Source: a virus. From it: DNA of 24,363 bases. Shown piece by piece: positions 1-24,363 of this stretch. Positions within the stretch are counted from its first letter, which is position 1. The number at the start of each line of letters is the position of its first letter. The notes below the pieces were generated by a model. The model was not told the DNA's origin and did not search any database. It saw only the letters and a list, made by a program, of their open reading frames with translations. The stretch lies in IMG/VR virus record IMGVR_UViG_3300025141_014189, positions 1-24,363 of that record; one strand, given 5' to 3'. The position numbers were made by a program, and so were the translations under genes.

Positions 1-283
1 TCCAATCATCAAGCGAAGGAACAAAATAAAACTCTACACCATAAAGCTGCCGATACTTCTTGCCGGCTTTTTGCATTTTGACTGTGTGTGCTCGGGCATG
101 TGCCAATCCGGATCCATTACCGTGATCAGTTAGCGCCCAGGAGTCCATACCTTGAGATTCTGAGAGGATAAAATCAATATGTTCTTTAGGATAACCCAGT
201 CCATCAAAAGTACTAAATGATGAGTGTGCATGAAGTCCCGTAAATCGGGTTGGGGGTTTTACTAAATTTAACTTTGATTTCAC
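1..283 (-). CDS. dnaE: DNA polymerase III alpha-type (DnaE), PHP domain, 3' end outside window
   Basis: This is the N-terminal 94 residues of a protein that runs off the left edge. It starts at GTG (281-283), with GGAGA six bases upstream. The sequence carries the PHP-domain signature of bacterial replicative polymerases: LHAHSSFSTFDG near residue 17 (the HxH metal ligands) and ALTDHGNGSG near residue 50 (the DH ligands), followed by YGVEFYF, which matches the usual IGCE.Y strand. In DnaE this domain precedes the palm and fingers and often has phosphoesterase or proofreading activity. A hairpin terminator lies just upstream, so the gene may begin a new transcript or depend on readthrough. The alternative is a stand-alone PHP phosphoesterase. 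The polymerase core is outside the window, so the polymerase call rests only on resemblance of the N-terminus. Confidence 0.75.
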   Translation of the reverse strand, partial: MKSKLNLVKPPTRFTGLHAHSSFSTFDGLGYPKEHIDFILSESQGMDSWALTDHGNGSGLAHARAHTVKMQKAGKKYRQLYGVEFYFVPSLDDW

Positions 284-299
284 TATTTTCTCCAGATAC

Positions 300-332
300 A
301 AAAATGGCCTGGTATTATTATAACACCAGACC
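300..332 (-). terminator. Rho-independent terminator between epimerase and dnaE
   Basis: Positions 306-332 form a 12-bp stem with a 3-base loop (UAA). On the minus strand it is followed by AUUUUUGU. Two of the pairs are G-U on the minus strand and would be C-A mismatches on the plus strand, which indicates that the minus-strand RNA is the functional one. It lies 24 bases past the epimerase stop and 17 bases before the dnaE ribosome-binding region. Confidence 0.8.
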
Positions 333-355
333 TGGTTATTTACACGGCGTGAATA

Positions 356-1336
356 CTAAATGTTTGAGTTATAAAACTTTGTAAGATCAATGCCTTCTTT
401 CTCAGCCCTATTTAAATGAACTAAAGGATTATAGTCTAGATCTGATGATACGATCGAATTATAGACAAGGTGTATCCCATCACGCAAAGATATTTTGGGA
501 GACCAGCCTGTGTCGTTTCTAAACTTTTCAGAACTCAACATATGATTCCCCAAATAGTCTGTCTCTGGGTGCCATTGAATTGTCCCACTTATTTTTGAGC
601 TCACTATCTCAGACAGCATCTCAACAATCTTTAGGGTCACATAAGGAGTCTCTGCAGCGATGTTGTAATCTTTGCCCCACAGCCCTTTCTCACATCCTAA
701 AACAACACCATTACAAAAGTCACTTACGTGAAGATAGTCTTTTATTTTGCTTGGATTTAAAAACATCGGTAGACTATCATGATTATTGAGATAAGAATAG
801 ATCGATTTGGCAATCAACGAATTCATATCACCTTCACCACCGTAGGCAAAAAGAGGTCGAGTAACCAACCAATCTTTGGCATGACTTGTTATTACGTGTT
901 CACCTGCCATTTTTTGACTCCCATAAAAAGTCATAGGCTTAATAGAAGACGTCTCTGTAATTTTTTCTGTTTGATACTTTGCAGTATCATAGATGACTGT
1001 TGTTCCCATGTAACATATAGGAACACCTGAAATCTTGCTAGCCATAGCAAGATTATATGACCCTACAACATTTGTAAGAGAAGACTCTTTCGGATTTAGT
1101 GCAACGACATCAGTTCCTACAACAGCAGCATTGTGTACAACTACATCAACATTCAAATTCTTTAAATGCCATGCCCAAACTTCTGCAGAGTTCCTGTGTA
1201 CGCATACCTCGCCTGTTGTCTGCAGTTTGAGAATATTAGCATCTTCAATGTAAACTACAGTATGACCTGCTTTTTCAAACGATAGTGCTAAATTGCGTGC
1301 GATAAATCCAGATTCGCCCGTGATAAGAATTCTCAT
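356..1336 (-). CDS. NAD(P)-dependent epimerase/dehydratase (extended SDR)
   Basis: A 326-residue protein of usual length for sugar-nucleotide epimerases, dehydratases and reductases. It opens with the Rossmann strand MRILITGESGFIA, the GxxGxxA dinucleotide-binding motif. A serine/threonine-rich active-site strand (MGTTVIYD, about residue 110) is followed by the catalytic YxxxK as Y138-GSQ-K142. The C-terminal half should bind a nucleotide-sugar, but the substrate cannot be read from sequence. The ATG lies five bases after the stop of the deoxyribosyltransferase-like gene, so the two are probably cotranscribed, and a terminator follows. Phages use such enzymes to make sugars for surface or DNA decoration, or to alter host polysaccharide. 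No glycosyltransferase is visible in this window, so its partner is unknown. Confidence 0.88.
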   Translation of the reverse strand: MRILITGESGFIARNLALSFEKAGHTVVYIEDANILKLQTTGEVCVHRNSAEVWAWHLKNLNVDVVVHNAAVVGTDVVALNPKESSLTNVVGSYNLAMASKISGVPICYMGTTVIYDTAKYQTEKITETSSIKPMTFYGSQKMAGEHVITSHAKDWLVTRPLFAYGGEGDMNSLIAKSIYSYLNNHDSLPMFLNPSKIKDYLHVSDFCNGVVLGCEKGLWGKDYNIAAETPYVTLKIVEMLSEIVSSKISGTIQWHPETDYLGNHMLSSEKFRNDTGWSPKISLRDGIHLVYNSIVSSDLDYNPLVHLNRAEKEGIDLTKFYNSNI

Positions 1337-1341
1337 AAGAT

Positions 1342-1854
1342 CTACTCGATAGATTTGTCGTAAGGTTCTACAATAAGCTGTCCTAATTCATGACATCTAT
1401 TGAGATAATCCTCAAGGTCTTCGAAGGATGTACAAACCTTAACACCACTTCGAGCCAACATCAAATTAAATTTGGCACCTTCCGGGAGACCTGCACAAAA
1501 GTATATAATTGGTTTCTGATGTGCAAAGGCAAACCCTGCTTCCCAAATTGTCCCGATATCTTTATCTCTTGTATTTACCAACAAAAAATCTGAAGTTGCA
1601 ATGTGCTCAAGATTTCCTCTAAAGGTTGCTGTCTGTACTTCTTCAGATGCATCTGGTGGGCAAACAAATATTCTTCTTGGGCTTGCCAGGTCGATCCACT
1701 CCCTGCTATCGAATACTCCTTCAAGCATTGTCAACTCTTCAGCAGCTGCTGGACTAAACCATCCAGAAGCAAGATATACTTTTACTTTTGGGATCCTTTC
1801 GGATGTTACTTCTTCTCGATCTCTATTGTTTTGTGTTGTTTCTTCAGTTAACAT
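1342..1854 (-). CDS. Nucleoside 2-deoxyribosyltransferase-like protein
   Basis: About 170 residues. The chosen start is the ATG at 1854, because AGGA lies seven bases upstream and overlaps the thyX stop; a longer frame from 1908 has no ribosome-binding site and would overlap thyX by 47 bases. The N-terminal 20 residues are polar. Then comes a Rossmann-like strand KVKVYLASGWFS (residues 24-34), the usual opening of this family, and later LLVNTRDKDIGTIWEAGFAFA (91-111), matching the D.GT..E.G.A segment with the probable catalytic Glu105. Family members swap the base on 2'-deoxyribonucleosides or hydrolyse deoxynucleoside monophosphates. Placement directly after ThyX and a nucleotide phosphatase fusion suggests work on the deoxynucleotide pool. 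The exact substrate is unknown, and a related hydrolase is possible. Confidence 0.75.
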   Translation of the reverse strand: MLTEETTQNNRDREEVTSERIPKVKVYLASGWFSPAAAEELTMLEGVFDSREWIDLASPRRIFVCPPDASEEVQTATFRGNLEHIATSDFLLVNTRDKDIGTIWEAGFAFAHQKPIIYFCAGLPEGAKFNLMLARSGVKVCTSFEDLEDYLNRCHELGQLIVEPYDKSIE

Positions 1855-1861
1855 TTTTTTC

Positions 1862-2836
1862 CTATTCATTTTCCAGGGTGTAGTTGTTTTTAAGTTGATT
1901 AAATTCACTCATAAGATCTCTCCACATTGTAGTGAAGACTTTTTCTCCCATCCCATGAGTTCCGTTAAGATCTTCTCGCCGACCTTGATAGATGGTATCT
2001 TGAGGATGATAATCAAATGTGTCATTCTTGTCTTCAGGCCAGTAAAGATTAGTACCTCGACTAATCCACTTATCTCCCTCTTTTATTCTGAATGTTTTGA
2101 TATAGTGTACATCTGGCGCATTAAAATTAAAAACTTGTGTTAACTCTGGGATTGCCTTACATGCCTCTATCGCCATTCGTGCAGCCAAAATATTATCAGC
2201 AGCCGGCTGAATCTGCACATCTTGACGTTGTCTGACAAATCCGATAAGATCCTTGAGGTTCAGTCTCATATAATAAAAAGACGTCATACACTTAGGGAGA
2301 ATCATTCTGGCGTCCATCATTGATATAACTTTGGAATCAGTCATTTCTGCATATAGCTGTTTTGATTCTTCAACAAGTTTACACCATCTTTCTAGAAAGT
2401 CCGGAGAGTTTTCTACAGACTCAGGCACAACTGCAGGATCATCTCGAAGATCTCTGTCACCTGTGCACTGTGCGGCAAAGGAGCCGGCACGGTGTCTAAT
2501 AATGTGTGTTACTTCCTGAAAAGAAAGACCTGATAGTCTGAATGTGAATCCTAAGCATTCCATCGGCGTCGGCAACGCACGAAACTGCATGACATCGAGA
2601 AGATTCTTACTCTTAATTTTAGGATCGACTCCGGTTGAGGAGACATCTTGTGGATTGTCCGCCCAAGTCGCCTTTACATAATGCCACGCTACATCCCTTG
2701 CCTGTTCTGATGTGGGTGCATCAATCAGCTCTACTGTAAGTGCCTTAAGATTGTTTTGATATTGTGTTGTCGGCTCGCGGCCGAACTTAAGCTCCATTGG
2801 GAGCTCAATAGGTTCCAAGTCAGTATTTTGTGGCAT
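1862..2836 (-). CDS. thyX: Flavin-dependent thymidylate synthase ThyX
   Basis: 324 residues from the ATG at 2836, which has a strong GGAGG eight bases upstream; an upstream in-frame start near 2911 is unlikely. ThyX converts dUMP to dTMP with methylene-tetrahydrofolate, FAD and NADPH. The ThyX signature is present but altered: RHR at 114-116, then AGSFAAQ, then CTGDR. The canonical form is RHR, seven residues, S-x-R, so the activating serine position is Cys124 and the arginine is displaced by two residues. A second conserved segment, ARMILPKCMTSF (about 176-187), and the later arginine/glutamine-rich helix with FVRQRQDVQIQ (200-210) support the family. The protein is longer than typical ThyX (about 220-250 residues), with extensions at both ends. 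It works naturally with the dUTPases in this window. Confidence 0.88.
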   Translation of the reverse strand: MPQNTDLEPIELPMELKFGREPTTQYQNNLKALTVELIDAPTSEQARDVAWHYVKATWADNPQDVSSTGVDPKIKSKNLLDVMQFRALPTPMECLGFTFRLSGLSFQEVTHIIRHRAGSFAAQCTGDRDLRDDPAVVPESVENSPDFLERWCKLVEESKQLYAEMTDSKVISMMDARMILPKCMTSFYYMRLNLKDLIGFVRQRQDVQIQPAADNILAARMAIEACKAIPELTQVFNFNAPDVHYIKTFRIKEGDKWISRGTNLYWPEDKNDTFDYHPQDTIYQGRREDLNGTHGMGEKVFTTMWRDLMSEFNQLKNNYTLENE

Positions 2837-2867
2837 TGTTTCCTCCGTGCCGATTAATAAAGAAATA

Positions 2868-3116
2868 TTAGATACGTTGTTTGAGTTGTTCAAGTAAATC
2901 ATCTGTAGCATTTCGATAGCCTAGTCGATTAAATGCTGTGTCTCCCATGCTCATCCACAAAGAAAACAAAAAATCATCGTATACATCAACAAGTCTCTCT
3001 GCAACGTGACTTGGAATACTTTCGACAGTATGTGGGCCATCTCCTAGGTTTCCTTCTAAACGACTCTCCACAATCTTACTCAACCTCTTGAGGCAATAGT
3101 CCCTTGATAATTCCAC
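2868..3116 (-). CDS. Hypothetical small protein
   Basis: 82 residues from a GTG start at 3114-3116, chosen because GGAGG sits exactly six bases upstream, inside the end of the preceding fusion gene (41-base overlap). I do not recognise the family. The protein is mixed charged and helical in appearance, with a basic N-terminus (residues about 5-16), a GDGPHT turn and a middle part containing DVYDDFLFSLWMSMGD. There is no signal peptide and no cysteine cluster. It sits between the pyrophosphatase-HAD fusion and thyX with a 31-base gap to thyX, so it is expected to be cotranscribed with nucleotide-metabolism genes. The frame continues upstream through a TTG at 3140, but that codon lacks a ribosome-binding site. 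Confidence 0.6.
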   Translation of the reverse strand: MELSRDYCLKRLSKIVESRLEGNLGDGPHTVESIPSHVAERLVDVYDDFLFSLWMSMGDTAFNRLGYRNATDDLLEQLKQRI

Positions 3117-4023
3117 TGATATCCTCCGTTTCCCAATCAAATGTTATTATGTTTTCATCTTCCCAAACATCTTTATTGTATGCTCTTTTAGGCACTAGTA
3201 CAGGAATACCATGCTGAGCATATTCTGAAGCGTTCTTTGGCGAATCATCAACAGCGCAGACAATCTTTCCCTGATTGAAAAAATCCTTATCAGACAACCA
3301 CCTGTACTTTTCTGCATCTAAAGCTACTGAGTTGTATGGAATCTTTGTTTTTTCTAGCCACAAATAAGTGTCATATAGACATTTTAGATTTTCCTTGGGA
3401 CGAGCTGTCAAAAGGTGAATCCAGAAGCCCGAGTCTTGCAAAGTCTTGATTGCTTCCACTACTAAATTATTTAAAGGAAGGGACCGGATACCCCCTTCTT
3501 TAATGAAAATCATGTATGCTTCTTCAATAGAAATGTCACCTACACTTCCCTGAACATAATAGCTGGGGTCTTCAACGTCGAGTGTTACATCAAACTTTGT
3601 CTTTACCCACGAAAAGAAACCTTCTCTAAATCTCGCCAAGACGTCGTCAATATCAACAACAACGACAGGTTGTCCGGACCAATTTTGAATTCCCCTGGTT
3701 TCTCTATCCCACAAAAAAGCCTCTCTAGACTCATAAGCATCCAGAAATTCGCCAGCTGTCATGTCCCATAGATTCAATGTTGCCAAGCAATAACGAATTA
3801 CGTCAACAGTCTCATATAGAATTTTTTGCCGTTTTGTTTCTGTTTTGATAGGCTGATGGTCTTTATAATAAACAGCATCAGCAAGGCATGAAACTTCAGA
3901 ATGAAGAGCTAGTGCAAAGATCTTGTGTCTCTCAACACGCTCCTCTTCTGTAAGAACTTCCGATTTAAAAAAAAGATCAGAAAATTTCTTTTGATCCTTC
4001 ATCATCTTTTCGAATTTACTCAT
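3076..4023 (-). CDS. All-alpha NTP pyrophosphatase (dUTPase/MazG-like) fused to HAD nucleotidase
   Basis: 315 residues with two domains. Residues 1-110 resemble the dimeric dUTPase/MazG all-alpha fold: LHSEVSCLADAVYY (Glu43) and ETVDVIRYCLATLNLW (Glu71, Asp74) give the two metal-binding ExxE/ExxD helices. Residues 118-310 are a HAD-family hydrolase: VVVDIDDVLARF (nucleophile Asp124, acid Asp126), LLTARP (Thr206, motif II), and AVDDSPKN (Asp259/Asp260, motif IV). This HAD type resembles phage and mitochondrial 5'-deoxynucleotidases. Together the two halves could take a dNTP to dNMP and on to deoxynucleoside. The ATG at 4023 has AAGGAG eleven bases upstream. It heads the run that includes thyX and the deoxyribosyltransferase-like gene. 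Domain calls are from motifs; the substrate is inferred. Confidence 0.75.
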   Translation of the reverse strand: MSKFEKMMKDQKKFSDLFFKSEVLTEEERVERHKIFALALHSEVSCLADAVYYKDHQPIKTETKRQKILYETVDVIRYCLATLNLWDMTAGEFLDAYESREAFLWDRETRGIQNWSGQPVVVVDIDDVLARFREGFFSWVKTKFDVTLDVEDPSYYVQGSVGDISIEEAYMIFIKEGGIRSLPLNNLVVEAIKTLQDSGFWIHLLTARPKENLKCLYDTYLWLEKTKIPYNSVALDAEKYRWLSDKDFFNQGKIVCAVDDSPKNASEYAQHGIPVLVPKRAYNKDVWEDENIITFDWETEDISGIIKGLLPQEVE

Positions 4024-4135
4024 ATTAATTTCTACTCCTTTATAAATGTAGACTTATGTTACCAGATGAACATTTTTAATATGCACATGATCAAGATAAA
4101 CGTTATTTTTTAATAGTTATCTTAGGGCCCCTTTA
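4024..4135. other. Divergent intergenic region between the minus-strand fusion gene and plus-strand hemolysin III
   Basis: This 112-base AT-rich stretch separates the only plus-strand gene from the divergently read fusion gene, so it should carry a promoter in each direction. On the minus strand the AAGGAG ribosome-binding site at about 4034-4040 is clear. I see a TTGATC and several TATTAA-like and TATAAATG-like hexamers, but none with convincing spacing, so no promoter is called. GGGCCC at about 4125-4130 is a short palindrome just before the plus-strand ATG. Confidence 0.4.
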
Positions 4136-4756
4136 ATGTACACAGCCGAAGAAGAAGTCATCAACTCTGCAACGCACTTTTTATCAGCGATTGCCTCTGC
4201 CCTCTTTACGATCCTTATAGTGGGTAATACGAGCTTGTCGGGCATGCAAACCCTCGGAATATTTTTAGTAGGTTTGACAGGAACCTGGACATTTTTATCT
4301 TCATATTTGTATCACTCTTCCAAGAAAAGTCATAAAAGAATCCGGAACCAAATCCTAGACAAATCTTCTATCTACATTATGATTGGAGGCAATGGCGCGG
4401 GTGTCTGTATGTTGAGCTCTTCGTCTGTAACATCACTAATATTCTGTTTACTCTTGGTATCTATCTCATGTCTTTTAGCAGCGAACTTTTGCCTAAAACC
4501 CAAAGTCACTGAGACTTTCACTCTTACATCGTATTTACTGCTAGGCTGGCTTGCAGTTATACCTGCATCTGGACTTTTAATGCCCAGTAAATTCACAGAT
4601 CTCCCCCAGCTTATTTTTCTTTTAGGCGGAGGTGTCGCTTATAGTTTAGGTGTGGTATTTTACGTGAGTGAAAAAAAATGGTACCACACTGTATGGCATG
4701 GATTTACTATGTTAGGCTTTGGCTTACATCTGGCAGGATGTTACTACTGTCTCTAG
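4136..4756 (+). CDS. Hemolysin III / PAQR-family membrane protein
   Basis: 206 residues, mostly hydrophobic, with about seven predicted membrane helices. Family motifs are in order: EEEVINSATHF (E, N10, H14) at the start, SSYLYHS with H60 in the second helix, LDKSSIYIMIGGNGAG (D75) and, near the end, WYHTVWHGF with H184 and H188. The conserved histidines and aspartate are the zinc ligands of the PAQR fold, whose bacterial members are called hemolysin III, YqfA or TrhA and act in membrane or lipid homeostasis. It is the only plus-strand gene here and ends on a CTAG shared with the opposing gene, so it looks like an added accessory gene (moron). No good Shine-Dalgarno is visible before the ATG. 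Cytolytic activity is not implied by the family name. Confidence 0.85.
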   Translation: MYTAEEEVINSATHFLSAIASALFTILIVGNTSLSGMQTLGIFLVGLTGTWTFLSSYLYHSSKKSHKRIRNQILDKSSIYIMIGGNGAGVCMLSSSSVTSLIFCLLLVSISCLLAANFCLKPKVTETFTLTSYLLLGWLAVIPASGLLMPSKFTDLPQLIFLLGGGVAYSLGVVFYVSEKKWYHTVWHGFTMLGFGLHLAGCYYCL

Positions 4757-5130
4757 TACCCATTTTTCAAACGACTGTGAATCTTCACATCTTTCTTAAC
4801 ATATGCGTCATAAAGATCGTCAGGAGATACTCCCACAAGAACAAGCATGCTTAAAAAATAATTGAAAGCATCAACCACTTCTTCTAGAAATTCATCCCTA
4901 TCTACTTCTGGTTTGTCTGTGTCTCTATGGGGTTTCCAGTTCTTGAGATGACCCAATGCTTCAAACATTTCTTCAACACCCTTAAGTGCTAAATCTCGTA
5001 TTACCTGCTGTGATTGTTTTGACGTAATATCAACAGGCCAGCTAGGATAAGTTCCAGGCTTAACTCTTTCAATACTTGCCATAAACTCTTTTCTCAGCAA
5101 GAACAAGCTATCAAGTTTATCATTACTCAT
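4753..5130 (-). CDS. All-alpha NTP pyrophosphatase (dimeric dUTPase/MazG-like)
   Basis: 125 residues. The core is two helices with metal-binding acids: LALKGVEEMFEALGHL (Glu53/Glu54) and EFLEEVVDAFNYFLSML (Glu83/Glu84 and Asp87), followed by GVSPDDLYDAYVKKDVKIHSRLKNGY, whose end (K..x.N..R...GY) matches phage dimeric dUTPases. Such enzymes cut dUTP, or another dNTP, to the monophosphate and pyrophosphate, protecting DNA from uracil and supplying dUMP to ThyX. Its start overlaps the preceding 73-aa gene by eight bases (ATGAGTAA), implying coupled translation. Its stop shares CTAG with the convergent hemolysin III gene. It is a second copy of the fold in the window, distinct from the N-terminal domain of the HAD fusion. 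Substrate could be dCTP rather than dUTP. Confidence 0.78.
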   Translation of the reverse strand: MSNDKLDSLFLLRKEFMASIERVKPGTYPSWPVDITSKQSQQVIRDLALKGVEEMFEALGHLKNWKPHRDTDKPEVDRDEFLEEVVDAFNYFLSMLVLVGVSPDDLYDAYVKKDVKIHSRLKNGY

Positions 5131-5344
5131 CAGGTGTCATTGTCTCGGCTTGTGCTTGAAGCTTCTTGAGATTTTCATTAAATGTTTCCAAATAAGACTC
5201 TGATGGTACTAACTTATTGGAATTTTCATCCAAGGTAAGTCGTAGTGTTCGAATCTGGTCTGAAACATCTGTTCCTGTTAAAATTCCCAGCTGCATTAGC
5301 TGGACGATCTGTGCAATAGACATATCTGAAAGTTTGTATTCCAT
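5123..5344 (-). CDS. Hypothetical small helical protein
   Basis: 73 residues from the ATG at 5344, chosen because AAAGGAG lies five bases upstream; a longer frame from 5395 would overlap the glycosylase gene and lacks such a site. I do not recognise the family. The sequence has a short repeat-like start (MSIAQIVQLMQLGILTG) that looks like a small helix-turn-helix-sized unit, followed by a charged C-terminal helix (SESYLETFNENLKKLQAQAE) that could form a coiled coil. No membrane segment, cysteine motif or signal peptide. It lies 10 bases after the Fpg stop and overlaps the next gene by eight bases, so it is part of the same transcript. Confidence 0.7.
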   Translation of the reverse strand: MEYKLSDMSIAQIVQLMQLGILTGTDVSDQIRTLRLTLDENSNKLVPSESYLETFNENLKKLQAQAETMTPDE

Positions 5345-5354
5345 TTTTTCTCCT

Positions 5355-6161
5355 TTACTTTTGCTTATCAGGGGCCCAATGGGTTTTTCTACCATCGGGT
5401 GTTGAGGTTTTGATTACTCTGTTACCTTCTGCATCCATTTTACGATTATAACATAAAAATCGGCTGGAGTAATCCCCGGGCGCCCCAGAAAAATTCTTGT
5501 GTGTTAAAAAAGTTGCTCCCCCAAACTTATAAGATGTTTTCATAACATCTCTAATAGCTTCGTAAAGCAACAAAAGATCTATATCACTAATGTCAGATAC
5601 ATTTCGTCCTGGATTTATGCCAGCTAACCATAAAGACTCTGCTTTAATATAATTTCCTACGCCGGCGACGATACTTTGATTCATCAATACCTTTGTGATG
5701 TTCCATCCATCCTTCTTGCGTATTTTTTCCAAAAAATCATTTCCAGTAAAATTATCATCAAACATATCAGGTCCCAACTTTTCTAACTTTTTTTTAAGTT
5801 TATGCGGACCATAGACAAACTTTAAAGTTCCAAAATTTCTCTGGTCATTAAAGTAAACAAAACTATTGTCTTCCATTGTAAGCTGGACTCTAGAATGCTT
5901 TGTCTTCTTGACACTCCACTGACCTGTCATGCCTAACGTGGACCAGATATTGTTTCCGGAAGATGTCAAGATGTATAGAAACTTTCCGTGGACACCAACA
6001 CCTATAATTTTTGATGGCAGACTTTCTGTCATTAGATTAAATCCGTCAATAGGCTTCTTAGTATATCGTCCAGAAATTATCTCGACCCTCTTTAGTGTTT
6101 TGCCTGAGGTCATTTTTGCCAAGTCTTTTCCCATTTTTTTAACTTCGGGTCCTTCAGGCAT
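5355..6161 (-). CDS. Formamidopyrimidine-DNA glycosylase / endonuclease VIII family (zincless finger)
   Basis: 268 residues, the normal length for Fpg/Nei. It begins MPEGPEV, giving the catalytic Pro2 and Glu3 after Met removal. GKFLYIL (Lys60) is the conserved lysine strand, DQRNFGTLKF (about 106-115) is the strand that fills the gap left by the flipped base, and WNITKVLMNQSIVAGVGNYIKAE (153-175) is the helix-two-turn-helix with Asn170. The C-terminal finger keeps the DNA-contacting arginine (STPDGRKTH, Arg258) but has only one cysteine (Cys237) in place of the four zinc cysteines, so it is a zincless finger as in NEIL1 and some viral and plant members. It excises oxidised purines or pyrimidines. 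AAGGGTG precedes the ATG. Confidence 0.9.
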   Translation of the reverse strand: MPEGPEVKKMGKDLAKMTSGKTLKRVEIISGRYTKKPIDGFNLMTESLPSKIIGVGVHGKFLYILTSSGNNIWSTLGMTGQWSVKKTKHSRVQLTMEDNSFVYFNDQRNFGTLKFVYGPHKLKKKLEKLGPDMFDDNFTGNDFLEKIRKKDGWNITKVLMNQSIVAGVGNYIKAESLWLAGINPGRNVSDISDIDLLLLYEAIRDVMKTSYKFGGATFLTHKNFSGAPGDYSSRFLCYNRKMDAEGNRVIKTSTPDGRKTHWAPDKQK

Positions 6162-6237
6162 AATTCACCCTTACCCACTCAATACATGTATCTTCTTGAA
6201 GAATCTGCATGGGAGATTTGGGTATTCTTTGGTCCAT
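6154..6237 (-). CDS. Candidate 27-aa micro-ORF upstream of the glycosylase
   Basis: A frame of 27 residues beginning MDQRIPKSPMQIL and ending IEWVRVNYA. Its TGA overlaps the glycosylase ATG (ATGCCTGA, eight-base overlap), the same style of overlap as several real genes here. It has no good ribosome-binding site: AGGA lies 15 bases before the ATG. A different frame in the same 120-base gap (6171-6260) opens directly after the VWA gene stop and would give 29 residues from an internal ATG. I prefer the overlapping one because of the stop/start coupling. It may equally be non-coding. Confidence 0.3.
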   Translation of the reverse strand: MDQRIPKSPMQILQEDTCIEWVRVNYA

Positions 6238-6281
6238 ACAAGAATTTTATTATCCTGCATGAAGGTGTATAAAAAATAGAA

Positions 6282-7535
6282 TTATGGGCACAAATTGTCT
6301 TCTACAATATTGCTGAGGTTGGCTTTGATATCTCCATCGAACAACATGTTCCACTCTCCTCCTGTGATTTGAGAAAAATGAGACCACCCAGCAATGCCTG
6401 TTTTGCTCCCTTCATCAGTAAATGTGTAAACCCTTATCGACGATATTGTCTGTAGCATTAGAGAAAGTTTAGATTTTGTGATGGTCTCTTTAGTATTATA
6501 AGTTTTTCCTTTTTTGGATAACGGAAATAGAAAACTTTGCCCTATCTCATTAGTGAAAACAATTATTACTTTCTTGCTATTCTTTCTCCAAGAAACTTCA
6601 AAACTCCCTAGAGGTGGGTCTGATTCTGCAAATACATTTCCTATCCAGGTGGGCCAAACTAACACGTCATTTTCGTATGGTAAAAACAAAGATATGTTTT
6701 TAATTGATAAATACAATGCATCATAGAGCATTTCGTATTGACTATTTAGATCATATGTTGTGATTATCTGGACATCTTTCTTAAAATCGTCTACATGTTG
6801 AAGATTGCTTATCATTGCTAAGTAATTTTGATTTCCTGGAGTTTCTCCTGCATTTAGCGGACCTGCGATCATACTCCATAAAATAGAATCATTCTTGTAC
6901 TGGAATGCGAAAAAATTTATCGCGTCAATTACTTCGTCTATTTCATTTTTCATAGAAGCTGACATGTCTACCAAAAACAGGATATCGACTAAGTCGTCTT
7001 TGCACTGTCCAACTTCTAACCCTGTCTTATCCGGTGATACATCTTTTTCTTCCTCTTTGTTTTCTTTTTCGTCATCACACACATCATCCGTACATTTGCC
7101 TATACACGTGCCTGGCTTTATAAAGCCCTTGTCACAGTATACTAAGCGAGTACCCGGGTAGCCTTCTAAAGTTGTGCAAGGCTCTTCATCAATTACAGAA
7201 AAAGATGGATTACACTCTAGAAACTCTTCGCACTCGCTCATGCTTAGAACAACTGGGGGATCCTTGCAAACATCCTTAACAATCTCTATTCTCATAAGTG
7301 GACCAGATATTCCCGGACACAGATAGTACTCAGTGCGGATACACTGTGAGTTGGGATAATTCCCCGGTGTTTCTCCGACAGCATCTTCCATTTCTATCAT
7401 GGGCAACTCTTCGTATGGCATAGTAGTATAAGAGCACCCTGGCGGGTCTTTCATAAAAAGCTCAGAGCATGACCCCAGGCATAATGCTATTGCGCATGCA
7501 GTAAAAATACATACGGGACGATCTATAGTTTTCAT
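6282..7535 (-). CDS. Lipoprotein with cysteine-rich region and von Willebrand factor A domain
   Basis: 417 residues from the ATG at 7535; an upstream TTG at 7550 is unlikely to be used. The N-terminus is a lipoprotein signal peptide: basic MKTIDR, a hydrophobic core, and the lipobox LGSC with Cys23 as the lipid-modified residue. Position +2 is Ser, which does not signal inner-membrane retention, so outer-membrane placement is likely in a Gram-negative host. Residues about 30-155 are cysteine-rich (more than a dozen Cys, probably disulfide-bonded). An acidic linker of Lys and Glu follows. From about residue 180 comes a VWA domain with the metal-ion-dependent adhesion site DMSAS (Asp190, Ser192, Ser194) and a later strand containing IVFTNEIGQS. 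VWA domains bind proteins or sugars. Role in the phage is unknown; superinfection exclusion or altered host surface is an inference. Confidence 0.8.
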   Translation of the reverse strand: MKTIDRPVCIFTACAIALCLGSCSELFMKDPPGCSYTTMPYEELPMIEMEDAVGETPGNYPNSQCIRTEYYLCPGISGPLMRIEIVKDVCKDPPVVLSMSECEEFLECNPSFSVIDEEPCTTLEGYPGTRLVYCDKGFIKPGTCIGKCTDDVCDDEKENKEEEKDVSPDKTGLEVGQCKDDLVDILFLVDMSASMKNEIDEVIDAINFFAFQYKNDSILWSMIAGPLNAGETPGNQNYLAMISNLQHVDDFKKDVQIITTYDLNSQYEMLYDALYLSIKNISLFLPYENDVLVWPTWIGNVFAESDPPLGSFEVSWRKNSKKVIIVFTNEIGQSFLFPLSKKGKTYNTKETITKSKLSLMLQTISSIRVYTFTDEGSKTGIAGWSHFSQITGGEWNMLFDGDIKANLSNIVEDNLCP

Positions 7536-7609
7536 AACGGATTGTCTCAAGAATTTGAGAGAGACCGTGAATAATAAGAATTAGTAGATTTTCGTATACA
7601 GGACTTCTA

Positions 7610-8380
7610 CTATAGTCGCTTGAGAGATAGGATCTCAACAGGAGTTGCTATATACTCGTTCCATAGAGATGTCTTCGTTGGATGATCACAATCGTCTAAA
7701 TTGTAACAGATGTTATTCACATCTTTCCCTGGATATTCTAATCTGTACATGTTACATGCTCTTCGACCATTATCTAGAGCCATTGATTTAATGTCACTCC
7801 TAAATCCAGCTCTAACATTCCCAACAAGCTCAACTAAGATGATAGACTCTTTTCTAAAAAATGGTCTTTCCATAACAGTAAAGCTAGAGATATCAAACTC
7901 TTTACCTGAAAGGATTGAGTTATTTAGTCTTTCGAGGCCTGATGGGGTTGTGTAGTGGTACAAAACTTTCGGATTGTAGACTGATTCGTACATTTGAATA
8001 GTATACTCATCATCCAGCATTACATAGGGTTCCATATCACCACGAGAATAAAAGTATGCAAACTTAAGTTTATTAATGTCAGGAAAATAATGAGAGTACT
8101 CTTTTTCAAAACTCCAAAAACGGTGGTTCACAAAATCCTCAATAAAGTCTAGTACGTTTTTCTCTGTCAGCAGGTCCCAACGAGACACCTCATCATTTAA
8201 TTGATAGCTAAAAAACTCGTCCAGAATATCTAGCAATCTTTGATCCTGTGTTATTCCCCCACGCGTGTCAATACCCTCCTGCTGCAACTCAAGTAAACGA
8301 GCGACGACGATGTCCCACTCAACTAAAGTATGAAAACTGCCGGCAGGCTTCATGTATCCTCTTACATTAACAGACGACAT
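7610..8380 (-). CDS. Hypothetical protein, possible ADP-ribosyltransferase-like C-terminal domain
   Basis: 256 residues. The first 135 residues are charged and helical with no family I recognise. The C-terminal 120 residues start VLYHYTTPSGLERL (His142 in YHYT), followed by DISSFTVMERPFF and ending with WNEYIATPVEILSLKRL (Glu242). A YHYT.xxGL opening strand, a central SFT-type strand and a late conserved glutamate are the layout of ADP-ribosyltransferase folds, which phages use to modify host RNA polymerase, translation factors or DNA. This is a pattern-level resemblance only: the motifs are short and the spacing is my reading. GAGAG precedes the ATG. It is read with the VWA lipoprotein gene downstream and the 33-aa membrane peptide upstream. 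Confidence 0.5.
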   Translation of the reverse strand: MSSVNVRGYMKPAGSFHTLVEWDIVVARLLELQQEGIDTRGGITQDQRLLDILDEFFSYQLNDEVSRWDLLTEKNVLDFIEDFVNHRFWSFEKEYSHYFPDINKLKFAYFYSRGDMEPYVMLDDEYTIQMYESVYNPKVLYHYTTPSGLERLNNSILSGKEFDISSFTVMERPFFRKESIILVELVGNVRAGFRSDIKSMALDNGRRACNMYRLEYPGKDVNNICYNLDDCDHPTKTSLWNEYIATPVEILSLKRL

Positions 8381-8389
8381 TGTTTCTCT

Positions 8390-8491
8390 CTAGAAGCATG
8401 TTGAACTTATGAATGCTATTATAACACTCCACGGAACAAGTATGACTATGGCTATCGGAATTGTTAACTTCTTTTTCCCTCTTCCAAACAC
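8390..8491 (-). CDS. 33-aa single-pass membrane peptide
   Basis: A frame of 33 residues from GTG at 8489-8491, stop TAG at 8390-8392, filling the gap between the Ntn-hydrolase (stop 8503) and the next gene (start 8380). GGA lies seven bases before the GTG. It reads as a basic head (MFGRGKKK) followed by about 22 hydrophobic residues (LTIPIAIVILVPW then SVIIAFISS) and ends STCF. This is the classic form of a phage membrane peptide: positive-inside rule, one helix, short tail. A rival frame of 61 residues (8367-8552) overlaps both neighbours and has an unconvincing, low-complexity product. Confidence 0.6.
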   Translation of the reverse strand: MFGRGKKKLTIPIAIVILVPWSVIIAFISSTCF

Positions 8492-8502
8492 TCACAAATC
8501 CA

Positions 8503-9315
8503 CTAATTGTCGTATTCCATGATTTTGACCTTGATTTTTGGTTCGTAATCATCTGGTGTTTTGTCCTCGATTCCCTTAAATTTACACTCTTCGGGAAATA
8601 AGTAACACAAGAACTCTAAATTGTCTAGATTCATCATTACTTGATTAGTTGATCTCATCTTATCAGTAGTTCTTTTCATGTTGTAGTTACTAGCAGTATC
8701 AAAATTTTGCTGTGCTATAGCGGGCATTATCTCTTCATGATTGTCAATATTAGAAAGCTCCATTTCTGCGGTAGCTTTTCTAATTTTAGAAGACAGATAA
8801 TCGTCTGGTTTTCTATTTGGTGTGTAACCGGCGTCTTTATGATCTTCCCCGTGATTAGTTCTAATATCAAACCCAGTAGATGGATCCAGCTTTTTTACCA
8901 CAGGGTTATTTTTACTAGTTAACTCAATGCTGTACATTGATTTAGGGCTGGCCACTAATGTATGTCCCTTGATGCCGTCTTTAAATGAAACTAAAGACTT
9001 GATGGTGTCAGAAAGTTTTTCTTGTTTTAACGCATGTTTCATTCTTGGGCCGTCGTCGGATGTAACTTTCCCCTTGACTGCCTTTTCATCTTCCCCTACA
9101 AGAAGTGCTGCGTTGACAATGCCTATACCGTTTGAATTCATTCCTTCAGCGTAATTAGTGTCTAGGTCATGAAGGTAGACTAGTTCTAGACCTTCTGGAG
9201 TTAGCTCTCTTACAACCTTGATTCTGGGTATGTAGTTTCTATCCCGGGTTTTGCCAAGAACATGATTGCCCGACGCCTTACCCCCTACAACTATACACTC
9301 ACGAATTGATTTCAT
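8503..9315 (-). CDS. Ntn-hydrolase of the acyltransferase/amidase C45 type
   Basis: 270 residues. After MKSIRE comes Cys7, which would become the N-terminal nucleophile once the first six residues are removed, then a GGKASG turn and GKTRDRNY (Arg24, Asp25), which matches the conserved RN.D segment of penicillin-acylase-like C45 proteins. DTNYAEGMNSNGIGIVNAALL (about 52-72) matches the conserved NSNGl.i strand, and FDIRTNHGED (about 149-158) gives the TNH motif. The family hydrolyses or makes amide bonds on small molecules. The C-terminal 80 residues are charged and polar. No clear Shine-Dalgarno precedes the ATG. Why a phage carries it is unknown; cell-wall, signal-molecule or self-processing roles are possible. 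It is followed by the 33-aa membrane peptide. Confidence 0.72.
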   Translation of the reverse strand: MKSIRECIVVGGKASGNHVLGKTRDRNYIPRIKVVRELTPEGLELVYLHDLDTNYAEGMNSNGIGIVNAALLVGEDEKAVKGKVTSDDGPRMKHALKQEKLSDTIKSLVSFKDGIKGHTLVASPKSMYSIELTSKNNPVVKKLDPSTGFDIRTNHGEDHKDAGYTPNRKPDDYLSSKIRKATAEMELSNIDNHEEIMPAIAQQNFDTASNYNMKRTTDKMRSTNQVMMNLDNLEFLCYLFPEECKFKGIEDKTPDDYEPKIKVKIMEYDN

Positions 9316-9385
9316 GTTTATAACTATGAAGAAATTACACTAAAATCAATGGATCGAAACGAGAATATGCAATTATTCTTAAAAA

Positions 9386-9988
9386 CTACTCTACTTCAAT
9401 ATTGACATCAACACTGATGCGCATAGAGGGTAATCTTAGATGATTTACCATACCATGTTTTTTAGCTTCTGCTGCATCCATGAACCAGTCTGCATGCTTT
9501 TTGTTAAAAACCTTCTTCTTGAAATAGTCGTCTTTTTTTCCACAGTTTCGTGCCATCATAGTAAAGATTTTTTCATCTAATCTTTCAGCTTCTTTAACAT
9601 CTGCTTTGAGTTCTTCAATTTTTCCATACCCGCCGCTAGACACATCATGAATCATAACCGTCGCATTAGGATCAGAAAATCGAAGGCCGTCTTCCCCAAA
9701 TGTTAAAAGAACTGCTCCACACGACATGGCTTTGCCTTCGACGACTGTGGCTACAGGAAGTTCTGCATCTTTTATGGCTGCGATCATTGACATCAAGGAG
9801 TACACCTCGCCGCCGTATGAATCAATAATAACAGGTATTACATTTTGTCCTGTATTATGTGCTTGTGCCATTTGTTGATGGAATTCTTTTGCTGATTTTT
9901 CATCAAACTTATTAACCCTGATGATTACGGGCTGCTTCCTTAATTCTACTTCTTTTATCAACGATGAGACTTTTGTCGTAAATTTCAT
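9386..9988 (-). CDS. ClpP-like serine protease
   Basis: 200 residues, typical ClpP length. Motifs run in order: IIDSYGGEVYS (oxyanion-hole Gly-Gly, 59-60), GKAMSCGAVLL with nucleophile Ser89, VMIHDVSSGG with catalytic His114, and HADWFMDAAEAKKHGMVN with the third member Asp167. So the Ser-His-Asp triad is complete. In phages ClpP-type enzymes serve either as prohead proteases or as proteases acting on host or phage proteins. Here it lies among replication and accessory genes rather than head genes. The gene starts at ATG 9988 and overlaps the preceding 60-aa membrane protein gene by four bases (ATGA), so translation is coupled. A 70-base gap follows before the Ntn-hydrolase. Confidence 0.88.
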   Translation of the reverse strand: MKFTTKVSSLIKEVELRKQPVIIRVNKFDEKSAKEFHQQMAQAHNTGQNVIPVIIDSYGGEVYSLMSMIAAIKDAELPVATVVEGKAMSCGAVLLTFGEDGLRFSDPNATVMIHDVSSGGYGKIEELKADVKEAERLDEKIFTMMARNCGKKDDYFKKKVFNKKHADWFMDAAEAKKHGMVNHLRLPSMRISVDVNIEVE

Positions 9989-10167
9989 TGTCTTATTCCT
10001 ATAGTTTCCTTAATTTTATCACATGCATTGCAAGTGTGAATAGCTGCAGTGCCTACGCAGCCGATTGTGAATAAAAATGGTGTTAAAGCTACAACAGTGC
10101 TTACTGTAACGGCCTTTAGTGATATTACAATCAACCTGTCTATCACTTTATTAACTACACTTCCCAT
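9985..10167 (-). CDS. Small membrane protein, 60 aa
   Basis: 60 residues from ATG 10167, which overlaps the nrdJ stop by 17 bases. A hydrophobic helix covers about residues 12-42 (VISLKAVTVSTVVALTPFLFT and following), after a basic N-terminus (MGSVVNKVIDR). Cysteines are at 37, 46 and 49, the last two in CNAC, which could bind metal or form a disulfide. TIGC (34-37) looks like a weak lipobox, but the hydrophobic stretch is too long and the Cys too far for a normal lipoprotein signal. GCGGAC is a weak ribosome-binding site. Its stop overlaps the clpP start (ATGA), so the two proteins are made together; a membrane anchor or regulator for ClpP is an inference. Confidence 0.65.
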   Translation of the reverse strand: MGSVVNKVIDRLIVISLKAVTVSTVVALTPFLFTIGCVGTAAIHTCNACDKIKETIGIRQ

Positions 10168-12610
10168 GTCCGCATGATGTACACATTACACATCCTTCTT
10201 GATATACTAGCGTTCCTTCTGCACTACAGTTTTCACAAATTGTCATTCCTGGAACAGTTCCGTCTTTAATATAATTCTTTAGAACCCGAGCAATAACTTT
10301 TGAAAAAGAGAACATATCCATCTCAGTATCTTTTTGTAATTGCTCTACAATGTATTGAATTGGTGCGCCGTGTCTAAGAGCTAGTGATATGGTTCTCGTA
10401 AACCCTGCGTGGTTTGGATTGTCAAAAACAGATACGATATCCTTGATTAAAATCTCGTCGCCATTTTTACCAATTCTTAAGTCATATCTTGAGTTTCTGG
10501 TCTTGTATGGATGTTTGACAATGTATCCTTTTTTGTATTTCTTGGGGATCTCTATATACTTCTGTAAACCTCCCATTACTTCATAAGGTCTACCATCCAA
10601 TAAACCTACAAGGATCGTCCACGCTTCACCCTTGATACTGGCATGATGAATATAGCACTTAAGCTCATCAGGTCTTGAAGGGGCAGAGTGTGTCTTAAAC
10701 TTTGTTTCTTCGTTTGATTTACTTACCAAGACTCCAGATCTGGACCCTTCTCGATAAACAGTGACTCCCTTTAAGCCCTTTTTCCACCCGCGCCAATATA
10801 CCTTTTTGACGTCATCAATTGTAACATCGGATGGCAAATTAATTGTCTTGCTGATTGCATGACATACCCACTTCTGTGCTGCTGCCTGTAAATCTACTGC
10901 GGCTTCCCACACAATTTCGTTAGCAGTTGTTCCAGCATATGGACTTTCTTCGACGTCCGTCTTTCCAGTTATCTCCATCCACTTCTTAAATCCGTGGTGA
11001 TATACGTCAAACTCTTGCCATTTGTCGCCTAGATCATCAACAAAATCAACCGTTGCATCTGGATCTGATGAGTTTACTTTTTTTCGTCTGGTGTATTTCA
11101 ACATAAACGGAGGCTCTATGCCGGACGTTGTCTGTGTAAGAACTGACACACTTCCGCAAGGAGCAGTCGTTGTTATCGCGATGTTTCTTCTTCCGAATCG
11201 GCTATGAAGATTTCTTAATTCAGGAGACTCTTCAAATAATCTCTTAATAAATGGGTGATCTGCTTCCTTTTCATAGTCATATACAAGAAAAGATCCTCGC
11301 TCTGATGCTAAAATACAGGAAGATGTATAAGATGCTATCGCCAACTCTTTATAGATTCGCTCTGTAGCATTGATGCTCTGTCTAGATCCATATTTCAGAC
11401 CTAGCATTGCTAATGTGTCTCCCAAGCCTGTTACACCCAAGCCCGTTCTTCTTCCATTTAGTGCAGCTTCCTTAATTTTTTGCCACAATTCTAACTCAAC
11501 TCTTTTTGTATCGAGGGCTTCAGGATCAGACTCTATCTTATGAATTATTCTATCAACACATTCAAGCTCGAGATCAATGAGATCATCCATTAGCCTCTGT
11601 GCTTTTTGAGCATGCTCATTAAACAAGTCATAATCAAATTCAGCGTTTCTCATAAAAGGTTTTTTTACAAAAGACGTTAGATTTAAAAGGAGCAGTCTGC
11701 AACTATCATAAGCAGAAAGTGTTATCTCACTGCATGGATTAGTGCTTATTGTGTGAAAACCCACATCCTTATACGCCTGTGCTGGTGTAAACTTTAGAAC
11801 ATTGTCCCAAAATAGCAATCCTGGCTCTGCAGCGGCATGTGCAGATTCAATTATTTGGTTCCAAATATTAGAAGCTGACGTTGTTCTGGAAACTAGACGA
11901 TCAGTATCATTCTCGGTCGGAAATCTTAGCTCATATTCTTCGTCATTATCAACTGCCTTCATAAACTCATCTGTAAGACGAATTGAAATATTTGCCCCTG
12001 TTACTTTGGTTAGATCTCTCTTTATGTTTATGAATGTTTCGATGTCCGGATGGTGTACCGATATCGTGAGCATCAATGCTCCCCTTCGGCCGCCCTGTGC
12101 TACTTCCCGGCACGAATTAGAAAATCTCTCCATAAAGACACCAATTCCATCAGTTGTCTTTGCTGCATTTGAAGTTCTGAGTCCGTGTGGACGTATTGTA
12201 GAAACATCAAATCCAACTCCTCCGCGGCGTTTCATTATTTGGACCTGCTCTTCATCGGTCTTTAATATTCCACCGTAAGAATCTTCAGGGCTCTTTACTA
12301 CAAAACAATTGGAAAGTGACTGAATTTGATACTTGTTACCTACCCCCGACATAGGTGATCCTTGGGGTACAACATACTTGAAATCCTTCAGTAAATTGAA
12401 GATTGTTTCTTCAGACATGGGATTGTCGTATTTCTTTTCTATTCTCGCAAACTCTTTTGATAGACGTTTATGCATATCATCAGGTGTCGTCTCAAGAAAG
12501 TTTCCTTGATTGTCTTGAAGTGCATACTTTGTAACAAAAACTGATGCCGCTAATTCGTCACCCTTAAAATATGATAAGCTTTCATTAAAAGCCTCATCAA
12601 ATGTTGACAT
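10151..12610 (-). CDS. nrdJ: Class II (adenosylcobalamin-dependent) ribonucleotide reductase
   Basis: 819 residues from ATG 12610, chosen for GAGGAG eight bases upstream; an earlier TTG at 12640 overlaps dut and is unlikely. It reduces ribonucleotides to deoxyribonucleotides using coenzyme B12, without an NrdB subunit. SLSNCFVV (Cys102) and AYDSCRLLLLNL (Cys304) supply the redox cysteines. STNPCSEITL holds the thiyl Cys293 and Glu295. APCGSVSVLTQTTSGIEPPF is the conserved C-terminal barrel segment. The tail ends with CENCSAEGTL then GCVMCTSCGHGKC, the zinc-ribbon and re-reduction cysteines typical of NrdJ. It sits four bases after dut. This implies a host that makes or takes up cobalamin. Confidence 0.95.
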   Translation of the reverse strand: MSTFDEAFNESLSYFKGDELAASVFVTKYALQDNQGNFLETTPDDMHKRLSKEFARIEKKYDNPMSEETIFNLLKDFKYVVPQGSPMSGVGNKYQIQSLSNCFVVKSPEDSYGGILKTDEEQVQIMKRRGGVGFDVSTIRPHGLRTSNAAKTTDGIGVFMERFSNSCREVAQGGRRGALMLTISVHHPDIETFINIKRDLTKVTGANISIRLTDEFMKAVDNDEEYELRFPTENDTDRLVSRTTSASNIWNQIIESAHAAAEPGLLFWDNVLKFTPAQAYKDVGFHTISTNPCSEITLSAYDSCRLLLLNLTSFVKKPFMRNAEFDYDLFNEHAQKAQRLMDDLIDLELECVDRIIHKIESDPEALDTKRVELELWQKIKEAALNGRRTGLGVTGLGDTLAMLGLKYGSRQSINATERIYKELAIASYTSSCILASERGSFLVYDYEKEADHPFIKRLFEESPELRNLHSRFGRRNIAITTTAPCGSVSVLTQTTSGIEPPFMLKYTRRKKVNSSDPDATVDFVDDLGDKWQEFDVYHHGFKKWMEITGKTDVEESPYAGTTANEIVWEAAVDLQAAAQKWVCHAISKTINLPSDVTIDDVKKVYWRGWKKGLKGVTVYREGSRSGVLVSKSNEETKFKTHSAPSRPDELKCYIHHASIKGEAWTILVGLLDGRPYEVMGGLQKYIEIPKKYKKGYIVKHPYKTRNSRYDLRIGKNGDEILIKDIVSVFDNPNHAGFTRTISLALRHGAPIQYIVEQLQKDTEMDMFSFSKVIARVLKNYIKDGTVPGMTICENCSAEGTLVYQEGCVMCTSCGHGKCS

Positions 12611-12614
12611 GTTT

Positions 12615-13160
12615 TTACTCCTCTGTATCGCCGGCTGCAAATGATGGTGTGTTTATGTTAGAGCTGCCTAAACTCCCACCCTTTCTTTTGGAATCTTTTG
12701 TTTCATTTAAAAATTCTAAATTACTAATCACGGTAAAGTCAGTCAAACACGGTAAAATCAATAATTGCAAAGGAAGTTTTGCTCCTTCAGGAATTGTTGT
12801 ATCTCTTTCTCCAACGTTTATTAAGTTTACAAATATTTCTTCTGTATAACCCGGGTCAATAACACCCGCCCTAGACGTTAAACCGGTGCCAATGATGCTG
12901 CCTCTCTCTTTGACCAGGGCAACAGTGTTTGGAGGAAGGGCGATTTTAACTCCTGTGGGAATCATCCCTTTAGGTTCACCAAATGCTACCCACTTATTCC
13001 TACCGTGAAGGATAATTTCGGGCCCTGCGTTATATAAATCTAGCCCTACACTCTCTCCATCATAAGCCGGTTTGTAATTTTGTGGGTCCAACCCGTGATG
13101 ATGAAGTACAGTAGACCCTTTTTCTGTGAGACTTATTTTAATCTTCTTTGTGGTCGCCAT
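12615..13160 (-). CDS. dut: Trimeric dUTPase
   Basis: 181 residues, slightly longer than usual (about 150). All five motifs can be traced: SVGLDLYNA (motif 1, 37-45), IPTGVKIALP (motif 2), RGSIIGTGL then AGVIDPGYTEEIFVNLIN (motif 3, catalytic Asp102), LPLQLLILP (motif 4), and RKGGSLGSSN (motif 5, 159-168). Motif 5 normally reads RGxxGFGSTG; here Phe is Leu and the end is altered, and about 13 extra residues follow. It hydrolyses dUTP to dUMP. GGAGAG precedes the ATG at 13160. The gene begins 23 bases before the helicase stop and ends four bases before nrdJ, so all three are on one transcript. Two unrelated dUTPase-like proteins are also encoded in this window. Confidence 0.9.
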   Translation of the reverse strand: MATTKKIKISLTEKGSTVLHHHGLDPQNYKPAYDGESVGLDLYNAGPEIILHGRNKWVAFGEPKGMIPTGVKIALPPNTVALVKERGSIIGTGLTSRAGVIDPGYTEEIFVNLINVGERDTTIPEGAKLPLQLLILPCLTDFTVISNLEFLNETKDSKRKGGSLGSSNINTPSFAAGDTEE

Positions 13161-14532
13161 TAACTTCTCTCCATTTTTTCTTGAGCAAATTTTTCATATC
13201 TGACTCTGATTGTTTCACTGCTTCATCAAGGGTCAAGGTTTTTTCATCTAGAATTTCAAATGTACTTCTTGCAGTGTCAATGTGTACAGGAAATACTAAG
13301 CCATCTCTTCCGGCTCTGTTTTTAGCCACAAAAAGCCTTCCTGCGCCAGTAGATTTTTCCAGTGCTTTTCTAGAAATAGAAACTACGACGTCTGCCACCA
13401 TAGCTTTACCATACGCTTCAGCCATATTTTCAAGACCAACAATATCAGACTTTGCAGAATCTCTATTAGCTTGAGATGCTGTCCATACTGGAATGTTCAA
13501 GTCCATCGCCAGATTTCTTAGTTCCTCATAAATCAATTTAAGCTCGTGGCGCAGGGAGTCGTATGCCCTGGTTGATCTCATAATATCAGCATAATCTATA
13601 ATGATTACTGACGGCTTGAATCCTTTTAACATTAATTTTTCGATGTGATTTCTAATTGTGATGGAAGACGCACTTCCCGTAGGATATTCCTTGATTATCA
13701 GTCTTCCCAGATCCATATCTTTGTATTTATCTAAAACAACCTGTTTTTGATCCTGCACATCGTTGGATGGAATGCTACATAAATTTGAATCGTACCTCAA
13801 GCCCACAGCATGCTCTGTCAGTTCAAATGTGTAATGTAGCACATTTTTTCCTGCTTTCATTGCATTTGCGCCCATGGCGACAAGCCAGTGGGACTTTCCA
13901 ACCCCGGTATTGGCTGTCACGACGCCTATTTCTCCTCGACCTAGGCCGCCTCTAAAGATATCTTTCGCGTCGAGTCTGGGTAAACCTGTGGGACAAACTT
14001 GTCGATTAATTCTAACAAATCTTGCGTCTGCATCTTCAAAAAAATCATGCCCTACGCTGCTTGGCATTCCGACTGATACTGCATTTTTCATTAATGTCAC
14101 GACACTTTCAAACTTCTCTGTCTGTATTAAATCAACTGCCTTCTCTAATGCATCTTTAAAAGCTTGTTTCCTACAAAAATCAAGAGACTTGTCTTTGACA
14201 TATGCAAGATCGCCTAAATCTGTACTTGTCTTGACACGGTGTAGAAACTGAACTATTTGATCTCTAAGGATTGCATCATCCCTCTGGGATAGATCATCTC
14301 GTACAATTGTTACTAAAAGTCCTAGTGTGGGAAAGCACTTGTACTTTTTAAAGTACGCAAAAAACTTGTCTGCAAGATACTCCAAGTATCTCACATCAAA
14401 GAAAGTTGGATCCATAACTTCCACCATTTGAGCTGACCATTCTTTATCTGTAATCAAACTCTGAAATATCTTTTCTTGAAAAGACTTTCCGTATTGACCA
14501 AAATGTGGTGCCATGGATGATGTGTCTGTCAT
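13138..14532 (-). CDS. Replicative DNA helicase, DnaB/gp41 family
   Basis: 464 residues. The N-terminal 165 residues are a helical domain of the DnaB type. The RecA-like ATPase starts around 180 (CPTGLPRLDA): Walker A TANTGVGKS at 206-214, the catalytic glutamate strand YTFELTE (Glu237), Walker B VIIIDYADIM at 309-318, and a later sensor region WTASQANRD. This unwinds DNA ahead of the fork. The ATG (14532) overlaps the FEN stop by four bases (ATGA), giving coupled translation, and the C-terminus overlaps dut. The length and motifs resemble T4 gp41 more than host DnaB (about 470 and typically with a clearer primase-binding N-terminal domain). No primase is visible in the window. Confidence 0.9.
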   Translation of the reverse strand: MTDTSSMAPHFGQYGKSFQEKIFQSLITDKEWSAQMVEVMDPTFFDVRYLEYLADKFFAYFKKYKCFPTLGLLVTIVRDDLSQRDDAILRDQIVQFLHRVKTSTDLGDLAYVKDKSLDFCRKQAFKDALEKAVDLIQTEKFESVVTLMKNAVSVGMPSSVGHDFFEDADARFVRINRQVCPTGLPRLDAKDIFRGGLGRGEIGVVTANTGVGKSHWLVAMGANAMKAGKNVLHYTFELTEHAVGLRYDSNLCSIPSNDVQDQKQVVLDKYKDMDLGRLIIKEYPTGSASSITIRNHIEKLMLKGFKPSVIIIDYADIMRSTRAYDSLRHELKLIYEELRNLAMDLNIPVWTASQANRDSAKSDIVGLENMAEAYGKAMVADVVVSISRKALEKSTGAGRLFVAKNRAGRDGLVFPVHIDTARSTFEILDEKTLTLDEAVKQSESDMKNLLKKKWREVNGDHKED

Positions 14533-15491
14533 TCTTTAATCCTGGTATGTGCCTGTACAGAGGCGTAAAAAGAGTCAATGTCAAAATTCTGAATGCCTTC
14601 ACGTAAAAACATTCTCACTAAAGATATTTTATCATTAGAGGGGGCTGAATTTTCAAGAGAAAATTCAATTCTTTGAATTTGGTCTGCTGATAGTCCTATC
14701 ATATCTAGCAACATCAGCTTCCAATTTCTCTTTGCAATAGATGAGTTTTCTAGAATACTATCGTATAGTTTTAAAGTTTTTTCCTCAGACGCGTAAGATG
14801 CCTCCGCAATTATATCTTCTACAGAGACGAATTTATCAGATGAAAGGCATGGGAATCTTTTAGATAGGGATACAAATCCGGCTCTTGGGACACCCCCCAA
14901 TCCATCAGAAGGGTCTCCGACAAAAGATCTTGCAGTACAAAAGTTTGTGCAAGATACACCAAATTTTTCTAAAACTGTCCGAGGGGTTATATACTTTTTT
15001 TGACCGGGTGACCACTGTATTGTTCTTTTTGTTAAAAGCTGATAGAAGTCTTTGTCTGAGGACACTATTACACAATTGTTATTTTCCATCTTGTATTTAA
15101 CGACATAACTTATTACATCATCTGCCTCACAATCAGGAACGTACATCTGCAAAACTGCAGTATGTTTAAGTGCTTCTATCAAAAGAGTAATTTGATTATC
15201 TCTATTCTGAGTTGTGTCAGGGATTTCATTCAGATAATATCTATTCAATTTCTGTGGTCTTCGATTCTGTTTATAATCTTTATAGATTGCCCTTCTTCTT
15301 GGGGATCCTCCCCCTTCCCACACTACAATTACTTTCTTTGGGTAGATCCTGTCACATAAAATTGAAAGAGACTTTAAAAATCCAGTGAACCCACCTACAT
15401 GTTGTCCGGACTCGCTCATGCTTGGGTTGACAACGAAATGACGCATAAATAAGTTCAGACCATCCACTATAAGAATGGGTCGATCTTTCAT
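14529..15491 (-). CDS. 5'-3' exonuclease / flap endonuclease (T4 RNase H type)
   Basis: 320 residues. The FEN/PIN active-site acids are all present: ILIVDGLNLF (Asp10), CEADDVISYV (Glu122, Asp124, Asp125), VSSDKDFYQLL (Asp146, Asp148), and FVGDPSDGLGGVPRAG (Asp193, Asp196), which is the helix-three-turn segment that holds duplex DNA. WEGGGSPRRRAIYKDYKQNR (about 58-76) matches the arch region that threads the 5' flap. It removes RNA primers and flaps on the lagging strand. GGAGG lies seven bases before the ATG at 15491. It is two bases from the recA stop upstream and overlaps the helicase start downstream, so recA, FEN and helicase form a tight unit. Confidence 0.92.
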   Translation of the reverse strand: MKDRPILIVDGLNLFMRHFVVNPSMSESGQHVGGFTGFLKSLSILCDRIYPKKVIVVWEGGGSPRRRAIYKDYKQNRRPQKLNRYYLNEIPDTTQNRDNQITLLIEALKHTAVLQMYVPDCEADDVISYVVKYKMENNNCVIVSSDKDFYQLLTKRTIQWSPGQKKYITPRTVLEKFGVSCTNFCTARSFVGDPSDGLGGVPRAGFVSLSKRFPCLSSDKFVSVEDIIAEASYASEEKTLKLYDSILENSSIAKRNWKLMLLDMIGLSADQIQRIEFSLENSAPSNDKISLVRMFLREGIQNFDIDSFYASVQAHTRIKE

Positions 15492-15493
15492 TT

Positions 15494-16675
15494 CTATTCC
15501 TCCGGGGAAATAAGAGCTGACTCCATATCTAAAGAAATTGCTCTTACTTCTTCGTAAGACTCAGGGTCAACTACCATATGATCTGAGTTGGACATTTTTC
15601 TCACCATCACCCGAGCCAATAGAGCATCAATATAGGGCGAATACTGTGGGTCTTCAATTATCTCATTAAAGTCTGCCTTATAAAATTTCTTCTCAACAAT
15701 TAATTCTCCTGTGTCAGCATTTGATACTGTGAGTGTCTTCCATGTACTAGACCCAGCGACACAGATATCCTTTCCTTCAATTGTTTCTTTGCCATTCTTT
15801 CTTAGGACATCAAATATCTGCTCATGCTCTTTTATGCCTTTTCCAAAATGTATCTCAAAATTCACTGTTCTAAATGGTGCGCTGACCTTATTTTTTATCG
15901 TTTTTGCAGAAACGTGAATTCCGATTACATTCTTGTCTTTATCTTGTATCTGTTGACCAGCACCTAGTTTAATTCTAACCGAAGAGTGAAAAGGAATTGC
16001 TTTACCACCCGGCGTGGTTGTGGGATCGCCATACATTACGCCTACTTTCGTTCTTATCTGATTAAGGCAAATAAACAAGACATTCTGGTTTGCGATAACG
16101 CCGGTTATCTTTCTCATTCCCTTAGAAATTGCTCGTGCTTGTAATCCGATTGACTCCTTGTCATAGTCTCCTACTAGCTCAGCTTTTGGGGAAGATGCAG
16201 CAACTGAGTCCCAAATAATTGTAATGGGGACATCTTTATTCATCGCTTTTGCCTTCATAATAGTAGACTCAGCAATAGAGAGAACTTCTTCTGTGCAGTG
16301 TGTATCAACGTAAACAAAGCGTTTCGTAATATCTACACCCAACAAAGATAGATTTTCCACACTTGTCGCGTTTTCTGTATCTATATACACAACTATTCCG
16401 CCCATATGTTGTGTAGATCTTGCAACCTGAATCGCTATGTGCGATTTACCTATAGACGGTGGGCCAAAGATTTCTACAATTCTACCCTCAGGAAGTCCTC
16501 CATTTGCTCTATTCGCGATGATATAATCTAGAAGTCGAGAACCGGTGCTTATCCACCGATTTACATGTGTTGGAGATGTATCATGAGATAAGTTATATGC
16601 AACTTTTGTGCCGTGCTCTTTATTAAGAGATGTGATAAGCTCATCTGTAAAATTATTCATGTCTTTTTTGGGCAT
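15494..16675 (-). CDS. RecA/UvsX recombinase
   Basis: 393 residues. The core is closer to RecA than to T4 UvsX: Walker A GPPSIGKS at 71-78, the catalytic glutamate strand YIDTENATS (Glu101), Walker B ITIIWDSVAASSP, and loop L2/NQIR motif FICLNQIRTKVGVMYGDP followed by TTTPGGKAI. Strand exchange, repair and recombination-dependent replication are the expected roles. An unusual C-terminal half of about 130 residues has a long domain with GHxGKGIKEHEQIFD-like helix and an acidic end (SPEE), which in RecA regulates DNA binding. It starts at ATG 16675 with AGGAG upstream and its own promoter and 5' region (see 16700-16728). It begins the recA-FEN-helicase run. Confidence 0.92.
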   Translation of the reverse strand: MPKKDMNNFTDELITSLNKEHGTKVAYNLSHDTSPTHVNRWISTGSRLLDYIIANRANGGLPEGRIVEIFGPPSIGKSHIAIQVARSTQHMGGIVVYIDTENATSVENLSLLGVDITKRFVYVDTHCTEEVLSIAESTIMKAKAMNKDVPITIIWDSVAASSPKAELVGDYDKESIGLQARAISKGMRKITGVIANQNVLFICLNQIRTKVGVMYGDPTTTPGGKAIPFHSSVRIKLGAGQQIQDKDKNVIGIHVSAKTIKNKVSAPFRTVNFEIHFGKGIKEHEQIFDVLRKNGKETIEGKDICVAGSSTWKTLTVSNADTGELIVEKKFYKADFNEIIEDPQYSPYIDALLARVMVRKMSNSDHMVVDPESYEEVRAISLDMESALISPEE

Positions 16676-16699
16676 TTTTAGCTCCTAATGCATGTATTC

Positions 16700-16728
16700 A
16701 ATATAAGCAAATATGTGTGAGTGTTCAA
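16700..16728 (-). promoter_or_regulatory. Promoter for recA (TTGAAC, 17-bp spacer, TATATT)
   Basis: On the minus strand TTGAAC (16723-16728) is followed by a 17-base spacer and TATATT (16700-16705). The predicted start is about 16693, giving a short leader with AGGAG before the recA ATG at 16675. The -35 box is the same TTGAACACT as at 18535-18540. It lies directly after the ssb terminator, so recA has its own start. Confidence 0.75.
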
Positions 16729-16732
16729 ATAC

Positions 16733-16761
16733 AAATCAGGGGGCGTAAAGCCCCCTGATTT
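16733..16761 (-). terminator. Strong hairpin terminator after ssb
   Basis: A perfect 12-bp stem with a 5-base loop (AAATCAGGGGGC, loop, complement). On the minus strand it is followed by a weaker T run (GTATTTG) and on the plus strand by TTTTATTTTC, so it may work in both directions. It lies between the ssb stop and the recA promoter, making ssb an independent transcript end. Confidence 0.85.
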
Positions 16762-16791
16762 TATTTTCAAACAATAACCTGCTTGTCTATC

Positions 16792-17586
16792 TTAAAGATC
16801 CTCTAGATCTGCGAAAGCATCATCTAAGCTCTTATAGCGCTTAGTTTCTGTAGGTGTCTCTGAATTAGTCGTATCGTTTGTGTTATTTGTAGAGGAATGA
16901 TGTTCGGTTCCGGTGCCTTCATTAGACCCATCGTCACCATTAAGCCAATCATTTACGATCTTCTCAAGTTCCTCATAAGTCTTGCATGTATACATCTCGT
17001 CCAGATCAGGAATTTCTCCCAACCATGACTTGGCCTGTGCAGACTCGTCAGAAAGCTTAGATTGCTTTCCACGAGGACGAACTTCTGTAGAGGCCCACAT
17101 TCTACCGGGGGCCTTTGTGCATACTACCTTGACATCACGACCATCAGTAGGATCTGTGATATCGCCGTAATCTTCATCAAGCATAATATTGAGAAGAGAT
17201 TGATACACTGTCTTTCCAAATGACCAAAGGCGGACACCCTTATCTTCCTCGCCTCGAACCACGACTGGAGCGTAGCTTCTCATCTTGGGGTAAAGCTTCT
17301 TTGCTAGCTCATAAGACTCCTTAGAGCCGTCGTCTCGAAGCTTTTGAATAAGTTCTTGAATCGGGTCTGGTTGCCCAAACTGATAGGGCGCTAAAAGGCC
17401 CGGGTTGTTCCCGATGTTATAATAAAACCAGCGCTCCTTAAAAGGCTGTCCATCATTATCAGGAAAAGAAAGAAGGCGGACTGTTGATTCCTCTCCCTCT
17501 TGAGGTCGCCACATGGTATTTCGGCGACTATTGGTACCAGAAAGCTGGTTTAACTTCTTGCGAATTGCATCTAGATCAATTGCCAT
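16792..17586 (-). CDS. Single-stranded DNA-binding protein, T4 gp32-like
   Basis: 264 residues from ATG 17586 with AAGGAG seven bases upstream. The organisation is that of gp32: a basic N-terminus (IRKKLNQLSGTNSRRNT) for cooperativity, a core with FKERWFYYNI and PYQFGQPDPIQELIQKL near the T4 core pattern, then a low-complexity Ser/Thr/Asn/Glu linker (about 218-245) and an acidic tail LDDAFADLEDL that would contact helicase and polymerase. The zinc cysteines of T4 gp32 are absent, so this is a zinc-free variant; the two remaining Cys are far apart. It covers ssDNA at forks and cooperates with RecA. It is an isolated transcript with its own promoter region and terminator. Confidence 0.85.
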   Translation of the reverse strand: MAIDLDAIRKKLNQLSGTNSRRNTMWRPQEGEESTVRLLSFPDNDGQPFKERWFYYNIGNNPGLLAPYQFGQPDPIQELIQKLRDDGSKESYELAKKLYPKMRSYAPVVVRGEEDKGVRLWSFGKTVYQSLLNIMLDEDYGDITDPTDGRDVKVVCTKAPGRMWASTEVRPRGKQSKLSDESAQAKSWLGEIPDLDEMYTCKTYEELEKIVNDWLNGDDGSNEGTGTEHHSSTNNTNDTTNSETPTETKRYKSLDDAFADLEDL

Positions 17587-17616
17587 TGTTTAACTCCTTA
17601 ATGTTTTAATGGTCAA

Positions 17617-17643
17617 ATTATATTGCTTAGCACGTACTGCCAA
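17617..17643 (-). promoter_or_regulatory. Second candidate ssb promoter (TTGGCA, 15-bp spacer, TATAAT)
   Basis: TTGGCA (17638-17643) and a perfect TATAAT (17617-17622) on the minus strand, spacer 15, shorter than the usual 17. Predicted start near 17610, 24 bases before the ssb ATG. The -10 is excellent; the short spacer reduces confidence. It lies downstream of another candidate, so ssb may have two starts. Confidence 0.5.
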
Positions 17644-17651
17644 GTCTTTAA

Positions 17652-17680
17652 AGTCTAAAATTTTAATAGTTAATGTTCAA
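17652..17680 (-). promoter_or_regulatory. Promoter of the TTGAAC family ahead of ssb
   Basis: TTGAAC (17675-17680), 17-base spacer, TAGACT (17652-17657) on the minus strand. The -35 hexamer and following ATT match the recA and HD-gene promoters (TTGAACAYT). The -10 is weaker (four of six consensus positions). Confidence 0.5.
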
Positions 17681-17682
17681 GT

Positions 17683-17928
17683 TTAATTTTTGTACCAGTC
17701 TTCATTTCCGACAGGTGCTTTTTCTTTTTTCTTCTTTCGGCGGCCTTTAGGATAAGTCGGGCCTGTGCCTAAAGGGGTTGTTACTCCCGCAATACTGGCC
17801 ACTGTACTTACTTCGTTTTCTTCCGTTGTTCCTTCGGGCTCATCAGGCTCTGTGAGGAGCTCTTCTTTTTCTTCAGAAATCCTCATTTCCTTTATGATAT
17901 TTCGAATTAGAGATCGTAAATTTTTCAT
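17683..17928 (-). CDS. Small basic low-complexity protein
   Basis: 81 residues from ATG 17928. Residues 1-15 (MKNLRSLIRNIIKEM) form an amphipathic helix with the pattern LR.LIR.IIKE. An acidic stretch (EEKEELLTEPDEPEGTTEENE) follows, then AGVTTPLGTGPTYP and a lysine/arginine run (KGRRKKKKEK), ending NEDWYKN. No family is assigned. Similar N-terminal helices plus Lys-rich tails occur in small structural or head-associated phage proteins, which suggests virion association. It lies four bases after the HD-like gene and before the ssb promoters. The ribosome-binding site is weak. Confidence 0.65.
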   Translation of the reverse strand: MKNLRSLIRNIIKEMRISEEKEELLTEPDEPEGTTEENEVSTVASIAGVTTPLGTGPTYPKGRRKKKKEKAPVGNEDWYKN

Positions 17929-17932
17929 ATTA

Positions 17933-18505
17933 CTAACTATTCTGTTTGTGCAGAACAGACAAGCGTGAACTTAACAAACCAGCTGAAATTGGATTTAAGC
18001 AATTTGCATAAAACTGATTTTCTGGTAAATGAAGCCCTTGTGAAACGTTAATAGCTTCCCACTCTTCTCTAGAAAGATCTATCCCAAAATGAGAAAGAAG
18101 CCAAAGAGAACGATGAGCTGTATTCATCTTTGGACATTTGTCATTATATTTGTAGACCTGGCCTAATTTTTCTCTATGCCACTCAGAGTCCTGTATTAGA
18201 TAAAGGTCTTCATCTGGAGAGAGACCTCCCACTTTTCCTAGCTCATGTAAAAGAGAAACTTTAACTAATGATTTAGTGTTGCCAAACGTTTTTGAAAGAG
18301 ACTTAGAAATAGATGCCACCTCTAAGCTAAAAGCTAATAGCTCGCCGGGATGTCCACCATTTTCTTCAGTTGTGCCGCGGGGACACATCAGCAATCGTTC
18401 TCCTAAAGACTCACATAAGTCCTTTGCTGGCTCCGGTCCGATGACCTTCTTAAGAACGCCACTATATTTTTCAAACTGAGATAATAATTGTTCTGTATCT
18501 TTCAT
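17933..18505 (-). CDS. HD-domain-like phosphohydrolase
   Basis: 190 residues. ENGGHPGELLAFSLEVASIS (His52) and SLLHELGKVGG (His87, Glu88) give the H...HD/E metal-binding pattern of HD hydrolases, with HE in place of HD. NTAHRSLWLLSHFGI (His131) supplies the third histidine position, and EEWEAINVSQGLHL follows where the last Asp would be expected. The core is there but two of the classical residues are altered, so activity is uncertain. HD proteins of phages act on nucleotides or as RNA/DNA phosphohydrolases. It starts at ATG 18505, exactly at the predicted transcription start of the promoter upstream, so it may be leaderless. Confidence 0.6.
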   Translation of the reverse strand: MKDTEQLLSQFEKYSGVLKKVIGPEPAKDLCESLGERLLMCPRGTTEENGGHPGELLAFSLEVASISKSLSKTFGNTKSLVKVSLLHELGKVGGLSPDEDLYLIQDSEWHREKLGQVYKYNDKCPKMNTAHRSLWLLSHFGIDLSREEWEAINVSQGLHLPENQFYANCLNPISAGLLSSRLSVLHKQNS

Positions 18506-18511
18506 GTTAAC

Positions 18512-18540
18512 ATTATATGAATAGTATCTTCAGTGTTCAA
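18512..18540 (-). promoter_or_regulatory. Promoter (TTGAAC, 17-bp spacer, TATAAT) overlapping the HD-gene start
   Basis: TTGAAC (18535-18540), 17-base spacer, perfect TATAAT (18512-18517) on the minus strand, beginning right after the stop of the 201-aa gene. The predicted start lies at or within a base of the ATG at 18505, so the mRNA would be leaderless or have a leader of a few bases. Confidence 0.8.
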
Positions 18541-19146
18541 CTAAACTACGTACACGATGATCGGGGCATTTCGACCTTTATTTATTTCTACTGCCTTGAC
18601 CAAATTTAGCATACCCGCATTTTTGGCACCTAGTAATGTATGTGATAAAAACTTTATGGCGTTGCGGTGATCCAGGCCGGCATTTGTGATACCTACAACG
18701 TTCACTAATGTCCCATCAGGTGCTTGCTCTTGAGTAAGAGTTGCTCCGGAGTAAGCTTGACCCATGATATCATTCGAATGAATAGCTGCATTCATAACAC
18801 CCAAAACCTGCTCTAAATCGTTTCCGGAGGTGACCTTGACCCCCAAATCTTTCATAAGACCTTTTGGATCACTCATAGCTCTAGCGCCTGCTTCTGTGGT
18901 CGCAGATTTAAATCGTCCGCCTGTGCCAAAGGCACCTGAAGCTATTCCAACTGAGCCTGGCGGACCTTTTGTCCCTCGCTTGTTTTTTCTTCTTTTGGGT
19001 GCCTTCTTTTTTGGCTTCTCTTCAGGCTTCTGGGCAACAGGCTTTGGTGCCTGGACTTTGTTTCCTTTATCAGTCTCTTCGGTTTGCTCTTGGAGTATAT
19101 TCCACAAAGCAGACCTTACTTTTCTTTCTAAAAATGACTTGTCCAT
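18541..19146 (-). CDS. Basic protein with N-terminal amphipathic helix
   Basis: 201 residues. Residues 4-20 (SFLERKVRSALWNILQEQ) form an amphipathic helix similar in layout to that of the 81-aa protein. A long Lys/Pro/Glu low-complexity stretch follows (about 27-62, with KRRKNKRGTK), then a Gly-rich SGAFGTGGRF and a folded-looking C-terminal half of about 110 residues containing VLGVMNAAIHSNDIMGQAYSG and repeated VVGITNAG-like strands. I do not recognise the C-terminal domain. The combination of a helical tag, basic linker and globular end suggests a virion-associated or DNA-binding protein. ATG 19146 lies five bases after the polymerase stop. Confidence 0.75.
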   Translation of the reverse strand: MDKSFLERKVRSALWNILQEQTEETDKGNKVQAPKPVAQKPEEKPKKKAPKRRKNKRGTKGPPGSVGIASGAFGTGGRFKSATTEAGARAMSDPKGLMKDLGVKVTSGNDLEQVLGVMNAAIHSNDIMGQAYSGATLTQEQAPDGTLVNVVGITNAGLDHRNAIKFLSHTLLGAKNAGMLNLVKAVEINKGRNAPIIVYVV

Positions 19147-19151
19147 GTTCT

Positions 19152-20342
19152 TTAATTATCCTCCAAAACCTTAACTGATGCATCAAACTTCCAGTCGCCC
19201 AAAGATAGTTCTATTGTTTCGTTTTTTAAGAGAGATTCTGCAAACTCTTTTTGACAATCGATTATCAGAGCATCATGAATTACGAACAAAGGAGAACAAT
19301 AATCAGAAAAGTTTTCTGAAAATTGTGCGAACATAAGAAGGGATCCTTCAGCAACGGAACTTTGTAAATAATAGCTTATCAACAAGTGTTCATTATTATC
19401 CTGAATCTTGAGCGGTCTTCCCACAGCATTCCTAAGATTGTTGCTTGATAACTCTAATGCCAAGCGTCTTTTTAATCTATCATAATCAAAGTAATTACGT
19501 GCCTGTCTAATGACGCTTCTTGCATTAACACACTCAGGCAACTTTTTTTCAAGATTTTTAGGAGATTGTCCGTATAAGGCACACAAAGTAATCAATTTTG
19601 CATGAGAGCGCTCAACTTGACTTTTTAGAATAGTGTTCGCCACAAATTCATAAACATCAACTGGTATATCATCACCTTTAACATGCAGCGCAAACTTGGG
19701 CTCTGCTGACACTAAATCTATTTGAATTACCTTTCCGCCAGGATATCGACTCTTGAGACAACTTCTAACTCTCGCTGGAGCCGTGAGTATTTGGGGACCT
19801 CCTGTGACGGTGAGTCTTCCCGTAGATGTGTTTACTGTGGAGTACTCTACTCTATTACATAAACTACCTGGGGCGGGTAAAAAACTCGAAAGAGTACTCT
19901 TTACAGTCTCATACTCTGTCTCTTCTATCATGCCCTTTAGCTTAGGAAGGTCTATGGAAGATCTAGATAGGCCCTGGAGGAATCTTTTGATTGTTAAGTA
20001 GGTTACTAGGTAATCTGAGTTTTCAGTGTCACAGAGAGCATTCTGGATACCCTCTACGCATGTTTTCAAGTGTGCACGTAGTGATTCTTTAGGCACTGCC
20101 AAAGCTGCATCTTTTCCGGTGATTCCTAAGATGTTACACATCGATTGATAGTTTGTGGGCATCGGAAATATTTCCGAAGATCCGACTAGCTTCATAAAGC
20201 CATTGATCTCAGATTTACCTGTCATTAAGCTCATCTGTGTCTTTTCAATAGAATCATGATCAACTTCACCGATCAAAATTTTCTTGCTTTCTGAAAGTTC
20301 TAGATAGATGTCCACGCTTATATTATTACACAAGTGCCACAA
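19152..20342 (-). CDS. Small family-A DNA polymerase-like protein
   Basis: 396 residues from a TTG at 20342, chosen because AAGAG lies seven bases upstream and no ATG fits. It holds the polymerase palm and fingers only: STGRLTVTGGPQIL (174-187, the TGRLSS..PNLQ equivalent), motif A IDLVSAEPKFAL (Asp209), motif B RSHAKLITLCALYGQ (Lys249, Tyr257, Gly258), and motif C VIHDALIID (His356, Asp357). Family A motif C is HDE; here the Glu is Ala. There is no 3'-5' exonuclease domain and the protein is less than half the usual size, so it could be a repair or primer-filling polymerase. The window also holds a DnaE-type start, so two polymerases are encoded. The gene lies 17 bases after the hub gene. 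Confidence 0.82.
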   Translation of the reverse strand: MWHLCNNISVDIYLELSESKKILIGEVDHDSIEKTQMSLMTGKSEINGFMKLVGSSEIFPMPTNYQSMCNILGITGKDAALAVPKESLRAHLKTCVEGIQNALCDTENSDYLVTYLTIKRFLQGLSRSSIDLPKLKGMIEETEYETVKSTLSSFLPAPGSLCNRVEYSTVNTSTGRLTVTGGPQILTAPARVRSCLKSRYPGGKVIQIDLVSAEPKFALHVKGDDIPVDVYEFVANTILKSQVERSHAKLITLCALYGQSPKNLEKKLPECVNARSVIRQARNYFDYDRLKRRLALELSSNNLRNAVGRPLKIQDNNEHLLISYYLQSSVAEGSLLMFAQFSENFSDYCSPLFVIHDALIIDCQKEFAESLLKNETIELSLGDWKFDASVKVLEDN

Positions 20343-20359
20343 AAATACACTCTTGAATT

Positions 20360-23300
20360 TTATTTCTTCTTCTTTTTCTTATTCTTTTTCTTTATATTTT
20401 CTTTGTGGACTCTTAGAGCCAAGTCTGCCACAGAATCAAATGGTGTTGTGTATCGGGCGTAAGTTCTCTGATTTGCAAACTTTATGCTAGTCTTATACTC
20501 CCCCGGAGATATAGTGTGACTAACCCCAAAAACTGTGTAGAAATTATCTGCAGATGAGTTGGTATTAAAATCAACAAAAAAGCTTTGCCCAAATGTGACA
20601 TAAGGACATCCCAGAGTCTCCATATCTAACATCGTAGGCAAAATTTGCATGGGTATTTGCTGCTCTCCCACTTCCTTGTCTTTCTCAGGTTTATTTGCTC
20701 CTAATATTCCAATTGTGGTCATGGCAGGATCATTTTGTGTCTTGAGTTTAGCATCTATAAAGCCGCCCTGAGCTGAGCCGTAAATTAGGCTGGGTACTAA
20801 CTTATGAAAAGCTTCTTTTAAGTTTCCGATTGTATTTGGTTTCAAAATGTACTTATCTTTAGCAAGATCTTCTAGAGTCTTTGCGTCTAATCCTGTTTCA
20901 GTTTCCAAATCAGAGTCGACTTTAAATTTTTCAACTAGACCCAAGTTATCAGGTCCCAAAATTTCATATTGATTCTCAATTATTTCTTGATGTCGCGGGT
21001 GGCGGCGGGTGCCGGTGTTCTCTCTCTTCATTTTTCCAGTAATACCTGAGGATGTAAACGCATCAAAAACATCGTAGAGAGATTCAGTCGTATTGCATTG
21101 ACTATCAAATATCTGCATCCTTAGAATGGGCTTACCAGGTTGAGCAGGAGCGCCGGGGCCTTCGTCAATTCCATTGCGACATGGGGATGCTTGTATTTTA
21201 ATATTTAGCTGGGGTTGCTTAAAAGATACATTCGATCTTCCCATTTCACCCGGTGTGCCATATGCTTGAAGCAGAATATATCTTTGATAATCTGCCAAGA
21301 CAAATTTCTTACTTCCTTTTGAGACACCGGGATATTTTGGGGTCTTAGTCTTGGCAACAGATTTTCTTTGAGCTAGCTTTTCTTTGGTGTTTCGAGCTCC
21401 GTATGCCTTAGCAAAACCGTAACCCATTGCCGCAGGATCATTTATAAAAAATGTCTGTATTAAGTTGACAAATGCCCCCATGCTCATCTTTCCGTAAGAA
21501 TTAAACCTTGCCTTCAGTATTGTCTCCAAGTCAGTTAACAAGATAGGAAATTGTGCTATGTTGCAGTCAAAAAGATAAGATGCAGACTCATTAAAAGCAT
21601 GAAAAACTAATTGAACTTCTGAAAATTGGTTGTTTGTCCGGACAGACTCTCCTACAAAATATGTTATTAACTTCCCAAGTGATATGACTTTTTGAGTACA
21701 TCTTCCTGATCCACCGTTTGCCTTAGTCTTCTCGGTTCGACCCCGTGGCCACCTTTTTGAGTTAAACTTTCCATCATAGGTGCCGACCGGTCGCAGCCAA
21801 GGATCAGGTGTATTTTGGAGCTGTTTTATGATTTTTTCAATAGCACTTTCTTTTGTAGACACAAGATCAGTAACCAGACCGTTTGTATATTTTCCATTCT
21901 TCTTTTTTCCAAGAAGCTCTTTAGTTAGTTCATTCACATTCCGCAGCAGATCGCTTTTACCTTTTCGAACATTTAGCCATGCATAAGTCTTTGATATATC
22001 CGCGGTCTTCATGGTACGTGCAGAACTAAGATTTCCGGCGGCCGACACATATTTGGGAATTGCTATTTTTCCCCCTCTACTCTTAAGCTCTTCGGAATAT
22101 TCATCTAGAGTTTTATTAATTAGAGTTACAACTTTGTTAAGCTCAGAAGCTACATCAGAGACTTCTTGAATGGTAATATCTAAATTATCTATTCCTGATG
22201 CTCCTAAAAGATGTAACTTTAATCCTATCGATACTTCTCCATTTGCCTCAAAAGTCATATCACTATTGTATACTTGAAATGTCTCTGTTATCTTCATCGC
22301 ATCGATTAGACTTCCAAATCGATTTGCTTTTGCATCTGGGAGTCGTCCATCTGGTAGTGGGTGAGACCACCCGTATGTTATGACGAACTGGACATTATTT
22401 CTTTCAGCAGGTACAACTAACGGAGATATGTCACCCAAACGTGTCTTATCATGGAGTTTTAAGCCTATATCTGCAGTCTTAAAAGAAAACATTCCCGTCC
22501 CCCCGGGTGCCACATTAATCTTTACTTGTTCTATAGACATAAAGGATGAGAATGCATTGCCATAATCTCGGCCGCCTCCGTCCAGGACACCGCCAAATGC
22601 CACACCCATGTCCTGGTATTCTATATTGGCGAGGGGGACCATTGTTTGAGGGGAAGTAAATATTTCCATTGTTGCGGCTGTGCGCAAAGAATCTGCCTTG
22701 GCATCTTCATCATCAATACCAGAATTGAGAGAATGAAATATAGAGGGATCTTCAGCGTGAATTTGTTGTTGTAACATTTTCGTTTCAGAGTCCACGTTAG
22801 TGCCCATTATAAATCTTCCCAAAGAGAACGGTCGGGTTTTATTCTTGTCATCAGGTATCGGACTCAGCAATAACACATCTAGGAAGGGTACTGCCCTTGA
22901 ATACTCTAGAGTGGGAATCGCGGACAAGAATAAAGACGCGACATCAGAATCTGAATTGGAAACATTACCAGCTGCTGGAAAAACCTGTATCACATTTACT
23001 TTTGTTGTATTGGTGGGATCATCTGCGTTAGGTAAATCCTTCTCTCTTAAATCATTGACTGTCCAATATTCACCATTTTTTGGATTTCCTAGTCCCTGAT
23101 CTTGTGCTTCTCCATCGGGCACAGATACAGAAAGTTCATTGGATGGCCAAGCCAAAATAAGGGACCCTTCACTATCAGAGTGTGGAGTTATGCAAATATC
23201 TTGATTGAATTGCTTCATCAAGTTCCCATTAGACTCACTGTCCGGACCTGGTTTACCGTTAACACATTCGTTAATAAATTTCATCAAAGCTTCAGTAGTT

Positions 23301-23509
23301 GGAAAGCTAGTGTCACCGCCGCATGAAATTGCATTTAAAAGTTTACCTCTTAAATTTGGAGTTGTGCTCGAATCACTATCTGAAGAAAGGCCTGGGAAGC
23401 TTCCCTTGTCTAAGTTGCCCAGAATAGTATTAAGATACTCATCTGCAGATCTCAATCCGTAATATCGGCCTAAGTCATCTATCGCGTCTTTGAGAATCTT
23501 GCTGCTCAC
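20360..23509 (-). CDS. Large tail/baseplate hub-like structural protein
   Basis: 1049 residues, GTG start at 23509 overlapping the LysM-gene stop by one base, with GAGG eight bases upstream. The C-terminal part (about 955-1030) has the strand pattern FGQSFFVDFNTNSSADNFY then VSHTISPGEYKTSIKFAN, found in baseplate hub or tail-associated proteins such as those related to gpD or XkdQ. The rest is large, with a charged middle and a short helical segment near 445-500, and no enzyme motif is recognised. It ends in a lysine run (KENIKKKNKKKKKK). Position directly after a LysM-like tail protein supports a hub or tail-tip role. The exact function is inferred from layout and end pattern only. Confidence 0.7.
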   Translation of the reverse strand: MSSKILKDAIDDLGRYYGLRSADEYLNTILGNLDKGSFPGLSSDSDSSTTPNLRGKLLNAISCGGDTSFPTTEALMKFINECVNGKPGPDSESNGNLMKQFNQDICITPHSDSEGSLILAWPSNELSVSVPDGEAQDQGLGNPKNGEYWTVNDLREKDLPNADDPTNTTKVNVIQVFPAAGNVSNSDSDVASLFLSAIPTLEYSRAVPFLDVLLLSPIPDDKNKTRPFSLGRFIMGTNVDSETKMLQQQIHAEDPSIFHSLNSGIDDEDAKADSLRTAATMEIFTSPQTMVPLANIEYQDMGVAFGGVLDGGGRDYGNAFSSFMSIEQVKINVAPGGTGMFSFKTADIGLKLHDKTRLGDISPLVVPAERNNVQFVITYGWSHPLPDGRLPDAKANRFGSLIDAMKITETFQVYNSDMTFEANGEVSIGLKLHLLGASGIDNLDITIQEVSDVASELNKVVTLINKTLDEYSEELKSRGGKIAIPKYVSAAGNLSSARTMKTADISKTYAWLNVRKGKSDLLRNVNELTKELLGKKKNGKYTNGLVTDLVSTKESAIEKIIKQLQNTPDPWLRPVGTYDGKFNSKRWPRGRTEKTKANGGSGRCTQKVISLGKLITYFVGESVRTNNQFSEVQLVFHAFNESASYLFDCNIAQFPILLTDLETILKARFNSYGKMSMGAFVNLIQTFFINDPAAMGYGFAKAYGARNTKEKLAQRKSVAKTKTPKYPGVSKGSKKFVLADYQRYILLQAYGTPGEMGRSNVSFKQPQLNIKIQASPCRNGIDEGPGAPAQPGKPILRMQIFDSQCNTTESLYDVFDAFTSSGITGKMKRENTGTRRHPRHQEIIENQYEILGPDNLGLVEKFKVDSDLETETGLDAKTLEDLAKDKYILKPNTIGNLKEAFHKLVPSLIYGSAQGGFIDAKLKTQNDPAMTTIGILGANKPEKDKEVGEQQIPMQILPTMLDMETLGCPYVTFGQSFFVDFNTNSSADNFYTVFGVSHTISPGEYKTSIKFANQRTYARYTTPFDSVADLALRVHKENIKKKNKKKKKK

Positions 23510-23796
23510 TAGACAAACCTCATTACTTCACTCAAATCCATAGGAATCCGTATGTTGGTTCCGGCGGGGACTTGAAGACCCCATCCAATGTTAGAAGCTG
23601 CAGCGATGACCCACCAGAGCCTTCCGTCTCCGTAGTACATGCCGGCGAGCTTATCCAGACGTGAATTTTCTTGGAGCATAACTATTTTACACTTAATCGA
23701 TCCAGCACGCATGGCCTTTCTTATTCTAGCAACAGCTTGAGCTGTTCCTTTTATCTTTCCGCCCTCGACGATACTATCACTCTTATATCTTGACAT
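23509..23796 (-). CDS. LysM-like tail protein
   Basis: 95 residues from ATG 23796 with AAGGTGAG upstream. The first 35 residues are basic (MSRYKSDSIVEGGKIKG, ARIRKAMRAG). The rest is a LysM-type fold: ENSRLDKLAGMYYGDGRLWWVIAAASNIG, then VPAGTNIRIPMDLSE. LWWVI and the G-T-x-I-x-I-P ending are typical of small tail proteins (gpX/XkdP-like) that sit at the tail tube or hub. It precedes the hub-like gene with a one-base overlap, so they are translated together. Length and motifs fit well. Confidence 0.78.
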   Translation of the reverse strand: MSRYKSDSIVEGGKIKGTAQAVARIRKAMRAGSIKCKIVMLQENSRLDKLAGMYYGDGRLWWVIAAASNIGWGLQVPAGTNIRIPMDLSEVMRFV

Positions 23797-23809
23797 ACAA
23801 GCTCACCTT

Positions 23810-24363
23810 TTAAAAAAGATCCTTTAACGCACCCAGACCACCAACAGCCGACATTAATTGCATGGGGTCAAATCCACCAAGGCTCGGTGCAGGGGTTGAA
23901 GGAGGTATTTTTGCTCCACTAGTTCCTTCATTCGGATCATCCTCCTCCGATAGCGCCGTCGCATCAATCATCGGTCCGGTCATGATCGACTCTAGTTGTT
24001 TATTTTCAACATCTCCCAATGCTTTCTCCGGAGGGGTACCCGGGTAACCCTGAGCCCATGGGTCGACATGAGCCATTCCTACTGGGTGTGAAGGTGCGAT
24101 TAAATTGCCAAACTGATCTATGCCCAACGGAAGGTCGTGTATCGGTGAAAAACTTATCTGGATCTCTACTTTCTGGGGGGCACGAGAGCCTCTGTTTATT
24201 TCCCAAGTTGCGTTCTCATAACCGAGACTCATTTGTGTAATGAATCCTGCAAGTCCCCTCCCTTTCGTTGAATTAAATGATCTTACAATAGGATTATTAC
24301 CCGGTAGCATAAATTTATGCCTATCAGCTGGTGCTGTCTTCTTCTCACCTTTTGCGCCAAGCT
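23810..24363 (-). CDS. Structural protein, 5' end outside window
   Basis: The reading frame is open to the right edge of the window: 17 codons (read LGAKGEKKTAPADRHKF) precede the ATG at 24310, so this is probably the C-terminal part of a longer gene rather than a 166-aa protein. The visible sequence starts with MLPGNNPIVRSFNSTKGRGL, then a strand EINRGSRAPQKVEIQISFSP followed by IHDLPLGIDQFGNLIAP. The end is acidic and Pro/Gly-rich (EDDPNEGTSGAKIPPSTPAPS) with a hydrophobic tail. Similar GRGLAG.I and SP.HD.P segments are known to me from tail/baseplate proteins, so a tail or virion role is likely. It ends 13 bases before the LysM-like gene. Confidence 0.65.
   Translation of the reverse strand, partial: LGAKGEKKTAPADRHKFMLPGNNPIVRSFNSTKGRGLAGFITQMSLGYENATWEINRGSRAPQKVEIQISFSPIHDLPLGIDQFGNLIAPSHPVGMAHVDPWAQGYPGTPPEKALGDVENKQLESIMTGPMIDATALSEEDDPNEGTSGAKIPPSTPAPSLGGFDPMQLMSAVGGLGALKDLF

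Follow-up and report, generated by a model that had tools for sequence, protein, structure and literature searches.

A phage MazG-HAD fusion protein as a candidate deoxyribonucleotidase in a viral gene cassette with a variant ThyX

Can a single phage protein take a dNTP all the way to a deoxynucleoside? The question is raised by an open reading frame at positions 3076 to 4023 (minus strand) of a 24,363-base virus record (the whole stretch analyzed, here called the window), where phage-type replication genes surround the locus. A preliminary description had read this frame as a MazG/dimeric dUTPase-type pyrophosphatase fused to a HAD phosphatase, with both sets of catalytic residues in place. 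The fusion itself proved real: the frame encodes 315 amino acids, and the opposite (plus) strand is stop-rich there. Since an orthologue is 69% identical and relatives turn up in 143 candidate viral stretches, the frame is not a chance occurrence, and the presence of relatives across many viral contigs likewise ruled out a chance fusion or a frameshift. Structure prediction and profile searches, both proposed earlier, matched the two folds, although in the window the Pfam NT5C score lay just under its cut-off (23.3 versus 24.8 bits) and dUTPase_2 was matched at an E value of 0.023.

The two domains of the fusion protein

We found the C-terminal half (residues 118 to 310; positions 3094 to 3672, minus strand) to be a HAD domain, as had been described. 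The NT5C match in the window had an E value of 6.7e-5, and 43 of 52 relatives matched the same family at E ≤ 0.05 (best, 1.1e-10). The HAD set of DxD, T, K, and DD is complete: the nucleophile D124, the acid D126, T206, K239, and D259/D260 are invariant, together with R208, in 95/95 distinct relatives. An AlphaFold2 model of the fusion, computed from a 52-row alignment, reached a pLDDT of 94.3 and a pTM of 0.89. When PDB chains were compared by VIA-align, the top 14 rows were all 5'(3')-deoxyribonucleotidases (Z 15.6 to 16.5, 164 to 185 residues, 2.4 to 3.1 Å rmsd), two of them being designed esterases on a deoxyribonucleotidase scaffold, as their alignment to the same fold shows; the best match (Z 16.5) covered 184 residues, cap included, at 2.9 Å, and the next row was the T4 Pnkp phosphatase (Z 13.6).

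The HAD half thus resembles the 5'(3')-deoxyribonucleotidases (human mdN/cdN and Staphylococcus epidermidis 3bwv; NT5C) in its core and cap fold and in its catalytic residues, and these enzymes are its best structural match, but the phage protein has a MazG-like domain fused to it, its identity with them is about 20%, and its substrate is a prediction. The HAD fold is a poor predictor of substrate. Judged by its residues and fold, the HAD half very probably works as a phosphatase, and dNMP is the best guess at its substrate; it would be a deoxyribonucleoside-5'-monophosphate phosphatase of the NT5C/5'(3')-deoxyribonucleotidase type, in support of the dNMP-to-nucleoside step suggested earlier. 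Distant stand-alone HAD relatives occur in Streptomyces phage phiRKBJ001 (L004:7968-8624) and in Mycobacterium, Gordonia, and Nocardia phages, where their genes adjoin that of an oxidoreductase and lie close to DnaE.

The N-terminal half (residues 1 to 113; positions 3685 to 4023, minus strand) is an all-alpha domain of the NTP-pyrophosphatase fold. Its dUTPase_2 match reached 4.7e-7 in relatives, and when the domain was predicted alone, the top 27 structural rows all belonged to the NTP-PPase superfamily (MazG, HisE, dCTPase, and dimeric dUTPase), with best Z scores of 9.0 (88 residues, 4.5 Å) and 8.6 (82 residues, 3.0 Å). The fold assigned in the preliminary description to residues 1 to 110 therefore stands, but the metal-binding acids claimed for it are incomplete. 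The domain profile matched the Campylobacter jejuni dUTPase 1w2y (E 0.0011), which set the metal-ligand positions at 43, 46, 71, and 74; in place of the E-E-E-D of pyrophosphatases (ExxE...ExxD), the window carries E43-C46-E71-D74, so that the second glutamate of ExxE is a cysteine. In S-2L MazZ the equivalent of position 46, Glu38, binds two of the three metal ions (PMC8342488). Position 46 is nonacidic in most relatives and in all nine proteins of the window's own clade. Among the 95 relatives, four acids are kept in 21, three in 48, two in 19, and one in 7, at least one thus being absent in 74; 15 of the 21 four-acid proteins carry aspartate at position 46. Only 4 intact members were present in a first sample of 54, their number rising to 21 when a scan seeded with the fusion itself brought the sample to 95. 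Despite the acid loss, E43 and D74 (both nearly invariant), R77, Y78, and N84 are conserved, and for this reason we think that the domain retains some role. In the window's lineage it probably releases no pyrophosphate, and it probably serves in oligomerization, nucleotide sensing, or substrate presentation; since 21/95 proteins keep four acids, pyrophosphatase activity may survive in some relatives.

Neighboring genes and a variant ThyX

In the window the fusion lies in a minus-strand run that reads, in order, separate pyrophosphatase, fusion, small ORF, ThyX-like protein, deoxyribosyltransferase-like protein, and SDR protein. Its placement upstream of the ThyX and deoxyribosyltransferase-like genes had thus been correctly described for the minus strand, and dozens of viral contigs share this neighborhood. 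The small ORF (2868 to 3140, minus strand) overlaps the end of the fusion and is conserved only in some relatives. The separate pyrophosphatase (4753 to 5130, minus strand; 125 amino acids) is of the dUTPase_2/MazG-like type, scores 25.1 bits against a dUTPase_2 cut-off of 22.9, and has the complete EExxE...ExxD set, its metal acids being complete in 56/56 such proteins. Because the metal site of the fusion is broken, here and in most relatives, and a separate intact pyrophosphatase is encoded nearby, the claim that one protein leads from dNTP to deoxynucleoside is unsupported.

The ThyX-like gene (1862 to 2911, minus strand; real start probably near 2836) matches the Pfam Thy1 superfamily (3e-17) but scores far below the NCBIfam thyX equivalog cut-off (38.6 versus 87.9 bits). 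In this variant, which we call ThyX', the motif reads RHRAGSFAAQCTGDRD in the window and RHR[AG]G[ST]FAAQCTGDRD, invariantly, in the family. Compared with Thermotoga maritima ThyX, Ser88 is replaced by Cys, Arg90 by Gly, Tyr91 by Asp, and His53 by Cys, changes that are invariable or nearly so; the RHRx7S motif is absent, with Cys, Gly, and Asp at the positions of Ser88, Arg90, and Tyr91 in 67/67 proteins. Ser88 and Tyr91 are described as strictly conserved and critical in ThyX (PMC11940539, PMC8316439). A second, canonical-scoring ThyX coexists with ThyX' in 24/40 contigs, and RHRTWSYNEISRRY is the sequence of 29 second copies, near-duplicates counted, in the flanks retrieved; matches to ThyA, another possible source of dTMP, were found in just 2/47 records. 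Since Ser88 and Tyr91 are lost and a canonical-scoring ThyX coexists, ThyX' is unlikely to be an ordinary dTMP synthase: the neighbor belongs to the ThyX family, as had been stated, but not to the ordinary thymidylate synthases. A second noncanonical ThyX type, in which RGR replaces RHR (RGR..WAY...S), occupies the same slot of the cassette at L106:6987-7922 and L117:7157-8080 and in loci L150, L155, and L159.

The nucleoside 2-deoxyribosyltransferase-like protein (1342 to 1908, minus strand) was recognized by Pfam (3.9e-11) and by PDB 6evs (E 2.4e-8). The catalytic residues Y45 and E123, together with D117 and N148, are invariant in 64/64 marine proteins and in 6/6 proteins from loci with an HD protein (described below). 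D117 and N148 align with Asp92 and Asn123 of LlNDT, which we take to act at the 5'-OH. This 5'-side Asp/Asn pair is absent from DmtZ, a Z-DNA phage enzyme that acts on dNMPs (PMC12884076), and its presence here therefore favors use of nucleosides rather than dNMPs; a nucleoside-using transferase would in turn require a nucleotidase upstream. At L098:6551-7501 the transferase is fused to a thymidylate-kinase-like P-loop domain. Kinase-like genes of phrog_761 occur in 39/47 records, a family that also matches all control genomes. A looser member of the cassette is an extended SDR/nucleotide-sugar epimerase-like protein (356 to 1336, minus strand; Pfam Epimerase 9.3e-27).

Distribution of the cassette and of its HAD and HD proteins

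The intact pyrophosphatase, the fusion, the variant ThyX, and the deoxyribosyltransferase-like protein form a cassette. A scan seeded on ThyX' gave 80 viral loci, most with the same gene order, and a second scan, with the fusion as seed, likewise yielded 80, partly on the same contigs. Linkage was counted in those 65 of the fusion-seeded loci that have 3.5 kb or more of downstream sequence: all 65 contain a ThyX-family gene as well as the stand-alone pyrophosphatase, and 57 contain the deoxyribosyltransferase. The ThyX gene carried the AQCTGDR motif in 60 of these loci and was of the RGR type in the other five. The SDR/epimerase-like gene was found in 50 nonredundant ThyX'-seeded loci and, within 6 kb downstream, in 26/65 fusion-seeded ones. 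With the patterns used, two scans of bacterial and archaeal genomes returned no cellular relative of the fusion or of ThyX', although distant ones may exist, and by the searches run here the cassette is virus specific, occurring in viral collections only.

In some loci the transferase gene is closely followed by a gene for an HD protein, namely, in Geobacillus phage GR1, in five of six GR1-related contigs (L092 to L097; in the exception, L096, the region is incomplete), in Streptococcus phage GXN1, and in L098, where the genes for pyrophosphatase, transferase, HD protein, and ThyX' follow one another directly. GR1 also carries ThyX' and a kinase-like gene. Where tested, the HD protein matched Pfam YfbR-like (1.7e-19 in GR1 and 1.3e-20 in GXN1). 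No YfbR match was found in 15 fusion-bearing records scanned, in 22 records that lack a fusion locally the fusion profile detected only pyrophosphatase-like stretches, and the HAD fusion and the HD protein occur together in none of the records examined. This complementary distribution suggests that one step is filled by unrelated enzymes and is consistent with the HD protein being a nonorthologous replacement of the HAD nucleotidase, although the best PHROG of the GR1 protein is a dATP triphosphohydrolase, which makes a dNMP phosphatase role for it uncertain. Roughly a dozen relatives of low G+C content have pyrophosphatase, ThyX', and transferase, and neither nucleotidase was found in these partial contigs; the nucleotidase may thus be dispensable or encoded elsewhere.

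A candidate pathway and its alternatives

We infer the activities, substrates, order of steps, and purpose of the cassette from the folds, the residues kept and lost, the synteny, and the complementary HAD/HD distribution. The simplest interpretation is that the cassette edits the pool by way of dNTP, dNMP, and deoxynucleoside and that the fusion takes the dNMP step. The separate pyrophosphatase would convert dNTP to dNMP, the HAD domain of the fusion would remove the last phosphate to give a deoxynucleoside, the deoxyribosyltransferase-like protein would cleave or exchange the base, and ThyX' would perform nonstandard one-carbon chemistry on a nucleotide, nucleoside, or base, the purpose plausibly being to make or protect a noncanonical DNA base. 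With a probability of roughly 60%, then, we regard the fusion as a phage dNMP phosphatase with a pyrophosphatase-inactive N-terminal domain, acting in a cassette that edits the dNTP pool, plausibly for a noncanonical base; a modified DNA base is a plausible product. The preliminary description holds in general terms but errs on the metal site: its general idea, that a dNTP is drawn from the pool with an unusual base as one option, finds support, and its chemical claim moves from a bifunctional protein to the cassette. We also put forward, as a rather improbable reading, that the new base would be made at the level of the deoxynucleoside or free base, ThyX' (with Cys for Ser88 and without Tyr91 and Arg90) adding a one-carbon group to a substrate other than dUMP, the nucleotidase and deoxyribosyltransferase exchanging deoxyribose between canonical bases and modified ones, a dedicated P-loop kinase rephosphorylating the product, and the retired MazG domain acting as a dNTP sensor on the nucleotidase.

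Other readings concern the fusion itself. That it joins dNTP pyrophosphohydrolase and dNMP phosphatase in one chain would fit the presence of both folds, the 21 relatives with four acids, and the near invariance of E43 and D74, but the loss of a metal ligand led us to drop this as the default; the window has no second glutamate, the acid set has gaps in most relatives and must have switched between complete and incomplete at least 8 times on the tree, position 46 is one of the domain's more variable sites (rank 88 of 108), and a complete pyrophosphatase is nearby in every fusion-seeded locus counted, all of which makes such an enzyme quite improbable. It is possible, if doubtful, that the degenerate domain is instead a dNTP sensor gating the HAD half, so that the level of one dNTP would switch dNMP breakdown: E43, D74, R77, Y78, and N84 are conserved while the catalytic set is not, and the pTM of 0.89 suggests a fixed domain arrangement, but folding or dimerization would explain the conserved residues equally well. 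Least probable is a polynucleotide 3'-phosphatase or other DNA-end-repair phosphatase unrelated to nucleotide pools, to which a match to phrog_415 polynucleotide kinase (2.3e-10) and the structural match to T4 Pnkp would point; the match to nucleotidases is better and spans the entire domain (about 180 aligned residues, versus 128), the fusion is strictly linked to nucleotide enzymes, and its distribution is complementary to that of the YfbR-like HD protein.

The cassette as a whole might be an ordinary cluster controlling thymidylate and dUTP, made up of a dUTPase, a dUMP/dTMP phosphatase, and a dTMP synthase, with no unusual base involved. Its component families are indeed common ones, and no base-modification family is shared by all contigs (a glucosyltransferase in 4/47 records, PurA/PurZ in 5/47), yet the loss from ThyX' of residues critical in ThyX (PMC11940539, PMC8316439) and the coexisting canonical-scoring ThyX make this unlikely.

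Pool editing for a noncanonical base has counterparts in known phages. The dimeric dUTPase/MazG enzymes (C. jejuni 1w2y and S-2L MazZ) resemble residues 1 to 113 in fold and helix layout, including the 1w2y profile match, and differ in possessing the full metal-binding set, of which the window and most relatives have only part. Z-DNA phages (PurZ, DatZ, and MazZ; DmtZ and DutZ; PMC8342488, PMC12884076) likewise have a pool-editing cluster of pyrophosphohydrolase, NDT-family, and HD-family proteins, but the cassette described here is centered on a variant ThyX, and the 5' side of its transferase is of the nucleoside type, not the DmtZ type. No match to the PurA/PurZ family (PF00709) was found in the window, a 24-kb fragment, or in 42/47 records searched, many of them partial; with matches in just five (those of L015, L029, L037, L046, and L058), the Z-DNA pathway is an unlikely explanation. 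A shared DNA glucosyltransferase was also rejected, phrog_2888 being present in 4/47 records, all of the GR1 group; the GR1 phrog_2888 protein has no PDB relative by sequence, and its name of alpha-glucosyltransferase was therefore not relied upon.

The hydroxymethylases of hydroxymethyluracil-type phages are of the ThyA type and are not known to be of the ThyX type. The excerpts available for PhiW-14, SP-15, and CBA120 (PMC5977210, PMC3184105) describe dTTP removal and a phage dNMP kinase, which can be likened to the cassette, and, for SP-15, a thymidylate-synthase-like enzyme in addition to the ordinary one, which can be likened to ThyX' beside a canonical ThyX; these excerpts make no mention of a HAD fusion for the three phages.

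Phage pathways for nonstandard bases allow escape from restriction and yield useful enzymes, and those already known (Z-DNA and hydroxymethyluracil) have gene clusters of a similar kind. At the center of the present cassette stands a ThyX relative missing residues that ThyX requires, accompanied by a nucleotidase with a decayed pyrophosphatase partner that appears to have been exchanged elsewhere for an unrelated HD protein, as if the step were worth keeping. Our search of the open literature for the cassette and phage GR1 found nothing on the cassette. It is a definite candidate for a new nucleotide pathway, one that can be tested and has a cultured representative in GR1.

Three further genes were observed. 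An Fpg-type DNA glycosylase is encoded near the cassette in the window (5355 to 6161, minus strand), a small HhH-GPD glycosylase adjoins the cassette in relatives (L009:4281-4703), and positions 9386 to 9988 of the window (minus strand) encode a ClpP-like/head-maturation-protease-like serine protease.

Follow-up and report, generated by a model that had tools for sequence, protein, structure and literature searches.

The 24,363-base fragment of virus record IMGVR_UViG_3300025141_014189 analysed here (the window), on which nearly all long genes lie on the minus strand, is a piece of a large virus of bacteria that encodes both a minimal family A DNA polymerase (small PolA) and the start of a bacterial-type DnaE. 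These two polymerase genes are both present and conserved together over a very wide range of phages, and the small PolA belongs to a fixed block of replication and recombination genes that includes a separate 5'-nuclease and was absent from the first reading of the sequence. Our best explanation, for which we see the case as about evenly balanced, is that the small PolA would be the active, proofreading-free half of a split Pol I completed by the FEN-type nuclease of the block, with DnaE as the main genome-copying enzyme. The annotated genes of the window are:

2 to 301, minus strand: first 100 aa of PHP-DnaE (DNA polymerase III alpha); the gene runs off the window end
4136 to 4756, plus strand: haemolysin-III-related membrane protein (PF03006, E 2.8e-20)
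5355 to 6161, minus strand: formamidopyrimidine-DNA glycosylase (PF01149, PF06831)
6282 to 7550, minus strand: lipoprotein-like ORF of 422 aa, weakly matching von Willebrand A (E 0.02)
10151 to 12640, minus strand: ribonucleotide reductase (RNR), a downstream member of the block
13138 to 14532, minus strand: DnaB-like replicative helicase (Pfam, PHROG)
14529 to 15491, minus strand: stand-alone 5'-3' exonuclease of FEN type (PF02739), in the same block as the small PolA
15494 to 16675, minus strand: UvsX/RecA-type recombinase (Pfam, PHROG)
16792 to 17586, minus strand: gp32-like single-strand DNA-binding protein (SSB; Pfam, PHROG)
17933 to 18505, minus strand: 190-aa protein without a Pfam or PHROG family, encoded between the small PolA and SSB, kept in 44 of the 51 loci scored for gene order
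18541 to 19146, minus strand: 201-aa protein directly downstream of the small PolA, detectable in 19 of the 51 loci
19152 to 20342, minus strand: small PolA, 396 aa from a TTG start, with an alternative GTG start at 20315

A minimal family A polymerase

The original prediction described a 396-aa family A protein with the three motifs A to C, an HDA instead of HDE, and no exonuclease, and this description was confirmed by profiles, an AlphaFold model and an alignment of 23 members. Based on its predicted structure, the product of 19152-20342(-) is a complete, if minimal, family A polymerase domain with the thumb-palm-fingers fold of Pol I. The window protein itself scored weakly in a single-sequence scan against Pfam DNA_pol_A (19.4 bits, cut-off 34.3), a cut-off exceeded in 34 of 38 related records, and matched PHROG 17 (DNA polymerase) with an E of 8e-10. 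A profile of the 23-member alignment recovered 71 PDB sequences at E<=0.01 (best 2.2e-16), and all among the 60 of these matches listed were named Pol I or other family A polymerases. The AlphaFold model (pLDDT 84, pTM 0.83) aligned with Bst Pol I (4dsj) at a Z of 23.2 over 353 residues (rmsd 4.2); this alignment begins at residue 40, the thumb region is modelled as two long helices, and model and structural match together indicate that the polymerase fold is nearly entire, thumb region included. Against annotated phages the window protein gave 59 weak matches, mostly to DNA polymerases among the 20 listed, and the protein of one relative (L096) gave none. Likewise, a single-sequence pattern search of viral contigs returned no close relatives of the window protein, and relatives were found by a whole-protein search in DnaE-bearing records and by a profile search. 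Starting from the GTG at 20315 yields a protein of 387 aa whose N-terminus lines up better with that of L082, the closest long relative, than the TTG version does, and this GTG may be the real start.

Conservation was assessed in a core alignment (n=23) of the window protein and 22 relatives found in DnaE-bearing records, in which the polymerase motifs are placed as follows:

19683 to 19733, minus strand: motif A, with D209 and, at the steric-gate position, E214, invariant in 23/23
19569 to 19610, minus strand: motif B, with R245, K249, Y257-G258 and a Leu at the E. coli 762 position
19260 to 19289, minus strand: motif C, H356-D357-A358 (HDA replaces HDE), invariant in 23/23

The residues invariant in all 23 members (G175-R176, R193, D209, E214, R245, K249, Y257-G258, Q327 and H356-D357-A358) correspond, in a comparison with E. 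coli Pol I, to motifs A to C, the TGRL stretch and the conserved Gln that precedes motif C, and include both metal-binding Asp (D209 and D357). Since HDA is invariant in 23/23, it is a trait of the whole family rather than a local mutation, a claim made from the 22 relatives and the window alone, as the profile-search set was chosen with an HDA-containing pattern. Within 84 distinct ORFs, mostly selected by that pattern, the first [VIL][IL]HD match was followed by A in 80 and by G in 3, with one ORF unmatched. In Klenow, the glutamate of HDE assists catalysis, and HDA removes it. Departures from HDE nevertheless appear not to be rare among phage family A polymerases, with HDS in three, HDQ in one and HDE in two of the other phage PolAs compared. 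At the E. coli 762 position, the 23 members carry L (11), I (11) or F (1). A published survey of viral PolAs retained only sequences with F, L or Y at this position (PMC9069017), and the 11 members with Ile would thus have been filtered out. Overall, the small PolA shares its polymerase fold and motifs with bacterial Pol I and Klenow, but differs in its HDA motif C, in the Ile or Leu at 762 of 22/23 members, and in having no FEN domain or working exonuclease, the FEN being a separate gene.

The window protein, 396 aa in all, had no Pfam exonuclease match, and judging from sequence the small PolA is without a working 3'-5' exonuclease. A PolA-type proofreading exonuclease encoded elsewhere was also considered, and is rejected based on the detection of PF01612 in 0/32 related records. 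A Klenow derivative free of the exonuclease was reported to fold and to retain activity, at a 10-fold lower efficiency (PMC6457538). The N-terminal 60–80 residues of the longer members may, on modelling, be a remnant of an eroded Klenow exonuclease domain. In the model of one relative (L083:1252-2454), an extra N-terminal part has low pLDDT, and the alignment starts at Klenow residue 350.

The small PolA is under strong purifying selection and shows no decay: across 32 pairs (60–97% identity), dN/dS was 0.05–0.32 in the 25 pairs for which it could be computed, bearing in mind that seven pairs were saturated at synonymous sites, that many dS values exceed 1 and that pairs share members. The original prediction had allowed that one of the two polymerases might be a relic. 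For the small PolA, this reading was rejected based on these dN/dS values and the catalytic residues invariant in 23/23, and both genes are conserved together. The small PolA is thus apparently a working polymerase.

A fixed gene block and a linked DnaE

Gene order was scored in 51 of 80 profile-search loci, namely those with at least 7.5 kb downstream. In all 51, the small PolA was followed by SSB, UvsX, FEN and helicase in that order, and an RNR was found as well. Across 32 large related records, the FEN (PF02739) was always detected (32/32), 3.5–7.1 kb downstream of the small PolA and on the same strand. A second FEN-type 5'-3' exonuclease was encoded elsewhere in 19 of these 32 records. 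This second FEN is about 270–300 aa long and lies tens of kb from the block FEN (G005, G006 and 17 other records).

At the left end of the window, where the original prediction placed the start of a PHP/DnaE-type polymerase, 2-301(-) matched PF02811 (8e-8) and PHROG 405 (DNA polymerase, 2.9e-11), and full-length DnaE genes in relatives bear this assignment out. Relatives of the 100-aa PHP start were found in 102 viral loci, with identity of up to 88% among the best 80. Three of them, followed end to end, encode a full DnaE of about 1,200 aa with PDIDTD and KFDFLGL motifs, and the DnaE of relative P0002 includes PF02811 (PHP), PF07733 (palm/NTPase), PF17657 (finger) and PF14579 (HHH) domains. 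The palm is known from these relatives, the window's own gene being cut after 100 aa. A short PHP gene without a palm, raised originally as the finding that would speak against a second polymerase, is ruled out by the full-length relatives. Compared with what we take to be the metal ligands of Taq DnaE, the HxH, D and DH of the PHP site align within the first 80 residues, as do, further on in P0002, H, C, D and H. In one relative (L026:9956-14050), the DnaE is 1,365 aa long and carries an insertion resembling an intein just ahead of the catalytic PDIDTD, and in G031, G038 and G060 DnaE is seen in two or three pieces.

The linkage between the two polymerases was examined from both sides. Starting from DnaE, the small PolA was searched in 48 of the 80 DnaE records and found in 22, including 15/15 of those whose sequence upstream of DnaE is 40 kb or longer, and the 26 records without it have at most 32 kb of upstream sequence. 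Starting from 40 records chosen as holders of a small PolA, a DnaE palm was detected in 28. Thirty-eight of these 40 records were mapped (G071, 15 kb, and G073, 22 kb, were left out). DnaE was present in 26/26 mapped records with at least 30 kb downstream of the small PolA, 15–38 kb away and on the same strand, although these counts are not independent, as several records that look like near-copies (G061/G064/G065, G062/G063 and G066/G068) share distances. Among the 12 mapped records with less downstream room, DnaE was found in two, and a third (G027) ends inside the PHP start. As a rule, records have a single family A gene, with PF00476 detected in 37/38 and the remaining small PolA, in G018, found by the whole-protein search.

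A PHP-DnaE also serves as phage polymerase in annotated phages, the best-covered DnaE relatives (Moorella phage MTATph1 and Streptomyces phages) being about 28% identical. Unlike the window set, however, annotated DnaE phages of varied groups encoded any family A polymerase in 0/12 cases, which agrees with the expectation behind the original prediction that phages usually bring a single replicative enzyme.

Relationship to divPolA1

The window protein is of the kind published as divPolA1, and the two-polymerase layout itself has been known since 2024. Yutin et al. (PMC11348598) described divPolA1 as a divergent PolA with a truncated thumb in 14 phages including Flavobacterium phage immuto, located beside a regular family A, B or C polymerase, with palm residues kept, the exonuclease lost and conserved replication genes downstream. 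Of these traits, the window clade shows DnaE as the accompanying polymerase, replication genes downstream, no exonuclease, and conserved palm residues. Immuto, Microcystis phage Mel-JY01 and LR756508 (484 kb) were reached through a search with the helicase. In immuto, a 441-aa family A gene heads an SSB-recombinase-FEN-helicase-RNR series, and a second, 777-aa family A gene lies 37 kb on. As in the window clade, the order is thus small PolA-x-x-SSB-recombinase-FEN-helicase-RNR. The place of the small PolA is taken in Mel-JY01 by a 408-aa "hypothetical protein", with a PolB about 23 kb on, and in LR756508 by a 456-codon ORF, with PolB pieces about 19 kb on.

The two sets differ at the active site: the window clade has Glu at motif A +5 and HDA at motif C, whereas in immuto, Mel-JY01 and LR756508 a His replaces this Glu and motif C reads YDA. 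In a phylogenetic tree that covers these three but not the published members MK892584 and LR796625, the 23 members of the window family formed a clade (support 99/98), as did the immuto group (100/100) and the other PolAs (100/95), i.e. three separate groups, with the window clade and the immuto group not shown as sisters. The family profile misses the small PolA of immuto and LR756508 at E 0.01, and the immuto group is instead tied in by immuto-based searches, synteny and a comparison of these two profiles alone (probability 98.3, E 1.5e-14). GroEL/GroES were reported near the regular polymerases in all published divPolA1 neighbourhoods (PMC11348598), a trait that accompanies the protein without defining it; here, GroES (PF00166) was found in 0/29 records. 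New relative to the 2024 report are the breadth of the DnaE-bearing set, the two-way linkage and the constant FEN, along with the invariant HDA combined with a retained Glu at motif A and the Ile/Leu split at position 762. A partnership with FEN is not named in the abstract or sections 13 and 14 of PMC11348598, and the words "Okazaki" and "lagging" are absent from its main text.

Possible roles of the two polymerases

The original prediction suggested that roles may be split between the two polymerases. A division of roles stands as the best reading. The observed basis for a split Pol I consists of the fold, the catalytic residues, the selection, and the constant linkage to SSB-UvsX-FEN-helicase and to DnaE. 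Polymerase activity, a pairing with FEN and a division of labour are the predicted parts: DnaE, with its own PHP domain, would copy the genome, and the small PolA and the FEN encoded about 4 kb downstream of it would supply the two halves of a split Pol I, the small PolA being the polymerase half. Along with SSB and UvsX, the pair would perform primer replacement and gap filling, as well as short repair or recombination synthesis, and would complete recombination intermediates on DNA coated with SSB and UvsX. The strongest argument for a split Pol I is that the main polymerase is of a different family (C, A or B) in different phages, with no such change in the small PolA or its block, which argues that the small PolA is not the main replicase. 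Loss of the catalysis-assisting glutamate in HDA would count against activity. A link with UvsX, SSB and helicase would be equally in keeping with replication forks, recombination or primer replacement, and primer extension at the fork or damage repair would suit the block nearly as well. Moreover, because the FEN shares an operon-like block with a helicase and a recombinase, co-location singles out no FEN-polymerase pair, and with a second FEN in 19/32 records the block FEN is not the sole candidate partner.

The small PolA might instead work at the fork, extending primers or copying one strand, with DnaE taking over or copying the other, in the manner of primer extension by eukaryotic Pol alpha or of DnaE with PolC in Bacillus. 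We regard this as possible but on balance unlikely. The small PolA does sit in a block with helicase and SSB, with DnaE 15–38 kb away, and from the same context Yutin et al. infer a replication role for divPolA1, the role of the "regular" polymerase being described as less obvious (PMC11348598). However, a short protein without exonuclease would be poorly suited to long copying, and a second, larger polymerase of changing family is always present. A role in repair or translesion synthesis with UvsX, during recombination and damage tolerance and outside routine replication, strikes us as distinctly unlikely: proximity to UvsX and SSB, the absence of proofreading and the formamidopyrimidine-DNA glycosylase in the window would all fit, as would the low-fidelity role proposed for the exonuclease-inactive PolA2 of Actinobacteria (PMC12926913), but the constant presence of the small PolA alongside FEN and helicase, in phages that have diverged widely, suggests a core function.

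That the protein is an inactive relic or a structural subunit seems very improbable. HDA in place of HDE, the weak Pfam score and the His for Glu in motif A of the immuto group point in this direction, yet the other catalytic residues are as invariant as HDA itself, dN/dS is far below 1, and HDS or HDQ occurs in other phage family A polymerases. Finally, we give almost no credence to a PolA-derived primase or RNA polymerase making RNA or primers. A DnaG-type primase was recognised in just 9/32 related records, but this search used one Pfam model that would miss divergent primases, and the glutamate at the steric-gate position, which from work on Klenow should exclude ribonucleotides, is invariant in 23/23. 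An RNA polymerase function has been suggested for divPolA2, which is another, distinct PolA-like protein of phages (PMC11348598).

Several known systems resemble the split Pol I arrangement in part. The APEX/PolA2 of Actinobacteria is also an accessory PolA that lost its exonuclease beside a main DnaE, but it is cellular and keeps a vestigial domain with a clamp-binding motif (PMC12926913). According to the same source, bacteria without Pol I mostly have stand-alone 5'-3' exonucleases. Group 2.2 jumbo phages likewise encode two polymerase families with roles thought to be divided, although there the main enzyme is a PolB and the minimal one a split family C Pol III (Iyer et al. 2021, PMC7824862). 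We tentatively suggest, with somewhat less than even confidence, that an exonuclease-free PolA with FEN, SSB, UvsX and helicase forms a portable "split Pol I" maturation module in large phages, one that would be kept while these phages exchange their main replicase among families A, B and C. If so, this module would be the phage counterpart of the bacterial division of labour between Pol III and Pol I. The finding is neat rather than startling, given that proteins of this kind were already published, and a split Pol I, if true, would interest a wider circle. The two-polymerase layout, published for 14 phages, is here found consistently in a much larger and broad set of DnaE-bearing phages, most of them uncultured, with records of up to 293 kb, and the tie of the small PolA to a separate FEN suggests a specific role that can be tested.

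Rfam and tRNA scans of the 24,363-base window returned no matches. The formamidopyrimidine-DNA glycosylase gene lies upstream of DnaE in many relatives. The 190-aa protein at 17933-18505 contains an HE.GK stretch that gives the impression of HD hydrolases. The haemolysin-III-related gene at 4136-4756(+) is the sole long plus-strand gene with a family match, and is unusual cargo for a phage.
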